From NCBI GenBank assembly GCA_023954475.1, contig JAMLHW010000003.1, positions 1 through 64,000 on the forward strand: a DNA stretch of 64,000 bases. Direction: 5' to 3'. The position numbers were made by a program, and so were the translations under genes. The notes beneath the pieces are model-generated. The model was not told the DNA's origin and searched no databases. It worked only from the letters and a program-made list of their open reading frames with translations. Shown in pieces: positions 1 through 64,000 of this stretch; within the stretch, counting starts at the first letter, position 1, and each line of letters starts with the position of its first letter. This DNA comes from Anaerolineae bacterium. GTDB lineage: Bacteria; Chloroflexota; Anaerolineae; Promineifilales; Promineifilaceae.

Positions 1-164
1 GTGAGTGGCAGGATGTTGTGTGCGCGAGAATTGACAAATCTCCGAGATTTGTCAATTCTGCCATGAACCTGCAAGCGGAACTGGCGGCGCAGTTGGCCGA
101 GGAAAGCCGCCTGAATGTGCTGATTCAAGAGAATCTGGCGAAGGTGGTAGTTGACGATGAGTGA
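1..164 (+). CDS. hsdM: HsdM, type I restriction-modification methyltransferase subunit, C-terminal end only
   Basis: Only the last 53 codons lie in the window; the reading frame is entered at position 3 and ends with TGA at 162-164. The visible tail (MNLQAELAAQLAEESRL and onward, ending VVVDDE) is a charged helix of the kind that closes HsdM proteins after the N6-adenine methylase domain. The call rests mainly on position: the stop codon overlaps the ATG of hsdS (157), as is usual in hsdMSR operons. Odd feature: a perfect palindrome (27-59) lies inside the frame and is translated as about 11 residues just before the final helix, so the protein carries a repeat-derived insertion. The catalytic NPPF region is outside the window and cannot be judged. 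Confidence 0.75.
   Translation, partial: EWQDVVCARIDKSPRFVNSAMNLQAELAAQLAEESRLNVLIQENLAKVVVDDE
27..59. repeat. REP-like palindrome copy 1, inside hsdM
   Basis: Perfect inverted repeat: arm AGAATTGACAAATCT, loop CCG, arm AGATTTGTCAATTCT. It has the same 15-3-15 geometry as the copies at 1382, 1660 and 2039. It lies in frame in the hsdM coding sequence and is translated without a stop. The family is probably mobilised or maintained by the RAYT transposase encoded at 1431-2087. Confidence 0.9.
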
Positions 165-1389
165 ATGGCAAGAAAGCACCATCGGTAGAATTCCTGCTCA
201 TTGGGAGTTCAAAAAAGTTTCTGATTGCGGCCTGCAAATCGGGGATGGCAATTATTCTTCGAAATATCCAAGACAAAAAGAACTTCTAAGTGAAGGTATA
301 CCATTTATTTCATCTACGGATCTGACAAATGGAAAAGTAATACGCGACAATTTACGCTACATTAGCCCAAAACAGCATAGTACCTTATTGAAAGGGCATA
401 TAAAAAAAGATGATGTCCTGATCGTTGTTCGAGGAAATGGAGTTGGAGATGTTGCATTAGTTGATGAGAGGTTTGACGGTGCAAATATTAACGCTCAACT
501 TGCGTTTTTTCGAGGCAACGATAATTATTCTGGTCCTTTCTTATACTATTTGTTGCTTAGTTACAATCAACGAGGCGTCACTACAAGATACGTGTCCGGC
601 TCTGCCCAACCACAAATTACAGTAAGAGCATTAAACCAAATTTTCCTCATCTTGCCCCCTTTATCAGAGCAAATAGCAATAACGGCCGTTCTTTCCTCCC
701 TCGACGACAAAATAGACCTCCTCCACCGCCAAAACAAAACCCTGGAAGCTCTCGCCCAAACCCTCTTCCGCCACTGGTTCATCGACGGCGCTGAGGACGG
801 TTGGGAAGAACGACCAGTAAACCACTTCGGGGATGTGATTTGTGGAAAGACGCCATCCAAAAAAGTCCTTGACTATTTCAATGGGAAAATACCTTTTATC
901 AAAATTCCAGATATGCACGGTCAGATTTTTATATTTGATACATCTGACAGCCTGACTGAACTGGGTAAAAACTCACAATTGAATAAAACAATCCCTCCTA
1001 GATCAATTAGTGTTAGCTGCATCGCAACAGTCGGTTTAGTCACGATGAATGCTTTTGAAAGCCAAACAAACCAACAAATCAACACAATTGTTCCGCACAA
1101 AGACTATTTCCGATACTTCTTGTATCTGATGATGTTAAGTTTAGAAGACGAGTTGGTTCTTATGGCTAGTGGGGGAACTGCAACCTTGAACCTCAATACA
1201 GGGAATTTTTCGAGGATGGACATCATTTCTCCGCCAAAGGCCATTCTTAAAGATTTTCATAATCTGGTTGAACCGTTGTTTGAGAAGATATTTCGGAATC
1301 AGTCACAAATTCGCACGCTGGAAAAACTACGCGACACTCTCCTGCCCAAGCTCATGAGCGGCGAGGTGCGCGTCCGCCATCAGAATTGA
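157..1389 (+). CDS. hsdS: HsdS, type I restriction-modification specificity subunit
   Basis: A 410-residue DNA-recognition subunit that directs the HsdM/HsdR complex to a bipartite target. Two target-recognition domains are visible: residues ~1-165 (starting MSEWQESTIGRIPAHWEF) and ~217-370. They are separated by the typical central conserved helix (~166-210; motifs PPLSEQIAI, LSSLDDKIDLL, LAQTLFRHWF). The distal conserved helix ends in LRDTLLPKLMSGEVRV. Start: ATG 157 overlaps the hsdM stop; an in-frame TTG six bases earlier is less likely. Length is normal for the family. The last two codons (AAT TGA) lie within a palindromic repeat, so the stop codon itself is repeat-derived. The gene is AT-richer than its neighbours and has no TCGGCCGA octamer, consistent with horizontal acquisition or TRD exchange. 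Confidence 0.93.
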   Translation: MSEWQESTIGRIPAHWEFKKVSDCGLQIGDGNYSSKYPRQKELLSEGIPFISSTDLTNGKVIRDNLRYISPKQHSTLLKGHIKKDDVLIVVRGNGVGDVALVDERFDGANINAQLAFFRGNDNYSGPFLYYLLLSYNQRGVTTRYVSGSAQPQITVRALNQIFLILPPLSEQIAITAVLSSLDDKIDLLHRQNKTLEALAQTLFRHWFIDGAEDGWEERPVNHFGDVICGKTPSKKVLDYFNGKIPFIKIPDMHGQIFIFDTSDSLTELGKNSQLNKTIPPRSISVSCIATVGLVTMNAFESQTNQQINTIVPHKDYFRYFLYLMMLSLEDELVLMASGGTATLNLNTGNFSRMDIISPPKAILKDFHNLVEPLFEKIFRNQSQIRTLEKLRDTLLPKLMSGEVRVRHQN

Positions 1390-1414
1390 CAAATCTTTAA
1401 GATTTGTCAATTCT
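1382..1414. repeat. REP-like palindrome copy 2, forming the hsdS stop
   Basis: Perfect inverted repeat with arms AGAATTGACAAATCT and AGATTTGTCAATTCT and loop TTA. It covers the end of hsdS, whose TGA (1387-1389) is part of the left arm. It is followed by a T-rich run (1411-1423), so it could also act as a weak factor-independent terminator or an mRNA-stabilising hairpin upstream of the RAYT gene. Confidence 0.9.
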
Positions 1415-1430
1415 TTTTCTTTTACGAACC

Positions 1431-2087
1431 ATGACCATCCAACCACTCCAATTCGGCCAGACCTACCACGTCTACAATCGCGGCAACAACCGCGAAAACC
1501 TGTTCGTCGAACCGCGCAACTACCCCTACTTCCTCAAGCTCTACGCCAAACATATCCTGCCCATCGCCGAAACCTACGCCTACTGCCTGCTGCCCAACCA
1601 TTTCCACTTTGCCCTCCGCACCCGCAGCGAAGAAGAACAAGAAACGTATTGGCGCGAGCAGATTTGTCTTTTCTCTGAGAAAAGACAAATCTCAAGACAA
1701 ATCTCGCCACCACCACCCTTCAAACTCACCAAACCCAGCCTCGCCTTCAAAAATCTGTTCATTGCCTACAGCCGCGCCTTCAACAACGCCAACGGCCGTA
1801 CCGGCACCTTATTCGAACGGCCGTTTCACCGCAAACCCGTTGACAGCGAAGCCTATCTCCTCACACTCATTACCTACATCCACCAAAACCCGCAAAAGCA
1901 CGGCCTCATCGACGATTATCGCGAATGGAAATGGTCATCTTACAGCGCCTACTGTTCTGATCAACCATCCAACATTCAGCGCGGAGAGGTTTTTGCCTGG
2001 TTTGGTGGCCAGCGCCACTTCAGTGAAGCGCATCAACAAGATTTGACAAATCTTCAAGATTTGTCAAATCTTTGGGAACCAACATGA
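1431..2087 (+). CDS. REP-associated tyrosine transposase (RAYT, IS200/IS605-like Y1 family)
   Basis: A 218-residue single-strand DNA transposase-like enzyme. Family signatures are clear: YHVYNRGNNRENLF at the N-terminus, the HUH metal motif in CLLPNHFHFAL, a late region FIAYSRAFNNANGRTGTLFE, and TYIHQNPQKHG, where the tyrosine is the probable nucleophile. RAYTs process palindromic REP sequences, and this gene is bounded by two perfect palindromes (1382-1414, 2039-2071) and contains a third (1660-1692), translated as QICLFSEKRQIS in a linker. Start: ATG 1431; in-frame upstream codons are inside the repeat. The TGA (2085-2087) overlaps the hsdR ATG, so it is embedded in the restriction operon and probably translationally coupled. 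The last residues (about QDLTNLQDLSNL) are encoded by the downstream repeat. Confidence 0.9.
   Translation: MTIQPLQFGQTYHVYNRGNNRENLFVEPRNYPYFLKLYAKHILPIAETYAYCLLPNHFHFALRTRSEEEQETYWREQICLFSEKRQISRQISPPPPFKLTKPSLAFKNLFIAYSRAFNNANGRTGTLFERPFHRKPVDSEAYLLTLITYIHQNPQKHGLIDDYREWKWSSYSAYCSDQPSNIQRGEVFAWFGGQRHFSEAHQQDLTNLQDLSNLWEPT
1660..1692. repeat. REP-like palindrome copy 3, inside the RAYT gene
   Basis: Perfect inverted repeat: arm AGATTTGTCTTTTCT, loop CTG, arm AGAAAAGACAAATCT. Same 15-3-15 layout as copies 1 and 2, but in the opposite sense and with two compensated changes per arm (CTT for CAA). An extra half-site AAGACAAATCT follows at 1694-1704. The whole element is in frame within the transposase gene. 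Confidence 0.88.
2039..2071. repeat. REP-like palindrome copy 4, at the RAYT-hsdR junction
   Basis: Perfect inverted repeat: arm AGATTTGACAAATCT, loop TCA, arm AGATTTGTCAAATCT. Each arm is itself nearly palindromic around the central GWC, so alternative cruciforms are possible. It encodes the C-terminus of the RAYT and ends 12 nt before the hsdR ATG, so the hairpin could influence hsdR translation. Confidence 0.9.
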
Positions 2088-5000
2088 CCACAAAAATCAC
2101 TGAAGACGCCATCGAACTGCTGGCCATCGAGCGCCTGGAAGCGGAAGGGTACCGCTACCTGTACGGCCCAAACATCGCCCCCCCTGCGACAGGCTCAGGG
2201 AGCGCGGCGGCTGAGCTTGCCGAAACCGAACGCGCCAGCTATGAAGACGTCTTGTTGCTGGGTCGCCTCGAAGCCGCCGTCGCTCGCCTCAATCCGGCCA
2301 TCCCGCCCACTGCCCGCCTGAATGCCTTGCGCCAAATCCAGCGCCTCAACGCTCCCGACCTCATCGCCAACAACGAAGCATTCCACCGCCTGCTTACCGA
2401 AGGCATCCCCGTCACCGTTCACAAAGACGGCCAGGAGCGCGGCGATCTCGTCTGGCTGGTCGATTTTGAAGACCCGGCCAACAATGAATTCCTGGCCGTC
2501 AACCAGTTCACCGTCATTGAAAACGGCATCAACAAGCGCCCCGATGTGGTGCTGTTTGTCAACGGCTTGCCGCTAGTTGTCATCGAACTGAAGAACGCCG
2601 CCGACGAAAATGCCACCGTGCGCACCGCCTTCAAGCAGCTACAGACGTACAAAGCGACTATTCCCACGCTCTTCACGTACAATAGCCTACTGGTCATTTC
2701 GGATGGACTGGACGCGCGGGCTGGATCGCTGTCGGCTGGTTTCGGCCGATTTATGACATGGAAATCGGCCGATGGCAAAACTGAAGCGTCCCACCTCGTC
2801 CCAGAGTTGGAAACCCTCATTCGCGGCGCACTCAATCCGCAGACACTGCTCGATCTCATTCGCTACTTCACCGTCTTTGAGCAGAGCAAACGCGAAGACG
2901 CCGCGACCGGTATCGTCACCATCGAGACCACTAAGAAAATCGCCGGTTATCACCAATACTACGCCGTCAACAAAGCCGTCGAATCGACTATTCGCGCTGC
3001 CGGTGTACTGGAGTTGACAAATCTTCAAGATACATCAACTTTGCGAGAAGCGCCGGAAGGGTATCAATTGCCATCTGTACGCAAACAACCCAAAGGCGAC
3101 CGCAAAGCCGGTGTCGTCTGGCACACACAGGGCAGCGGCAAGTCGCTGTCGATGGTGTTCTACACCGGGAAAGTGGTTCAATTGCTCCACAATCCGACCA
3201 TCGTCGTCATCACCGACCGCAACGATCTCGATGACCAGCTTTTCGACACCTTTGCCGGTTGCAAGCAATTGCTGCGGCAGGAACCCGTCCAGGCCGAGAG
3301 CCGCGATCACCTCAAAGCGCTGCTCAAGGTCGCATCGGGTGGTGTCGTCTTTACCACCATCCAGAAGTTCCAGCCCGAAACCGGCAACGTCTTTGAAACC
3401 CTGTCAGAACGGCGCAACATCGTCGTCATTGCCGATGAAGCTCACCGCACGCAATACGGTTTCAAAGGCAAGCTGATCGATGACAAAGACGCAGACGGCA
3501 ACATCGTCGGCAAACGCCTCGTCTACGGCTTTGCCAAATATCTGCGCGATGCGCTGCCCAATGCCACGTTCCTCGGCTTCACCGGCACGCCCATCGAAGC
3601 CCAGGACATCAACACGCCTGCCGTTTTCGGCAACTACATCGACATTTACGACATCGCGCAAGCGGTCGCTGACGGTGCAACGGTGCCGATCTACTACGAA
3701 AGCCGCCTGGCGAAAATCGAGCTGGACGAGGCCAAGCGACAGCTTATCCGCGATCTGGACGAAGAACTGGACGAAGCAGACCTGACCGATTCGCAAAAGG
3801 CCAAGGCCAAATGGACGCAGTTGGAGGCGTTGGTCGGCAGCGAAGCCCGCCTGCGCAATGTTGCGGGTGATATTGTCGCTCATTTTGAGCAGCGACAAGC
3901 GGTGTTTGAGGGCAAGGGCATGATTGTCACCATGTCGCGCCGTATTGCCGTTGCGCTCTACGATGAGATCGTGGGGTTGCGCCCGCAGTGGCACGCTGAT
4001 GATTTGCAGAAAGGAGCGCTCAAGGTGGTGATGACGGCTGCTTCGGCCGATGGCCCGGAGATGGCGCGTCATCACACGAACAAGCGTCAGCGGCGTCAAC
4101 TCGCCGACCGCATGAAGGATGTCACCGATCCGCTGCAACTGGTGATTGTCTGTGATATGTGGCTCACGGGCTTTGACGTGCCGTTCCTGCACACGATGTA
4201 CATTGACAAGCCGATGAAAGGGCACAACCTGATGCAGGCTATCGCCCGCGTCAACCGAGTCTACAAGGATAAACGCGGCGGCTTGATCGTCGATTATCTG
4301 GGTATTGCGTCGGATTTGAAGCGGGCATTGTCGTTTTACTCGGAGAGCGGCGGCAAGGGCGATCCGGCGCTGGCGCAGGAACAGGCCGTTGCGCTGATGC
4401 TGGAGAAGTTGGAAGTGGTGTCGCAAATGTTCCACGGTTTCCCGTATGAGGATTATTTTTCGGCCGATACGTCGCAGAAGCTGGCGTTGATACTTTCGGC
4501 CGAAAACTACATCCTGGGCCTGGAAGACGGCCGACGCCGCTTCATCAATCAAGTAACGGCCCTCTCACAGGCATTTGCCATCGCCGTACCCCACGAAGAA
4601 GCGCTGGATGTCAAAGATGAGATCGCCTTCTTCCAGGCTGTCAAAGCACGATTGGTCAAGTTCGATGGCAGCGGTAGCGGTCGCACCGATGAAGAGCTGG
4701 AAACAGCGATTCGCCAGGTTATCGACGCCGCACTCGTTTCCGATCAGGTGATCGACATTTTCGATGCCGCCGGGTTGAAAAAGCCGGACATTTCGATCCT
4801 GTCCGAAGAATTTCTCCACGAAATCAGAGACATGGAACACAAGAATGTGGCGTTGGAAGTGTTGCGCAAACTGCTCAATGATGAAATCAAAGCCCGCGCC
4901 ACGAAGAATCTCGTGCAAAGCAAGAAGCTGGAAGAGATGCTGGAAGAGTCGCTCCGTCGTTACCACAACAAAGCCATTACATCGGCACAAGTGATCGAGG

Positions 5001-5344
5001 AACTGATCGATCTTGCCCAAGAAATGGAGCAAATGGACGACGAAGCGAAGCAAATGGGATTGACCGATTACGAATACGCCTTCTACTCGGCCGTCGCCAA
5101 CAACGAGAGCGCCCGCGAATTGATGCAGCAAGAAAAGTTACGGGAACTGGCCGTTGTCCTGACCGAACGCGTTCGCGCCAACACATCGATAGATTGGACG
5201 ATCAAAGAAAGCGTGCGCTCCAAGCTACGCGTCATCGTCAAGCGCACCCTGCGGCAGTATGGTTATCCACCCGACATGCAGAAGCTGGCGACTGACACCG
5301 TATTGAAACAGGCAGAACTAATCGCCGAAGAACTGGCAAACTAG
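2084..5344 (+). CDS. hsdR: HsdR, type I restriction endonuclease/translocase subunit
   Basis: A 1086-residue motor and nuclease subunit of the type I enzyme. The N-terminal PD-(D/E)XK nuclease is visible as a conserved Asp in KRPDVVLFVNG and then VVIELKNAAD (~residue 168). The superfamily 2 translocase follows: Walker A in HTQGSGKS (~345-352), DEAH box in VIADEAHRTQYG (~450), FLGFTGTP (~499) and motif VI QAIARVNRVY (~718). A helical C-terminal part mediates assembly with HsdM/HsdS. Start: ATG 2084, overlapping the RAYT stop; a TTG at 2072 lies at the edge of the repeat and is less likely. A degenerate palindrome (3012-3040) is translated as a linker just before the Walker A region. Five TCGGCCGA octamers are present, unlike hsdS and the RAYT gene, so hsdR carries the host-like signature. 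Confidence 0.95.
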   Translation: MTTKITEDAIELLAIERLEAEGYRYLYGPNIAPPATGSGSAAAELAETERASYEDVLLLGRLEAAVARLNPAIPPTARLNALRQIQRLNAPDLIANNEAFHRLLTEGIPVTVHKDGQERGDLVWLVDFEDPANNEFLAVNQFTVIENGINKRPDVVLFVNGLPLVVIELKNAADENATVRTAFKQLQTYKATIPTLFTYNSLLVISDGLDARAGSLSAGFGRFMTWKSADGKTEASHLVPELETLIRGALNPQTLLDLIRYFTVFEQSKREDAATGIVTIETTKKIAGYHQYYAVNKAVESTIRAAGVLELTNLQDTSTLREAPEGYQLPSVRKQPKGDRKAGVVWHTQGSGKSLSMVFYTGKVVQLLHNPTIVVITDRNDLDDQLFDTFAGCKQLLRQEPVQAESRDHLKALLKVASGGVVFTTIQKFQPETGNVFETLSERRNIVVIADEAHRTQYGFKGKLIDDKDADGNIVGKRLVYGFAKYLRDALPNATFLGFTGTPIEAQDINTPAVFGNYIDIYDIAQAVADGATVPIYYESRLAKIELDEAKRQLIRDLDEELDEADLTDSQKAKAKWTQLEALVGSEARLRNVAGDIVAHFEQRQAVFEGKGMIVTMSRRIAVALYDEIVGLRPQWHADDLQKGALKVVMTAASADGPEMARHHTNKRQRRQLADRMKDVTDPLQLVIVCDMWLTGFDVPFLHTMYIDKPMKGHNLMQAIARVNRVYKDKRGGLIVDYLGIASDLKRALSFYSESGGKGDPALAQEQAVALMLEKLEVVSQMFHGFPYEDYFSADTSQKLALILSAENYILGLEDGRRRFINQVTALSQAFAIAVPHEEALDVKDEIAFFQAVKARLVKFDGSGSGRTDEELETAIRQVIDAALVSDQVIDIFDAAGLKKPDISILSEEFLHEIRDMEHKNVALEVLRKLLNDEIKARATKNLVQSKKLEEMLEESLRRYHNKAITSAQVIEELIDLAQEMEQMDDEAKQMGLTDYEYAFYSAVANNESARELMQQEKLRELAVVLTERVRANTSIDWTIKESVRSKLRVIVKRTLRQYGYPPDMQKLATDTVLKQAELIAEELAN
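3012..3040. repeat. REP-like palindrome copy 5 (degenerate), inside hsdR
   Basis: Left arm AGTTGACAAATCT, loop TCA, right arm AGATACATCAACT; 10 of 13 positions pair, against perfect pairing in the other copies. It is read in frame as ELTNLQDTSTL, strongly resembling the LTNLQDLSNL encoded by copy 4 in the same frame. This looks like an older insertion that has lost its hairpin while the protein was maintained. Confidence 0.75.
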
Positions 5345-5514
5345 CTGAGTTGTACCTCATGGAGAAAGTCGCTGAACTCATTCGCGAATGGCTGCCGCCG
5401 CGTAAGTTTTTGTTGATAGCAATTGTGATCATGCCTGACTGTTGGTAACACAATGATACCGTCTGATGTGTTGTAGCTCAAGTGCGCAACTGTGCGATTC
5501 CAGGTGGCAGGTAA

Positions 5515-5546
5515 TAAAAAACCGCACCATTGCTGATGCGGTTTTT
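5515..5546 (-). terminator. Rho-independent terminator of tRNA-Pro
   Basis: Stem with arms AAAAAACCGCA and TGCGGTTTTT and a 10-nt loop, ending in a U run when read on the minus strand. It begins 8 nt past the 3' end of the tRNA gene. Confidence 0.8.
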
Positions 5547-5554
5547 CCCACCTG

Positions 5555-5628
5555 TCGGGGATGCGGGATTTGAACCCACGACCTCGCCGACCCGAACGGC
5601 GCGCGCTACCAGACTGCGCCAATCCCCG
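5555..5628 (-). tRNA. tRNA-Pro (anticodon CGG)
   Basis: Read on the minus strand, the acceptor stem CGGGGAT pairs with ATCCCCG followed by discriminator A. The anticodon stem CGCCG/CGGCG closes the loop TTCGGGT, giving anticodon CGG. The T-loop region GGTTCAAATCC is canonical. No CCA is encoded. It has its own promoter and terminator. Confidence 0.95.
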
Positions 5629-5642
5629 AAAGCCGAATAGCG

Positions 5643-5670
5643 ATTATACGTCGATTCTGAAACGATGCAA
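5643..5670 (-). promoter_or_regulatory. Promoter of tRNA-Pro
   Basis: On the minus strand: -35 TTGCAT (5665-5670), 16-nt spacer, -10 TATAAT (5643-5648), 14 nt before the mature tRNA 5' end. It sits immediately downstream of the last gene of the glycan cluster. Confidence 0.7.
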
Positions 5671-5687
5671 CACGAAGGCACGCGTTT

Positions 5688-7358
5688 TCAGGGCAAGATG
5701 ATCTCTTCTTCGATGGCAGCGTATTGTTCGGCCGAAATCCACAAATCCAGCCCGTCTGCCGTCCGTTCCCCAACAATCTGCCAACCCACCGGCCACCCGT
5801 CATCTCGAACAATCGGCCACAATGCGTACTGCTGCAGACGATCGTCGGCCAATTCGACGACGTAGACCGGATGATTGCGCAAGTCAGCCTGGGCGTCATC
5901 CCAATGCACGTAGCCCGGTTCCGGCCCCGGCGTCACAATGCCCGGCGCGTAGACAACTTGCATTTCCGGGCGCAACCCTTCCGCCCAGGAGACATAGCGC
6001 AGCGCCCACGTCTGGTTAAAACCGTTCGTTCCCGTCGGCGGTGTCAGCAGCCATGCATCCGGCTCCATACGCGTCAGCAGGTCGCGTGCTGCCCAATGGT
6101 TGATCATGCCGTTGTTGTCCTGTTGGAACTGCGCCACGATCTGGTCGTTATTGCGGTGAACGGCGACGAAATAGCCCACCGGCAAGACGATCAGGCCGAT
6201 CAATATCACTGCACGCAGCGCTTTTTGCCAACCGGTTTCCGATTGCAGCATCCGTTCATCGGCCGAACCACGCGCCCACGCCCATATCTCGTAGAAACCG
6301 ACGCCGATCAGCGGCGTGAACAGCGTATACACCGGCGTCATGAAATCGGCCCAATCGACCACATTGTAGCCGACGACAAAAAACCACGTGGCTGCCAGCG
6401 CCAGCGTATACATGCCGCCGATACGCCACTGTTTACGCACCAGCCGCCACCAGCCAATACCGCCGAGGATCACCCCCACCGGCCAGAATTGCAGCATCAA
6501 CTGATAGCCGCTGTCTGCCCAGCGTTGCAACCAATAGCGCGGTTCTACGCCAAACACAATGTTCAAATCGCGCCACACTGCGCCGGTCAAAAACGCCGGC
6601 AGTTCGCGCCAATTGCCGGGACAATAATTGCAAAATGCCGCCGGACCCATGATAAACGCACGCAGCGGTACATAGAGATACAGCGCGACGGCAGCGAGGA
6701 CGATCAACCCGGTCCACAGTAAGTTGCGCGGTCTGGTCAACATGCGGTGATCGGTGACGAGAACAGCCCACAGCCACGCCGGCAGCAGCATGAGGGCCGG
6801 AATATTAACGTGAAAGCTGAATGCATAGACGGCCACGCTGAGGAAGTAGAAGAGCGGTTTGCGCGTCTGTATCCAGGCGATGAGCAGCAGGAAATTGGTC
6901 GCGACGAACAAATTGTAGAGCGGATACAGTTCTGTATACGTCGCCTGTACCCAAAAGCCGACAGCCAACGCCAGCATCAACGCGCCGACCAGTGCCGCAC
7001 CGACGTGTTGTGTCAGGCGATAGATAATGCGGCAGGTAACGAGGACGGTCAACGCAGCGGCAATCGCTGAGAGTAGGCCAAGTCGGTACGCGATATTATC
7101 GCCAAATGGAGCATATCGGCCGATAAATGGCACGACGCTAATCAGCTTGCCCAGCAGCGCATAGAGCGGATATCCCGGTGGATGCGAAACACCGAGCACA
7201 GTCGCATTGATCTGATATTGAATCGCGTCGAGAAAACGCACCGGACCGACGCCGGGGTGAATCTTGGGGAAATACAACCAGAATGCAAACAGGGCCGCAG
7301 CGATGGAAGCGATCCACGCTACGACATTGCTATGCAGGTTGCGGATAACACGTTGCAT
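5688..7358 (-). CDS. DUF2723-family polytopic membrane protein (predicted GT-C-like glycosyltransferase)
   Basis: A 556-residue protein with about ten hydrophobic segments in the first 400 residues and a soluble C-terminal part. The N-terminal loop signature GVSHPPGYPLYALLG (residues ~56-70) is the hallmark of DUF2723 proteins. These are distant GT-C fold relatives thought to use lipid-linked sugar donors at the outer face of the membrane. It is the last gene of the minus-strand glycan region, 54 nt after the asparagine-synthase-like gene. Start ATG at 7358. The sugar transferred cannot be told from sequence. Confidence 0.8.
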   Translation of the reverse strand: MQRVIRNLHSNVVAWIASIAAALFAFWLYFPKIHPGVGPVRFLDAIQYQINATVLGVSHPPGYPLYALLGKLISVVPFIGRYAPFGDNIAYRLGLLSAIAAALTVLVTCRIIYRLTQHVGAALVGALMLALAVGFWVQATYTELYPLYNLFVATNFLLLIAWIQTRKPLFYFLSVAVYAFSFHVNIPALMLLPAWLWAVLVTDHRMLTRPRNLLWTGLIVLAAVALYLYVPLRAFIMGPAAFCNYCPGNWRELPAFLTGAVWRDLNIVFGVEPRYWLQRWADSGYQLMLQFWPVGVILGGIGWWRLVRKQWRIGGMYTLALAATWFFVVGYNVVDWADFMTPVYTLFTPLIGVGFYEIWAWARGSADERMLQSETGWQKALRAVILIGLIVLPVGYFVAVHRNNDQIVAQFQQDNNGMINHWAARDLLTRMEPDAWLLTPPTGTNGFNQTWALRYVSWAEGLRPEMQVVYAPGIVTPGPEPGYVHWDDAQADLRNHPVYVVELADDRLQQYALWPIVRDDGWPVGWQIVGERTADGLDLWISAEQYAAIEEEIILP

Positions 7359-7412
7359 GGCAAAAGTGTAGCACCGTGCGGGGTAAAGACAAACCGTGAG
7401 ATGACGCGCAAC

Positions 7413-8636
7413 TCATCTAACTTTGAGGTAAACAGCCAGACTAAGCAAAACACGCAGGGCGAAGCTGTGGTTGGCTTGACGCTTTTGGTGTTGTTGCCAA
7501 ATCGCTTCGATGTCGAGCCACGGAATCGCATCGAGCTGGCTCAGTTCGCGCAGGTTGGTGTAAAACAGGTCCTGCCAATGTCCATCCTGACGTAAAATGC
7601 GGTCGAGGTCGAGATAGTTAAGTGTTGGCAATGTTGGCCACGTTACCTGTGGCACGAGACGATTCGCGCTTTTTTGCAAGCCGAGCCGGATTCGGCGCAA
7701 GTGATAGCGCCAGCGCGGCGCATTCAGCGTCAAACCGAGATTGTTCTTGACTGGGAGGGCAAATAGATCAGGGAACGCCTCTGGTAAAACCTGCCTGTAC
7801 ATCTGTTCCGCAAATCTGAATTGCCGGGGAACGCCGAGTATGAAATGAACCCATTCGGGACTCAAAAATGGAGTGCGGTAATCATAACCCTTTGGCAATA
7901 CAAGGGGGCGAATACATGATTCCTGTCGCACAACAAAATTGATCTGATCATCATAGCCGAGAATTTCGACAGGCAAAAATGGGCTTTGCGGCAGGGCATT
8001 TTCTGGCTGAAAGTCTTCAGGCGTCAGTTTGATGCTGCGGGCATAGTGGTTGCTCCTGGCGAATGCGCGAAGAGCCTGTTGCCATGTCGCGCTTTCCTCC
8101 TGAAACAGTTGTGAGCCATCCAATGGATCACCCATGTATCCACTCCAGTAGGTTGCATTTCGGCCGAATCGGTTGCAAATCACCCTGTTCACGACTGAAT
8201 CGAGTAAATAGGTCCAGTTGGTAACCTCGCGCGCTGTGTCTTCAAGTTGGGATTGAGTCAGCTGAAGCGTGGTCAAATCGATCAATTCGTGACGAACACC
8301 GGTCGCTCTGCCCACCTTCTGGGCAATCTCGTAGTCGTAGAGGTTATCGGCGCCAAACGTAATGGCGACGACATCGTCGTGCAATCCTGCTTCAAGCAGG
8401 AATGCGAGAATTGCCCGTGAGTCGAGCCCGCCGCTGAGCGGTACGATGTGGTTCGAACCGCTGACGTCGGCAAAGCCAAAGCGCAGCTTATCTACCCCGA
8501 TTTTTGCCAATAGTCTAATATCATCGCTTTCGATCTTTGGCGATGGTTGTGCCCAGGGTTCCGTTTGCCATCCTTCAGGGACTTTGGGCAAGTAGCCGAA
8601 GTGCAGGAATGCAGCGAGTTCGTGCTCAGTTTTCAT
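7413..8636 (-). CDS. Asparagine-synthase-like ATP pyrophosphatase lacking a glutaminase domain
   Basis: A 407-residue protein with the AsnB-type PP-loop VPLSGGLDSRAIL (residues ~65-77). A possible vestige of the junction with a glutaminase domain remains at the start (FLHFGYLPKVP). The whole N-terminal class II amidotransferase domain is absent, so glutamine cannot be hydrolysed by this chain; it may use free ammonia or an amine, or adenylate a carboxyl group for another acceptor. Start: ATG 8636, which overlaps the stop of the upstream SGNH gene by 11 nt; a longer in-frame extension to 8762 would run antisense-like through that gene and is rejected. Inference: it amidates a sugar carboxylate or similar building block in the glycan pathway. 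Confidence 0.78.
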   Translation of the reverse strand: MKTEHELAAFLHFGYLPKVPEGWQTEPWAQPSPKIESDDIRLLAKIGVDKLRFGFADVSGSNHIVPLSGGLDSRAILAFLLEAGLHDDVVAITFGADNLYDYEIAQKVGRATGVRHELIDLTTLQLTQSQLEDTAREVTNWTYLLDSVVNRVICNRFGRNATYWSGYMGDPLDGSQLFQEESATWQQALRAFARSNHYARSIKLTPEDFQPENALPQSPFLPVEILGYDDQINFVVRQESCIRPLVLPKGYDYRTPFLSPEWVHFILGVPRQFRFAEQMYRQVLPEAFPDLFALPVKNNLGLTLNAPRWRYHLRRIRLGLQKSANRLVPQVTWPTLPTLNYLDLDRILRQDGHWQDLFYTNLRELSQLDAIPWLDIEAIWQQHQKRQANHSFALRVLLSLAVYLKVR

Positions 8637-9831
8637 TGTTGAGGAGCCAGTTTGCCAGCTCATTGGCGACGATCTGGTTGCCGAGCGGCGCATAGTGGGC
8701 AATAAAGACGTTTTCGATGCCGTGTTCCTCCGCCGCCAGCGCCAGGGCCGGGCCGGGATCAATGGTTGTGTAGTCGGTTTTGAGCGTGTCGAGCAAATCG
8801 ATGTAGGGTAGGGTTGTACCGTCTCGAATCATATCGACGTGGGACCATTTGGGCAAATGAACAATAGCGAATTGTGCGCCTGTGGCTTCAACTTCGGTAG
8901 CGAACTCATCGATGATGGCGGTCGTCAGTTGCGCCGGTTCGGCCGAAATTGCGTACCATTCCGCTTCTTCAGCAACCGTTTGTCCTGTGCTTTCGGCGAT
9001 TAGCTCGGCAAGCAGCGCCAGTGCGCGACTGCGCTGCCACCAGCGTCCGCTAAAATCATCTTCGTCATAAAACCATTCATATTCCACAAGGGGCCATGTG
9101 TCGATGTTGCGCATCGTTTGTGGTACTTCTTCTGGCAATAATGCCGGGCGATTGAGAACCCGCAATCCGCTTTGTTCAAGGACGGCACGCGGCTTGGAAA
9201 AGGGCAGACCGCCGCCGACGATGTTCAACGGGCGCAGGATGTTTACATTGCGCCACACGTCGGTGGGCTGAAATCCAAACAGGACGAGGTCAGGGGTAAA
9301 GGCTTTGCCTGCGGTCTGCCAGCGCCAGTATGCTTGATCGATGCCATAACCGCCGACGCCAAAGTTGAGGATTTCGACCGCGACACCTTCTTCGGCAAGC
9401 GACTGTTCGAGATAATAGGCCCATGTCGCCTCATACGGAACGTCGTCGCCGTGGACAAATGAATCGCCGAACAACGCAATCCGCAGTACATCTTCAGTAG
9501 ATTCAGCCGAAAATACGGGCCGGTCTGGCCCGGTGCGCACTCCCTGACTGTTGTAGAGATAATTGCCGTTTTGCGACGCACTATTCGGCCGATGGGTCCA
9601 GCCCAGTTCAGCATCATAAATGACATAGGACGAATCTGAAGCCTGGTACGCGGCCACCTGTTCTTCAACGGCCTGAATGGGCAATCGATACGGTTTAAGT
9701 TGCCGGTTGAGCACTGTGAAGTTGCCGTCGGCGTCTTCAGTGCCCATCAGGCGTACCGTGCCTTCCAGCAGGATGAACGCCAGCAACAGGCCAAACAACA
9801 ATCCCAGCGTGATGCCAAATAGCTTTTTCAT
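8626..9831 (-). CDS. Membrane-anchored SGNH-hydrolase-like protein
   Basis: A 401-residue protein with one N-terminal membrane helix (residues ~4-23), then an extracytoplasmic SGNH fold. Block I is FGDSFVHGDD (nucleophile Ser ~124), and a Gly block NFGVGGYGIDQ follows. The C-terminus contains IAHYAPLGNQIVANEL, where the histidine would fill the catalytic His position (usually DxxH; here the Asp is not evident, so activity is uncertain). Such proteins in exopolysaccharide clusters remove or transfer acyl groups on the glycan. Three nucleotides separate it from the NHL gene upstream. Confidence 0.8.
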   Translation of the reverse strand: MKKLFGITLGLLFGLLLAFILLEGTVRLMGTEDADGNFTVLNRQLKPYRLPIQAVEEQVAAYQASDSSYVIYDAELGWTHRPNSASQNGNYLYNSQGVRTGPDRPVFSAESTEDVLRIALFGDSFVHGDDVPYEATWAYYLEQSLAEEGVAVEILNFGVGGYGIDQAYWRWQTAGKAFTPDLVLFGFQPTDVWRNVNILRPLNIVGGGLPFSKPRAVLEQSGLRVLNRPALLPEEVPQTMRNIDTWPLVEYEWFYDEDDFSGRWWQRSRALALLAELIAESTGQTVAEEAEWYAISAEPAQLTTAIIDEFATEVEATGAQFAIVHLPKWSHVDMIRDGTTLPYIDLLDTLKTDYTTIDPGPALALAAEEHGIENVFIAHYAPLGNQIVANELANWLLNNEN

Positions 9832-9834
9832 CGC

Positions 9835-10872
9835 TTATGCGAGTGTGACGCGATAGATGTCAATTCGATGCTCGCTGCGATTGCAGATCATCAGTCGCTT
9901 GGTTGATGGTTCATAGGCGATACTATGCAACTCGCCGATCGATGGTGAGCAGTAGACAACTGTCTGCGTGCGCAAATCGATGATCTGAAAATTGAGTCCG
10001 CCGCACACCGCGAGCAGATGATCGTCGATGGCCGCGCATGAAAACGGCAGAAAGACGCCTGTGCCGCTGTCTTCGCCTTTGACTGCGCTGAAACCGTGTT
10101 GCGCCAGGTCGATGTGCCAGATCACGTGAGCACGTTCATCGCAGACGAACAGCGAATCGTCTTTGTAGCCTAGTACATTACCCAATCGGCCGAATTCGAC
10201 ATCACGGTCCGGTCCAGTCCAGAGATCGACCTGTCGTAACTGCTGTCTATCCCAGGCCAGCCAGAGAATGCAGCGGGCGTCTTTATCGGTCACGACGATG
10301 CGGTCACCGACAAACGCGACCCCGTTTGGTTTGAGCAAGCGCTCGTCGTCCGCAAAAATAGCCCTTACTCCTGCCGCTGCGCCACCTTGTCGCTTGGACC
10401 AGTAGCGCCACCCGGCAATTGCCTGCCGCAAGCTGTATTTCGGGCGCTGACTTAAGTGCGACTCTGTGTGAAATCGCTCGACGTAGCTGCCTTGAAAGGT
10501 GAGGAGTTGAAAAAACGTTGCCAGGCGGTACAGTTTGCTGGCGTTTGCTGGCGGTGCATATCGGCCGAATTCAGTCACGTAGCTCAACGCCTCATCAAAA
10601 ACCACGACGCGATGGTTGTGCCAATCACTGACGAAAATTCGTCTGTCCGGCGCGACATTGACCGCTACCGGCTCCTTAAATGCGTAACGACCGTAGCCGT
10701 GCGTGCCAATTGTGCGCAAACCGTTACCGTCGTGGTCAAACAAACACAGTCGATCATTACCGCCATCGGCGACGATGATGCAACCATCCTTGAAGGGGGT
10801 GACACCGTCGGGTTGTCGCAAACGGCTGCCTTTGAACTGTTCAATTCGGCCGATTTCGGTCACTTCAAGCAT
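9835..10872 (-). CDS. NHL-repeat beta-propeller protein
   Basis: A 345-residue protein built of repeated blades such as DGGNDRLCLFD (residues ~36-46) and DWHNHRVVVFD (~80-90), typical of NHL propellers. No signal peptide or membrane helix is seen, so it is probably cytoplasmic. Its ATG overlaps the TAA of the upstream glycosyltransferase (TAATG arrangement), which argues for coupling. Propellers of this kind usually bind partners or ligands; no catalytic signature can be recognised and the role in glycan synthesis is unknown. Confidence 0.8.
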   Translation of the reverse strand: MLEVTEIGRIEQFKGSRLRQPDGVTPFKDGCIIVADGGNDRLCLFDHDGNGLRTIGTHGYGRYAFKEPVAVNVAPDRRIFVSDWHNHRVVVFDEALSYVTEFGRYAPPANASKLYRLATFFQLLTFQGSYVERFHTESHLSQRPKYSLRQAIAGWRYWSKRQGGAAAGVRAIFADDERLLKPNGVAFVGDRIVVTDKDARCILWLAWDRQQLRQVDLWTGPDRDVEFGRLGNVLGYKDDSLFVCDERAHVIWHIDLAQHGFSAVKGEDSGTGVFLPFSCAAIDDHLLAVCGGLNFQIIDLRTQTVVYCSPSIGELHSIAYEPSTKRLMICNRSEHRIDIYRVTLA

Positions 10873-11975
10873 TATTGCGCTGCTATCTCCCGCAAAAATT
10901 GATCGATTGCTGTACCGTTTGCTTCGGTCGTAAAATGCGTTTGGGCATAGTCGCGTGCGCGCGTGCCCATCTGCTGCCTCAAGTCAGCATCCTCGATCAG
11001 GCGGTTGGTATCAAGCTCGAGCTGTTGCTCTGAGCCGCTCAAGAAGCCAAATCGATGCTTGCCGATCAAACCCTCAGGATCGTGGTACAGGCTGACGGTA
11101 GGTTTGCCATACAGCCATGCCTGCACAAAGATCAAGCCGAATCCTTCGGGATCGCACGTATGCACCAAAAACAGCGCGTTGTCGAGCAGGCCGTTGACTT
11201 GTTCAGGTTCGAGTAAACCGAGATAGTGAAAATTGGCTGGTAACTGCGAACTGTCGTGCAAAAAAGCGTACTGATCGTCCTGAATTTCGCCGGCCATCAA
11301 GAAGTCGATGCCGCTTGACTCCAATCGCTGCGCCAAGCCAATATACGCTTCTGGATTTTTCTTGCGTTGAATTCGTGCGGCCCACAAAATAAACGGACGC
11401 GGCCACGACATCGGCGTTGCATCCGTGGGAACGGCCATGTATATGGTGCGCTCCAATGGCACCGGAATCTTGCGTGCCAGATCCGCCTGAGTACTGATAG
11501 CGCCATCGATCAGGTAGTAGCTGTTGTAATTCCACGCGCTGCGCACAGGCCATTGCAGATATTTAATGGTTTGCATCAGTCGTTGTGGCAGTGGTGCGTC
11601 CGGATCAACGCCATTGAAGACGCGCGTGCCAACGGCAATCCAGCGTTTGGTGTCGCTGACATGTGAGATGTGGAAGACAAATTTGCAGCGATACCGTTTG
11701 GCGATGAGCGTAGCAGTCAGTAGATTGCGCTTGTTGACTTCCCAGAAGATGATTTTCGGCCGAAAGTCGCGCACAATCTTCGCAAAAGTAGCTACAAATG
11801 GTCTCTCCACACCGACACAACGATACGGTACATCATACGCGGCACGTTGTGCACTCAATGCTGCGTACAGGATATCATGGCCGCGTTCATGCAACTCCCG
11901 CGCGACGATATCGCTGTGTATTTCACTGCCGCCGATGACATCCTGGACGTGTTTGTTGACGATGAGAATCCGCAT
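10872..11975 (-). CDS. Glycosyltransferase family 4
   Basis: A 367-residue GT-B enzyme. The N-terminal nucleotide-fold start MRILIVNKHVQDVIGGSE and the donor-binding region PFILWAARIQRKKNPE are characteristic. The usual E-x7-E donor motif appears as PEGFGLIFVQAW (residues 277-287), with Gln replacing the second Glu, an uncommon substitution that may alter donor binding or activity. Cytoplasmic or membrane-peripheral, transferring a sugar from a nucleotide donor to a growing lipid-linked glycan. Three nucleotides separate it from the flippase gene upstream. Confidence 0.85.
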   Translation of the reverse strand: MRILIVNKHVQDVIGGSEIHSDIVARELHERGHDILYAALSAQRAAYDVPYRCVGVERPFVATFAKIVRDFRPKIIFWEVNKRNLLTATLIAKRYRCKFVFHISHVSDTKRWIAVGTRVFNGVDPDAPLPQRLMQTIKYLQWPVRSAWNYNSYYLIDGAISTQADLARKIPVPLERTIYMAVPTDATPMSWPRPFILWAARIQRKKNPEAYIGLAQRLESSGIDFLMAGEIQDDQYAFLHDSSQLPANFHYLGLLEPEQVNGLLDNALFLVHTCDPEGFGLIFVQAWLYGKPTVSLYHDPEGLIGKHRFGFLSGSEQQLELDTNRLIEDADLRQQMGTRARDYAQTHFTTEANGTAIDQFLREIAAQ

Positions 11976-11978
11976 AAT

Positions 11979-13304
11979 CTACAGAGGCGCCGCCGTTACG
12001 TGTGCTTGGATACGACGGCGAATGATGATGTATTTAGGCAGAAGAACGAGTGCGACTTGGACCCCATACGCCAGTATGATTCCAAGTAGACCGAGCATTG
12101 AGCCAAGTGCCAGAGCCAGGACAACATAGATGCCATTTGCTACGCCGAGGATGACGAAGTTTTGCTTGACATAGCCCATGGCAGTGAACAATGGATGGAT
12201 GCTGATAAATGCTACACCAAACGCAGCAATGATCAGAAACAGCGTAAACACGTGCCATTCTTCTGCAAACTCAGGGCCAAAGAACGCCAGCCACCATTGC
12301 GATGTTACCGCAATCAATAGCACAATCGGCGTTGCAATGATTGTGAAAATTGCGCCGAGACGGGTGGACATCTTCGATGCGCCAGCATACTCACCGCGCG
12401 CCACCATCTCTGAAAATTGAGGGTAAATTGCCTGATAGAGCGGATTGACCAATTGGGTGAATACGTGCGCGGTGCGCTTGAAAATCTTGTAAATAGCGAC
12501 GCCTTCGAGTGAAACGACCGCACCGACGATGAAGACATCGAGCTGTTTGACTGGAATGTCGAGCGTCGATGATAAATTGGTCCAGACAGTGAATCGAATG
12601 AAAGGTCGCCATTCGCCGATAGGGACGCGCCACCAGTGCCATAATCCTTTTCTATACAATTCCACCTGACCGGCAATGACGAGGATGCCAAAGCCCAGCG
12701 CATCCGTTGCAGCCCAGACGATGACGAATCCAAACAGGTCAGCGCCGAGATAAGCGGCAACGGCGATTGCAATTAGTTTGACCAGCGCTGCTGCTGCATT
12801 CTGGATGGCGAAAAAGTGAAATGCGTCGAACAGGCGCAATACACCAGTCGGTGTCCCGACCAATTTGATGGCGATGACCCAGGCGTAGATCAAGGTTAAT
12901 TGCACGGTGCGGTCGTCCCAACCGAGGATTCGGCCGAAAAGGGCCGCCCCAAGCAACGCGACGATGACCCCCAGTACAGCACTGAAAATGTCAAGTAACG
13001 TCCCCAACTTCACCAGTCCTGTCAGACGCGGCATGTCGCGCGCGTCAAGCGCTTCGGCACCGTACTTGATCAAACCCTGCCACGGCTGAAAATTGACTAG
13101 CCGGTCGATCAGATAGACATATGTCTGGACCAGCACCAATACGCCGAATGCTTCTGCGCCCAGCGTTCGAGTCGTGATCGCAACTGAAATCAGGCTCAGG
13201 ACAGACGACACGCCTTCACCGGCCAGCAGCAAGCCGGAATTCTTAAACAGGCGTTGAAATGAATGCTCTCGGAGCCAGTCGGGGATCAGTTCTTTGGACC
13301 TCAT
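11979..13304 (-). CDS. Wzx-like polysaccharide flippase (MATE/MVF-type oligosaccharide transporter)
   Basis: A 441-residue polytopic protein of the length and hydrophobic pattern of Wzx/RfbX flippases (12-14 helices). It has the usual opening FKNSGLLLAGEGVSSVLSLISV and GAEAFGVLVLVQTYV. It would move undecaprenyl-linked glycan units across the membrane. Start: ATG 13304 (MRSKELIPDWLREH). An in-frame extension to 13478 would pass through an intergenic hairpin and part of the DUF5989 gene region, so it is rejected. No Wzy-type polymerase is obvious, though the GT39 and DUF2723 proteins are also large membrane enzymes. Confidence 0.85.
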   Translation of the reverse strand: MRSKELIPDWLREHSFQRLFKNSGLLLAGEGVSSVLSLISVAITTRTLGAEAFGVLVLVQTYVYLIDRLVNFQPWQGLIKYGAEALDARDMPRLTGLVKLGTLLDIFSAVLGVIVALLGAALFGRILGWDDRTVQLTLIYAWVIAIKLVGTPTGVLRLFDAFHFFAIQNAAAALVKLIAIAVAAYLGADLFGFVIVWAATDALGFGILVIAGQVELYRKGLWHWWRVPIGEWRPFIRFTVWTNLSSTLDIPVKQLDVFIVGAVVSLEGVAIYKIFKRTAHVFTQLVNPLYQAIYPQFSEMVARGEYAGASKMSTRLGAIFTIIATPIVLLIAVTSQWWLAFFGPEFAEEWHVFTLFLIIAAFGVAFISIHPLFTAMGYVKQNFVILGVANGIYVVLALALGSMLGLLGIILAYGVQVALVLLPKYIIIRRRIQAHVTAAPL

Positions 13305-13376
13305 GCGAGGTGGTTGCGGAATTATGCTACGGGGTGGATGCCCCACCCATATCCTCTCACAAGCGGGAATGAAAGT

Positions 13377-13397
13377 GCCCCTCCCAACAGGAGGGGC
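13377..13397. repeat. GC-rich intergenic hairpin
   Basis: Perfect stem GCCCCTCC / GGAGGGGC with a CAACA loop, in the 109-nt gap between the flippase and DUF5989 genes. It lies beside another GGGGTGG...CCACCC palindromic stretch (about 13325-13350). It resembles degenerate dispersed intergenic repeats; there is no U run, so it is not a standard terminator. Confidence 0.6.
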
Positions 13398-13413
13398 CTG
13401 GGATGAGGGATTG

Positions 13414-13596
13414 TTAGAACAAAGTGTAAATAAACGGCCCAATGCCGGACGCGGTTGCAAAGATGACAAACAGTGCAAACACCAGCAGCAAAAAGACCAT
13501 TGGAATCAACCAATACAGTTTTTGTTTCCAGAGAAAGGACAACAGTTCACCGACTATTTCGAAGTTGGCTCCCATCATGCGCAAGAATTTTTTCAT
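13414..13596 (-). CDS. DUF5989-family small membrane protein
   Basis: A 60-residue protein: an amphipathic N-terminus, FLWKQKLYWLIPMVFLLLVF (a single membrane helix) and the C-terminus SGIGPFIYTLF. The WLIPM and PFIYTLF elements are the signature of DUF5989. Members typically sit beside carbamoyltransferases and SGNH proteins in glycan clusters, exactly as here (9 nt after the carbamoyltransferase). A GGGGAA ribosome site precedes ATG 13596. The function is unknown; I infer an accessory role in localising or regulating the carbamoyltransferase at the membrane. Confidence 0.85.
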   Translation of the reverse strand: MKKFLRMMGANFEIVGELLSFLWKQKLYWLIPMVFLLLVFALFVIFATASGIGPFIYTLF

Positions 13597-13605
13597 ACAG
13601 TTCCC

Positions 13606-15432
13606 CTATTTTCTAACAATATGGCCGTCGATGTAGAGGGTATCGATATCGCTTCGGCCGAATGTGTTCAATGCGTTGAGCGGTGTGTTGACTATCGGTT
13701 CACTACGCAGGTTAAAGCTGGTGTTGAGCAATACAGGTACCCCAGTCGCTTCACCAAACAGTTCGATGGCGCGATAGTAGAGCGGGTTCCATTCTCGGCG
13801 CACCGTCTGCAGGCGACCGCTACCGCCTTCATGCGTCACAGCTTGAATCTTCTGCCCCATCTCCGGCTTGGCGGGATAAACGGCCAACATGTAGCGCAGC
13901 GCGTACGTTCCGGCTGCGTCGTCAATGCCGTCCCAATAATTGGCGGCCTCGGATTCGAGTACAACAGGTGCAAAAGGCCGGAACGGCTCGCGGAATTTGA
14001 TGCGGGCATTGACAATCTCTTTCATCTCCGCGCTGCGCGGGTCGGCCAGAATGGAGCGGTTGCCCAACGCGCGGGGTCCCCACTCGAAGCGATCCTGATA
14101 CAGGCTGATCACTTTGCCCTGCAACATATCGTCGACCATCATATGGGCAAGCTTGTCGATGTCGTCGCTGTATTCGTAAGTGCGACCGGCCGCCTTGATG
14201 TTGCTCGTGATCTGTTCGGCCGAATATGATTTGCCCCAGTAAGCGTGTTCCATCACAAACTCGCGCGGATTGTTGAGCAGCGCGTGGTGGACGTACAATG
14301 CACAGCCCAGCGCACCGCCTGCATCACCGGCTGCTGGCTGGATGTATACATTTTCAAAAGCCGATTCGCGCAAGATGCGACCATTTGCCACTGAATTGAG
14401 CGCAACACCACCGGCCATGCACAAATTCTTGCTGCCAGTCCGTTCGTGAAGGTGATTGACCATCTTCAGGATGGTTTCTTCAGTCACGCGCTGTATGCTG
14501 GCTGCAATATCTGCGTACACCTGATTGGTATTGGCGATGGCATCGTTCCAGTCTGGATGATCTTTCTGAGGATGCGTTGTTGGCGTGTAGAAGGTGGAAT
14601 CGTGGACGCGTGGCTCACCAAATAGCTCGACAAACTTCTTGCTGAATGTCGTTTTGGTCGACCTGTGGAACGCGAAATAGTCCATGTTGAGTCGGAAACT
14701 GCCGTCATCACCGACTTTGATCAGCTTGTACACGTCTTCTATGCGATTCGGCCGACCGTACGGTGTCATGCCCATCACTTTGTACTCGCCATTATTGACG
14801 CGAAAGCCGAGAAAAGCTGTGAATGCAGAGTAGAGTAAGCCGAGCGAATGGGGAAAACGAATATCGCTGAACAGGTCGATTTTGTTTTCGCGCCCCAGTT
14901 GGAAATCGTCGCGCCAGCCATGTGCAGGCGGCGATTGCCAATTGGCGGTGCCATAACCCAGCGTCGTTGTTGTCCACTCGCCAACCCCGTCAATCGTCAA
15001 GATAGCGGCTTCGTCATACGGTGAACAGAAAAACGCGCTGGCCGCGTGGCTCAAGTGGTGTTCGACAAACAGCAATTTCTCATTTGGTATGTCGAGTTCA
15101 GTCAGAATTTCAGCTTTAATCCACAGCTTTTCGTTGAACCACGCCACCATCGCTTCGCGGAAGACGGCGTATGACTGTGGGAACATCTGCAGCGTTGTCA
15201 TCAATATCCGCTCGAATTTCTTGAGCGGCTTTTCGTAAAAAACGACGTAATCGAGATCGTGAGCGGTAATTCCGGCTTCTTCCAGGCAAAACTTGATCGC
15301 CTGATGGGGAAAACCGTAGTCATGCTTTATGCGCGAAAAACGCTCCTCTTCTGACGCCGCAATGAGGTGGCCGTCTTTGAGCAGGGCAGCAGCAGAATCG
15401 TGATAGTAACAGCTAATGCCGAGTATGAACAT
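13606..15432 (-). CDS. O-carbamoyltransferase (NodU/CmcH/TobZ family)
   Basis: A 608-residue enzyme that transfers a carbamoyl group from carbamoyl phosphate, through carbamoyl-adenylate, to a hydroxyl. The N-terminal Kae1-like domain has ISCYYHDSAAALL (residues 7-18) and the metal-binding HHLSHAASAFF (125-135). The C-terminal YrdC-like domain includes EWGPRALGNRSIL and VLLNTSFNLRSEPIV. Length matches the family. It sits between two very small membrane-protein genes, with ATG overlapping the TAA of the upstream one. The likely acceptor is a sugar hydroxyl in the exported glycan. Confidence 0.93.
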   Translation of the reverse strand: MFILGISCYYHDSAAALLKDGHLIAASEEERFSRIKHDYGFPHQAIKFCLEEAGITAHDLDYVVFYEKPLKKFERILMTTLQMFPQSYAVFREAMVAWFNEKLWIKAEILTELDIPNEKLLFVEHHLSHAASAFFCSPYDEAAILTIDGVGEWTTTTLGYGTANWQSPPAHGWRDDFQLGRENKIDLFSDIRFPHSLGLLYSAFTAFLGFRVNNGEYKVMGMTPYGRPNRIEDVYKLIKVGDDGSFRLNMDYFAFHRSTKTTFSKKFVELFGEPRVHDSTFYTPTTHPQKDHPDWNDAIANTNQVYADIAASIQRVTEETILKMVNHLHERTGSKNLCMAGGVALNSVANGRILRESAFENVYIQPAAGDAGGALGCALYVHHALLNNPREFVMEHAYWGKSYSAEQITSNIKAAGRTYEYSDDIDKLAHMMVDDMLQGKVISLYQDRFEWGPRALGNRSILADPRSAEMKEIVNARIKFREPFRPFAPVVLESEAANYWDGIDDAAGTYALRYMLAVYPAKPEMGQKIQAVTHEGGSGRLQTVRREWNPLYYRAIELFGEATGVPVLLNTSFNLRSEPIVNTPLNALNTFGRSDIDTLYIDGHIVRK

Positions 15433-15662
15433 TAGGACTGTCTCCTCGTGTCTTCGATGGTCAAATCAGTGGTCTTGCGCTCATCCCATGCGGGGGCACG
15501 CCATTCTTTGCTGTCCAGACGATCGCTAAACAAGCGCACCACCAGGCCGAAAGGCAGGAAGATAGTGAAATAAAACAGGGTGAGAATGACGCGGGCAATG
15601 AAGTCGCCGATGACGCGCCCGACTTTTTTCCATGATTCCCACAATGATCTCAGGAATGGCAT
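15432..15662 (-). CDS. Small membrane protein of the carbamoyltransferase cassette
   Basis: A 76-residue protein with one long hydrophobic helix (RVILTLFYFTIFLPFGLVV, residues ~22-40), then a charged tail ending IEDTRRQS. The pattern of a short cationic start, helix, RLFSD and an acidic tail ending in RRQ is one I associate with small ORFs preceding NodU-type carbamoyltransferases. Start: ATG 15662 with an AGAGGA site; a longer frame to 15749 lacks support. TAATG overlap with the next gene suggests strict co-expression. Biochemical role unknown. Confidence 0.7.
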   Translation of the reverse strand: MPFLRSLWESWKKVGRVIGDFIARVILTLFYFTIFLPFGLVVRLFSDRLDSKEWRAPAWDERKTTDLTIEDTRRQS

Positions 15663-15798
15663 GTTTTTTCCTCTTAATTGAGTTTTTTTGATTTCGCGAA
15701 CATATTGTAACCAAAATGCGGTTATGTGGTATTGGACAAGTTGACTCAATCTGGCAGGCAGAGAGCATCCATTTAGTTCTCAACTTTCGTTCATTTTG

Positions 15799-16240
15799 TT
15801 AGCTGACGATTCGCCGTGTATCGTTGCGGATCTCACGGTAGATTTCCAAACAGTGCATCACATAGTCGCGCCAGCCGTGTTCGGTTGGAAACCACTCGAG
15901 TGGTGGAATAGACTCATCCTCAGGGTAGATGGTTTTGCTGGTCAGTACGTGCCGGTACAAATGGCTGTGTGCGCCGTCGAGATTGCCTAGCTTCCTCAAG
16001 TGCAGCGAGGTCAAGCGGTTGGTCAAGCTGCTGCGCAACGGTAGTAACGTCCTCATTGAGATAATACGTCACCTCGAAAGGCTCATGAGCATAGTAGCGA
16101 ATGGCGGGGTGCTGCCAAAAGACGCGCGCGAAGGCAGTGGCACTGCAGCGGGGCGGCGAAATAATCCCGATGATCGGGTCATATTGTGCGATTGTGTCTT
16201 GTAGCGCGGCTTGAGCGGCAGATGAAACGTTATGTGACAT
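15799..16240 (-). pseudogene. Sulfotransferase-like gene, truncated and frameshifted
   Basis: Two overlapping minus-strand frames make one protein if joined near 15985-15995. The first part (from ATG 16240) reads IIGIISPPRCSATAFARVFW and YYAHEPFEVTYYLNED. These resemble the 5'-PSB P-loop and following conserved block of a sulfotransferase subfamily whose usual form is SxPRSGST. The second frame continues LGNLDGAHSHLYRHVLTS to a stop at 15799. Joined length is about 147 residues, much shorter than the usual 250-300, and the P-loop is degenerate. A one-base change around a GGAAG/AGGC stretch is the simplest explanation; a sequencing error cannot be excluded. It may be a relic of glycan sulfation. 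Confidence 0.6.
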
Positions 16241-16392
16241 AAAGATTGATGAATGTGCTCTGGTCGACGGTCAGAATCTCATGTAGATAGTAGCAAATTC
16301 ATCTGCCAAGGTATTGATAGGATACTCAAAATTCACGTAATTATACTGTAGATCGAAGCATCAGAACGTAAAAGAGCCGTATAGCCTGCTCA

Positions 16393-17538
16393 TTACTCTT
16401 TCAGCGCGTATGAAATCACATCGGCGACGGCTTGAGAACCGGCTTCGTTGAAGTGAACATCGTCGTAAAAATAAGCTTCAACGCCGTTGATGGCGGCGGC
16501 GAGATCAATGCATTCGACGTCGCGTTCCTGGCAGACCTGAAGCAGGCGCTGGTTGAATTGCGCCATGCCACTGGCGAGTGCCGCCGGTGTGTAGCGGGCG
16601 GTGGGTGCTTCGGCTGCGCCGACACGACCCATCCAGAGCAATGCCTCTGCTTCGGCCGAAATGTTCTCGCTCCAGACGTAAGGTTGCGTGATGAGAATCG
16701 GCCGAATGCCCTGTGCCTCTGCTTCGTCGATAAACGTATCCATATTGCGCTCGTACTGATCGAGGGCAGCGGTTAAATCGGGCAACGTATCGATGACTTC
16801 GGGAGCGGCCTGCAATTGTGCGCGACGCACGATGTAGTTTTCGCCGGCACTGTCTTCGGCGAGCGCATTTTGCGCCTGCTGCATCTGCTCAATGCGCCAC
16901 CATACCTTTTCGCCCAAATTCCATAGCGCCAGATTGGTCGGGAAAGGGCGCGGTACGTCTCTGTCGTACAGCGGGCGCGTGGAGAAGGCATTGTCCCAGA
17001 TTCGGCCGAATTGCTCAGGCGTATCGGCTGCCGCATCATACGTGTCGGGATTGTACAAGGCTGGCAGCATGTCGTTGACGCCAACCATCAGCAACACCGT
17101 GTCAATATCGTATTGCGGCACGAAATAGCGCAAATGATAGATGTGCTCGACGATGCCATGACCAGATCGGCCGATATTGCCAACCCAGATAGGAGGCTCT
17201 GCGCCTGCGGCATTGAGGTTCTGCTGCACGAGATACGGCCATGCTTCGCTGTCGTCGAGGTAACGGACTTGTGTCGTGCTACCGCCAATGGCTAAAATGT
17301 TCTCGTTGTCCGGATCATACGGGTCGCCGCGCACGCCATCCGCATTCATCGAGTAGACAGACACGCCCTCAATGCCCGGCATCGCCCCAGGTGCCGGTTC
17401 GAATTCCCAGCGCGCGTTGGGCGCCATCACCGTGTAAGGTGTATTGCGCGCCATGATGCGTACGCCAATTTCGACGATGATCAGGGCAACACACATGCCA
17501 CCCAGCATCAAAATAACGGGTATGAGCCATTTCTTCAT
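16393..17538 (-). CDS. Membrane-anchored SGNH/GDSL-like hydrolase
   Basis: A 381-residue protein with an N-terminal membrane helix (residues ~4-26) and an extracytoplasmic SGNH domain. Block I is AIGGSTTQVRYLDD (Ser nucleophile in GGST), block II GNIGRSGHGIVEH, block III MVGVNDMLPALYN and block V DDVHFNEAGSQAVADV with the DxxH pair. All four catalytic positions are present, unlike the SGNH gene at 8626. Likely role: de-O-acylation or acyl transfer on the exported polysaccharide. Confidence 0.85.
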   Translation of the reverse strand: MKKWLIPVILMLGGMCVALIIVEIGVRIMARNTPYTVMAPNARWEFEPAPGAMPGIEGVSVYSMNADGVRGDPYDPDNENILAIGGSTTQVRYLDDSEAWPYLVQQNLNAAGAEPPIWVGNIGRSGHGIVEHIYHLRYFVPQYDIDTVLLMVGVNDMLPALYNPDTYDAAADTPEQFGRIWDNAFSTRPLYDRDVPRPFPTNLALWNLGEKVWWRIEQMQQAQNALAEDSAGENYIVRRAQLQAAPEVIDTLPDLTAALDQYERNMDTFIDEAEAQGIRPILITQPYVWSENISAEAEALLWMGRVGAAEAPTARYTPAALASGMAQFNQRLLQVCQERDVECIDLAAAINGVEAYFYDDVHFNEAGSQAVADVISYALKE

Positions 17539-17581
17539 CAGATTTATTTCAAGAGCGCTTCGCAGCCTTGTTGGTTATGGC

Positions 17582-18373
17582 TTAGTCAATTGGCTTGATG
17601 ATCTGGAGCAGCTTCTGGTTGCCAACTCCTTTAACCATCGGTTTTGGAAAACCAACCTCGTTTTCCCAGAAAGCGGTGTCGTTGAATACGTCGATCACGG
17701 CGGGAATGTGCCCATCCTGGGAGAAAAGTGAGCCGCCGGGAGACAGTAACGGATAGAGATATTTGAGACACGTGCGGGTTGAAGATGCCAGATCGACATC
17801 GAGATAGGCAGCGGCGATTGGCTCGTCAAAACCGGGCATTGTATCTTCAAACCATCCCGGGACAAATTCACAGACGGCGATGTTGCCATTTAACTCTATA
17901 TTGTTCTTCACAGTGGGTAATGCGCCAGCATATTTTCCCGATGTAAAGGCTAAATCATGACCAAATATATCATTGTCGTAGTCGTCGTCTGTCGGTGGTA
18001 AACCGGCAAACGAATCAAAAATTACCAATCGACGGTTTGCCAGGGCAGTCGCCAGACTGAATTTGGCACTGCTGCCCCCTAGAAAACAACCTGCCTCGAC
18101 GATACAGCCAGGGGTATCAGCGCGTAGAGACGCGATTGCCTGCATGAACGCGAACGTTTCGCGTTGGCGATGGCGACAATCAATCGCGTCGGATATGGGG
18201 TAGGTCTGCCAGGCGATGGCGGCACGTTGTTGAATTGTTCCCGCATCGGCCGAAAAGACAAAGCGCAACCCGGCAAGCGTGTCCGATGGGTGACGCACAA
18301 TGTTAAACAAAGGCGTGACTACTTCTGGCATGTGGTTGCGGATTGCAGTTTTTGTTCGCTTCCAGATCGTCAT
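17582..18373 (-). CDS. TylF/MycF-like SAM-dependent O-methyltransferase
   Basis: About 263 residues. It contains the SAM site CIVEAGCFLGGSSAKFSL, an acidic strand end RRLVIFDSFAGLPPTD and the metal/sugar-binding AAAYLDVDLASSTRTCL, all typical of the TylF (macrocin O-methyltransferase) family that methylates sugar hydroxyls. Start is uncertain: ATG 18373 is used here; ATG 18397 or GTG 18412 would overlap the upstream gene. Predicted to methylate a sugar of the glycan in the cytoplasm. Confidence 0.8.
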   Translation of the reverse strand: MTIWKRTKTAIRNHMPEVVTPLFNIVRHPSDTLAGLRFVFSADAGTIQQRAAIAWQTYPISDAIDCRHRQRETFAFMQAIASLRADTPGCIVEAGCFLGGSSAKFSLATALANRRLVIFDSFAGLPPTDDDYDNDIFGHDLAFTSGKYAGALPTVKNNIELNGNIAVCEFVPGWFEDTMPGFDEPIAAAYLDVDLASSTRTCLKYLYPLLSPGGSLFSQDGHIPAVIDVFNDTAFWENEVGFPKPMVKGVGNQKLLQIIKPID

Positions 18374-18386
18374 CGAAACACTCGAT

Positions 18387-20330
18387 TTAGGCAGCATGTG
18401 CCGTAAAAACACAGACCAATGTTTGCCCCCTGTACTTCAAAGCGGGCCAGTGACACAGCTTGCTATCGACCGTGTGAATTGCCTCGTTACTAAACCAGAA
18501 ACGCGGCACTCCGTACAAGTGCAGCGGCGGAAACAACGTGCTGGCTCGTGATCGCTGTAGTCTAAAGCCACATTGCTCGACCAATTGAATCCAATCGTCA
18601 AGAGGCATGCGCTGATTGTGCCAGTCTGGATCCCAGACGGGCGGCTCCCGTTTTGGCGTTTTATTGAATACGATTCGGCCGATTGTGTGCGCCAAACCGG
18701 TGTAAAAATCGTGCATCGCCGGAAAGGTAATCAGCAGCTCTCCTCCTGGTTTAAGCAGGCGATTGATCTCGCGGCACAGTTGCCGCGGATCTTCGACGTG
18801 TTCAGCGATGTCGATGGCAATGGCGTGATCAAATGTGGCGTCGGGAAGCGGTATGTGTTCGACGTTGGCTTGCAGCGTCGTGTAATTGTCGATGCCCCGG
18901 GCGGCGATTGCTTGCTGCGACAATGCAAGCCGGTCTGCATTGATGTCGACGCCGACCATTGCCGCGTACTGTCCGTTGTAAGAGATAGCTTGCGGACCTA
19001 GACCGCACCCGACGTTGAGCACGTGGGCATTCGGCCGAAACTGGAAAAATTCCGGATACACGCGTCCAGACAGTAATTTTCCCGCCAGAAACGCAAAATC
19101 TGCTGCATCGTCGTGGGCTGGATCAAAGAATGCTAACATTTGTGTGGCGCGTTGTTCCATGCTGTAGCTACGTGATTTACTGTATGCATTGGCCGCAATT
19201 TTACGTGCCAATGCGCCATCTTGCATCAATTGTTGCACGGCTGCGGCCAAAGCAACCGGATTTTCGGGTGGGATGAGCAAGGCGTCTTCGCCGTCGCTCA
19301 CGATTTCGCGCACGGTGAGCAGGTCTGAGGCGATTATCGGCCGATTGGCGCTCATGTATTGAAACAGCTTCAACGGCGAGACGAAGTATTTTGCGCGAAT
19401 CGCGCCCGTGTGCGGCATGACGAGCAAGTCGGCACGCGCAAACAACGCTGGCAGCCTGTACGGTGGCACAAAGCCGTGGAAGATGACGCGCTCGTCCAGA
19501 TGCAATGTCGTCACCAATGCGCGAATCCGTTCGTAATCAGGATCGCCTGTGCCACCGCCACCGACGATGTGCAAAGTCACCTCTGGCACCAGCGCCAATG
19601 CCTGAATGGCGACGTCCAAACCGCTGAAATAATAGTAATTGCCGACAAAATAGATGTCGTGTAGCGGCTTGCCCAGTGGGAGCGGGCTACTTTCAAACAG
19701 GGTTGCACCAGATGGAATGACTGTCAGCGGTGATACGCGCCCCCATTTGGCTGTGAGTAGCTGACGCAGTGTTTCCGAAATAACGATGATGCCGTCTGCA
19801 TTGTGGTAAATCCAGCGCGCAAAGTCGAAGCGCGGCTGGGTTGTCAGCAGTTCGCGTTCCGGCACGTGATTGAGGTAACCAATCTCGTGAAATTCGTAGA
19901 TGCAGCGAAATGGAAAAAAGCGCTTGAAGAGCAGGTAAAATAGCGGGAAGCGTTCACCGCGCAGCCAGAGGATGTCATAGTTGTGCTTTTCGGCCGAAAA
20001 GACCAGTTTCACCACCCGCCAGATATGAAACAACAAGCCCCAGAGCGCAACACCCAATGCACCAGTCGGAGCGGCGAAAGGATATGCATTTTCGGCCGAA
20101 AATGGATTGGCGTAAAAGCGAATGTCCAGCGTCGGTATCGCTTCGAAGCCGAAGAAATCGAGGACGTCCTGCTTGCTGCTGAAAGTGCCGGTACAGAGGT
20201 GCAGCGTGACCGATGCGCCTGCCTGGGCCAATGCCGCGCAGACGCGGATCGACTGTTGCACACCCGCGCTACGGGCGTCGGCTGCCATGTAGAGGTTGAA
20301 TGCGATGCGTAGCTTGGAACGGGATGACAT
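18387..20330 (-). CDS. Two-domain glycosyltransferase (GT4)-methyltransferase fusion
   Basis: A 647-residue fusion. Residues ~1-390 form a GT4 enzyme (YFVGNYYYFSGLDVAIQAL and GFVPPYRLPALFARADLLV, then SPLKLFQYMSANRPIIAS in the donor site). Residues ~405-647 form a class I SAM methyltransferase with VLNVGCGLGPQAISY (~430-445) and AIDIAEHVEDP. One protein could add a sugar and methylate it or the neighbouring residue. It is four nucleotides after the preceding GT4 gene. Domains are joined without a long linker or stop, so it is a true fusion. Confidence 0.88.
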   Translation of the reverse strand: MSSRSKLRIAFNLYMAADARSAGVQQSIRVCAALAQAGASVTLHLCTGTFSSKQDVLDFFGFEAIPTLDIRFYANPFSAENAYPFAAPTGALGVALWGLLFHIWRVVKLVFSAEKHNYDILWLRGERFPLFYLLFKRFFPFRCIYEFHEIGYLNHVPERELLTTQPRFDFARWIYHNADGIIVISETLRQLLTAKWGRVSPLTVIPSGATLFESSPLPLGKPLHDIYFVGNYYYFSGLDVAIQALALVPEVTLHIVGGGGTGDPDYERIRALVTTLHLDERVIFHGFVPPYRLPALFARADLLVMPHTGAIRAKYFVSPLKLFQYMSANRPIIASDLLTVREIVSDGEDALLIPPENPVALAAAVQQLMQDGALARKIAANAYSKSRSYSMEQRATQMLAFFDPAHDDAADFAFLAGKLLSGRVYPEFFQFRPNAHVLNVGCGLGPQAISYNGQYAAMVGVDINADRLALSQQAIAARGIDNYTTLQANVEHIPLPDATFDHAIAIDIAEHVEDPRQLCREINRLLKPGGELLITFPAMHDFYTGLAHTIGRIVFNKTPKREPPVWDPDWHNQRMPLDDWIQLVEQCGFRLQRSRASTLFPPLHLYGVPRFWFSNEAIHTVDSKLCHWPALKYRGQTLVCVFTAHAA

Positions 20331-20334
20331 TGTA

Positions 20335-21510
20335 TCAGGTGCGGATCAACTTGGCGTACATCGCGGCAGATTGTTCGATGCTGTAGCGCGTGCGGGCGAG
20401 GTGGGCGAGTTTGATGCTGAGGTCGTGGCGAGTATCGGCCGAATCGATCAACCTCTGGATTTCCTGCGCCAATTCGGCCGAATCGTCAGGGTTGAAGAAT
20501 CGGCCGAGATCGTCGGGAAACATCGCGCGCAACTGAGGTAAATCGCTGCAAATCGTCGGTAAGCCACACGCCATCGCTTCCAGCACAGCGTTGGACATAC
20601 CTTCATCAAAATACGACGGCAGGACAAATAGATCGGCTGCCTGCAAATAAGTGGCGACATTGGCCACATCATCGCGCAATGCCACACATTCGGTCAGACT
20701 GTTTTCTTGGATGAATGCTGTCAACTCGTTTTTGATGGTCGCACTCTGCTGCTGGTCCTGTGTTGCGCCCAGGATCAGGAAAAAAACGTTGGAATCGAGT
20801 TGTGCGGCGGCGCGGGGCAGGGCGATCAGATTTTTGGCCGCGACGTAGCGACTCGTGGTGATGACGATTGTTTTGTCAACGGGCAGGTTGAGTTTTGAAC
20901 GGAGTTGCTGGCGTTTTTCGGCCGAAACTGGCTTAAACCGCTCGGTATCGACGCCGTTGTACACCATAATCGCATTATCGAGTCCCAACTGCTGTGCGTG
21001 GGCTTGAATCGGCGCAGATTGCGTCGTGATGCTGGCCGCGCTGGCAAAAATGCGCCGCCACAAGCTGGCCGGGAGAACAATGCGCTTGAGCCGTTCTGCG
21101 CCAGTTGCGTGGTTCTCACCCAGCAAATAGTCGAGCGACCCTGCCATCGTCGTGCGCACGATAAACGGCGTGCGGGTCAGACGTGATGCAATGAATGTGG
21201 GCAACAGGTCGGGCCAGTAGTAAACGGGGGCGACGAGGATGGCATCGGCCGAGTTTCCATGCCGAATCAAATAGGCCATTGCACTCAGCGCAAACAGCAG
21301 CTTGGACACAATGCGCAGCGGAAAGTAACCAAAGCGACGTACGGCGACACCTTCCATGGCTTCGCGTTTGACTGTGTTTGGTAGACGGCGTGTGAGGACC
21401 GTAACAGTGTAGCCGTTTTGAGCCAGAAATCGGCCGATGGCCTGCACGTTTTTTTGCGCACCGCCGAGTCGCGGCAGATACGTGTCGATCACGATCACCA
21501 GATTCAGCAT
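20335..21510 (-). CDS. Glycosyltransferase family 4
   Basis: A GT-B fold enzyme of 391 residues from ATG 21510 (MLNLVIVIDTYLPRLGGAQK). Donor-site features: TIVITTSRYVAAKNL and, near the C-terminus, LPSYFDEGMSNAVLEAMACG, which contains the EGMSNAVLE E-x7-E motif intact. A TTG seven codons upstream is possible but lies deep in the GT2 gene. The ATG overlaps the GT2 stop. It uses a nucleotide sugar in the cytoplasm. Confidence 0.88.
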   Translation of the reverse strand: MLNLVIVIDTYLPRLGGAQKNVQAIGRFLAQNGYTVTVLTRRLPNTVKREAMEGVAVRRFGYFPLRIVSKLLFALSAMAYLIRHGNSADAILVAPVYYWPDLLPTFIASRLTRTPFIVRTTMAGSLDYLLGENHATGAERLKRIVLPASLWRRIFASAASITTQSAPIQAHAQQLGLDNAIMVYNGVDTERFKPVSAEKRQQLRSKLNLPVDKTIVITTSRYVAAKNLIALPRAAAQLDSNVFFLILGATQDQQQSATIKNELTAFIQENSLTECVALRDDVANVATYLQAADLFVLPSYFDEGMSNAVLEAMACGLPTICSDLPQLRAMFPDDLGRFFNPDDSAELAQEIQRLIDSADTRHDLSIKLAHLARTRYSIEQSAAMYAKLIRT

Positions 21511-22529
21511 AGCGGGCGTATCAGCCGCCAATACGCGTTAAAGATACCGTTGTAGGCGCGATACAGGCGACGCAACAAGCCATGATTCACGAATGTATCT
21601 GGCACATACATTTCACCCGCATGAAGCCAGTCGCGGTCGCGCACTGTTTTCATGCGCTGGAAGCGGCGACGTTTCGCCAGTATGTGCGGCAGCATGCGTA
21701 GCACATCGAAATTGGCGCGTATGTAATCGCGCAAGGCTCCTTTGAGCGTGACCAGCGCCATTTGCGACAACTCGAACAGTAGCAGCATCGGCCAGATCAG
21801 CAGCAACGTGCGCCAGCTATACAGTTTGAGAATGAATTGCCAGCGGTCGCGCACCTGGCGGTAAACGTGCGACGTGCCGCGATACTTGCCTTTGTGCAGG
21901 GCAATTGTGCCGGGAACATTGATGCATTGATAGCCGGCCGTCGTCGCCCGCGCCATGAAGTCGCCATCGTCCCAATTGATGAAATAATCTTCATCGAAAC
22001 CACCGAGCTGCAGCGCAATCTCGCGTCGTAGCAGCATGGCTGCCCCGGCCACTACGTCGAATGGTTCATAACGCGGTCGCGGCAGAGCCGGATTCGGCTT
22101 TTCGCGCGCAATCAAGGCACAGACGAAATGGATCCAGCCGCCGTTGTAGTGGTGGACATCGGGCACAGCCGGATCGTCAAATTCGGGATGGGCGACAGCC
22201 GCGTCGGGCAACTCGTCCATGATGCTGACGAGATGCGCCAGCATGTCGGGTTCGAAGACGATGTCGTTGTCCATCAAGAAGACGTACTCGCCTGTGGCGC
22301 GAGCCAAAACGGCGTTGCGTGCGTAGTTGGGACCGATATTCCTATCCATGCGCAGTGCGGTGACATCGGGGCAGTTGTCGATCACCCATTCGTAGCTGCC
22401 GTCTGTCGATTGATTGTCGACGACGATGACGTTTTTGGCTGGGTAGTCGAGTAAACGCAGTGATTCAATCGTTTGCGGCAGGGTTGTCAGGCCGTTGTAG
22501 TTTATGATGCCGATTGTGATTGGTTCCAT
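21504..22529 (-). CDS. Glycosyltransferase family 2
   Basis: A 341-residue GT-A enzyme. It has TIGIINYNGLTTLPQTIESL (donor-binding start), VVDNQSTDGS and the metal-binding DXD-like VFLMDNDIVFEPDML, then a long hydrophobic stretch near residues ~235-260, suggesting membrane association. It resembles rhamnosyltransferase-like GT2 enzymes of O-antigen clusters. Its start and stop overlap the flanking genes by a few bases. Confidence 0.88.
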   Translation of the reverse strand: MEPITIGIINYNGLTTLPQTIESLRLLDYPAKNVIVVDNQSTDGSYEWVIDNCPDVTALRMDRNIGPNYARNAVLARATGEYVFLMDNDIVFEPDMLAHLVSIMDELPDAAVAHPEFDDPAVPDVHHYNGGWIHFVCALIAREKPNPALPRPRYEPFDVVAGAAMLLRREIALQLGGFDEDYFINWDDGDFMARATTAGYQCINVPGTIALHKGKYRGTSHVYRQVRDRWQFILKLYSWRTLLLIWPMLLLFELSQMALVTLKGALRDYIRANFDVLRMLPHILAKRRRFQRMKTVRDRDWLHAGEMYVPDTFVNHGLLRRLYRAYNGIFNAYWRLIRPLC

Positions 22530-23662
22530 CAGTAGGTGTCGAGCGCCTGTGCGCGGCGTTTTAGTTTGCGCATAAAAACCGAGGAGAGTGAATGCCGTCC
22601 TGTACCAGGCAAGCGCATGAGGTAGTCGTCCTTGAGGCGGGGGATGAAAAACGGGGATTGATTCGGCCGATTGGTTCGTCTGCCAGGCACTTCCACCCAG
22701 AAATTGCTTTCATAGCCGAGTTCGCTGCTGATCTGAACGGCCATATCGCTGCCGGTGCCATAGGGATAGCACAAATGCGTGATCGGTTTGTCGAGTTTTT
22801 CTTCGAGGATTGACTTTGACCGCGCCAGATTGACGCTGATCAATGCGCGTGTCTCGCTTTCAGGCGCAAAAGTCGGTTGAGACGCACGCTGTGCTGATTT
22901 GAAAACGGTTGTCAATGTTTCACGCCAGTCAGGTTGCTCGAAAAAATGGATGCCACCGTTGTCGTTCACATATGCGACACAGGCCTGGCGAACATGCTGG
23001 TCGTCACAATAGCGCGGTTGACCGGCAAGCTGGGGCGCATACATGTAAATCGGTGTGCCCCAGCGCAGTTGGTTGGTGAATTGTGTGCCGTCATTCAGCC
23101 AGGGAATGTCGAGGCCGAGCGGGTTGGCGTCGAAACCGGGATGGTAAAAATCGATGCGTTTCGGCCGAATAAAGACCTGTGCGTGATAATGACTGTGTGA
23201 TTGGATATCGAATACACCGCTCCGCTCCATCGCACGCAGTTCAGGCCAGGATAGCCACGTTTTTGCGCCTGTTCGCCTTTGTGGTTCTGCCTTGATGTAG
23301 TTTGGTACGACGAAACCAGTTGCTGTGAAGCTGTATTGCTCCAGGAGCGGTAAGGCGGTGTCGTACCAACTGATGTCGCCATCATCGAATGTCAGCAGGA
23401 CAGTCGGTTGCGCTGGTTGCCACGTCCCTTGCAGAAACGCCATGAATTGCGACAAGGTTGCGGTCTGGTAGCCGTTGGCTTTGAGATAGGCGAGCTGCGC
23501 AGCGAAATTCGGCCGATGCACTGTGTGAAACATAAACACGGGGATTTCGTCACAGGTTGGTTTCGGCCGAAGCGCCGTGACAAAAGGTGGATAACGTTGA
23601 GTTAACAAGCGCCGTGCTTCATTGGGGCTTTCTTGCAGCCCTTTGAGCAATTTTTCTCTCAT
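22529..23662 (-). CDS. Polysaccharide deacetylase (NodB/CE4 family)
   Basis: A 377-residue protein with CE4 motif 1 VLLTFDDGDISW (residues ~88-99), motif 2 IQSHSHYHAQ with the metal His pair, and a later CYPYGTGSD (motif 3-like). It removes N-acetyl groups from a polysaccharide or from lipid-linked GlcNAc. No signal peptide is visible, so cytoplasmic or unconventional location is possible. Start: ATG 23662 overlapping the upstream TGA (ATGA); the frame is open to 23704 without a better start. Confidence 0.88.
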   Translation of the reverse strand: MREKLLKGLQESPNEARRLLTQRYPPFVTALRPKPTCDEIPVFMFHTVHRPNFAAQLAYLKANGYQTATLSQFMAFLQGTWQPAQPTVLLTFDDGDISWYDTALPLLEQYSFTATGFVVPNYIKAEPQRRTGAKTWLSWPELRAMERSGVFDIQSHSHYHAQVFIRPKRIDFYHPGFDANPLGLDIPWLNDGTQFTNQLRWGTPIYMYAPQLAGQPRYCDDQHVRQACVAYVNDNGGIHFFEQPDWRETLTTVFKSAQRASQPTFAPESETRALISVNLARSKSILEEKLDKPITHLCYPYGTGSDMAVQISSELGYESNFWVEVPGRRTNRPNQSPFFIPRLKDDYLMRLPGTGRHSLSSVFMRKLKRRAQALDTY

Positions 23663-24396
23663 CTGGTTTGCGCCGTATTGTGGAGTAGCGTTAAACGATA
23701 CCACGGCGACAGTTCATCTCCCTCCGTGACAAACCCAGAGCATTCGATAAACGTGTTGTGAATGGTTCGCGCCCCGAATTCCTTCAATGCCAGACCCATA
23801 TCATCATCATTTTGGCATCGATGATGTACCAATAACAAATAGCTCTGAGGTGCGACCCATGCGATAATGCGTTCGACGATGTCAGACAATTGCTCTTTGG
23901 GGAAATAGGATAAGAGTTCGGAACAAAACACGAGATCAAATTCCCCTGTCGCGAATTCGATTGCTCTTACATCGCCCTGCAGATAACGGATGTTTGTGGC
24001 GTTGTCATTGGCTTTTTGTGCACGCTGGATGGCAAGATCTGAGATGTCGAACGCTGTCACCTGGTCAGAAATTTCTGCTAGATAATGGGTCAAAAGCCCC
24101 TCACCGCATCCTATCTCCAGGGCATTATTCGCGTGATAGCCATTCAGCAACGCGAATGCCTGATCGTATTTGTTTGTTCCGGGTTCTTTGCTGAGCTCTT
24201 TCGAAATCTGATACGGGTCGGATGTCAAATAGACATAGTTGAAATAGGCACGTGAAACATATTGATTGTCTTTAAGCAATTTGCGTAGCGGTGTGTGATT
24301 GATTAGGCGATGAAGAAATGCTGAACGAATCATTATTTTGCGAACCGTGGCAAGAGTCTGAGAGAAAAGTTCGATATCGTACCGTACTTCATTCAA
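23659..24396 (-). CDS. Class I SAM-dependent methyltransferase (NodS-like)
   Basis: A 245-residue enzyme with NALEIGCGEGLLTHYLAE (SAM loop), VTAFDISDLAI and FDLVFCSELLSYFPKEQL. This order and spacing match the NodS-like N-methyltransferases found beside NodB-type deacetylases, which methylate the freed amino sugar; that pairing is seen here (ATGA overlap with the deacetylase). The start is probably TTG 24396 with an AGGAA site; the next in-frame ATG is 24333, which would drop 21 residues outside the conserved domain. Confidence 0.75.
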   Translation of the reverse strand: MNEVRYDIELFSQTLATVRKIMIRSAFLHRLINHTPLRKLLKDNQYVSRAYFNYVYLTSDPYQISKELSKEPGTNKYDQAFALLNGYHANNALEIGCGEGLLTHYLAEISDQVTAFDISDLAIQRAQKANDNATNIRYLQGDVRAIEFATGEFDLVFCSELLSYFPKEQLSDIVERIIAWVAPQSYLLLVHHRCQNDDDMGLALKEFGARTIHNTFIECSGFVTEGDELSPWYRLTLLHNTAQTR

Positions 24397-24743
24397 GCTA
24401 TTCCTGAGTTAAATCACTGTATGCTGCGCTAATGAGCAAGAGCGGGGCAAGCTCCGCCCTCCTGACACAGGCACCGTTTGATTATAAAGCCGAACCATTA
24501 TAATGCGATTTGCTAGTCGACGTGCAATTCCTGCCCCATCCCGTATTGTTGGCATAGGCAAAACGGTCTCAATTGCGACTTGGCGCGATCGTAGATGGAT
24601 TTTTCACGCGAGTAAACGCGCTCGTACCGCAAATTTCTAAATCTCTGAGTTGGAGCGCGATCATCGTGGTTGCTGCATCACTGGTGAGCAGGATGCTGGC
24701 GTTCCTGGAACCCCTCAAATCCATAAAATCAGCGAACTGGTTG
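24397..24743. other. Intergenic region with no gene recognised
   Basis: 347 nt between the NodS-like gene and the DUF457 gene, splitting the glycan region into two transcription blocks. Short open frames on both strands are not supported by codon pattern or ribosome sites. It holds an imperfect GC hairpin at about 24442-24457 and AT-rich stretches resembling -10 elements near 24481-24503, from which the downstream (lower coordinate) block may be transcribed. No TCGGCCGA octamer is present in it. Confidence 0.5.
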
Positions 24744-25298
24744 CTAGTCACCTTGCGCAATGTGCCAGAAGCGCAGGGCTATGATTCCAGCACCGACGAC
24801 AGCGGTTAACAGAGCCAGCTCGGAAGTGACCGTCCAAAGATGATGCCAGGTGATCCATCCTTGTGACCAGCGAACGCCATAGAATAGTTGGATGGGTGAT
24901 GTAAACCGTTCAGCTGAAAAGGGCCACAGCAGCATGACACCGCGCCCACCGGTCGAGAAATCCATAAAAATGTGTAGCAGATAGCTGATCAACGCCAGCA
25001 AAAACGCCGGACGCCAGCGATACCAGCCCGTTGTGCGCCCGATTCCACCAATGAAGGCGGAGATGCCTAGACCGACAACGACACTGTTTGTGATTGTATT
25101 GTGGAATCGGCCGAAATTGCCGACCAAAATTCCTGGCAAGATATCCAAATCCGGTAGCATGGACAGACAAAGCGTCGCCGCCAGTAACGGGATAGTCGCT
25201 TTGTGATAGCTCAGTTCTGACTGTTCGACTGGTTTTTTCGGCCGAACGATGCGATAGGCAACGTAACCGACAGCGAGATGGGCAATTGGAGAAGGCAT
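24744..25298 (-). CDS. DUF457/YdjM-type membrane-bound metal-dependent hydrolase
   Basis: A 184-residue membrane protein with MPSPIAHLAVGYVAY at the start, MLPDLDILPG, NFGRFHNTITNS and LLHIFMDFSTGGRG. These conserved His/Asp clusters between helices define the DUF457 inner-membrane hydrolase family. The histidines could bind metal; substrates are unknown. Three nucleotides separate its start from the acyltransferase stop. Confidence 0.85.
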   Translation of the reverse strand: MPSPIAHLAVGYVAYRIVRPKKPVEQSELSYHKATIPLLAATLCLSMLPDLDILPGILVGNFGRFHNTITNSVVVGLGISAFIGGIGRTTGWYRWRPAFLLALISYLLHIFMDFSTGGRGVMLLWPFSAERFTSPIQLFYGVRWSQGWITWHHLWTVTSELALLTAVVGAGIIALRFWHIAQGD

Positions 25299-25301
25299 GG
25301 A

Positions 25302-26063
25302 TTATTGGCTGCGAAGCTGTTTAACTTGAGCCGGTACGCCCACAGCGACTGCATAGTCGGGCAAATCCCTGGTAACGACCGAGCCTGCACCGACGATACA
25401 TCCCTGACCGATAGACACGCCGTCAAGGACAATCACGCCGGCACCGAGCCACGATCCGGCCCCAATTTTGACCGGACCGAGCGAATAAACGCCCTGATCG
25501 AGAATCGGCCGATGCAAATTATTGTTGTGATAACGTCCGCCTCCGATGTAACAATTAGCTGCGATCAAAACGGACTCAGCCAATTCTACACCGCCAACCG
25601 ACGTGATCACGGTATTCGGTCCAATATCACATCTTGCACCGATAGTCACTGCGCCGACCTTGCCCTGCACGATGCAGTTGCGAGAAATAATCACGTCGTC
25701 ACCGATGGTAACACCAGCCAGGTCTGTTCCCGCTGCGTCGAGTAAGGTGTAATCGTCGATGGCGACACAGTTGCCCAGCATCATGCGTCCCGGATGGCGC
25801 AGGACGACGCCTTTGCCCAGAATCAGACCACCACCGACCTGGCCAAACAAACCGCGGTAGACTATTTTGCGCAGCGCGTAGCCCAAACCTCCGGTGAGAT
25901 TGCTGAGCAGCAGCATGGCAAGTTCAAAGTGAAGCAGTCGCCATCCTGAAACGTTGCCTGCTGCTTTGAGTTTGTAGCGCTGCAGCGCAGTTTGTCGCTC
26001 ACTGTGCAGTGCGTCAGAAAGCGATTGTTTGTCTATGCGGATTTTTTCGGCCGAATCGGTCAT
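25302..26063 (-). CDS. Left-handed beta-helix (hexapeptide repeat) acyltransferase
   Basis: A 253-residue protein with about eight imperfect hexapeptide turns ([LIV]GxxxxI pattern) from residue ~85, for example VTIGDDVIISRNCIVQGKVG, VTIGARCDIGPNTVI and VKIGAGSWLGAGVIVLDG. It ends VVTRDLPDYAVAVGVPAQV, the usual cap of O- or N-acyltransferases of the LbH fold. Likely transfers an acetyl group from acetyl-CoA to a sugar. Its ATG (26063) follows the SGNH/He-PIG gene by 22 nt. Confidence 0.85.
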   Translation of the reverse strand: MTDSAEKIRIDKQSLSDALHSERQTALQRYKLKAAGNVSGWRLLHFELAMLLLSNLTGGLGYALRKIVYRGLFGQVGGGLILGKGVVLRHPGRMMLGNCVAIDDYTLLDAAGTDLAGVTIGDDVIISRNCIVQGKVGAVTIGARCDIGPNTVITSVGGVELAESVLIAANCYIGGGRYHNNNLHRPILDQGVYSLGPVKIGAGSWLGAGVIVLDGVSIGQGCIVGAGSVVTRDLPDYAVAVGVPAQVKQLRSQ

Positions 26064-26085
26064 GCGATTGTGCAGGTTAATTTGG

Positions 26086-28731
26086 TCACTGCCCCGACGC
26101 GAATATTGTCGGCATGAATATTACGTTGGTTAACTGCTGTATATCATGGACATCAATAGTGAATTCCTGAGTGGTTTCACCAGCACTGTTTGCTGCCTTC
26201 ACTGTGACGAACACTTGCCCCGAAGCAGTCGGCGTCCAAGTAATGACGCCTGTGGTAGCATTGATTTGCATACCGGGTGGCCCTGCCAGTAATGAAAACG
26301 TTGGTTCTGGATAACCGACAGCATTGACATCGTAAGTATACAGCATACCGACTTCAGTGTAGGTGCCGGGTGAGGAGGTGATATGCGGTTCCTGCTGCAC
26401 AGTCAGCGTAAATGATTGTGTATCGTTACCGGCCGAATTACTTGCTTTGACTGTCACCGCAACCATGCCGGGTGCGGTCGGCGTCCACTGAATCAATCCC
26501 GATGCATTGATAGTCATACCTGCCGGTGCTGTTGTCAACGTGAAGGTCGGTTCCGGATAGCCGTCGGCATTGACTTCGTAGACATAGAGCGTATCGACTT
26601 CAGCAACTACATCGGGCGATGACGTAATTTCAGGTTTTTGCTGCACAGTCAGCGTAAACGATTGGGTGTCGTTACCAGCCGAATTGCTCGCTTGCACCGT
26701 CACCGCAGCGGTTCCCGGCGTGGTCGGCGTCCACTGAATCAATCCCGATGCATTGATTGTCATGCCGGCTGGAGCAACCGTTAACGTATAAGTTGGTTCC
26801 GGATAGCCGTCAGCATTGACATCATAAGCATACAGCATGTCAACTTCGGCAGTTAAGTCAGGGGTTGAATTGATTTGCGGTGCTTGCCATACACTCAGCA
26901 TGTAGGATTGCGTGTCGATACCAGCCAAATTGCTGGCTTTTACAGTAACGGCATAGATGCCGGAGGCGGCCGGCAGCCAGGTGATAGTTCCCGCTGCATC
27001 AATGGTCATGCCGCTCGGTGCTTCCGTGAGTGTGAACGTTGGCGGCGGTGTTCCTGTCGCTTCGACAGGATAAACATATTCTTCGCCATACAGCATCAGT
27101 ATGATAGGCAGCGACGTGATTTCCGGTGCTTCGTAGACGATGATTTGAAATGATGTCGTATCTGTACCCACGCTGTTCGTAGCGCGTACGGTGACATCTA
27201 CTGTTCCGGGTGCAGTCGGCGTCCATTGTATGACGCCGTCGGTCGCTCCGATTGTCATGCCTGCCGGATAGCTGTCGAGCGAATAGGTAGGTGCAGGGAC
27301 GCCGCTGGCGGTAGCCGTTATCGTAAACTCGTCGCCTACAATCGCAGAATCGTCTGGTATGGGGTCTAGTTGCGGTTCGGCAAAAACGGCAATTGTATAC
27401 GATTGCATATCGCTGCCGACGCTGTTGGTTGCCTGGACGGTTACAGCATGGTCGCCCGTTGTGGTTGGTAGCCAGGAGATAAGGCCGGTGACCGTGTCAA
27501 TTGTCATTCCGGCCGGTTTTGTCGTCAGCGAGTAGGTCGGTGTCGGATTGCCGGTGGCATTGACGTCGTAGGTATAGGATCGGCCGATGACACCCGTGAT
27601 CACCGGCGTAGATGTGATAGCCGGTGCTTCGAAAGCGGTGACATCGATGGTGTAGGATTGTGTGTCAAAGCCGACAACATTGTGTGCTTCGACTGTCACC
27701 GAATAAGCCCCGGCAGCAGCAGGTGTCCAGTTAATCACACCGGTATCCGGATCGATGATCATACCGTTGGGTGCTTCTGTGAGTGAGAATTCAGTCGGCC
27801 GATCTGGATAATTTACATCTGTTTCCACATCGTAGACATAAGGCTCATCAACAGCAGCCTCGGTCACGGGTGACGATGTAATGGTCGGTGCGATAAAGCA
27901 CACAGGTAACAATGTGTCTAGTCCCTGTTTCCATTGCGGCGCCATTTTGGAGTAACCTGTGTGAAACGGGTGCAGCGCATCATTCATGTCACCGGCCGGC
28001 TGGATTTGATAGATCAAGCCTGCGTCGACTTCCACATCAATGATTTCAATCAAGTCGCCGGCTGCAATGCGAGCGAGCGCCATGGCTTCGACATTGTTGT
28101 TGAAAATAGTCCAGTTTCCGTTGAAGGGAACGCGGTTGATGATGCGGGCCAGCACGACGACGATGTCCGGGTCGACGACGTCTATTTTGTTGAGAATGAT
28201 CCCGACAGTGGCTGCGCTGGTATTGTTTGGATTGGCATTTAGATCGTTTGTCCCAATGTGGAGCAGGACAATATCGGCCGGATTGTCGGTTAAATAGCCG
28301 GTGACGCTGTTGGCTGTCGTATTGGCGGTGGCTCCAGGCGCACCCTGGTGATGCGGATCGAAGCCGTCAATGGGGGTGTAATATTGTCCGTTTGTTCGGC
28401 TGCCGACAAAATCGACATAGTAACCGGCCTGTTGCAAGCTGTGCCATAGATCATAGCGGTATGAAATCCATTTGTCTGAATCGGTAACACCTGAATTGGA
28501 GCCTTGTGTTATGGAATCGCCAAGCGGCATGATGCGTACCGGCGCGCTACAATCGAAGGTAACGGTAGGTCGCATTGTATCTGTGTTGGCATCAACTGTA
28601 GTTGTTGTGACTCCCCAGATAAGCCACACGGTCATGATCAGGCCAATGGGCAAGGTCAGGTGCAGGAAGATGTCGCGAATAGTTAGGGCTGGCTGACGCC
28701 GTTTAGGGGCCGGCAGGCGTAGCGGGTTCAT
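26086..28731 (-). CDS. Secreted SGNH hydrolase with seven Ig-like (He-PIG) repeats
   Basis: An 881-residue surface protein with an N-terminal membrane or signal helix at residues ~23-43. The SGNH hydrolase domain spans ~60-278: block I MPLGDSITQGSNSG (71-76 core), LLHIGTNDLNAN (160-163) and the catalytic NDALHPFH (D251, H254). Seven tandem Ig-like modules (281-862) follow, each of 81-87 residues with PAGMTIN...GLIQWTP...VTVxASN cores. No transmembrane or sorting motif follows the last module. Modules 5 and 6 are about 80% identical, a recent duplication. Predicted to bind and act on an extracellular carbohydrate. It overlaps the GT39 gene by 29 nt. Confidence 0.88.
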   Translation of the reverse strand: MNPLRLPAPKRRQPALTIRDIFLHLTLPIGLIMTVWLIWGVTTTTVDANTDTMRPTVTFDCSAPVRIMPLGDSITQGSNSGVTDSDKWISYRYDLWHSLQQAGYYVDFVGSRTNGQYYTPIDGFDPHHQGAPGATANTTANSVTGYLTDNPADIVLLHIGTNDLNANPNNTSAATVGIILNKIDVVDPDIVVVLARIINRVPFNGNWTIFNNNVEAMALARIAAGDLIEIIDVEVDAGLIYQIQPAGDMNDALHPFHTGYSKMAPQWKQGLDTLLPVCFIAPTITSSPVTEAAVDEPYVYDVETDVNYPDRPTEFSLTEAPNGMIIDPDTGVINWTPAAAGAYSVTVEAHNVVGFDTQSYTIDVTAFEAPAITSTPVITGVIGRSYTYDVNATGNPTPTYSLTTKPAGMTIDTVTGLISWLPTTTGDHAVTVQATNSVGSDMQSYTIAVFAEPQLDPIPDDSAIVGDEFTITATASGVPAPTYSLDSYPAGMTIGATDGVIQWTPTAPGTVDVTVRATNSVGTDTTSFQIIVYEAPEITSLPIILMLYGEEYVYPVEATGTPPPTFTLTEAPSGMTIDAAGTITWLPAASGIYAVTVKASNLAGIDTQSYMLSVWQAPQINSTPDLTAEVDMLYAYDVNADGYPEPTYTLTVAPAGMTINASGLIQWTPTTPGTAAVTVQASNSAGNDTQSFTLTVQQKPEITSSPDVVAEVDTLYVYEVNADGYPEPTFTLTTAPAGMTINASGLIQWTPTAPGMVAVTVKASNSAGNDTQSFTLTVQQEPHITSSPGTYTEVGMLYTYDVNAVGYPEPTFSLLAGPPGMQINATTGVITWTPTASGQVFVTVKAANSAGETTQEFTIDVHDIQQLTNVIFMPTIFASGQ
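26134..27891 (-). repeat. Tandem coding repeat, seven He-PIG modules
   Basis: Codes for residues 281-862 of the SGNH protein. Unit length is 243-261 nt. Central modules 5 (616-697) and 6 (698-779) share long identical stretches such as MTINASGLIQWTPT and ASNSAGNDTQSFTLTV, so unequal recombination could change the copy number. Confidence 0.85.
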
Positions 28732-30142
28732 ATTTATGTACCCTCATCGTGAAATTGCGTGCCTGAACGTGGACATCGAATATGGCGTCGATGATAGCTT
28801 GATCGTTGAGCCACGTATACACGTGGGGGCGCTGGAATTCCAGATTGAGATCATCGACAAACCAGACGGTTTGATCACCGTCGGCGATTTCAGCCAGGTT
28901 GAGGGCAGCAACGTCCTTGGTTTTTCCGGGCAAATAGTAGTCACCGAGCAATCGTTCGGGAACGGCGACGAGATCGTCAGATTCCATATGTGACTCAATC
29001 CAGGCGAATGCTGCCTTCCAATTCGGCCGATTGCCGTTTTGATAGCGATAATACAGTGCATTATCCGCAAGCGGTGCGATGAGAAGCAGACCAAGCACTG
29101 CCAACACCAATACGCGATTATCTTTAGTCCTGGAATCAAACAAACGAATCGCTGCAACAGCCGCCAAAATAATGATGCTCGGCAGCGATACAAACGCGTA
29201 CCGATTGGCGCTGTACTGGATTAACGAAGCCGCCATGATGATGAGCAACGGCATGGTAGCTGTGATTGTCAGCAACAAGCCTGTGCGACTGCGTTCCTTA
29301 AATAGCACCCAGGCACCGGCCAAACTCAAGACAATGATTGGAAGCGTCATGTAGAAGACGACACCGGCAAGAATCCAAACAGGATTGTTGTTGATGAAGC
29401 TGAAGTTTGAGATTGCACCAGACAGGTTGTTTACAATCGGCCACATGAACGGAATACCGACGATCAATCCCGGTATAATATAGATTAGGAATGTGCGCCA
29501 GCGCCATCCTGCGGGTTTCTCGTAAGGCAGCACAAACAGCAGTACCCAGTACAATGTGACGACCGGTACAAACGTGAGCGCGACCAATCTTTCCATGACC
29601 GCTGCCCCTAAGAACACAAGCGAAGCGATTAGATACACAGGCTTGTCTTCTTCCATGCCAATATGAAAGCAGAAGAGAGCAAGGTTGAAAAACAGCAACA
29701 ATGACGTATAGAAACGTGCGTTTTGTGACCAATAGATATGCCAGGGCACAATCGCGAGCAATAGCATAGTCAGCAGGGCGACGCGCACATCGAGCAAGCG
29801 ACGAATTGGGAAATAGAGCAGAATGATGGTGGCGATGCCGATCACAGTCGCCGCCAGTCGCGCGCTCCATTCGGAGGTGCCGAACTGTTCCAGGCTGAGG
29901 TGCGTCAACACCAATGACAACGGCATATCGGTGATTTGACGTGATAAGACCCCAGCAGAATCGCGAATCGTGTACATTTCATCGCGCCAAAAACTGAATG
30001 CACCCAGTTTATAAAAGCGCAGCACGCCACTGACAACACATATTGCAGCCAGCAACACGTACTGCCATGCCTCAATACGGGCTTGCCAGGTCGTGGGGGC
30101 TAAACTTTTACGTTGCGTGACGGATACTTCTGGTACGCTCAT
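28703..30142 (-). CDS. GT39-like membrane glycosyltransferase (ArnT/PMT family)
   Basis: A 479-residue protein with about 10-12 membrane helices and a C-terminal soluble tail. The first loop after helix 1 has FSFWRDEMYTIRDS (acidic Asp-Glu pair, typical catalytic site of ArnT/PMT GT-C enzymes), followed by SEWSARLAATVIGIATIIL and VPWHIYWSQNARFYTS. It should use a polyprenyl-phosphate sugar on the outer face. Start ATG 30142 follows the epimerase gene by 12 nt. Confidence 0.85.
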   Translation of the reverse strand: MSVPEVSVTQRKSLAPTTWQARIEAWQYVLLAAICVVSGVLRFYKLGAFSFWRDEMYTIRDSAGVLSRQITDMPLSLVLTHLSLEQFGTSEWSARLAATVIGIATIILLYFPIRRLLDVRVALLTMLLLAIVPWHIYWSQNARFYTSLLLFFNLALFCFHIGMEEDKPVYLIASLVFLGAAVMERLVALTFVPVVTLYWVLLFVLPYEKPAGWRWRTFLIYIIPGLIVGIPFMWPIVNNLSGAISNFSFINNNPVWILAGVVFYMTLPIIVLSLAGAWVLFKERSRTGLLLTITATMPLLIIMAASLIQYSANRYAFVSLPSIIILAAVAAIRLFDSRTKDNRVLVLAVLGLLLIAPLADNALYYRYQNGNRPNWKAAFAWIESHMESDDLVAVPERLLGDYYLPGKTKDVAALNLAEIADGDQTVWFVDDLNLEFQRPHVYTWLNDQAIIDAIFDVHVQARNFTMRVHKYEPATPAGP

Positions 30143-30154
30143 TGCACATCACGG

Positions 30155-31150
30155 TTAAAGGTAGTTGTTGGTGCGATACCAATCGGCCGTTTGTTTGACA
30201 CCCGTAGCGAGGTCGATTTTCGGCCGAAAACCCAATACACGGTTTGCTTTACCAATATCAAACGCCCGATCCTTTGTGAAAAAATCTAGCCGACGCGGAT
30301 AGAGTGGCGGTTTAACGCCTAGCGGTGTGCAGACAGCTTTGCTGACATGGGCAGCAATTTTCACCGGCAACAATGGTACTTGTCGTCGCGGTGGCGGCTT
30401 GCCCAACGCAGCAGCCACCAACTCAATCCATTTCCTGATTGTAACAATTTCTGCGCCGGTCAAGATAAAAATCTCATCAATTGCTTGATCAAGTTGTCCG
30501 GCTAACAGAAAACCGTCGACGAGATCGTCGATGTGGATAAACGTGTATTGTACGTTGCCATCGCCGATCAGCCAGAATGCGCCCCGATTAATGGCGCGGT
30601 AAACTTTCAGGAACCGCATGTCGCCGGGGCCATATATACCACCAGGGCGCACAACTGACAACGGTAGACCGCGCTTCTGTGAGAATTCAAGCGCGTTGCG
30701 CTCAGCAACGGCTTTTGAGGCTTGATAATCGTCGCCCGGATTGTAAGGCGCTGTCTCATCAGCCGGTGGGTTTTTGATGTCACCTAATACGCCCACGGTG
30801 CTGCAATGCACAAATCGGCCGATTCCCGCGCGTGCAGCCAGTTCCAACAAACGTTCCGTACCACCGACATTGGTATCGTAGAAATATTGTGTGCTGACTT
30901 CTGTCCGGAACGCTGCCGCAATGTGGTACACCGTATCAATGCCATCGAGAAGTTGATCGGGTAGCGGTCGGCTAAGGTCGCCTATGTGTATTTCCAGATT
31001 GTCGCCGGAAAGGCCCGACAAATCGCTGTTAGGACGCGCCAGCACGCGAACATGGTGACCGTTTGCCAGCAGGCGACGGCAGAGATGTCCGCCGGTGAAG
31101 CCGGATGCGCCGGTAACAAGAATGTGCTGCTTTACTTTATCTTGGCTCAT
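30155..31150 (-). CDS. NAD-dependent epimerase/dehydratase (extended SDR)
   Basis: A 331-residue Rossmann enzyme with TGASGFTGGHL (residues 13-23) and the catalytic YQASK (Y142, K146). A C-terminal NAD(P)-sugar-binding domain contains IGKANRVLGFRPK. It is likely to interconvert or dehydrate a nucleotide sugar, or act on a related substrate; the subfamily cannot be decided. Start: ATG 31150, overlapping the asparagine-synthase stop (ATGA); a longer frame to 31174 is less likely. Confidence 0.85.
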   Translation of the reverse strand: MSQDKVKQHILVTGASGFTGGHLCRRLLANGHHVRVLARPNSDLSGLSGDNLEIHIGDLSRPLPDQLLDGIDTVYHIAAAFRTEVSTQYFYDTNVGGTERLLELAARAGIGRFVHCSTVGVLGDIKNPPADETAPYNPGDDYQASKAVAERNALEFSQKRGLPLSVVRPGGIYGPGDMRFLKVYRAINRGAFWLIGDGNVQYTFIHIDDLVDGFLLAGQLDQAIDEIFILTGAEIVTIRKWIELVAAALGKPPPRRQVPLLPVKIAAHVSKAVCTPLGVKPPLYPRRLDFFTKDRAFDIGKANRVLGFRPKIDLATGVKQTADWYRTNNYL

Positions 31151-32970
31151 GTCAAGGGATTGTTGGCTAACCACAAGTCAAGGACGGTCAAAGCCCAAAG
31201 ACGGTGTGAATTGTTTTTTCTCAGGTGCATGTGATCTTGCCACATCGTGTCGATCATCGTTCGGCCGATGCCGATATTCGACAAACGCGTGCTGTGTAAA
31301 CTATCCAACACAAAGGTCTGTACACGTTTATGGGTACGCAACCAGTTCTTGAATGGAATTGAATGACCTAACTTGTCTTTGCGGTGTGCGATTTCACGCG
31401 GCAAAAATGGTTCAACAGCTACCCGTTCAATATATTTCGCATCTGATATTCGGCGCAGTTTTAATTTTGATGGAATCATCGTGCTGTATTCAACCAGCCG
31501 GTGATCAAGTAATGGGAAGTGTGGTGTGATGTCGACAGAGCGGACGAGATCCATGCGCCGCAACGAAAAACGCAAGACTGATTGAAAATCGGCGTAGAGA
31601 GAACGACTGAGGGTATCGTGTCCGTCGGCTTCTGCATTAAGCGTGATAATGTCGCCGTAAATTGCGTTGGCATCGATTGGTGCATTCAGGAGTCGCTGTA
31701 GTTCATTGAGCGTGTAATATGCTCGCCAGCGCTGCGTGCCTAATTCAGCCGGATGCGAGAGGCTTTCAGCGAACCGTTTTAATTTGATCGGAGTTGTGAG
31801 TTTCTGATCAGAATCGGCAAAAAGTGAGGCAGGGGCAAACAACAGCGTTTGCAACCTGCGTGGCAACCAGTCAATGAATCTGGCACCTTTGTCAGCTACA
31901 TAGACCGGGTGACCGCCAAATAGCTCATCGCCGCCGTCTCCAGTAAATACGTCGTCAATCTGTGTTGCTGCGACGCGTCCAAGCAGATAGGTTGCCATAT
32001 TGATACCGACATCGGCAAAAGGCTCTTGCATGTGGACGACCAATTCGGCCGAATTGAGAACGTCTTCTGGTGCGTACAAAACCTCATGATGAACCGCATC
32101 ACAATACGATCCCATAATACGTGCGTAATGCGACTCGTCAAAGGTGTTACCCAAACAGCGGTATGAGAAGGTGTGCAATTGCTTAGCGTACGCTTCCCGA
32201 CTCAAGCTGGCAACTGTGCTCGAATCAAGCCCTCCGCTAACAAAAATGCCCAGTGATTGTGCAGCCGATGTGCGCATCGCTACCGCTGACTTTAGCAGTT
32301 CGCGAATGTGTTCCGCATGGACAACGGCGTCGGCTTGCTGAGTCTGTGCAAATGAGAGCTGCCAGTAACGACGTTCTGATAAATTGCCGGCAGAAACAGT
32401 AATGATGTGTGCGGGACGGATTTTTTTAATGCCTGTATAAAATGTGCTCCAGCCCGGATTGTAGTTGAAAGTGAGGTAGCGTTGTAAAGCATCGTAATTG
32501 AGTCGCGTCGTGACGGCAGGATGGTGGGCAATCGGCCGAATTTGAGTAGCAAAAACGGTTACATCTGGCTGGTCGGCGTAATACAGCGTACCAATACCCA
32601 ACTGATCGCGACCAAGCGTCAGCGAACCTGATGCGTGATCGTACAAGGCAAATGCAAACTGCCCGTTAAATTGTGCTAGCACCGCATCATTGCGCAGCGA
32701 TAATAGGCGAGCTGCTGCTTCGACCGAGTCTGTTGCTTTGGCTTGTGCCGCTGAAACGCCACACCATTGTTGCAGCAGGTCGGCGTGGTTGTGAATGATG
32801 CCTTGCCATGCCAATACAACCTGGTCGCCGACAAATAAGGCGCTGTGGCGTGCCGCATCAGCAGCAAGTGCCGCCCGCCCATCTGACCACAGCTCGTTGG
32901 CTGTGTGCATCAGCCGCGTCTGGTCTGTTGCTGTGTGCGTATTGCTTTTAACCAGCATGCCGAAAATCAT
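31147..32970 (-). CDS. Asparagine synthase-like amidotransferase lacking the catalytic Cys
   Basis: A 607-residue protein with the two AsnB domains. The class II glutaminase fold is recognisable (GQFAFALYDH, LGRDQLGIGTLYYAD), but the N-terminus reads MIFGMLVKS instead of MCGI. The nucleophilic Cys2 is therefore missing from either possible start (ATG 32970 or 32958), and glutamine hydrolysis should be lost. The synthase PP-loop IFVSGGLDSSTVAS (~244-256) and GDGGDELFGGHPVYV are intact. It may work with ammonia, with a partner glutaminase such as the complete AsnB 4 kb away, or on another nucleophile. Likely amidates a glycan carboxylate. Confidence 0.85.
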   Translation of the reverse strand: MIFGMLVKSNTHTATDQTRLMHTANELWSDGRAALAADAARHSALFVGDQVVLAWQGIIHNHADLLQQWCGVSAAQAKATDSVEAAARLLSLRNDAVLAQFNGQFAFALYDHASGSLTLGRDQLGIGTLYYADQPDVTVFATQIRPIAHHPAVTTRLNYDALQRYLTFNYNPGWSTFYTGIKKIRPAHIITVSAGNLSERRYWQLSFAQTQQADAVVHAEHIRELLKSAVAMRTSAAQSLGIFVSGGLDSSTVASLSREAYAKQLHTFSYRCLGNTFDESHYARIMGSYCDAVHHEVLYAPEDVLNSAELVVHMQEPFADVGINMATYLLGRVAATQIDDVFTGDGGDELFGGHPVYVADKGARFIDWLPRRLQTLLFAPASLFADSDQKLTTPIKLKRFAESLSHPAELGTQRWRAYYTLNELQRLLNAPIDANAIYGDIITLNAEADGHDTLSRSLYADFQSVLRFSLRRMDLVRSVDITPHFPLLDHRLVEYSTMIPSKLKLRRISDAKYIERVAVEPFLPREIAHRKDKLGHSIPFKNWLRTHKRVQTFVLDSLHSTRLSNIGIGRTMIDTMWQDHMHLRKNNSHRLWALTVLDLWLANNPLT

Positions 32971-33029
32971 ATACGTATTGTAACCGTTAAGGTGTTACCT
33001 GCCTGGCAGATCTGAATAGATTCTGTGTA

Positions 33030-34550
33030 TTATTCTGGTATTTGGTCGACTGTTGTCTTGCAGTACGAGTTGAATTCGACTAATTCGGCACGCTGACGCG
33101 CTTCATCCCACCCCAACTCTTCAGCCATGACTGTGACGATTTCATTGACCGTGTCTGCGGCTGGGATTCCATCTGTACCGATGTCTGTCCGGCGCAATAC
33201 GACATCGGCCACTGTTTGTGCCATTTCCCGGCGCACGGCATAACGCGTCATTTCGGCCGATGTCAACGCCGCAGGCATTCCGTAGCCCGTGATCGACGTG
33301 GTACGCGTCTGGCAAGGTTGGCCTGCATTCAAATGACGGCTGACACCGTCGATCGCTTGTTCAGCGAGGAGCCGCGCTGCTGTGTATTTGACGCTGAGCA
33401 TAGTCAGGAGGCCGTCCATGCCGTGTTGTGCATGATCGATGATGCGACCTTCACGAACGAGGCGGATGGTTCCGGCTGCAGCATCACGATTTTTCCATGC
33501 CGGTAAAATCCCCTGATGAACATGCTGAATGTCGTCGTTGGTGAGCGCTACACCGGGCAAAGCTGTGTTGACTTCAGCAATAAAGGCTTCAATTTGCGCC
33601 GTCGTTGCCAGACCGGGACCATCGTGTGCTTTGAATGGAACATGCGCCGTGCCGATAATCGAACCGCTGCGCCACGGCGTGATAAACAGCAAGCGTGATG
33701 GTTGGCCCGATGGCGGCTGTGTGGGCAGCGCCAGCGCTACATCGGCGAAACGTCTCGCGACGACCAGATTGAGTGCTACGCTGGGTTGGATGTCCAGCCC
33801 GACTCCGTACGCGCCTGTACCGGGCAGTAAATGGTGCAGGCTGTAACCGGCTGCGTTGATGACTGTACGGCCTGCGATTACAAACGGTTGTGTTGAGCCG
33901 TTGGGCAGTGTGTCGCGGACAATGACGCCTGTGACACGTTCGCCGCTGCACTCGAAGTCGGTGACAGCGACATAATTGGCTACGGTAGCGCCCTGTGCCG
34001 CTGCCGCGAGTATAAACGAGAGTGTCAGGCGTTCAGAATTGACCATCTGGCCGTCCACCCACATGGCGCCGCCGGTGGCTTCAATTCGGCTCAGGTCGAG
34101 TTCGGGGGCCAGTGCAAGCCACTCGGTGCGGGAGAAGAGGCGTCCGCGAGGGAGGCGTACGGTTTGCGGGTTGTTTCGGCCGAAACTGATCACATCATTG
34201 GCCGCCAACGCCGCACGCATCAGCCAGCGATGCCGTTTCAGGCCGACTGTTGTCGGCACCACGACCGGCAGCGGAGCAATCAGATGGGGTGCAATGGTGA
34301 AAAATGCCTGGCGTTCCCGTGCCATGCTGCGCGCCCGACGCAGATTGCCGTCCTGGAGATAGCGCAAGCCGCCGTGAATGATCTTAAGGCTGTTGGCTGA
34401 GGTGGCGTGTCCAAAATCGCCGGCTTCGACGAGGGCAACGCGAAAACCGCGCAATGTGGCGTCCCAGGCCGCACATGCGCCGGCAATACCGCCGCCGATG
34501 ACGACAACATCGAATGTTTGATTGGAAAGGGCTGCAATATTGCGCTGCAT
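33030..34550 (-). CDS. GlpD-like FAD-dependent glycerol-3-phosphate dehydrogenase
   Basis: A 506-residue flavoprotein with the FAD motif VVVIGGGIAGACAAWDA (residues ~15-31). The GlpD signature SLKIIHGGLRYLQDGN follows, and a C-terminal domain (KYTAARLLAEQAID and later helices) matches the family. Normally oxidises glycerol-3-phosphate to dihydroxyacetone phosphate at the membrane. Here it sits inside a glycan cluster between an AsnB-like gene and a methyltransferase, so a different polyol-phosphate substrate or a role in supplying a glycerol-phosphate-derived unit is possible. Start: ATG 34550; upstream frame to 34604 lacks support. Confidence 0.85.
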   Translation of the reverse strand: MQRNIAALSNQTFDVVVIGGGIAGACAAWDATLRGFRVALVEAGDFGHATSANSLKIIHGGLRYLQDGNLRRARSMARERQAFFTIAPHLIAPLPVVVPTTVGLKRHRWLMRAALAANDVISFGRNNPQTVRLPRGRLFSRTEWLALAPELDLSRIEATGGAMWVDGQMVNSERLTLSFILAAAAQGATVANYVAVTDFECSGERVTGVIVRDTLPNGSTQPFVIAGRTVINAAGYSLHHLLPGTGAYGVGLDIQPSVALNLVVARRFADVALALPTQPPSGQPSRLLFITPWRSGSIIGTAHVPFKAHDGPGLATTAQIEAFIAEVNTALPGVALTNDDIQHVHQGILPAWKNRDAAAGTIRLVREGRIIDHAQHGMDGLLTMLSVKYTAARLLAEQAIDGVSRHLNAGQPCQTRTTSITGYGMPAALTSAEMTRYAVRREMAQTVADVVLRRTDIGTDGIPAADTVNEIVTVMAEELGWDEARQRAELVEFNSYCKTTVDQIPE

Positions 34551-34564
34551 GGTCGAACTGCCCG

Positions 34565-35332
34565 TTATTTGTCGGCAAATGCCATGAGATGCCAGCCTGA
34601 CCAACGCACGAGCGGCTGCGGCAAGGCGTTGAAGGTGCCGACGAAGAGATCGTTGTAGAGTCGTGCCTGCAAGCCGCCGTGAAGCTGTGTTTTCACGGGG
34701 AAGCGCTCGGGAATGATGTTCACATTGCTGAATGCGGTGAGCATGGAGCGAAAGTTGCGGCTACTGTAAGTGGCAAAGCCGGGTGCATCGACATGTTCCA
34801 AATCGGCGGGCGTGATTATAGCCAGTGCACTCAGCCAGGAATATTTGTTGTAGACCATCAAAATGGCTTGTCCGCCCGGGCGCAAGACGCGATGAATTTC
34901 GGCGAGCATACGCCGGGGATCGATGGTGTATTGCAGCACGCCGTGGGCGTAGACGACGTCAAACTGATCGTCGTGAAACGCCATTGCTTCGCCGTTCATC
35001 TGCTCCAATTCGGCCGAAAGTTCATGCTGCGCAAAGTTGGTGCGAGCCAGATCGAGCGCCGTTTCCGACAAATCAATGCCGGTGACATGCGCGCCACCTG
35101 CGGCGAAACGCACCAGATCAATGCCTATGCCGCAGCCGACTTCGAGCAAGCGCTGTCCGGCAAAGCCGTCAAAATTGACGAGGCGCGGCAAATAGTGCAG
35201 TTTGTTGTAACGATAGGCGGCCAGTTGGCTGAAAAATTCGGCCGAACCTGCCGGCGCAGTTGCGATATCGAGATCGTGGATATGTGTATTCCAATAGGCG
35301 CGGATAGCGAGAAGATTGACAGCTTCTGACAT
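34565..35332 (-). CDS. Class I SAM-dependent methyltransferase
   Basis: A 255-residue enzyme with LLEVGCGIGIDLVRFAAGG (SAM loop), HVTGIDLSETAL and FDVVYAHGVLQYTIDPRRM, then LRPGGQAILMVYNKYSW. These give a confident methyltransferase call but not a substrate. Fourteen nucleotides before the GlpD-like gene and 32 nt after AsnB. Predicted to methylate a glycan or lipid-linked intermediate. Confidence 0.82.
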   Translation of the reverse strand: MSEAVNLLAIRAYWNTHIHDLDIATAPAGSAEFFSQLAAYRYNKLHYLPRLVNFDGFAGQRLLEVGCGIGIDLVRFAAGGAHVTGIDLSETALDLARTNFAQHELSAELEQMNGEAMAFHDDQFDVVYAHGVLQYTIDPRRMLAEIHRVLRPGGQAILMVYNKYSWLSALAIITPADLEHVDAPGFATYSSRNFRSMLTAFSNVNIIPERFPVKTQLHGGLQARLYNDLFVGTFNALPQPLVRWSGWHLMAFADK

Positions 35333-35364
35333 GCGCTAATTATAGCGCGTTGAATCGATTGCGC

Positions 35365-37245
35365 TCAATCGAGATTGGCTTGCTGCCATAGTTCCAGCAC
35401 CATTAACGCCCAGAGTCGGTGGCTGTGATTGGCACTGCCGGTCAGATGTGCATCGATCCAATGGTTGATTGTCGTTGGATTGAACAGGCCGCGACGCGTG
35501 ATGGTTTCGGCCGAAAGCGTATCCAGCAGCAACGGTTTCAATGTGCTGCGCAGCCAATGTTTCATCGGAATGCTGAACCCTTCCTTGGGTTTGTCGATAA
35601 TCGGCTGCGGTAAATAGCCTGTCATGGCGCGTCGCAACAGCCATTTGGTCTGTCCAGGGCGCAATTTGAAGTGCGGCGGCAAGTTGAGCGCAAATTCAAC
35701 GATGCGGTGGTCGAGAAATGGGACGCGTACTTCCAGCGAGGTCGCCATGCTCATGCGGTCGACTTTGGTGAGAATATTGTCGACGAGATACGTGTTGACA
35801 TCGACGTATTGTTGCCGGGTCAAGGGATCGCACTGACCGGCACGGGCAAAGTGGCCGGCGATAGTTTCTTCAGGTGTGTTGGTGATGGTGGCAGCGAAAT
35901 TCGGCCGATATAAAGCGCGACGATCGGCCGAAGTGAGAAACATCATCCAGCGCGTGTGTTGCAGTGACGGCGGCAATGCTGCGCCTTCAACAAACCGTTT
36001 CACCTTATTCGTCAACCCTTTTTTGGCTGCTTGTGGTTTGAAACGGGCTGCTATTTTCGGTGCGAAGCGCTCGCGCACAGCGGTCGGCAACACACGCTCA
36101 TAGCGTTGCGCCATGGCTTGTGCGACATAGGTGTCGTATCCGGCAAACAGTTCATCCCCACCATCGCCCGCCAATGCCACCGTAACGTGTTGCCTTGCTA
36201 TTTGTGACACGAGAAAGGTAGGCATAATCGAGAAATCACCTAACGGTTCGTCGAGATGGCAGATCAGGCGTTGTGCCAGATCGACGATATCGGGTTCCAG
36301 ATACGCTTCACGATGTTCAGTGTGAAACGCAGTGGCCGCGAGACGTGCATAGGGCAACTCATTGTATGTCGGATCACCAAAACCAATGGAAAATGTCTTG
36401 ACAGGCTCTGTCATCGTCGTGCTCATGGCTTGGACGATGGTGCTGGAATCGATGCCGCCGCTGAGTAACGCGCCTAGCGGTACATCGCTCATGAGACGCA
36501 TTTGGACGGCATCCTGCAGCAAGTCGCGCAGTATTGCAACCGCTTCATCCTCAGATTGAGCTGGCTTGTCGTCAAATCTTACATCCCAATAGCGTTTCAC
36601 TTTGACGCCGTGCTCGTCAAATGTGAGCGTATGCCCAGCGGGTAATTTATAGATGGTTTCGAAAATGGTAAGTGGCGCTGGGATGTATTCGAGGGTTAAA
36701 AAGTGGTCGATGGCATTGGGGCAGAGTGTGCGTGGCGGTGCATGATGGGCCAGAATTGCCTTGAGCTCGGAACCGAATACGAGTTGGTCGCTATCGCTCC
36801 AGTAGTAGAGTGGTTTGATGCCCAGTCGGTCGCGTGCCAGAAACAGTTTGCGCTGTGAGCTGTCCCAAATGGCGAAGGCGAACATGCCGTTGAACTGCTC
36901 GACGCACGCTTCGCCGTATGCTTCGTAGGCGTGGATGATGACTTCGGTGTCGCTTTGTGTGCGGAAGATGTGGCCCTGTTGTTGCAGTTTCTCGCGTATC
37001 GGCCGATGGTTGTAGATTTCGCCGTTAAATATCACCCAGACGGTTCCGTCTTCATTGGTCATCGGTTGTTGACCAGTTGCCAGATCAACAATAGACAGGC
37101 GACGCATGGCCAGACCGATGCCGTCATCCGTAAAAAATCCGTCTTCATCCGGCCCACGATGCTGCAGCATGGCACACATGCGCTGCAATTCGGATGAATC
37201 AATGGCCTCATGCTTTCGGTTAGCTATACCGGTGATACCGCACAT
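35365..37245 (-). CDS. asnB: Asparagine synthase (glutamine-hydrolysing), complete
   Basis: A 626-residue AsnB with the glutaminase nucleophile at the second position (MCGITGIAN), a class II amidotransferase core (VWVIFNGEIYNHRPIREKL, FAIWDSSQRKLFLARDRLG) and the synthase PP-loop GALLSGGIDSSTIVQAM (~258-274). ALAGDGGDELFAGYDTYV also marks the synthase domain. All catalytic residues are present, in contrast to the gene at 31147. In glycan clusters such enzymes usually amidate uronic-acid carboxyls rather than make asparagine. A 250-nt gap upstream of ATG 37245 is likely to hold a promoter. Confidence 0.92.
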   Translation of the reverse strand: MCGITGIANRKHEAIDSSELQRMCAMLQHRGPDEDGFFTDDGIGLAMRRLSIVDLATGQQPMTNEDGTVWVIFNGEIYNHRPIREKLQQQGHIFRTQSDTEVIIHAYEAYGEACVEQFNGMFAFAIWDSSQRKLFLARDRLGIKPLYYWSDSDQLVFGSELKAILAHHAPPRTLCPNAIDHFLTLEYIPAPLTIFETIYKLPAGHTLTFDEHGVKVKRYWDVRFDDKPAQSEDEAVAILRDLLQDAVQMRLMSDVPLGALLSGGIDSSTIVQAMSTTMTEPVKTFSIGFGDPTYNELPYARLAATAFHTEHREAYLEPDIVDLAQRLICHLDEPLGDFSIMPTFLVSQIARQHVTVALAGDGGDELFAGYDTYVAQAMAQRYERVLPTAVRERFAPKIAARFKPQAAKKGLTNKVKRFVEGAALPPSLQHTRWMMFLTSADRRALYRPNFAATITNTPEETIAGHFARAGQCDPLTRQQYVDVNTYLVDNILTKVDRMSMATSLEVRVPFLDHRIVEFALNLPPHFKLRPGQTKWLLRRAMTGYLPQPIIDKPKEGFSIPMKHWLRSTLKPLLLDTLSAETITRRGLFNPTTINHWIDAHLTGSANHSHRLWALMVLELWQQANLD

Positions 37246-37495
37246 AATCGCCTTCAGTCATCGAGACTGTTTCTCTACATATAGGCCGGCACATCATAGT
37301 ATTAACCAAGCACAGACAAATGCGTCCGTAAAGACGTGATCCCGCTGTTATCAGTTGTTTGAGAAAACACATCGTTACTGTAGGCGATACGCCGTCGGTA
37401 AGCTACCTGTTGCGCAGCGGATCGAGATAAACTGGTTTTTGTCAACAGGGGAACGCAAAATCGTTTCTGACCGTATGTCGGTTAACAGACTTTGG

Positions 37496-38698
37496 TTAGC
37501 TGACAGTCAACACCTTGTCTACTTTGGCGAGACAATAGACTTCGCGCAATCTCGTTAAATAACCGTTGATAGAATACCGCTCGTGAGACAATTGGCGTGC
37601 CTGGCTGCCTAGGTGCGCTTGCAGATCCGGTTGTTGAATCAACTGAGAGATGCCATGTGCCAGTGCTGTCGGTGTTGAATCGACGAGGACCGCATTGTTT
37701 TGGTCAAGAATGAGCGTGTGAGCTGGGATATTGGTCGCTACGATTGGTTTTCCCGATTCGAGATAGGTATAAATTTTGAGGGGGACTGAGAGTCCATCGG
37801 TGCGTGGCGATACGAGTATGTCGGCCAGTGCAGAATATGTTTTTGCTTCTTCTAGTGAAACCGTTCCCATCAAGCGCACTGTACCGTTCAAATTGCGCTG
37901 TTTGATCTCTTTTTGCCAGTCCGCAACCTGGTTCTGTTTGCCGCCAACGAGCAGGAAAACGGCGTTGGGATGCGTGCGCATGACAATTTCGGCGCTTTCA
38001 ATGAGCAGTTCGATGCCTTGATATTGTTCGAGGTTGCCCGTGTAGACGATGGTCAACTTGTTTTGCAGCTCTAATTGCAGACGCAAATTCTCCACATCAT
38101 CAGCAACGGAATAGGCGCTGTTGCCGTTTTGAAATGCCTGAATCGGTAGATTCTCGATGAGAACATGCGGCACATTGGGATTGATCCGCATGGCATACGC
38201 TTCGAGATCTGCGCCAACTGTAATGAGCGCATCACACGTGTTGAGTGTCCATCGTTCGAGTTTGCGAAACAGCCAGATAAACAAGCGATTGTTGCCGAAA
38301 TCGTAATTGTCAAGTTGGTGCGGCAGACTTGAATGCATGTCGTAAACATGCTTGGTTCCAAAGAGAGGCTTGAGCAGATTGGCAATAAATGCGCCTTCTT
38401 CGTGTGAGTGAATGACGTCGTATTGCCGTGTCAACAACAGCCAAAAAGCTTTGAGCAAAATAAAAACATCTAGAATGAGTTTGGCAAATGACGGACCGAT
38501 CTTGACGTGTGTTATCAGTGGTATTCGTGGAATACGCTCAATTGTGACACCCGGAATGTCCACATCTTGCCCGATATGGTATGTAAGCAGATCGATCTTG
38601 TATCCGAGTGCAGTTAATCCCAGCAGCCTTTGATAGACACTGATGGGCGTTCCCCGTGCTTCCAAAAAGGGCTGTGGGGCAATCATCAGAATTTTCAT
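37496..38698 (-). CDS. Glycosyltransferase family 4
   Basis: A 400-residue enzyme: MKILMIAPQPFLEARGTPIS at the start, GLTALGYKIDLLTYHIG, then LTIVYTGNLEQYQGIELLI (donor-binding strand) and SPRTDGLSVPLKIYTYLESG, a GT4 E-region variant. Start: ATG 38698; a GTG at 38743 would add 15 residues with no known domain. First gene of the minus-strand glycan region, with 480 nt of upstream non-coding sequence. Confidence 0.88.
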   Translation of the reverse strand: MKILMIAPQPFLEARGTPISVYQRLLGLTALGYKIDLLTYHIGQDVDIPGVTIERIPRIPLITHVKIGPSFAKLILDVFILLKAFWLLLTRQYDVIHSHEEGAFIANLLKPLFGTKHVYDMHSSLPHQLDNYDFGNNRLFIWLFRKLERWTLNTCDALITVGADLEAYAMRINPNVPHVLIENLPIQAFQNGNSAYSVADDVENLRLQLELQNKLTIVYTGNLEQYQGIELLIESAEIVMRTHPNAVFLLVGGKQNQVADWQKEIKQRNLNGTVRLMGTVSLEEAKTYSALADILVSPRTDGLSVPLKIYTYLESGKPIVATNIPAHTLILDQNNAVLVDSTPTALAHGISQLIQQPDLQAHLGSQARQLSHERYSINGYLTRLREVYCLAKVDKVLTVS

Positions 38699-39178
38699 CG
38701 GATGTTGTGCCTCAGCCTTCGTGTTTTCGTATGTCACATTCACCTACAGTCAACTCTCACGCAATATTGTTGCCTACGGCCTGACACTCATGATGACACG
38801 TTTTTTCTGATTGGCACTGAGAAGACAGTACTAATCGGCCGATGACACACTTATGTGAGTATAAACAGTATCTATTTCAAATGTAATGATCTTCTCAGCA
38901 CAGATACCAGTTTTGACGATATTTTTATTGTGCCTTGAATTACCCAAGCGGTTAAGCGCGTTACAAAGAGAGAGTTGCGCTCCCTAGATTAGCATATTTC
39001 ATTCGTGCCAATTGTAGCGCATAGTTTTATAGATCGCCGCTATTCGGCCGAACTACTGAGTTGCTGATATGATATTTGACACCGTATCTCATGAAGAGTG
39101 TCACACCCACTGGCGCCACAAACTGGTATGCTTGAAGCGTATTTACCGGTAGAAAATGCGTGATAGAAGGAGGTTTGC
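38699..39178. other. Divergent intergenic region
   Basis: 480 nt between divergently transcribed genes. It should contain both promoters, but no clean -35/-10 pair could be chosen by eye. It has a 9-bp inverted repeat CTGAGAAGA / TCTTCTCAG (38817-38825 and 38890-38898), two TCGGCCGA octamers (near 38836 and 39045) and a strong ribosome site GAAGGAGG just before 39179. A tRNA-like D-arm sequence at ~38941 is not a tRNA. Confidence 0.6.
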
Positions 39179-39910
39179 ATGTCTGAGTCAGCACGAATGT
39201 GGATGGAAATTGTTTTCAACCTCACATACCTGATTGCTATCTGGGCAATCGTGATCGCCATGATCGTGCAGCGCCATCGCGTCCCACCGCAGCAGTGGTC
39301 GCTGGCACGTCTCTTTATCCTTGCCTTTGGTTTGCTGGCTTTGGGCGACACCGGTCATGTCGGTTTTCGCGTTTGGGCGTATGCAGCCGGTGGATTAGAC
39401 GCCGTGTTTCGCATCGGAGCGACTGCGATTGGTTTGGTTGGTCTAGGTGCGCTGGCAACGGCCTTCACCGTGACGTTATTTTACATGTTGATGGTTGTTA
39501 TCTGGCATACGCGGTTTCAAAAACCATATGGATGGTTTGGCTATTTCCTGCTGGCGCTGGGTGTTGTGCGGCTGATTCTCATGCTGTTCCCACAAAATGA
39601 ATGGAACAGTGTTGTGCCGCCGCAACCGTGGTCACTGATTCGCAACGCTCCGCTGCTGATCATGGGGTTGGGTGTCGCGTACTTGATTTTGCGCGACGCT
39701 TATCGTGCCGGAGATCGTCCATTTGTGTGGATCGGCTGGATGATCGTATTGTCATATGTGTTTTACCTGCCGGTTATCCTGTTTGTGCAGCAGGTGCCGA
39801 TGGTGGGTATGTTGATGATTCCGAAAACGTTAGCTTATGTGGCAATTGCGATCATCGCGTATCGGACATTGTATCACGCGCCCGATTATCATTTGCAGCC
39901 AGGGGATTAG
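39179..39910 (+). CDS. Multi-pass membrane protein of unknown function
   Basis: A 243-residue protein with seven or eight hydrophobic segments (approximately residues 12-30, 42-60, 72-110, 118-137, 152-170, 180-202 and 205-230). Conserved-looking charged residues at segment ends (LLALGDTGHVGFRVW) suggest an enzyme or sensor rather than a pure pore, but no family is recognised. ATG 39179 is supported by a GAAGGAGG ribosome site six to seven bases upstream. 71 nt separate it from the next gene. Confidence 0.75.
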   Translation: MSESARMWMEIVFNLTYLIAIWAIVIAMIVQRHRVPPQQWSLARLFILAFGLLALGDTGHVGFRVWAYAAGGLDAVFRIGATAIGLVGLGALATAFTVTLFYMLMVVIWHTRFQKPYGWFGYFLLALGVVRLILMLFPQNEWNSVVPPQPWSLIRNAPLLIMGLGVAYLILRDAYRAGDRPFVWIGWMIVLSYVFYLPVILFVQQVPMVGMLMIPKTLAYVAIAIIAYRTLYHAPDYHLQPGD

Positions 39911-39981
39911 TGCTACTATCTTTCGGCCGAAAAAAGCGCTATGATATTGCAAGAAGAAATCACAGTTGCTAGGAGATGACC

Positions 39982-40458
39982 ATGATCAAATTACCCGCCG
40001 AGATTGTCTATTACGCCGAACCGTATCGGTCAATCGAGACCTTGCTGTGCTGGATACCATCGGCTGCTTATCCAACGGTAGCCGCCGACGATGCTGCCCT
40101 GACTCAATTGCGTCGCTTTTACCCTGACGGCGTTGAGTTGCGCGTCGATAGAGAGGAATTGGCTGAGATGGGTGTTGAGTTGAACGCTTATGAGCGTGAT
40201 TTGGTTGGCGCGTATCAATGGCTGCGCGACAATGGGCGTTTGCCGCAGTCAGGCATGGTTACGGCGCAGGAATTGGAGCCGTTGGCGCAGGAATACGGGC
40301 GGGGCGCTCTGGAGTCGGATTTCGACACGCCCTGGTCGTTGCGCGAGGATGTGCCGTTACCGCCGTCGATTGAACGCTCTGCAGCGATGACAGTGGGTGA
40401 TTCGGCCGAAACTGTTTTTGCTGTCTTGTCCGGCACGCTGCCACAAGAGGAGGCATAA
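39982..40458 (+). CDS. Hypothetical protein, 158 residues
   Basis: Soluble, acidic, no recognised domain. It starts MIKLPAEIVYYAEPYRSIE and ends GTLPQEEA, with a helical middle (VDREELAEMGVELNAYERDLV). Start: ATG 39982, whose AGGAG is 6 nt upstream; ATG 39976 lies directly on the ribosome site and is less likely. One base separates its TAA from the next ATG, so it is in an operon with the metallo-hydrolase and might regulate or assist it. Confidence 0.7.
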   Translation: MIKLPAEIVYYAEPYRSIETLLCWIPSAAYPTVAADDAALTQLRRFYPDGVELRVDREELAEMGVELNAYERDLVGAYQWLRDNGRLPQSGMVTAQELEPLAQEYGRGALESDFDTPWSLREDVPLPPSIERSAAMTVGDSAETVFAVLSGTLPQEEA

Positions 40459-40459
40459 C

Positions 40460-41422
40460 ATGGCTGTGCAGACCAACGGCAACATGTGGATCTATTGCCT
40501 CAATGTCGGGCAAGCCGACACAACCCTCATCCTGACACCTGCCGGCAAAGTCATACTCATTGACGCCGTCCGTCCGCAGAAAATCGAAAACCTGCTCAAC
40601 CAATTGGGCGTACCCAGCGGTGGCGTTATCGATCACATGATCATCACCCATCCGCACAGTGATCACTATTCCGGCGCTGTCGGCGTCCTGAACGCATTTG
40701 ACGTCCAGCAAATGACATTGAGTTCCATCTGGCAGCTCTCAGAATCCATGCCGGGTTATCACAGCATCATCAACACATTGGCCGACAAGTCCATTCCGGT
40801 GACGTTTCTGGCCGGGCATATGCAGTTCTACCCCGACGGCAGCCCGATACGGCTTCCGGATGCGCCCCAGATCGAGTTGCTCGGCCCCTCACACGGCGTC
40901 ATCGACTCGTTACAGCGTATCAAACAGCTCAATCACAACCATCGCTCGATTATTACGCGCTTGCAATTGGGCAGCTTTGCCATGGTTATTGCTGCAGATG
41001 CACAAATGGAGAATTGGGCTTACTTTGATGGGGAACGCATGTTGGAACGCAACTGCACGATATTGCGTGCGGCGCATCACGGCAGCGCCAACGGCACGCA
41101 GTATGAACGGCTCGAAAGACTCAGCCCCAGCGTCGTCATCGTTTCCTCGGATCCGCAGGGACGTCATCATTTACCGGATTTGATTGGCTGCACGATATTC
41201 CGTCGCTATGCCGGTAAATCAAACACGCCCAACGTTGCCTTAACAGATGCGACCGGTACGATCAAAATCGATGTGCGCCCGTCCGGCCGATACGAGATGG
41301 TTTTTTACGAAGAGGCTAACGTCACGGACGTTCCGTTAGCCCTCCAAAAGTCGTTAACCGTGACGACCAACCCGACCGATTGGGACGTTCTCATGCAAGA
41401 TCGCATAGCTGGTGGACATTGA
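40460..41422 (+). CDS. ComEC/Rec2-like metallo-beta-lactamase-fold hydrolase
   Basis: A 320-residue MBL-fold protein resembling the periplasmic nuclease-like part of ComEC. It has YCLNVGQADTTLIL at the start, the metal motif THPHSDHYSGAVG (HxHxDH, residues ~64-69), VIAADAQ and LRAAHHGSANGTQY for the later metal histidine. No membrane channel or signal peptide is present, so it is a stand-alone version, possibly acting on nucleic acid or a phosphoester. Start: ATG 40460 with GAGGAGG; upstream frame to 40397 overlaps the preceding gene and is rejected. Confidence 0.85.
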   Translation: MAVQTNGNMWIYCLNVGQADTTLILTPAGKVILIDAVRPQKIENLLNQLGVPSGGVIDHMIITHPHSDHYSGAVGVLNAFDVQQMTLSSIWQLSESMPGYHSIINTLADKSIPVTFLAGHMQFYPDGSPIRLPDAPQIELLGPSHGVIDSLQRIKQLNHNHRSIITRLQLGSFAMVIAADAQMENWAYFDGERMLERNCTILRAAHHGSANGTQYERLERLSPSVVIVSSDPQGRHHLPDLIGCTIFRRYAGKSNTPNVALTDATGTIKIDVRPSGRYEMVFYEEANVTDVPLALQKSLTVTTNPTDWDVLMQDRIAGGH

Positions 41423-41427
41423 TGGCT

Positions 41428-42657
41428 TTAATGGTTGGCTGCCGCTGTGTTTGCAGCGACCCTGTACACGATCAATTCGTGTAATAGCCACATCAAGATA
41501 GCCGCAACGGTCATGAATACCATGATCGTTTCCAGGCCGAAATCTGCGCCTAGTACGCCGGCTGTGGCGGGAAGAATGGCAGCGCCGACGCCGGCCGCGC
41601 CAACCTGAAAGCCGATAGCGTTAGGTGCGTTGGCCGCGCCCATGCGAACAGGCGTCAGCGTGATCAGAAAGGGAAAAACGGGTGCCAGTGAAAAACCGAC
41701 GATCATCAATCCAAGCAGATTCAACCATGGTGTGACATTGAGCAGTACGATGATCATGCCTGCGACGACTGTGAACAAGGCGATGCGTATCCAGGTTGCG
41801 ATGCGGGTTTCGATAAATCCCAGCAGAATTCGGCCGATTGTCAAACTCCCCCAATAAAGCGTTGTCCACAAACCGGCAACTGTTTCACTCAGTCCCCGGG
41901 ACTCGGTGAAAACGGTGAACGACCATTGGCCGACACCAAGTTCAATGCCCGTGTAGAGGAAGAAGACGCCAATGCTGAGCCAGACGATGGGCAGGCGCAG
42001 CGTGCTTTTGTACGGTGCTGATGGTGTGGTTTCGGCCGAATCCGACGCCCCGTTTTCCAACACCCACAAACGCCGCGTAATCAAAAATGCAATCAGCAAC
42101 GCACCGTTCCACGCCGTGATAATCGCCAGACCGGCGCGCCAACCGAAACTGACTGCCAACAAACCCGTCATCAGCAGCGCCCCGGCCGTTGTACCGACGC
42201 CAAAACTGGCGTGCAGCCAGTTCAGTAAACGTGGCCGGAAATTGGCAGAGGCAAACGTATTCATCCCGGCATCCATCATACCCCGACCCAGACCCGCAAC
42301 AAACCCACCGGCGACGAGTACGGCCCATTCCGGCGCTACCGTTTCCGTCAACAACCCCGCCACCATCAACACACAACTGCTGAGCAGCGCAAAGCGAATG
42401 CCACGGCGGGCAATGATGCTGCCGTTGGCGAAGCTGGCCGTCACGTGCCCTGCTGTGCCGGCCAGCAAAAGGAGACCCAATGCATCGATCGGCACACCAA
42501 ACGTCGTGCGCATCGACAGCCAGGCGACACCGAGCAGCCCGTCGTACAAACCGAGCACGACAAATGCGGCATATGCCACAAAGACCGTGATCAGCAGCGT
42601 TTTTTGTTTGCGTGAGCCGGTTTGTGTTGATTTTTTGGGAATGGCTTTATTGGTCAC
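41428..42657 (-). CDS. Major facilitator superfamily transporter
   Basis: A 409-residue protein with twelve hydrophobic segments in two six-helix halves and a short cationic N-terminus. Loop features ANGSIIARRGIRFALLSS (between helices 2 and 3) and the mirror region before helix 9 fit MFS. The substrate is unknown. Start: GTG 42657 overlapping the TGA of the dehydrogenase gene upstream (GTGA), so both are probably co-expressed, perhaps transporting the dehydrogenase's hydroxyacid substrate. Converges on the MBL gene with a 5-nt gap. Confidence 0.87.
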   Translation of the reverse strand: MTNKAIPKKSTQTGSRKQKTLLITVFVAYAAFVVLGLYDGLLGVAWLSMRTTFGVPIDALGLLLLAGTAGHVTASFANGSIIARRGIRFALLSSCVLMVAGLLTETVAPEWAVLVAGGFVAGLGRGMMDAGMNTFASANFRPRLLNWLHASFGVGTTAGALLMTGLLAVSFGWRAGLAIITAWNGALLIAFLITRRLWVLENGASDSAETTPSAPYKSTLRLPIVWLSIGVFFLYTGIELGVGQWSFTVFTESRGLSETVAGLWTTLYWGSLTIGRILLGFIETRIATWIRIALFTVVAGMIIVLLNVTPWLNLLGLMIVGFSLAPVFPFLITLTPVRMGAANAPNAIGFQVGAAGVGAAILPATAGVLGADFGLETIMVFMTVAAILMWLLHELIVYRVAANTAAANH

Positions 42658-43559
42658 GCTGCGTCCGGGGTTGTGCCGACTATGATGCCGGTCATTTTTT
42701 CCAGCGCCTTGATCAGGGCGTGATTGCCTTCATCACCCAATCCCTGTGCCTGCAAAGTGCGGTACAGGTTGAAAACGCGGCTCGTTGAGATCAGCGGCAC
42801 GCCGAGTTGATCGGCTGCCTGGAGTACGAGGCGCAGATCTTTTTGCTGCAGATCAATGGTGAAACCGGGTCGCCAATCACGAACGATCACCTGCGAACCA
42901 CGATTAGAGAGCATCCAGCTACCGGCTGCGCCACCCTCGACGGCTTTTAGCGTTTGTTCCAGGTCAAGGCCGCCTGCCTGGGCAAATAGAAACGCTTCAC
43001 ATACGGCCATATGAGTATTGACGACGAGAATTTGGTTGACCAGTTTGACCATTTGACCTGCGCCCTGGCTGCCGACATAGGTGATGGTCTTGCCGAATGC
43101 TTCCAGATAGGGGCGTGCGCGTTCAAATTGAGCCGGATCGCCGCCGACCATGATGCTCAGCGTGCCGCGTGCCGCGCCTTCGCTGCCGCCGCTGATTGGG
43201 GCGTCGAGCATGTGGGCGCCTTTGGCGTTGAGTATGGCGGCCAATTCACGCGTTGTTTGTGGGCTGATAGTGCTGTGGTCGATGACGAGCTTGCCTGCGC
43301 TGATAGTCTCTAGCACGCCGTGTTTGGCGGCAATGACCTGTTCGACATCGGGCGTGTCGCTGACGCAGATCATGATGATGTCGCATTGGGCGGCGACGGC
43401 GGCGGGCGACGTGGCGCTGTCGGCTCCGGCAGCCGTAAATTCGTCCATACGCTCGGCCGTGCGATTCCAAACGGTGACGTTGTGCTTAGCCTTGAGCAGA
43501 TTGTGGACCATGCCGCGTCCCATGATGCCCAGACCAATAAATCCGATGTTCGCGCTCAT
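42654..43559 (-). CDS. Beta-hydroxyacid dehydrogenase (3-hydroxyisobutyrate dehydrogenase family)
   Basis: A 301-residue NAD(P)-dependent oxidoreductase. NAD motif GFIGLGIMGRGM (residues ~6-17), substrate motif DAPISGGSEGA (119-129) and catalytic lysine in GQMVKLVNQ (K172). This family covers 3-hydroxyisobutyrate dehydrogenase and tartronate semialdehyde reductase (GarR); which is undecided. ATG 43559 follows a strong AAGGAAGG site, with a promoter candidate at 43630-43657. Confidence 0.92.
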   Translation of the reverse strand: MSANIGFIGLGIMGRGMVHNLLKAKHNVTVWNRTAERMDEFTAAGADSATSPAAVAAQCDIIMICVSDTPDVEQVIAAKHGVLETISAGKLVIDHSTISPQTTRELAAILNAKGAHMLDAPISGGSEGAARGTLSIMVGGDPAQFERARPYLEAFGKTITYVGSQGAGQMVKLVNQILVVNTHMAVCEAFLFAQAGGLDLEQTLKAVEGGAAGSWMLSNRGSQVIVRDWRPGFTIDLQQKDLRLVLQAADQLGVPLISTSRVFNLYRTLQAQGLGDEGNHALIKALEKMTGIIVGTTPDAA

Positions 43560-43629
43560 ATGCCTTCCTTTTTGTTGTAATGCCCGGAAAATTCAACGTT
43601 TTGTGTCGATTTTCTATTGCTGAGTTCGG

Positions 43630-43657
43630 ATGATACGCTGTGGCAGGTGTTTGTCAA
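43630..43657 (-). promoter_or_regulatory. Promoter of the dehydrogenase-MFS pair
   Basis: Minus strand: -35 TTGACA (43652-43657), 16-nt spacer, -10 TATCAT (43630-43635). Start of transcription is expected about 65 nt before the ATG. Inferred from consensus only. Confidence 0.5.
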
Positions 43658-43747
43658 GGTGGTGTGGGGGTGCATTCGGCCGATTCGACTGCCACCTGTT
43701 GCGCCATTTGTTACAATTGGTGTAGACACGACAAAAAAAGGTGCATG

Positions 43748-45841
43748 ATGGCTGATTCTCTTTACATTGCGACGACACAACCACATTGTGGCAAATCATT
43801 GATATCGTTGGGCATTACCGAGTTACTGCTGCGCCGGACTAATCGCGTTGGCGTGTTTCGGCCGATAATCAGCGACCATTCGGCCGATAAACGCGACAAA
43901 AACATCGATTTATTGCTCAAATTCTTCAAACTGCCGATAGCATATGATGACACCTATGCGTTTAAGCGCAGCGTGGCGGTTGAATTGCTCAGTCACGGTA
44001 AAACAGACGATTTGCTCGACGGCATCATCCGCAAATACAAAACGTTGGAAACACAATGCGACTTCATCTTGTGCATCGGTTCTGACTTTGAAGGTGGCGG
44101 TTCTCCGGCCGAGTTCAATGTCAACGCCGAAGTAGCGCGCAACCTCAATGCGCCGGTTTTGATCGTCGCTTCAGCGGCAGACACAAACGAAAACGATGTA
44201 ATTAGTTCAATTAATGTGACGTTTGACAGCTTCTTTGAACGCGGTTGTCACGTGCTTGGCGTAATTGTCAATCGCGCCGATCCGGAGCGCCTCGCTGAAT
44301 TGAAACCAGCGCTGCTCGCTGATCTGGCAGATGAAAGTCAGCTTATCGCCGTAATTCCGGCAGACGAGATGCTGCGCAGTCCCTCCATGGCCGAGATTGC
44401 GACACATTTGAATGCGCAGGTTTTGTTTGGCGAAAATCAGCTTGACCGATTGGCGCACGATTATTTGACTATTGCCATGCAGATACGCAATTTTTTGCCG
44501 CGTCTGACCGAAAATGCGCTTTTGATTACGTCGGGCGACCGCGACGAAGTGCTGCTGACAGTATTGCAGGCGCATAGTTCGCACAATTATCGGCCGATAG
44601 CCGGTGTGGTTCTCACCGGCGGCTTACTGCCGTCTGAACCGGTTATGCACCTGCTCGAAGGGCTGGGTATACCGTTTCCTGTGTTGTCGGTCAGCACATT
44701 CACCTATGACACGACAACAGCAGTCGGTTCCGTGCGTTCGTATGTCACGGCGGACAATAAAGCCAAAATCACGCGCAGTTTGCGACTATTTGAGGAACAT
44801 GTCGATACAGACGCGTTGACGCAGCGCATCAGCACCATTCGGCCGCAAGGGATGACGCCCAAAATGTTTCTCTACAACCTCTTGCAAAAAGCCCGCAGCG
44901 ACAAAAAGCATATTGTCTTGCCGGAGGGGACAGATGAGCGCATTATGCGTGCTGCGCGTTTATTGACCAACCGCAATATTGTCGACCTGACCCTGTTGGG
45001 TGATCCCGAAGAAATCCGCCGGATAAATGTCAACGCCGGCATTGGTCTCGACCTGGACAGCGTGAACATCCTCGACCCACGTCACGCGCCTAACTTCATG
45101 CTCTACGTGGAAAAACTGGTCGAACTACGTCAGCACAAAGGTGCCAACATCGACATGGCGCTCGACTGGATGGCAGATGTCAGCTATTTTGGCACCATGA
45201 TGGTCTATATGGGCCATGCAGACGGCATGGTATCAGGTGCAGCGCATACGACGCAGCATACGATCCGTCCTGCATTGCAATTTGTGAAGACAAAACCGGG
45301 GTTTTCGGTTGTGTCGTCTGTCTTCTTTATGGCATTGGAAAACCGTGTGCTCGTGTACGGCGATTGTGCCGTCAATCCCAATCCGACGGCAGAACAATTG
45401 GCCGAGATCGCCATCGCATCGGCCGATACGGCACTTGCATTCGGCATCGAACCCCGCGTTGCCATGCTGTCGTATTCGTCAGGCGCTTCCGGGCAAGGGG
45501 AAGATGTCGAGCGTGTACGTACGGCGACTCACATCGCGCAGTCTCGCCGTCCCGACCTGATGATCGACGGGCCGTTACAATACGATGCTGCGGTCGCATC
45601 CGACGTAGCCGCCAAGAAAATGCCGGATTCGCTAGTTGCCGGACGCGCCAGCGTTTTTATTTTCCCCGACCTCAATACGGGCAACAACACGTACAAAGCC
45701 GTTCAGCGTGAAACGGGCGCGATTGCCATTGGCCCGGTTTTACAAGGTTTGAACAAGCCGGTAAACGACCTCAGTCGCGGTTGCACTGTGGAGGACATTA
45801 TCAATACGGTTGCGATTACGGCGATTCAGGCACAGCAGTGA
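43748..45841 (+). CDS. pta: Phosphate acetyltransferase, long type
   Basis: A 697-residue enzyme that converts acetyl-CoA and phosphate to acetyl phosphate. An N-terminal BioD-like P-loop domain (YIATTQPHCGKSLISLGI) and a central DRTGG-type region precede the catalytic PTA domain (~370-697: HIVLPEGTDERIMRAARLL, GMVSGAAHTTQHTIRPALQ, YDAAVASDVAAKKMP). Length and layout match long-type Pta. Start: ATG 43748, 6 nt from the AGG ribosome site; ATG 43745 is an alternative. Operon with ackA downstream, separated by 131 nt with a structured repeat. Confidence 0.95.
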   Translation: MADSLYIATTQPHCGKSLISLGITELLLRRTNRVGVFRPIISDHSADKRDKNIDLLLKFFKLPIAYDDTYAFKRSVAVELLSHGKTDDLLDGIIRKYKTLETQCDFILCIGSDFEGGGSPAEFNVNAEVARNLNAPVLIVASAADTNENDVISSINVTFDSFFERGCHVLGVIVNRADPERLAELKPALLADLADESQLIAVIPADEMLRSPSMAEIATHLNAQVLFGENQLDRLAHDYLTIAMQIRNFLPRLTENALLITSGDRDEVLLTVLQAHSSHNYRPIAGVVLTGGLLPSEPVMHLLEGLGIPFPVLSVSTFTYDTTTAVGSVRSYVTADNKAKITRSLRLFEEHVDTDALTQRISTIRPQGMTPKMFLYNLLQKARSDKKHIVLPEGTDERIMRAARLLTNRNIVDLTLLGDPEEIRRINVNAGIGLDLDSVNILDPRHAPNFMLYVEKLVELRQHKGANIDMALDWMADVSYFGTMMVYMGHADGMVSGAAHTTQHTIRPALQFVKTKPGFSVVSSVFFMALENRVLVYGDCAVNPNPTAEQLAEIAIASADTALAFGIEPRVAMLSYSSGASGQGEDVERVRTATHIAQSRRPDLMIDGPLQYDAAVASDVAAKKMPDSLVAGRASVFIFPDLNTGNNTYKAVQRETGAIAIGPVLQGLNKPVNDLSRGCTVEDIINTVAITAIQAQQ

Positions 45842-45859
45842 GTAGTGAACAGTGAGTAG
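45836..45859. repeat. Short direct repeats across the pta stop codon
   Basis: CAGTGAGTAG occurs twice (45836-45845 and 45850-45859), 4 nt apart, followed by a related CAGT. The first copy contains the TGA of pta. This looks like a small array of degenerate dispersed tandem repeats, as found in other bacterial intergenic spaces. Confidence 0.6.
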
Positions 45860-45871
45860 TCGGCAGTAAAT

Positions 45872-45961
45872 ACTCTGTAACAAAAGAAGCCTGGCTTTTT
45901 CGTCTGGTGCAAACACTACTCATAGCAAAAGCTAGGCTTCTGAAAACTCCCGTTACAGTGT
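45872..45961. repeat. Nested inverted repeat between pta and ackA
   Basis: Inner arms AGAAGCCTGGCTTTT (45885-45899) and AAAAGCTAGGCTTCT (45927-45941) pair at 14 of 15 positions plus a G-U. Outer arms ACTCTGTAAC (45872-45881) and GTTACAGTGT (45952-45961) pair at 9 of 10. The structure ends just before the ackA ribosome site (GGAG at 45964). Options: a MITE-like element, an mRNA structure controlling ackA or processing of the pta-ackA transcript. Confidence 0.7.
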
Positions 45962-45972
45962 AGTGGAGCCCT

Positions 45973-47187
45973 ATGAAAATACTCGTTATTAATTCCGGTA
46001 GTTCATCGATTAAATATCAACTGTTTGATCTGGCGCGGCGTGTGGTGTTGGCGTCCGGTTTGGTGGAGCGTATCGGAGAATCGGCCGGTCGTGTCCGGCA
46101 TACCGTTGTCGCTACTGGTGCAGAACAAGTTTTGAATCGGCCGATTGTCGATCATCGCGATGGGCTGCGCCGGATGGCCGATTTGTTGCTCGCTGCAAAC
46201 AGCGGTGTAATTGCTACACCCGGCGAAATTGCTGCAATTGGTCATCGCGTGGTGCATGGCGGCGAGCAGTTCAGCCAACCGACTGTCATTACCGAGGCTG
46301 TCAAGGCAACCATTCGCGATTTGTCGCCGTTTGCGCCGCTGCACAATCCGGCGAATTTGCAGGGCATTGACGTGGCGGAAGAGATTTTTCCGGAAGCGAC
46401 GCAAGTGGCAGTTTTTGACACAGCGTTTCATCAGACAATGCCGGCAATGGCGTATCGCTATGCCGTTCCCAACGATCTTTATGCCAAACACGGTATTCGT
46501 GTGTATGGATTTCACGGCACGTCGCATTGGTATGTGAGCAAGCGTGCGGCGGCGTATCTGGATGCTTCGGCCGAATCGCTCAACCTGATCACCGCTCACC
46601 TCGGCAACGGTGCCAGCATCACGGCTGTGCAGGGAGGTATGTCAGTTGACACATCGATGGGCTTCAGTCCACTCGACGGCTTGATCATGGGCACGCGTAG
46701 CGGTGATCTCGATCCGGCTGTTGTTTTCTATCTCAGCGAGCGTCTCGGTATGTCGCTGGCAGACATCGACAAACTGCTCAACAAACAGAGCGGATTACTC
46801 GGCCTTACCGGCGCGAACGACTTGCGCGATATCGAAGCCCGTGCGCAACACGGTGACAATGCGGCTCAGTTGGCGTTGGAGATGTATGCTTACCGCATTC
46901 GCAAATATATCGGGGCGTACATGGCGGCGCTGGGGCGGGTGGATGCATTGGTGTTTACGGCAGGTGTCGGTGAGAATAGCGTCACAGTACGCCGTATGGT
47001 TTGTGAGCCACTGAGTTACCTGGGCATTGTGTTGGACGAAGCACTGAACCGTGCCGGCGGATCGGGTATGGTGACGGCCATCCATTCGGCCGAATCACGC
47101 GTCCAAATTTTGATTATCCCCACCAACGAAGAATTGGAAATAGCCGAGCAGACAGCCGCTTTACTCACTGCAGGAACTGTCAGTTAG
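45973..47187 (+). CDS. ackA: Acetate kinase
   Basis: A 404-residue ASKHA-fold kinase converting acetyl phosphate and ADP to acetate and ATP. Signature start KILVINSGSSSIKYQLFD, GHRVVHGGEQF, FDTAFHQTMP, GFHGTSHWYV, AHLGNGASI and the C-terminal GVGENSVTVRRM. All catalytic regions are present at normal length. It completes the acetate branch with pta, allowing overflow or fermentative ATP formation. ATG 45973 follows GTGGAG. Confidence 0.97.
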   Translation: MKILVINSGSSSIKYQLFDLARRVVLASGLVERIGESAGRVRHTVVATGAEQVLNRPIVDHRDGLRRMADLLLAANSGVIATPGEIAAIGHRVVHGGEQFSQPTVITEAVKATIRDLSPFAPLHNPANLQGIDVAEEIFPEATQVAVFDTAFHQTMPAMAYRYAVPNDLYAKHGIRVYGFHGTSHWYVSKRAAAYLDASAESLNLITAHLGNGASITAVQGGMSVDTSMGFSPLDGLIMGTRSGDLDPAVVFYLSERLGMSLADIDKLLNKQSGLLGLTGANDLRDIEARAQHGDNAAQLALEMYAYRIRKYIGAYMAALGRVDALVFTAGVGENSVTVRRMVCEPLSYLGIVLDEALNRAGGSGMVTAIHSAESRVQILIIPTNEELEIAEQTAALLTAGTVS

Positions 47188-47212
47188 ACACTTCAATTTT
47201 GGCTGGAAAATT

Positions 47213-47240
47213 TTGCCGATAAGAACATCCGTGCTATAAT
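47213..47240 (+). promoter_or_regulatory. Promoter of the VOC-family gene
   Basis: -35 TTGCCG (47213-47218), 16-nt spacer, -10 TATAAT (47235-47240), giving an untranslated leader of about 85 nt before ATG 47330. Confidence 0.55.
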
Positions 47241-47329
47241 TATCTATTATTGAGTGCGGTATCTGATCGTCATGCCGCATTGTGACAGTAGACCAGGCCA
47301 ATACCCATTTTTTCACAAGGAGCGCGTGT

Positions 47330-47698
47330 ATGTCCAACCATCCCATTGTCCATATAGAACTGTCCGCCAACGATCTAGCAGAGACCAAAAAATTCTACAG
47401 TGAGCTATTCGGCTGGAGCATGATGGATTTCCCGGAAATGAATTATGTTTCTTTCTCGTCTGGTGAAGGCGCGCCCGGCGGTGGCTTCAATCCGACCAGT
47501 GAGCAATATCCTGCAGGAACTGTTACGTTTTACGTTCACACCGACGATGTGTCCGCCAGCAAAGACAAAGCAGCCGCATTGGGCGCTAAAATTATTCAGG
47601 ACGAGATGCCGATTCCCGGCGTGGGCACGATGGTCTTTTTCCTCGACCCGACCGGCAACATGATTGCGTTGTTGCAGCCGGATCCCGCAGGAATGTAA
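47330..47698 (+). CDS. VOC-superfamily (glyoxalase/bleomycin-resistance-like) protein
   Basis: A 122-residue protein with two beta-alpha-beta-beta-beta modules: VHIELSANDLAETKKFYSEL at the N-terminus and a second half ending FFLDPTGNMIALLQPD. Metal-binding His and Glu positions are not complete, so this may be a binding protein rather than an enzyme. Start: ATG 47330 with AAGGAG; the longer in-frame extension to 47282 lacks a ribosome site. It has its own promoter and ends at a terminator shared with the convergent oxidase gene. Confidence 0.85.
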   Translation: MSNHPIVHIELSANDLAETKKFYSELFGWSMMDFPEMNYVSFSSGEGAPGGGFNPTSEQYPAGTVTFYVHTDDVSASKDKAAALGAKIIQDEMPIPGVGTMVFFLDPTGNMIALLQPDPAGM

Positions 47699-47725
47699 GT
47701 TGTCCTCTACCTGACCACAAAGTAC

Positions 47726-47764
47726 AAAAACGCCGCTTTTTATACGTTTATGAAGCGGCGTTTT
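47726..47764. terminator. Bidirectional Rho-independent terminator
   Basis: Stem arms AAAACGCCGCTT and AAGCGGCGTTTT with A and T runs on both sides, so it can stop transcription from the VOC gene (+) and from the FAD oxidase gene (-) that ends at 47783. Confidence 0.88.
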
Positions 47765-47782
47765 GTATTTTCTGCAAGTAGG

Positions 47783-49267
47783 CTAGGGAGTCATGAACAC
47801 GCGTCGCCACAGGTTGGTCTGCAGCACGCTGTCCGGGTCATAGCGCTGTTTGAGTTCGCGGAAACGGGCGATGGTGTCGGCACCGAGGTAGGCGGTGGCC
47901 ACCGAGGGGCGCAATGTGCTGTCCTTGGCCGGATAAAAACGGCCACCGGCATCGAGAACGATCTCGTCCAGTTCGCGTACCATGCGGACGATGCGTTGCC
48001 GATTGGCTTGTGTGATGCGGAAGTCGAGCGCCAGCGAAAAACCGTCGAGGCCGTGTGTCATCAGGAAAGCATCCGGTCTGTGGCGTTTGAGGACACCGAG
48101 GTAAGTGGGCAGGTCGTGTCGCTGTGTGGTGCGCAGGATGGTTTTGAAGGCATTTTCGGCCGAATCGCGTGGTATAAAGGGTTGGTACTGGATCAAACCG
48201 CCACCGCCGTATGATTTCTTCCAGTTTGGCACATAGTCAAGCAAGAAGTGAAACTGCGCGTGCGGCTGTCGGATTTTGCTGCCGCTAGTGGCATATGATA
48301 CGGCATATTTGCCTAAATTGGCTGCCCGCAACCCGTAATTGTTGGTAAATAAACGCATTCCCTGCCAGATAATTGAGCGCGGTACGATGCCAAATATCGT
48401 GTCGCCCAGATTCTGATTGTCCACACGCAGTGATTGTTCGGGATAAGGATCGACCCCTTTTTCCAGGTAATTTGCCTTGTGAATCTGACCACGTCCCAAC
48501 CCATTGCCACTGGCAACACCATCCACCCAGCCAACCAGATAATCAGATGTCGGCAGCAATGCCCGGAATTGCTCAAACATGACGGACAAATCGGTGCTTG
48601 CCAGTGCAACCACATCGAGTAATCCGGAGTAGACGCGCTTCATTTGCAGTGTGATGCTGGTAAAACAGCCCAACATGCCGAAGCCACCGATAGCGGCAAA
48701 GAAAATGTCACTGTTCTCATTCCGCCTGCAAGTGATGATCTCGCCGGACGGCAGCATCAGATCGAATTCGAGGATATGGTCGCCGATGGGACCGACTTTG
48801 AATGCGTTTTTGCCATGAACGTTCATTGCGGCGCAACCGCCAAGCGTCGTTTTGGCCGTGCCGGTAGCGACAGGCGGCCACCAGCCATCTTCAACGGTGT
48901 ATTCCCACAGTTGGTGAATCGTCAGGCCTGGTTCAGCACGGATGACACCTGTTTCCGGATTCCAATCAAGGACGCGATTGAAGCGACACAGGTCGAGGAC
49001 GATGCCGTTGCTGTTGTAGGCGGCGTCGCCATACGAGTTGCCGCCGCCCCGCAGCCCGATGCTGAGGTCGGTTTTATGGGCGATGGCAAAGACTTCGGCG
49101 AGTTGATCGGTGTTAATCGGCCGAAAAACCCAGCCCATGCCACTGCTGGCACCGCCCCAAGCCGGCACATCCTCCAGACGGCCATCGAAGCGCTTTAGCT
49201 CTTTTGACAACGCCACTGATAATTGCGGCATGCCCAATTCGTCTACGTTGTATTGTTTATCCTGCAT
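47783..49267 (-). CDS. DprE1-like FAD-linked oxidase
   Basis: A 494-residue flavoprotein of the FAD-binding type 4 family. GLRGGGNSYGDAAYNSNG (residues ~74-91) and GTAKTTLGGCAAMNVHGKN match the FAD-binding blocks of DprE1. The C-terminal GGRFYPAKDSTLRPS and the DPDSVLQTNLWRRV tail also match. DprE1 oxidises a polyprenyl-phosphate ribose at C2. It is followed upstream in transcription by an SDR like DprE2, giving a plausible two-step epimerase, though substrate is inferred. Converges on the terminator at 47726. Confidence 0.82.
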   Translation of the reverse strand: MQDKQYNVDELGMPQLSVALSKELKRFDGRLEDVPAWGGASSGMGWVFRPINTDQLAEVFAIAHKTDLSIGLRGGGNSYGDAAYNSNGIVLDLCRFNRVLDWNPETGVIRAEPGLTIHQLWEYTVEDGWWPPVATGTAKTTLGGCAAMNVHGKNAFKVGPIGDHILEFDLMLPSGEIITCRRNENSDIFFAAIGGFGMLGCFTSITLQMKRVYSGLLDVVALASTDLSVMFEQFRALLPTSDYLVGWVDGVASGNGLGRGQIHKANYLEKGVDPYPEQSLRVDNQNLGDTIFGIVPRSIIWQGMRLFTNNYGLRAANLGKYAVSYATSGSKIRQPHAQFHFLLDYVPNWKKSYGGGGLIQYQPFIPRDSAENAFKTILRTTQRHDLPTYLGVLKRHRPDAFLMTHGLDGFSLALDFRITQANRQRIVRMVRELDEIVLDAGGRFYPAKDSTLRPSVATAYLGADTIARFRELKQRYDPDSVLQTNLWRRVFMTP

Positions 49268-49311
49268 CTATTTCTATCTCACTGTTTTGGCTCTCAGCTA
49301 ACCGGTGACGG

Positions 49312-50109
49312 CTATATCGATGTGCGCCGGAAGATGAAAGAGGGAACATGGCGGATGATCAACATCACCCACCGCCATCGGCCGATAACATATACCGTTT
49401 GTTCCCGCTTTTCAATGGCTGCCACAATGCGTTGCGCGGCATCGTCAGGTGAGACGACCCAGAATGTCTTGGGCGCGTTTTCCAGCAGCACCGTATCGAC
49501 AAAACCCGGTTTGATCGTCGTTACCGTCACGCCGCGTTTCGCCAGCCGGTTGCGCAACGACTCCAGAAATGTACTCAGCGCTGCCTTACTCGTATGGTAG
49601 CCCGGAAATGCAGCTCGCCCCCGGTCACCGGCTATCGATGAAATGCCGACAATGTGGCCGCGCTGTGCCCGGTGAAAGCGCAGGGCTGCTTCGTTGAGCC
49701 ACGCCATGGCACCAATTACATTTGTCTCCATCATGGCGCGATCTTTCTGGAAGTCGTACTCATCCAGCGCGACGGCGGGTTGAATACCGGCGCAGTAGAT
49801 GATCAGATCGAGGCCGTCGAGATCGGATACGATTTGCTGAAACAAAGCGGGGACTTCTTCGTAGTTAGTTACATCATGGACGTATGGGCGAGCATTTTCG
49901 AATGGTGTGCACACCGCTTCGAGCTGCTCGCGACGGCGGGCGACGGCGGCGACGAGCACGCCTTTTTGCGCCAAAGTGCTCACGAGGGCTGCGCCAAGGC
50001 CGGATGATGCACCGACGACGATGGCGCGTTGTTTGGGTTCCAGAGGTCTACTGGGTTGAACGGGCATAGTTTTCTGCTCGATGATAGTTTTCGGCCGATT
50101 AGCTTCCAT
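49312..50109 (-). CDS. Short-chain dehydrogenase/reductase, DprE2-like
   Basis: A 265-residue classical SDR. NAD(P) motif VVGASSGLGAALVSTLA, catalytic Ser in GISSIAGDRG and YHTSKAA (YxxxK). A C-terminal hydrophobic helix (WVMLIIRHVPSFIFRR) suggests membrane attachment, as in DprE2. It would reduce the keto intermediate formed by the neighbouring oxidase. Start: ATG 50109; an internal ATG at 50067 is possible. About 45 nt from the oxidase gene, so co-transcribed. Confidence 0.8.
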   Translation of the reverse strand: MEANRPKTIIEQKTMPVQPSRPLEPKQRAIVVGASSGLGAALVSTLAQKGVLVAAVARRREQLEAVCTPFENARPYVHDVTNYEEVPALFQQIVSDLDGLDLIIYCAGIQPAVALDEYDFQKDRAMMETNVIGAMAWLNEAALRFHRAQRGHIVGISSIAGDRGRAAFPGYHTSKAALSTFLESLRNRLAKRGVTVTTIKPGFVDTVLLENAPKTFWVVSPDDAAQRIVAAIEKREQTVYVIGRWRWVMLIIRHVPSFIFRRTSI

Positions 50110-50279
50110 TAGTTGAACGGATCGAAACCGGTTTTAAGTAGCCGTTTGCTAAACGCCAGATCGCCACATTCGGCCGAAATCCTGTATTTTTGATTTAAGC
50201 GACCTATTCTAACACAAGCATTCACATCTGTGATTTGTGCTCTTGGTGCGTATGGAAAGCGTTAAGGGAAGGGTGAAAT

Positions 50280-51077
50280 CTAATCGGCCGATGTGTCGGT
50301 TACTGACGCCGTTTCCAGGTGGTGTTTGCGATTAAGCGTCGTGAGAGCCGCATCCATCACACGGTGTGTCGCTTCAGACAACGCAACGGGATCATCGTCA
50401 CGAGCCGGCGTGAAAATCGGCAGCAGGTTGAGATGCACCGTTTTGCGCCCAGTAGAACGGGCAACGCGCCAAATCGCCGCCAGAATGGATCCTTCCTTGA
50501 TCGACCAGTAAATGAGATCGTGCTGCTCGTAAAGGATCAAAGCGGGCATCACAGGCAGTTGAGCGCGTACCGCGATGTCAAATGCACCGTAGCGCAGTGG
50601 ATAGAGTCTGGTTCCGGGGCGGATTGCCCCTTCCGGGAAGAGGATGATCGGCGGAAAAGGCGCAATAGCGGCTATCTCGTCACGGGCGCGGATGCGGGCT
50701 TGCTTGTCAGACAAATCGACGAATACGACGTTGATGGCATCACCGATTCGGCCGATAAACGGCGCTTGCTGCACGCGTTTGTCAGCCACAAAGCGCACAG
50801 GGAAGATCGAGAGCAGTACAACCACATCCATGTACGACTTGTGATTGGGAAAGATGAAGCCGTGATGATGGGCGATTTGTTCACGCGCAGGGCAAACAAC
50901 CTCCAGATTGAAAACCTTGAGCACAATGCGAGCCAGGCCCAGTGTGATCCACGCACAAAGCGGCACGCCGTGCCAATGCAGCGGCAGGAAACTGGTGAGC
51001 CAGACGGCTGCAGCACCGACAGTGATGATGATCAGGATGACTGCGAGGCGCAGCGCCCCGATGACAGTGGCGATCAT
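50280..51077 (-). CDS. PlsC-like 1-acyl-sn-glycerol-3-phosphate acyltransferase
   Basis: A 265-residue membrane-bound acyltransferase with a hydrophobic N-terminus (residues ~8-32). Acyltransferase motif I is PNHKSYMD (HX4D) and motif III is FPEGAIRPG, the two PlsC signatures. It should add an acyl chain to lysophosphatidic acid or a related lipid. Start: ATG 51077, overlapping the PHP gene's TGA (ATGA); the open frame to 51242 is a shadow inside the PHP gene. Confidence 0.87.
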   Translation of the reverse strand: MIATVIGALRLAVILIIITVGAAAVWLTSFLPLHWHGVPLCAWITLGLARIVLKVFNLEVVCPAREQIAHHHGFIFPNHKSYMDVVVLLSIFPVRFVADKRVQQAPFIGRIGDAINVVFVDLSDKQARIRARDEIAAIAPFPPIILFPEGAIRPGTRLYPLRYGAFDIAVRAQLPVMPALILYEQHDLIYWSIKEGSILAAIWRVARSTGRKTVHLNLLPIFTPARDDDPVALSEATHRVMDAALTTLNRKHHLETASVTDTSAD

Positions 51078-52171
51078 GTCAAATAGATGGGATTGCTGTA
51101 AATCCAGCCGCGGTCGCGGCCCTTGAATGGAATCAGGCATTCGATCCGGTACGCGCCGGGTTGGTCCGCAGTGAAGCTGAGGGTGGTGCTTTTTTCGGCC
51201 GATTTGATCACCTCGCCATGACGGATCAGACGCAGCGTACACAAGGCAGGTGCCACCGCTTGCAGCGTCGCGCCGATTTCCCGGCGCACCGTATCACCCA
51301 TTGTCCCTTTGTCTAACCCGCGTGCAGTGAAGACGAAACCGTTGGTCGGATGCGGCAGATCGTAGCCGACCCAACCCGCTCCTCGGCCGATGACGGCCAA
51401 AATGCGTCGTTTGTCGTCGGCCACGTCGCCGGAGAGTGGTTCATCGAGCAATAGATGCGTATTGACAGCACGAAAACAATATTCATACGGGTAAATCTCA
51501 CGCACAATAGGACCCAGCCTGATGCGTGTACCGTGGGCGTCGCTGTTGCCGACTGCGGCAATGCGCTTGCCTGCGGCCAACAGCGCATCCCATTTCGCCA
51601 GCGTTTCCGCCTCCGGCCCGATGATAGTGTGTTCCGGACGCAGCGCCAACGGTAGTGCCCGAATGCGTTGCCAGGTTGTATCGGCTATCTCCGGCCCCAG
51701 TTTGCGTACGACTTCATTGGCGAAGCTGGACATGAAGTTCCAGATTTCGAGGCCGGTAAAGCGCTCGATTTCCCACGTGTGCCAGCCGAGATTGGGTAAA
51801 ACCGCTGCGCCGGGAACGCCGGCCTCAAACGGATGGGCCAGAAAAGTCAAGCCTCCGGCCTCGCCTGCTTTGTCGATCAATGTTTGTGGACGGCTAGCGA
51901 ATGGCGACAATTCCGTTTCGGCGCCATAGACGAGCAGGTGATTGCCCTGGGGATGCAGGCGATTGTCGTGAACTTCTTCGCCTGTGAACAGCAGGACGCG
52001 CCCGTGTTCGTTCTCAACATAGCCGTCAAGTCCATCGACCCAGACGTTGTGGTCGGTGACGATGATGAAATCGAGGCCGGCAGCGATGGCGGCTGCGGCA
52101 ATCTCGTGATGCCATTTTTCTCCGTCAGAGTAGGGGGTGTGCATGTGCATATTGCCGACTATTTCGTGCAT
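51074..52171 (-). CDS. PHP-domain phosphoesterase
   Basis: A 365-residue protein with the PHP metal motifs HMHTPYSDGE (H9, H11), VTDHNVWVDG (D40, H41) and later HPFEAGVPG and SDAHGTR. These residues bind the metal cluster of histidinol-phosphatase-like hydrolases. A C-terminal beta-rich part (residues ~265-365) is of unknown function. Start: ATG 52171, which is 7 nt from a perfect TATAAT, so the mRNA is probably leaderless; an upstream open frame to 52243 is rejected for that reason. Co-transcribed with plsC by ATGA overlap. Confidence 0.85.
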   Translation of the reverse strand: MHEIVGNMHMHTPYSDGEKWHHEIAAAAIAAGLDFIIVTDHNVWVDGLDGYVENEHGRVLLFTGEEVHDNRLHPQGNHLLVYGAETELSPFASRPQTLIDKAGEAGGLTFLAHPFEAGVPGAAVLPNLGWHTWEIERFTGLEIWNFMSSFANEVVRKLGPEIADTTWQRIRALPLALRPEHTIIGPEAETLAKWDALLAAGKRIAAVGNSDAHGTRIRLGPIVREIYPYEYCFRAVNTHLLLDEPLSGDVADDKRRILAVIGRGAGWVGYDLPHPTNGFVFTARGLDKGTMGDTVRREIGATLQAVAPALCTLRLIRHGEVIKSAEKSTTLSFTADQPGAYRIECLIPFKGRDRGWIYSNPIYLT

Positions 52172-52178
52172 AGGTGCG

Positions 52179-52206
52179 ATTATAGTGTAAGCCAGGGCGG
52201 TTTCAA
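52179..52206 (-). promoter_or_regulatory. Leaderless promoter of the PHP gene
   Basis: Minus strand: -35 TTGAAA (52201-52206), 16-nt spacer, -10 TATAAT (52179-52184), 7 nt before ATG 52171. Transcription should begin at or very near the A of the ATG, and no ribosome site can be present. Confidence 0.75.
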
Positions 52207-52261
52207 ACTGGACAGGGGAAAGGTAATTTGAATTACTTGTCAACCGGCGTGTGACAAAATC

Positions 52262-52292
52262 TTGCCTGTTTTCGGCCGAATCCGACTATAAT
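52262..52292 (+). promoter_or_regulatory. Leaderless promoter of the lipoprotein gene
   Basis: -10 TATAAT (52287-52292) is exactly 7 nt from ATG 52300, mirroring the divergent promoter. The -35 is weak (TTGCCT 52262-52267, 19-nt spacer) and the spacer contains a TCGGCCGA octamer (52272-52279). Confidence 0.6.
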
Positions 52293-52299
52293 CACGCCC

Positions 52300-53919
52300 A
52301 TGCGATCGGTAAATCATATTTTGGCATTGCTTGGTGTAGTTGTTCTGCTGCTGTCCGCCTGTACGACCGTGTCGCAGGAAGCGACGCCGTTGCCACTGCC
52401 GACGGCGACAGTCGATGTGCGCACGCTCGTCTACCCCGATCCCGTTCCCGCCCCGCTCGTGACGGTGACCAAAGCACCGCTCGATATAGTGGCAGTTGAC
52501 AATCCCGGCTACTTCGCCTACGAAATTGGCGGGCGTTATCTCGAAAACGCCGCTTTCATTGCCGGCGTGACGGTTGCCGATGGACAACGTGTTGTGCTGT
52601 ACGAGGCGTCATTGCCGGTTGACGATGGTGTTAACGACGGGGTCGTGATTTGGGACACACAAGTGAGCTATGTGACTGACGGCACGGCGGGGGCATTTGT
52701 CGTCCCCGGCACGGATGATGCAAGCGATCGTGTCACTGTGCGAGGCTGGTTGCAATCGGCCGATAGCGAGTCAGCAGCAACGGCTTTGTTTGACAGCGAT
52801 GGAACATTGATCGGGATACAGTCGGCGGAAAGTGCGACCACGGCGATGCCGCAAGCCGGATCGGTTTTCATCGTTGAGCAGATGGTTTTCAGCGACGACG
52901 GCACGTTCGCCACGCAGCCGGGCGTGCGTCTGCTCGCTAACCGTTTGCTCCTCAGCCGCGAAGCGTTGCCGGGCGGTACGGTTTTCGCCGGTGTCGTTGC
53001 CGGCAATCTCTCCGGCGCAGTTGGGCAGGCATTGATTGACATCGCGGTCGCCAACGACGGTGGCAGGTCACAGGCAGCGTATCTCGATCCGCAGTTCGGA
53101 TTCCAGTTTCGCTATCCGGCCGATTGGTCAGACCCGGTTTATGTTGATGGTGTCCTCACGGCGCATTCGGTCGATAAGGCTGTTCGACTCACTATTCGGC
53201 CGATGCCTGACGCCGAATCTGCACAGCAATTAACCGACGACGTGTTGGCTGAATGGAACGGCATTTCCGTTTTGCACGAAGATCAGCCCGATGTTGCCGG
53301 AGTACCCGGCGTGCGCACGTTTTACGGTTATTTCGACGCGGCCAATGTGCAGCGTACCGGTGCTTTATTGACCTTTCTTCAGGAAGACATCGGTTTCATC
53401 TTTGATCTTGACGGCCCGGCGGCAGACGAAGCAGCGATCATTGGGCTGGCAGACGAATTGGCGGGATCGTGGGTGCAGCGACCACTCGATGAAACGGTTG
53501 GCAATGCCATGTGGAAACAGCAAGGCGACCTTGTTGTTCCGGTCGGATTTACTACATCTGTTGCGGACCGCAGTTGGCAGCGCTACACGGATGCAGCCGA
53601 TGAACGCCGTTTCTTTGGCGTGCGCAGCGATCCGTTGACGGGCCGCACGGAACCGGGTTTATTGACTTACTGGCGCAACATTGCCGGCTCAAATCAGCGA
53701 GATTTTGTGACCGACGCGCCGCAGCAAGTCGCTTTGGACGACACGTTGTGGACACGTCAGGCGTTTGCTTATCAAGGTGTAGACGGGATGTCGATGAAGG
53801 GTGCGTTGTGGGTGCAGGTGGGCGATTCGGCCGAAACTGTGCTTTGGATCGAGGCACCGGCAGCAGCGTTCACAACTCTTGAGGAAATCGCCCTCATCAC
53901 CCTGACTAATAATCGCTGA
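52300..53919 (+). CDS. Secreted lipoprotein of unknown function
   Basis: A 539-residue protein with a classic lipoprotein signal: hydrophobic HILALLGVVVLLLSA followed by Cys21 (lipobox LLSAC). The mature part is rich in beta structure, with a region DPQFGFQFRYPADWSDPVY that resembles PsbP-like or general surface beta folds. No enzyme motif is seen. Start ATG 52300 is leaderless. Its end overlaps the convergent dipeptidase gene by 14 nt. Probably exposed on the outer side of the membrane. Confidence 0.8.
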   Translation: MRSVNHILALLGVVVLLLSACTTVSQEATPLPLPTATVDVRTLVYPDPVPAPLVTVTKAPLDIVAVDNPGYFAYEIGGRYLENAAFIAGVTVADGQRVVLYEASLPVDDGVNDGVVIWDTQVSYVTDGTAGAFVVPGTDDASDRVTVRGWLQSADSESAATALFDSDGTLIGIQSAESATTAMPQAGSVFIVEQMVFSDDGTFATQPGVRLLANRLLLSREALPGGTVFAGVVAGNLSGAVGQALIDIAVANDGGRSQAAYLDPQFGFQFRYPADWSDPVYVDGVLTAHSVDKAVRLTIRPMPDAESAQQLTDDVLAEWNGISVLHEDQPDVAGVPGVRTFYGYFDAANVQRTGALLTFLQEDIGFIFDLDGPAADEAAIIGLADELAGSWVQRPLDETVGNAMWKQQGDLVVPVGFTTSVADRSWQRYTDAADERRFFGVRSDPLTGRTEPGLLTYWRNIAGSNQRDFVTDAPQQVALDDTLWTRQAFAYQGVDGMSMKGALWVQVGDSAETVLWIEAPAAAFTTLEEIALITLTNNR

Positions 53920-55096
53920 CGGGCAGCGCAGTTTGCAGAAGACGTACCACATTGCCGCCGATAATTTTGCGAATTGCGTCGTCATCCACGCCGGCGTTGA
54001 CCAATTCCTGCGTGATGGCGGGCAGCGCGGTCGTGTCAAAACCGGTGCGAATCGCGCCGTCAAAATCTGATCCCAGCACCACGTAGTCTGGTCCCACCAA
54101 CTCGACGACGTAGAGAATGCTCTCTGCTACATGGCGTGGTGAGCGTCCGCCGACAGCCGTGCGCCAATAGCCAATCCCGACAAGGCCGTTCTGTGCGGCG
54201 ATGGCGCGGATATGGTCATCTCCCAGGTTGCGGGCGTTGTGCACAATGCCTTTGACGCCACCATGCGACCAAATTACGGGGCGCGTCGTCAGCCGCAACA
54301 CATCGTCAATGCCCTGTGGTGACAAGTGCGCCAGATCGAGCAATAAACTCAACTCATTACAACGCTGCACGAAATCCCGACCACGTGATGTCAGGCCACC
54401 TTGATCGGTTCCATGCGCAGAAGCGGCAAAGCTGTTGTCGCGGAAATGGGTCAAGCCAAAGATGCGGTACCCGGCGGCAACCAGCGCTGCAAGACGCTGC
54501 GGATCGGGGTCGAGCGGGTAGACACCTTCCAGTGCCAGCAGAGCGGCTACCAGGGTCGGATCGTCATGCCAGGCGCTGATAAACGCGTCCAGTTCGGTGC
54601 GATTCCGGATCAGATGCAGTTGACCTCGTGATTGGTCGGCAGCGGTATGTAGTGTTGCGGCGTGGCGCAGTGCGCGTTCAAATGGCGTCAGCCGCGCCAT
54701 GCCTGAGCGTTGAGCATAACCGGCCAGCGTGAGGATGTCGGGAAGGCGATTGCTTGTACGATTGATGTTGAATCCGATAGGTATTTGGGTTGCAGCGGCA
54801 AAAATCTGGATATTGACGCCACCGATTTGCAAACGCGGCAAATCGATGTGGCCGACTGTACTGTGTTGCAATAAATCTCGGCCGAAAAGCAGCGAATCGC
54901 AGTGGAGATCGGCGACGATAGACTTGTTGTGAAGAGCGGCTGTTGTAGCTGCAACCGGCGGCAGCGGTGTGTCAATGACTCGATTGAGCAGTCGTTCCAG
55001 ATTGTTACCGACCCAGATAAACAGTGTGACGAATGCAGCGAAAGCGACAGCCGACCAGCCTAATAAGCGCACGCTGAGTTTTGCACGGCTTGTCAC
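53906..55096 (-). CDS. Membrane dipeptidase (peptidase family M19)
   Basis: A 396-residue dipeptidase with an N-terminal membrane helix (residues ~9-30). Metal-binding ADLHCDSLLFG, then VIWSHGGVKGI and VVLGSDFDGAIRTG are the M19 signatures. It hydrolyses dipeptides such as Cys-Gly. Start: GTG 55096, overlapping the gamma-glutamyltransferase stop (GTGA). The pair can degrade glutathione-like gamma-glutamyl peptides in two steps. Confidence 0.88.
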   Translation of the reverse strand: MTSRAKLSVRLLGWSAVAFAAFVTLFIWVGNNLERLLNRVIDTPLPPVAATTAALHNKSIVADLHCDSLLFGRDLLQHSTVGHIDLPRLQIGGVNIQIFAAATQIPIGFNINRTSNRLPDILTLAGYAQRSGMARLTPFERALRHAATLHTAADQSRGQLHLIRNRTELDAFISAWHDDPTLVAALLALEGVYPLDPDPQRLAALVAAGYRIFGLTHFRDNSFAASAHGTDQGGLTSRGRDFVQRCNELSLLLDLAHLSPQGIDDVLRLTTRPVIWSHGGVKGIVHNARNLGDDHIRAIAAQNGLVGIGYWRTAVGGRSPRHVAESILYVVELVGPDYVVLGSDFDGAIRTGFDTTALPAITQELVNAGVDDDAIRKIIGGNVVRLLQTALPVSDY

Positions 55097-56718
55097 TTAC
55101 TGATCCCATTGCGTACTGATGCCGTCGAACCGTCGCGCCGGTAATCGCCGGCCGCGACCAGGAAACCATTTTCCATGCGCGACACGGTATGAGCGCCGCC
55201 AAAATAGATGCTTGTCGTTTGCCAGCGATTGACGGGGTAGCCCATGCGCTCGACGCGATCCATTTCGGCCGAATCGCAGCCCCCTTCACACTGCAGTACG
55301 CCGTTTTCCACATGCAGGCGTGGCCGGTTGACGACGTCGATCAGGCGCAGTTGGTGGTCGAGCAGGTTGGATATGACCTGGATGATGGCGCTGCGAATGC
55401 GGGCGCTGCCACCACTGCCAACGACGAGCCGTATGTTGCCGTCTTTGAGCACAATGGTGGGCGTCATCATGGTCGGCAGGCGTTCGCCTGGCTGCCATTG
55501 ATGCCAGCCGCGCGGATTGACGTCTTCTTCGCCAAGCATATTGTTGGGGATAAAACCAGTTCCGGGCAAAATGTAACCGGCCGATTCGCCTGCCGTTGTT
55601 GTCAGGCTGACCGCCATGCCGTTGCCGTCGATCACGCTGATGTGGCTGGTGTTGTTCGGTCCTTTTTTGTCGGCGACAAAGGGTGATCGTTCCCGCGCGC
55701 GAATGGCGTAACGCACATCGGCGGCATACGGGGCAATGAATTCGGCCGAAAGAAAGCGAGCCATCGCCACGTGAACCGGTAGTTGCGCCAAATCAGTTTC
55801 CCAATGGACGCGGGCGCGGGTGGTCGCTGCCATCACTTCGTAAAACAATTGCATCTGTTCGGCCGAACCGTGGCGGAGTGATCCCGCGTCAAATTCAGCC
55901 AGTAGTTTGAGCGTAAAACCGGTTAGAACGCCGCCTGCCGAACAGGGCGGTGGTAGTAAAACCTCATGCCCGCGATACAACACACGAATCGGGTCATTGT
56001 GGTAGACGCGATACGATTGCAGGTCGCGTGGTGTGATCAGGCCGCCGTTTTCGCTATGGTCACTGATCAGTGCCTGTGCCAGCGATCCGTTGCGCAGCAG
56101 GGCGTCCCCTTCCTCGGCCAACTGACTCAATGTTTCGAACATGCCGGGGATATACAGATGGTCGCCTTCGTCAAGAATGTCGCCGTTTTTGGTAAAAATA
56201 GTGCGTGCTGCGGGTGTGTGCGTGTAAATCGGACCGAGCAGGCGGCACGTCTGCGCTTGAAAGGGTGCCATCGGCAGACCCTGTTGCGCTAAATCGAGTG
56301 CAGGTTGCAGGATGATCCGCAACGGCAGTGAGCCAAAATCGTCGACGAGGGCACAGAGACCAAACACATTGCCGGGCACGGCGACGGCGCCGCGTCCCAG
56401 GTAAAAATCCTGTGTCGTTGCGCCAAAATCGATGGTGACGCGTTCAAAGTCGATAGCTTTCAGGCGTGTGGTCAGTGATTCGGCCGAAAGTCCTAACCCC
56501 GGCATATTGCTAAAAAAATCGTAGACGACACTGCGCTGCGACGCCGGGTCGAAAATCTGGGCGATGCCGCTGCCACCCGTATGCACCACGCCAATCTCGG
56601 CGATAAATGAGGCAAACGCTGCAGCTACGATGGCGTCGACAGCGTTGCCGCCTTGTCTGAGCATGGCGGCTCCGGCTTGTACCGTGTGTGGCCCCCCGCC
56701 TGCGATAACTCCTTGCAT
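55093..56718 (-). CDS. ggt: Gamma-glutamyltransferase (Ntn-hydrolase)
   Basis: A 541-residue proenzyme that cleaves gamma-glutamyl bonds. GGNAVDAIVAAAFA near the N-terminus and the self-processing site NNTSHISVIDGNGMAVS (Thr nucleophile, TSH in place of TTH) are present, followed by PGTGFIPNNML and VVGSGGSARIRSAII. No signal peptide is present, which is unusual for GGT, so the enzyme may be cytoplasmic. Start: ATG 56718 with a CGGAG site; longer frame to 56904 overlaps a divergent intergenic region and is rejected. Confidence 0.9.
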   Translation of the reverse strand: MQGVIAGGGPHTVQAGAAMLRQGGNAVDAIVAAAFASFIAEIGVVHTGGSGIAQIFDPASQRSVVYDFFSNMPGLGLSAESLTTRLKAIDFERVTIDFGATTQDFYLGRGAVAVPGNVFGLCALVDDFGSLPLRIILQPALDLAQQGLPMAPFQAQTCRLLGPIYTHTPAARTIFTKNGDILDEGDHLYIPGMFETLSQLAEEGDALLRNGSLAQALISDHSENGGLITPRDLQSYRVYHNDPIRVLYRGHEVLLPPPCSAGGVLTGFTLKLLAEFDAGSLRHGSAEQMQLFYEVMAATTRARVHWETDLAQLPVHVAMARFLSAEFIAPYAADVRYAIRARERSPFVADKKGPNNTSHISVIDGNGMAVSLTTTAGESAGYILPGTGFIPNNMLGEEDVNPRGWHQWQPGERLPTMMTPTIVLKDGNIRLVVGSGGSARIRSAIIQVISNLLDHQLRLIDVVNRPRLHVENGVLQCEGGCDSAEMDRVERMGYPVNRWQTTSIYFGGAHTVSRMENGFLVAAGDYRRDGSTASVRNGISK

Positions 56719-56919
56719 GGTGTAACTCCGTTGCTCAAATAGATGTCCTGAGTTTACATCAGAAGGCGCACCATGTGTAACAGGTGGGATAGGTCGATAG
56801 GTCGCGGTCAATCCGGAATGACGTTCGAAAATGGACTCCCGGGTTGGTACAATACAGTCAGCAGAGGATGATAGGCGTGCCGACAGCACGTTTGCAATAG
56901 TCATTGGTAGGACCTGGGC

Positions 56920-58170
56920 ATGTTAGAGCAAATTCAAGCACAGTTACATGAGGAAATTGAGACCTATTTCGAGGAGCGGTTGCCACACTATCTGATGATG
57001 CTCAAATCATGGGTAGATGTCAACACCTTTACGTTGAACGTGGACGGTGTCAATCAGTTGGGCGCGATGACGGCGGACGCGTTTGTCGAATTGGGTTTTT
57101 CGGCCGAATTCATTGAGTCTGAGCAACCCAAATACGGCAAGCATCTCGTCTTGACGCGGAAAGGCAACGGTGGGCATACCATTGGCATGGTGTCCCATCT
57201 CGATACAGTGTTTCCGGCGCTGGATGAAATGATGAATGATTTTCGGTGGCGTGAAGAAGGGGATCGCATTTACGGACCTGGTACGATCGACATCAAGGGC
57301 GGCACTATTATCATCTATATGATGCTGGAAGCGCTGTCTCGTTTTGCGCCGGAAGTGTACGATGCTGTGACATGGGTTGTCCTGCTCGATGCGTCTGAAG
57401 AGACGGAAGGTGAACATTTCGGCCGAATTTGTAACGAACGACTTGACGGCGCACAGGCTTGCCTCGTATTTGAGGCCGGCTATGTCAACGGCAACGACGA
57501 ATTCAAACTGGTCACACAGCGCAAAGGGATGATGACGTATCGCGTTGCTGTTGAAGGCAAAGCATCTCACGCCGGATCAGATCACGCTGCTGGGGCTAAT
57601 GCGATTGTGCAAATGGCTGAAGTCATCAAGCGTATCGCTGGCTTTACCGATTATGAGCGTGACTTGACGTTCAATGTCGGGACAGTCAGCGGTGGCACAG
57701 TGACGAATCGCGTGCCCCATCACGCGACGGCCTGGGTGGAAATGCGGGCATTTGACATGGATGCATACCATCACGGTGTGCGCCAGATGTTGGCCTTGCA
57801 GGAAATGGAAACACTTTCGAGCAATGACGGCTACCAGTGCATGGTTTTGGTCGACATTCACCGTCAGACGAAGCCGTGGCCGAAAAATGCGGGTACGGAA
57901 CAGTTGTATGCGGTGTGGCGCGATTCGGCCGAATCACTGGGTTATCAAGTCACATGGCAGGCACGTGGTGGTCTCAGCGACGGCAATTTTACCTGGGAAA
58001 ATGTACCGACTATCGATGCCCTCGGTCCCGACGGCGCCAATGTGCATTGCTCAGAACGTTCGGCCGATGGCAGCAAAGATCAGGAATATGCGATTCGCAG
58101 CTCCTTCGTGCCCAAAGCATTGCTCAATACGGTTGCCGTGCTCAACCTGGTTAACGGTAATCAGTCTTAA
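56920..58170 (+). CDS. M20-family metallopeptidase (carboxypeptidase G2-like)
   Basis: A 416-residue two-zinc peptidase. Metal and catalytic residues: SHLDTVF (H93, D95), GTIDIKGG (D124), DASEETEG (E160, E161), FEAGY (E185) and a C-terminal NVHCSER. The dimerisation domain has EGKASHAGSDHAAGANAI. It likely trims C-terminal residues or N-acyl amino acids. It is divergent from the GGT/M19 pair and may complete peptide salvage. Confidence 0.9.
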   Translation: MLEQIQAQLHEEIETYFEERLPHYLMMLKSWVDVNTFTLNVDGVNQLGAMTADAFVELGFSAEFIESEQPKYGKHLVLTRKGNGGHTIGMVSHLDTVFPALDEMMNDFRWREEGDRIYGPGTIDIKGGTIIIYMMLEALSRFAPEVYDAVTWVVLLDASEETEGEHFGRICNERLDGAQACLVFEAGYVNGNDEFKLVTQRKGMMTYRVAVEGKASHAGSDHAAGANAIVQMAEVIKRIAGFTDYERDLTFNVGTVSGGTVTNRVPHHATAWVEMRAFDMDAYHHGVRQMLALQEMETLSSNDGYQCMVLVDIHRQTKPWPKNAGTEQLYAVWRDSAESLGYQVTWQARGGLSDGNFTWENVPTIDALGPDGANVHCSERSADGSKDQEYAIRSSFVPKALLNTVAVLNLVNGNQS

Positions 58171-58210
58171 ACTGACCTGCGCCTCAAACAAGACGACATG
58201 GGGGATGAGT

Positions 58211-60001
58211 ATGTTTGACCACGACGAAAAACCACACGATTATACGGGATTTGCTGAATGGGAAGCGGCACAACCGACCAATTTCTTCACCAGCGACCGC
58301 AATCTGCAGCGCACACTCGAATTTTATTGGGGATCGACGCGCTACAAGGAGCACGCCGCACAACTATATCATTTTGGCGGTGTCTCAGCGACCGCGCTTG
58401 ACAAAGCGGCACGCATCTCCAACGAGCGTGCCAATTTACCTGTTCTCACCCGCTTTGACGCCATTGGCAACCGCATTGAAGATGTCGACTATCATCCCAG
58501 CTATCATGAAGCAGGCCGCTATGTCTATGGCTCCGGCGTAATGTCAGCTTATGGTGAGCCGGGTAACAATTTATTGGCATTGTCGCTGACCTATCTCTCA
58601 GCACTCAATGGAGAAGCGGGTCACAATTGCCCTTTGGCATGCACAGCCGGTGTGATCAAATCGCTGCAAACGGTGGGCTTGCATCCGGCACAGTCGCAGT
58701 TTCTGGAGCATACGCTCGACCGCCTGCTCGATCCCGATTACGATGCCAATTACATCGGCGCACAATACCTGACCGAAATTCAGGGTGGTTCTGATGTCGG
58801 TGCCAATACAACACAGGCGACACCGCTCGATCCGCAGCTCGGCACGTGGGTACTCAACGGCGAAAAATGGTTCTGTTCCAATGTCACTGCCGATCTGGCT
58901 TTGGTGACGGCGCGGGTACCCGGGCAGGGCGACGGCACACGCGGCTTGGGCCTGTTTCTCGTACCGCGCCACGTTGACGGCAAGTTGAACGGCATGTTTA
59001 TCAATCGCATCAAAGAAAAAGTGGGCACGGCGTCGCTGGCTACGGCTGAAGTCGTCTTTGAAGATGCAGTGGCGTATCAAGTCGGCGATACACAGCGCGG
59101 TATCCAGAATGTAATGACGCACGTGATCAACACGTCGCGGGTCTATAACGCGATTTGCACCAGCGCTTACGCCCGGCGTGCCTATGTTGTCGCCTGGACT
59201 TACGCCGAGCACCGCAATGCGTTTGGACATCCGATCATTCATTTCCCACTTGTACAGGATGTGTTGACCAAGATGCGCAGCGATGTGACAGCATTGGCTT
59301 CCGGTTCACTGTTTATTGCTCGGCAGTTGGATCGTCTCGAATTGGGTGACGCGGATGCTGCTATTGAGGAGGCATTGCGCGTTGCCATCAATCTGAACAA
59401 GTATCGTTCGGCCGTTAACGCGCATGAGGTGATCAATCACGGCATTGAGTTGCTGGGCGGCAACGGGGCGATTGAGACGTTTTCGGTGCTACCGCGTTTG
59501 TTGCGCGACAATGTGGTGTGTGAAAATTGGGAAGGGACGCACAATGTGTTGATGGCGCAGGTGCAGCGTGACATGCGCCGCTACGGGCTGCACAAATCGT
59601 TTCTGGCATTGATTCGGCGCATGTTGGAGCCGTTAGCGGTGCGCGAGTTGCGGGTGAACGGGTTGCAGGCGTTGGATCAGATTTCGGCCGAATTGGACGC
59701 CATTCTCGAACTGGAAGAGTTGATGGCGTCGGTCTATTTTCGGCCGATGATGGATCGCCTGACGGATTTGTTCTATACGGCGTGTATGGCGGTTGAAGCG
59801 GCGTGGGAGTTGGCGCTTAAACAGGACAAAACGAAGCAGCGTCTGGCTGAATTTTATCTCTACCGCCGCGTGATGAAGCGGCCATTAAGCGAGTGGACGG
59901 CGTATCCGGAGCAGATCAGCCGTCTGTGCTACGATGTGCGTCCCTGGAAAGTCGATCACAAGGATCATTGGGAAGGTGACGACGATCCGTTTTGGCGTTG
60001 A
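58211..60001 (+). CDS. Acyl-CoA dehydrogenase, AidB-like long form
   Basis: A 596-residue flavoprotein with an N-terminal extension as in AidB-like proteins. Characteristic blocks are YLTEIQGGSDVGANTTQA and LNGEKWFCSNVTADLALV (FAD and substrate), VTHVINTSR-like helix and GGNGAIETFSVLPRLLRD, then NWEGTHNVLMAQVQRD. It oxidises an acyl-CoA or a similar substrate; the catalytic Glu is not certain. Start: ATG 58211 is 6 nt after GGGGG; ATG 58205 is directly adjacent to it. The longer frame from 57752 overlaps the M20 gene. Confidence 0.85.
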   Translation: MFDHDEKPHDYTGFAEWEAAQPTNFFTSDRNLQRTLEFYWGSTRYKEHAAQLYHFGGVSATALDKAARISNERANLPVLTRFDAIGNRIEDVDYHPSYHEAGRYVYGSGVMSAYGEPGNNLLALSLTYLSALNGEAGHNCPLACTAGVIKSLQTVGLHPAQSQFLEHTLDRLLDPDYDANYIGAQYLTEIQGGSDVGANTTQATPLDPQLGTWVLNGEKWFCSNVTADLALVTARVPGQGDGTRGLGLFLVPRHVDGKLNGMFINRIKEKVGTASLATAEVVFEDAVAYQVGDTQRGIQNVMTHVINTSRVYNAICTSAYARRAYVVAWTYAEHRNAFGHPIIHFPLVQDVLTKMRSDVTALASGSLFIARQLDRLELGDADAAIEEALRVAINLNKYRSAVNAHEVINHGIELLGGNGAIETFSVLPRLLRDNVVCENWEGTHNVLMAQVQRDMRRYGLHKSFLALIRRMLEPLAVRELRVNGLQALDQISAELDAILELEELMASVYFRPMMDRLTDLFYTACMAVEAAWELALKQDKTKQRLAEFYLYRRVMKRPLSEWTAYPEQISRLCYDVRPWKVDHKDHWEGDDDPFWR

Positions 60002-60133
60002 GGATGATGGAAGAAGGATTCGGCCGAATAAATGCCAGGGACATTTTGCCGATTTACTGTCAAGTAGACTCGCACTTGCTGTGCAACCAGGCTGTAATCT
60101 GTCTGGTCGCCTGCATTCGCCTGTGCGTACATA

Positions 60134-60162
60134 TTGCTGCTGACTTTGAGCAATGCTATAAT
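60134..60162 (+). promoter_or_regulatory. Promoter of tRNA-Val
   Basis: -35 TTGCTG (60134-60139), 17-nt spacer, -10 TATAAT (60157-60162), 11 nt before the mature tRNA start. Confidence 0.75.
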
Positions 60163-60173
60163 TTGTCCACTCA

Positions 60174-60247
<74 letters not shown>

Positions 60248-60255
60248 CTTTTTCC

Positions 60256-63200
60256 CTAATTGCTGCAAACAAACCGCTGAGAACGATCTGACAAGAGTGC
60301 TCTTGCTTCCAGCACATCGGCCGATTCCAGTTCGCTGTCAAACCACTGCAAGACGTTAGTCAGCAATGGCCGTGCTTGTGCCTGCTTGCCCTGCTGTTGC
60401 CAATGACGGCAGAGCGCCGTTGTTACCCTCAGTTCCCAAAATCTGGCCTTCTGCCGGCGTGCACTGGCGAGCGCCTGCTGCATACACGCTTCTGCACGGT
60501 GAGGCTCCTCCATCGATTGGTACAGATGACCCTTCACCCGCAAAATCTCCGCCTCAAAATACAACTCCTGTCGGCAGTGAGCTTCTGTTTCTGCTTGCTC
60601 CAATGCGTGCCATGCCTGATCGATTTGACCACACTGCCGATGCATATTGGCCAGCACCAACCAGCGTGTAGTGATCCCCAGCTTGCTGCCAATTGCAGAT
60701 TCCATGTCCATTCCCTGCTGCATCAGGTCAAATCCTGCGGCTATTGCCGCCTGTGAACTGTCGCCCTGCTGTAAACAGGTAGCAACTGTGATCCCTCCCC
60801 AATAGAACGTGCAGATCGCCAGCAAATAGGCAAAACCGCCTTCTTCTGCCAGCTTGACGGCCGACTGTATGTGCGTCATTGCTGTTTTCAACTCACGTAG
60901 ATACTCGCTATTGAACGTCGTAGCCGCCAGCATATGTGTAAACGCCGTGGTGTAAGGATGGTCCAGTGTCGAACTCCATGTAAGAGCTTGCTCCAGACAG
61001 CGCCTGGCCTCCGTCAGACGCCCCATATGCAGCTGCACATGTCCTTGCCAAAGCATGCCGGCAATGCCGGGATCCTGGCCGAAGCTGTAAACTAATGGCT
61101 GGTGTTTTACCGGATCGTACAAGGAAGTGGCCAGTTGAAAGTGTGCCAGCGCTGTTTCGTTATCACCCATGAAAAAGAGCGGCAACCCGGCCAGCACGTG
61201 CGCCCGCATGTGATGCATGTCGCTCAACGTTTCCTGGTCGACCACAGCCAGCATTTTCCGGGATACCGCAACAGCCTGAGCGAGGTCGCCCTGCACAGCG
61301 TAATAGGAGGTCAGCCAGAAGAGGCTGGTCACCATTTCGGCCGAAGCGTGAACCTGACCACATAGCTCGTAGACGCGATCGTAAACCGCCTTGACCTCTG
61401 AAGCAGCATACCCTCGAGTGGCCAGCAGCGCCGCGCCCAGGGCCAATCCGCAGTCGATTTGTTGCGCTAAGTTTTCAGGCGTTTCCGGCAGGGTGGAAAG
61501 CAAGGCTAAACTGCGGCGGAAGTGGTCGCTCGCCGCAGAGTTTGCCGAAAGCTGAAGGGCGTATTGACCGGCCAGTTGATAAAAATGGGCCGCCCTGTCG
61601 GGGACTTGTGCGGATTCGAAATGATAGGCTAGTTCGGCGGCAACCGCCATCGGCTCGACATCGGCCGATGTATACAGCTCTGCCAATCCTTCTGCAGTCA
61701 AGCGGTGCAGATAGGCCAGTTCGTTGGCGTCGAGATGGCCGTAAACATACTTCTGAAACAGGTTGTGGCGGAACCTGTAGCGGGAGATGGTCTGGCTGCC
61801 AACTTGTTGCCGTCCCTCCGATTGGATCAAGCGGTGGCTGCGATCCAGCACCGCGCTCAAGAGGTGAATGACCTCCCGCAGTGGCCGGTTAACTACCTGC
61901 GCCACCACTTCAGCCGCAAAGGTTTCACCTTGAATGCCGGCCACGCTCAAAAGCTGACGCAGTGGTGATGGTAATCGGCCGAACCGCTCGGAAACAATCG
62001 CCTCTGTTCGTGATGGCAGCTTCGCCCAGACATCTGCGTCGGCTACATGCCAGCGACCTTGCCCATTGCGCCTTAAGCCGCCCCTTTCCTGCAATGCCGC
62101 TACCAACTCTACTGTGAAAAGAGCGTGTCCCTGCGTCCGCTCAAAGATCATCTCGCGAACAGTCTCGTCCAAATCGTACTGTGCCGAATCCAACCACGCA
62201 TTGACAAAGGAACGACCGTCGGCGCGATCCAGAGCCACTTCAATCTCGCCGCAATCTTGTGTTAGCTCGTGTACAAATCGAATAAGTGGATGGCGGTCGG
62301 CGTCAGGTTGAGATGGCAGCAATTCTTCCGGCCGATAGCTCCCCAGCAATAGAATAGGATACCCGGCAATCTGCCGCCACAGATGAAAAAGCAGATCAAT
62401 TGAGGCGTCGTCAATCCAATGCAGATCGTCCAGTAGCAGCAACAACGGGCCATGCTGGCTGAATTCCTGCAGGAAGCGCCCCATTTGCTGAAAAATCAGC
62501 TCTTGAGCAGGGGAATTTGCATCTGTTACTGTTCTTGCATCCTCCGGCAGCAACGCGGGGTCAACCAACATGGTCATACAGTCCGGCGCTGCGCTTTGTA
62601 ACAACTTCACGGCCGTTTGCCGTAGCTGCCAAAGGCGGTTGACTTGCGCTCGTGTCAGCGTACCGTTGCGCCACAATGGCTCAATGTCACCCACGGCCTG
62701 CGCCAGCATGCTGCGAAATGGCAAATAAGGATTACCCGGTCCGGCATGCGCCTCACAGTTGCCAAAGAGAGGAATCAGAGATGGGAACTGCGCCTGTGCT
62801 TGTCTGGCAAAAGTTCGCAGCAGGCTAGTCTTTCCACTTCCTGCTTCGCCTGTGACGAAGGCGATCCGCCCTTGCCCGACAACACTCTCATCAAGAAATC
62901 CATGCAACCTGTCTAGTTCTACCTCCCGGGATACAAAAGGATGCGCAACGGTCGTTTGCGGTTCGGCCAGAAAAGCAGGCGGTAACTGCACCGGCGACAT
63001 TTCTGTTGCCCTGTCACGAATTTTGTTGTAAATCCGACGTGTTGCCGGCTCTGGCGGCACGCCGATCTCGGTCACCAACTGCTGCTCAAACTCTTCGTAG
63101 TGGGTCAGAGCTGTGTTACGCTGCCCTGTCTGCACCAGCAATCGCAACAATTGGCGTTGGCCTGGCTCATACCACGGTTCGATGCAGACCTGCTGCCACG

Positions 63201-63747
63201 CATAGCCTATGGCTGTTTCTAACTGGTGATGGGCTTCGTAGTACGTAGTGAGTTCGTGGAACAAATGCAGTTGTTGACGCTGTAATGCCTCTCGTTTGAG
63301 CAGAACCCATTCTTCAAAGGCGATGCTGTCGCTGATGGAGAATCCTTCCAGAAAAGGGCCTCTGACCAGCGCTACGGCTTTCTCCATTTCTGCAAGGCTC
63401 GGCACCGCATCACTTAGCAGTTGCTCAAATTGAACCGCGTCGATAATAGCGTCTGCTGCACGGTTGAATTGGAGAGTCTGGCGGGTGATGTGTAGGTAGT
63501 GGGCGTCTTCATCATCAATCAGTTGCCGACAATTGGCCAGGGCACGGCGCAAATTCGCCCGTGCCTTCTTCTCTGGCTGTCCGGGCCACAGTAGCGCTGC
63601 CAGCGTCTCCCTGCGTAGTGGCCGATCCGCTTCCAACGCCAGGTAGACTAGTAAGGCGCGCACTTTATCGGAAAGAAAGCCAGAGCCTGAGGCGTGTGCG
63701 GTCGTGATTTCCAATGGCCCAAGAGTGGAGATGACAAGCTTTGTCAC
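60256..63747 (-). CDS. Large SARP-type regulator with AAA ATPase and TPR domains
   Basis: A 1163-residue transcriptional regulator. Residues ~1-95 form an OmpR-like winged helix (FLSDKVRALLVYLALEADRP), ~95-245 a bacterial transcriptional activation domain (BTAD; ALTHYEEFEQQLVTEIG), ~265-700 a STAND/AAA ATPase with Walker A FVTGEAGSGKTSLLRTF (~293-309) and Walker B LLLLLDDLHWIDD, and ~720-1163 TPR-like helices. This layout matches SARP/AfsR-like proteins in Chloroflexota and actinobacteria. Start: GTG 63747 with a GGAGGG site; GTG 63762 lies on that site. Its target genes are not evident. Confidence 0.9.
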   Translation of the reverse strand: MTKLVISTLGPLEITTAHASGSGFLSDKVRALLVYLALEADRPLRRETLAALLWPGQPEKKARANLRRALANCRQLIDDEDAHYLHITRQTLQFNRAADAIIDAVQFEQLLSDAVPSLAEMEKAVALVRGPFLEGFSISDSIAFEEWVLLKREALQRQQLHLFHELTTYYEAHHQLETAIGYAWQQVCIEPWYEPGQRQLLRLLVQTGQRNTALTHYEEFEQQLVTEIGVPPEPATRRIYNKIRDRATEMSPVQLPPAFLAEPQTTVAHPFVSREVELDRLHGFLDESVVGQGRIAFVTGEAGSGKTSLLRTFARQAQAQFPSLIPLFGNCEAHAGPGNPYLPFRSMLAQAVGDIEPLWRNGTLTRAQVNRLWQLRQTAVKLLQSAAPDCMTMLVDPALLPEDARTVTDANSPAQELIFQQMGRFLQEFSQHGPLLLLLDDLHWIDDASIDLLFHLWRQIAGYPILLLGSYRPEELLPSQPDADRHPLIRFVHELTQDCGEIEVALDRADGRSFVNAWLDSAQYDLDETVREMIFERTQGHALFTVELVAALQERGGLRRNGQGRWHVADADVWAKLPSRTEAIVSERFGRLPSPLRQLLSVAGIQGETFAAEVVAQVVNRPLREVIHLLSAVLDRSHRLIQSEGRQQVGSQTISRYRFRHNLFQKYVYGHLDANELAYLHRLTAEGLAELYTSADVEPMAVAAELAYHFESAQVPDRAAHFYQLAGQYALQLSANSAASDHFRRSLALLSTLPETPENLAQQIDCGLALGAALLATRGYAASEVKAVYDRVYELCGQVHASAEMVTSLFWLTSYYAVQGDLAQAVAVSRKMLAVVDQETLSDMHHMRAHVLAGLPLFFMGDNETALAHFQLATSLYDPVKHQPLVYSFGQDPGIAGMLWQGHVQLHMGRLTEARRCLEQALTWSSTLDHPYTTAFTHMLAATTFNSEYLRELKTAMTHIQSAVKLAEEGGFAYLLAICTFYWGGITVATCLQQGDSSQAAIAAGFDLMQQGMDMESAIGSKLGITTRWLVLANMHRQCGQIDQAWHALEQAETEAHCRQELYFEAEILRVKGHLYQSMEEPHRAEACMQQALASARRQKARFWELRVTTALCRHWQQQGKQAQARPLLTNVLQWFDSELESADVLEARALLSDRSQRFVCSN

Positions 63748-64000
63748 GTTTATACCCTCCACGGACAGTGTACCTCCAAATCAAGAAGATGACCATGCGC
63801 ACATCCATCTAAACGGGATTCGTTGGCAATCCAGAAGGATACTGGACGATTTCTTAACGCTATTTTGGTATGGTGATGGAGAATAACCGTGTCGTTGACA
63901 AGGTTTACGCACTCGGTGGGAACATGGAATGAATGGCACAATCACAATCGTGATAGTACCAGACGAAAGTATGTACCTCTTGTAATTGAGTTGGGCAATG

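Follow-up and report, generated by a model that had tools for sequence, protein, structure and literature searches.

The window (the whole 64,000-nt stretch of DNA analysed here) begins at base 1 of a contig (C20) and exhibits the 3' part of a type I restriction-modification (R-M) operon. This operon is divided between two contigs of the same genome (C15 and C20), and all of the loci with which it is compared below are MAG contigs or other assemblies. The following features were identified in the window:

1-164, plus strand: last copy of a tandem unit of about 160 bp, made of an hsdS-start remnant (1-26), a palindrome (27-59) and a copy of the HsdM C-terminal helix (60-164)
27-59, no strand: 33-nt palindromic element, read as RIDKSPRFVNS
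157-1389, plus strand: hsdS2, type I specificity subunit (Pfam Methylase_S, 1.6e-35)
1382-1414, no strand: palindromic element at the 3' end of hsdS2, with 16-bp arms
1431-2087, plus strand: RAYT / TnpA_REP (REP-associated transposase), 218 aa, with the HuH motif NHFHF and the Y motif YIHQNP
1660-1692, no strand: variant palindrome, in frame in the RAYT gene (QICLFSEKRQIS); many relatives have their own palindrome there
2038-2072, no strand: palindromic element in the last RAYT codons (DLTNLQDLSNLW), immediately upstream of the hsdR start
2084-5344, plus strand: hsdR (TIGR00348, 3.8e-176; HSDR_N, SWI2_SNF2 and T1RH-like_C)
3010-3042, no strand: decayed in-frame copy in hsdR, ELTNLQDTSTL, in a loop of variable length

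The end of ORF 3-164 overlaps the hsdS2 start, the TGA stop of hsdS2 is supplied by the palindrome at 1382-1414, and the hsdR start overlaps the RAYT stop (ATGA). The segment 27-59 (AGAATTGACAAATCTCCGAGATTTGTCAATTCT, 33 nt) consists of two 16-nt arms, 100% complementary, around a 1-nt centre, and lies in a frame that is open throughout (ORF 3-164, 53 aa), as the original prediction described it. Its fold as single-stranded DNA is better than that of 200 out of 200 shuffled sequences (z -3.6). The first 2.1 kb exhibit four perfect inverted repeats (27-59, 1382-1414, 1660-1692 and 2038-2072), which exceed in length all other perfect inverted repeats of the 64 kb. The core of 27-59 is common to 1382-1414 and 2038-2072, while 1660-1692 is a variant and 3010-3042 a decayed copy. 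The build of the element is nested: two 15-nt arms enclose a 3-nt centre, and each arm is itself a 6+3+6 near-palindrome. Two of the three reading frames of the element are free of stop codons. In this Chloroflexota genome a different kind of repeat, TCGGCCGA, is a highly iterated palindrome resembling HIP1: it occurs 102 times between positions 2742 and 61982 of the window (about once per 600 bp; 1.7 expected in shuffles), is absent before 2742, and all other palindromic octamers have at most 6 occurrences.

The RAYT scores 53 bits (E-value = 2.7e-14) against the NCBIfam profile NF047646, the cut-off of which is 80 bits. Its HuH and Y motifs are preserved in six homologues, its pN/pS against the two closest orthologues is about 0.25, and it has palindromes on both sides (1382-1414 and 2038-2072). 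Homologues of this RAYT were found in 112 of the 396 genomes of the class Anaerolineae. Among 40 RAYT loci, nearly all exhibit perfect palindromes of 31-41 nt near the gene, with a sequence particular to each lineage, and in about 20 loci a palindrome lies inside the RAYT gene near codon 75-90. After recentring, 97 elements define a 33-nt unit with sharp AGA..TCT ends, in which the inner 6+3+6 arm pairing reaches 5-6 of 6 in 71 elements (0.9% in shuffles). No conserved insertion target was found in these 97 elements beyond the AGA..TCT ends, the flanks being random, and the GTAG/CGTC foot is not a feature of them (outer bases GTAG in 4, CTAC in 1, CGTC in 1 and GACG in 2).

In-frame copies outside the RAYT gene lie mostly in R-M genes, namely hsdM and hsdR of locus L140, hsdR of L153, the EcoEI-type HsdR genes of L127 and L040, an MmeI-like gene in L126, an Eco57I-like gene in L158 and a type ISP gene in L076; a DUF2298 membrane protein in L039 is among the exceptions. 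The MmeI-like R-M gene of L126 (2996-5956), located beside a RAYT, is crossed in frame by two palindromes and has one more at its stop codon. The frequency of R-M families beside RAYTs is suggestive: the commonest Pfam families listed for the ORFs adjoining 38 RAYTs include Methylase_S (4), MmeI_Mtase (3), N6_Mtase (2), HSDR_N (2) and Eco57I (2), out of 68, and no R-M family is among the 25 commonest families listed for distant control ORFs. The two loci most similar to the query were excluded from this count. Because the loci were sampled by similarity to the RAYT of an hsd operon, the excess is provisional and an unbiased survey is needed.

Orthologous operons, partly as fragments, were identified in four other MAGs (L047/L120, Ardenticatenaceae CFX1; L071; L086/L119; L043). 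The L120 locus exhibits the order hsdM-hsdS-palindrome-RAYT-palindrome-hsdR, and L119 likewise except that its copy at the hsdS end is not intact; the RAYTs are 74-76% identical. REPs are usually described as extragenic and genome-wide. Unlike the classical REP, with its high copy number and mostly extragenic location, the present element has seven intact copies in its 5.1-Mb genome, all seven inside this hsd operon (genome-wide counts are from pattern searches). Copies with at most 2 mismatches lie in hsd operons in 4 of 4 cases in the L047/CFX1 genome, 2 of 2 in that of L071, 3 of 3 in that of L086 and 1 of 2 in that of L043. Similar palindromes occur elsewhere in the genome in other Anaerolineae and in several Saprospiraceae MAGs. 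The latter (L037-L088; Bacteroidota, another phylum) hold near-identical 33-nt palindromes, up to 20 copies per genome (in L037), and no RAYT homologue was detected in the 20-copy L037 genome with the RAYT of the window as query. Viral contigs gave two exact matches to the core, neither of them with the full element.

The copies occupy fixed places of the operon: two loops of HsdM, the hsdS end, the inside and the end of the RAYT gene, and hsdR. The hsdR copy at 3010-3042, its loop being of variable length, is weak evidence of an insertion. Given the position and frame of the copies, their confinement, their conservation at the DNA level and their association with a constrained RAYT, the segment 27-59 is probably a copy of a nested, REP-like element of 33 nt that is the partner of the RAYT at 1431-2087 in a type I R-M operon.

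The palindromes might instead be regulatory mRNA hairpins acting on stability, stalling or HsdM/HsdS/HsdR stoichiometry, the RAYT being incidental. The RNA folding of the intact copies far exceeds that of shuffles (z -3.2 to -6.4), copies are close to gene ends, and what is conserved is nucleic acid and not peptide (see below). However, most related RAYTs have similarly built palindromes of a sequence of their own, also inside the RAYT gene, and a purely regulatory hairpin need not match the RAYT lineage. We consider this explanation improbable.

The full hsdM of the genome lies on contig C15 (locus L021). It encodes 547 aa with N6_Mtase and HsdM_N domains, and its last helix comes after '...FDFAERFAE', with no palindrome there. 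On its 3' side, two 160-bp tandem units (L021:787-1213) are followed by hsdS1, truncated by the contig end; positions 1-164 of the window are the third unit, followed by hsdS2. Each unit is made of ATGCGTGAGTGGCAGGATGTTGTGTGCGCG (the hsdS start, MREWQDVV), the same palindrome and GCCATGAACCT.. (a copy of the hsdM tail, GCC ATG AAC C..), and retains the hsdM-to-hsdS start/stop overlap. Since the window starts with the third unit, ORF 3-164 is not HsdM but a chimeric mini-ORF composed of the hsdS start, the palindrome and the hsdM-tail copy. The palindrome at 27-59 marks the junction at which the hsdM tail and the hsdS start were duplicated in tandem. GTGCGCG stands 5' of the palindrome in the unit and also of that of hsdS2, which suggests that the unit may be what remains of an hsdS cassette after loss of all but its start and its 3' palindrome. 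A second lineage, L140, exhibits an array of hsdM-tail and palindrome units between hsdM and hsdS. It is of 128 bp x3.9 (160 bp x2.6 in the present genome), sits in the middle of its contig and has one frameshifted unit copy; the palindromes of the two arrays are unrelated.

The original prediction placed 27-59 inside HsdM, as an in-frame insertion just before the C-terminal helix, a reading to which the open frame and the helix directly 3' of the palindrome lend themselves. Yet the complete hsdM on C15 lacks a palindrome at this point, an hsdS start precedes the stretch, the stretch is repeated in tandem, and a palindrome before the last HsdM helix was found in 0 of the 33 compared loci. The copy at 27-59 belongs to a tandem duplicate of the hsdM tail, and its reading as an insertion in HsdM is highly improbable.

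In-frame insertions of this kind do occur in the true HsdM, at other places. The C15 hsdM contains two in-frame copies, SELTNLQDLSILP and ADLTNLQDLSNRQ (L021:1359-1391 and 1537-1567). An alignment of HsdM sequences (33 distinct loci and contigs of a viral collection) places the RAYT-linked inserts in two loops (sites 1 and 2), after LWFLxR and after TYHxW, where they add about 10-14 residues compared with the homologues. Conservation of the segment without the palindrome, which would have spoken against insertion, was not observed in this alignment: relatives without the palindrome, such as L161 (76% identity) and L222, are also without the segment. In an AlphaFold2 model of the L071 HsdM (pLDDT 74, shallow alignment), the inserts are predicted in low-confidence loops (383-390 and 439-443), both falling between strands or helices. 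The same loops harbour unrelated palindromes in other loci: AGACCCTAAAGGTCT-type in L140 (both sites) and L187 (site 1), AATCCCTAAAGG-type at site 2 of L170, and another one of 29 nt at site 1 of L165. The tolerance of HsdM is not absolute, since the site-2 copy of L043 has expanded into a repeat with an in-frame TGA, apparently breaking hsdM. In L241 (4113-4750), hsdM is split near site 2, beside an unrelated 53-nt palindrome with 25-bp arms. The length of 11 codons, which had been proposed to help tolerance, is indeed a multiple of three, but it belongs to the element itself, because 33 nt is also the commonest length outside coding regions (44 of 87 non-coding palindromes; 24 of 43 coding ones). 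Coding copies exhibit no difference from non-coding ones that would indicate selection for a multiple of three.

The site-2 33-mer is identical (33/33) in the present genome, L120, L071 and L119, with hsdM outside the palindromes at 80-84% nucleotide identity; between the present hsdM and that of L120, 0 of 1355 33-nt windows outside the palindromes are identical. This same 33-mer is read as ELTNLQDLSIL in the present genome and L119, and as RIDKSSRFVNS in L120 and L071, and its flanks differ in length. It is therefore the DNA, not the peptide, that is conserved. At site 1, L119 has AAAGTTG..CAACTTT in place of AGATTTG..CAAATCT, that is, two compensated base pairs. The variants particular to each site (ATTT at site 1, AATT at site 2) are for the most part common to several species, which argues for old, orthologous, maintained insertions rather than recent independent ones; renewal of the palindromes at the same place by the RAYT is a possible alternative.

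Selection of the inserted peptide as an HsdM linker or interaction segment would account for the site-1 inserts, DLTNLQDLSN in 4 of 5 HsdMs, and for the persistence of inserts in several species. It is scarcely credible in view of KLTNLQDLST at site 1 of L119, the reading of the site-2 DNA in two frames and the many insert-free homologues. An assembly artefact (a misjoin at the contig-start repeat, with collapsed or chimeric units), suggested by a draft contig that starts exactly within a repeat unit, can be virtually dismissed, as the four hsdM-tail copies (hsdM, two C15 units, window unit) exhibit 13 differences and the comparable L140 array, with its unrelated palindrome, is far from being a contig-start feature.

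As for the element as a partner of the RAYT, the RAYT would place or keep the palindromes by single-strand HuH chemistry, as in TnpA_REP biochemistry, and single-stranded AGAATTGACAAATCTNNNAGATTTGTCAATTCT is its putative binding or cleavage substrate. No near-identical pair of filled and empty sites was found and no movement was seen, so that RAYT-driven insertion is what we infer. Survival in coding DNA would be favoured by the 11-codon length, by two open frames out of three and by HsdM loops tolerant of extra residues. The DNA (or mRNA) hairpin, rather than the peptide, would be what is maintained, and pairs of palindromes may act as exchange points that give rise to the hsdM-tail/hsdS arrays. 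Of the 13 differences between the tail copies, 10 are synonymous and 3 non-synonymous (pN/pS about 0.1), which indicates that purifying selection acted on the helix over most of the period in which the copies diverged. This selection may have acted either in the mini-ORFs or in the hsdM donors before copying.

A bolder proposal, which we regard as doubtful, is that the RAYT is a working part of the operon. The palindromes would be under DNA-level selection in hsdM, hsdS, RAYT and hsdR as exchange points copying or shuffling hsdM-tail/hsdS cassettes, and the junction mini-ORFs (palindrome and HsdM helix) would be translated, their products possibly binding HsdS. If this were true, cassette exchange at the palindromes would change the target specificity with no need of an invertase. 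In the present case a defence operon is the only place of a transposase and its palindromes, which are translated in several proteins and identical as DNA amid diverging coding sequence. What keeps REPs and RAYTs in genomes thus becomes a question testable in one small locus. The two HsdM loops, which repeatedly accept foreign segments, may also be useful for the engineering of type I enzymes.

The original prediction held that no in-frame insertions were known for REP/RAYT families. This is contradicted by Di Nocera et al. 2013 (PMC3733652), who describe GTAG/CGTC REPs lying in frame within genes, some of them with tyrosine-transposase REPtrons, and by REPs inside their own TnpA_REP gene (PMC6006769). 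The present element resembles the GTAG/CGTC REPs (PMC3733652) in being a 20-40-bp palindrome with a RAYT/REPtron link and in-frame copies in DNA-processing genes, some copies supplying stop codons and some hitting the same site, as in Xanthomonas recB. It differs from them in its nested 33-nt build without a GTAG/CGTC foot, in the presence of all copies in one R-M operon, and in the conservation of coding DNA across species. As in-frame REPs are already published (PMC3733652), the present case is a variant of known REP behaviour. TnpA_REP subclass 2.4, as characterized in parts of Quentin et al. 2018 (PMC6006769), occurs in Bacteroidetes and various phyla, with REPs, including 'double foot' ones, mainly inside the tnpA_REP gene. 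The palindrome at 1660-1692 exhibits this trait; the Y motif YIHQNP is closer to that of subclass 2.6 than to that of 2.4; placement in hsd operons is not reported for subclass 2.4 in those parts of the paper.

Like Rickettsia palindromic elements (RPE), the present palindromes are translated in frame within unrelated proteins, and the insert is missing from HsdM homologues without a palindrome. Unlike RPE, they are associated with a transposase gene flanked by copies, are 33 nt long and belong to one operon only. The locus also resembles multi-hsdS type I R-M loci (pneumococcal tvr/cod) in having two hsdS genes and repeats able to recombine. Unlike in tvr/cod, the repeats are hsdM-tail and palindrome units and switching was not observed; no invertase or recombinase gene was seen in the hsd operon. 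No paper combining RAYT and hsd genes was found in the open-access literature. The new aspects are that the element is confined to a type I R-M operon, that palindromes in coding sequence are conserved as DNA even where the reading frame differs, that unrelated palindromes have repeatedly used the same HsdM loops, and that two lineages have hsdM-tail arrays bounded by palindromes.
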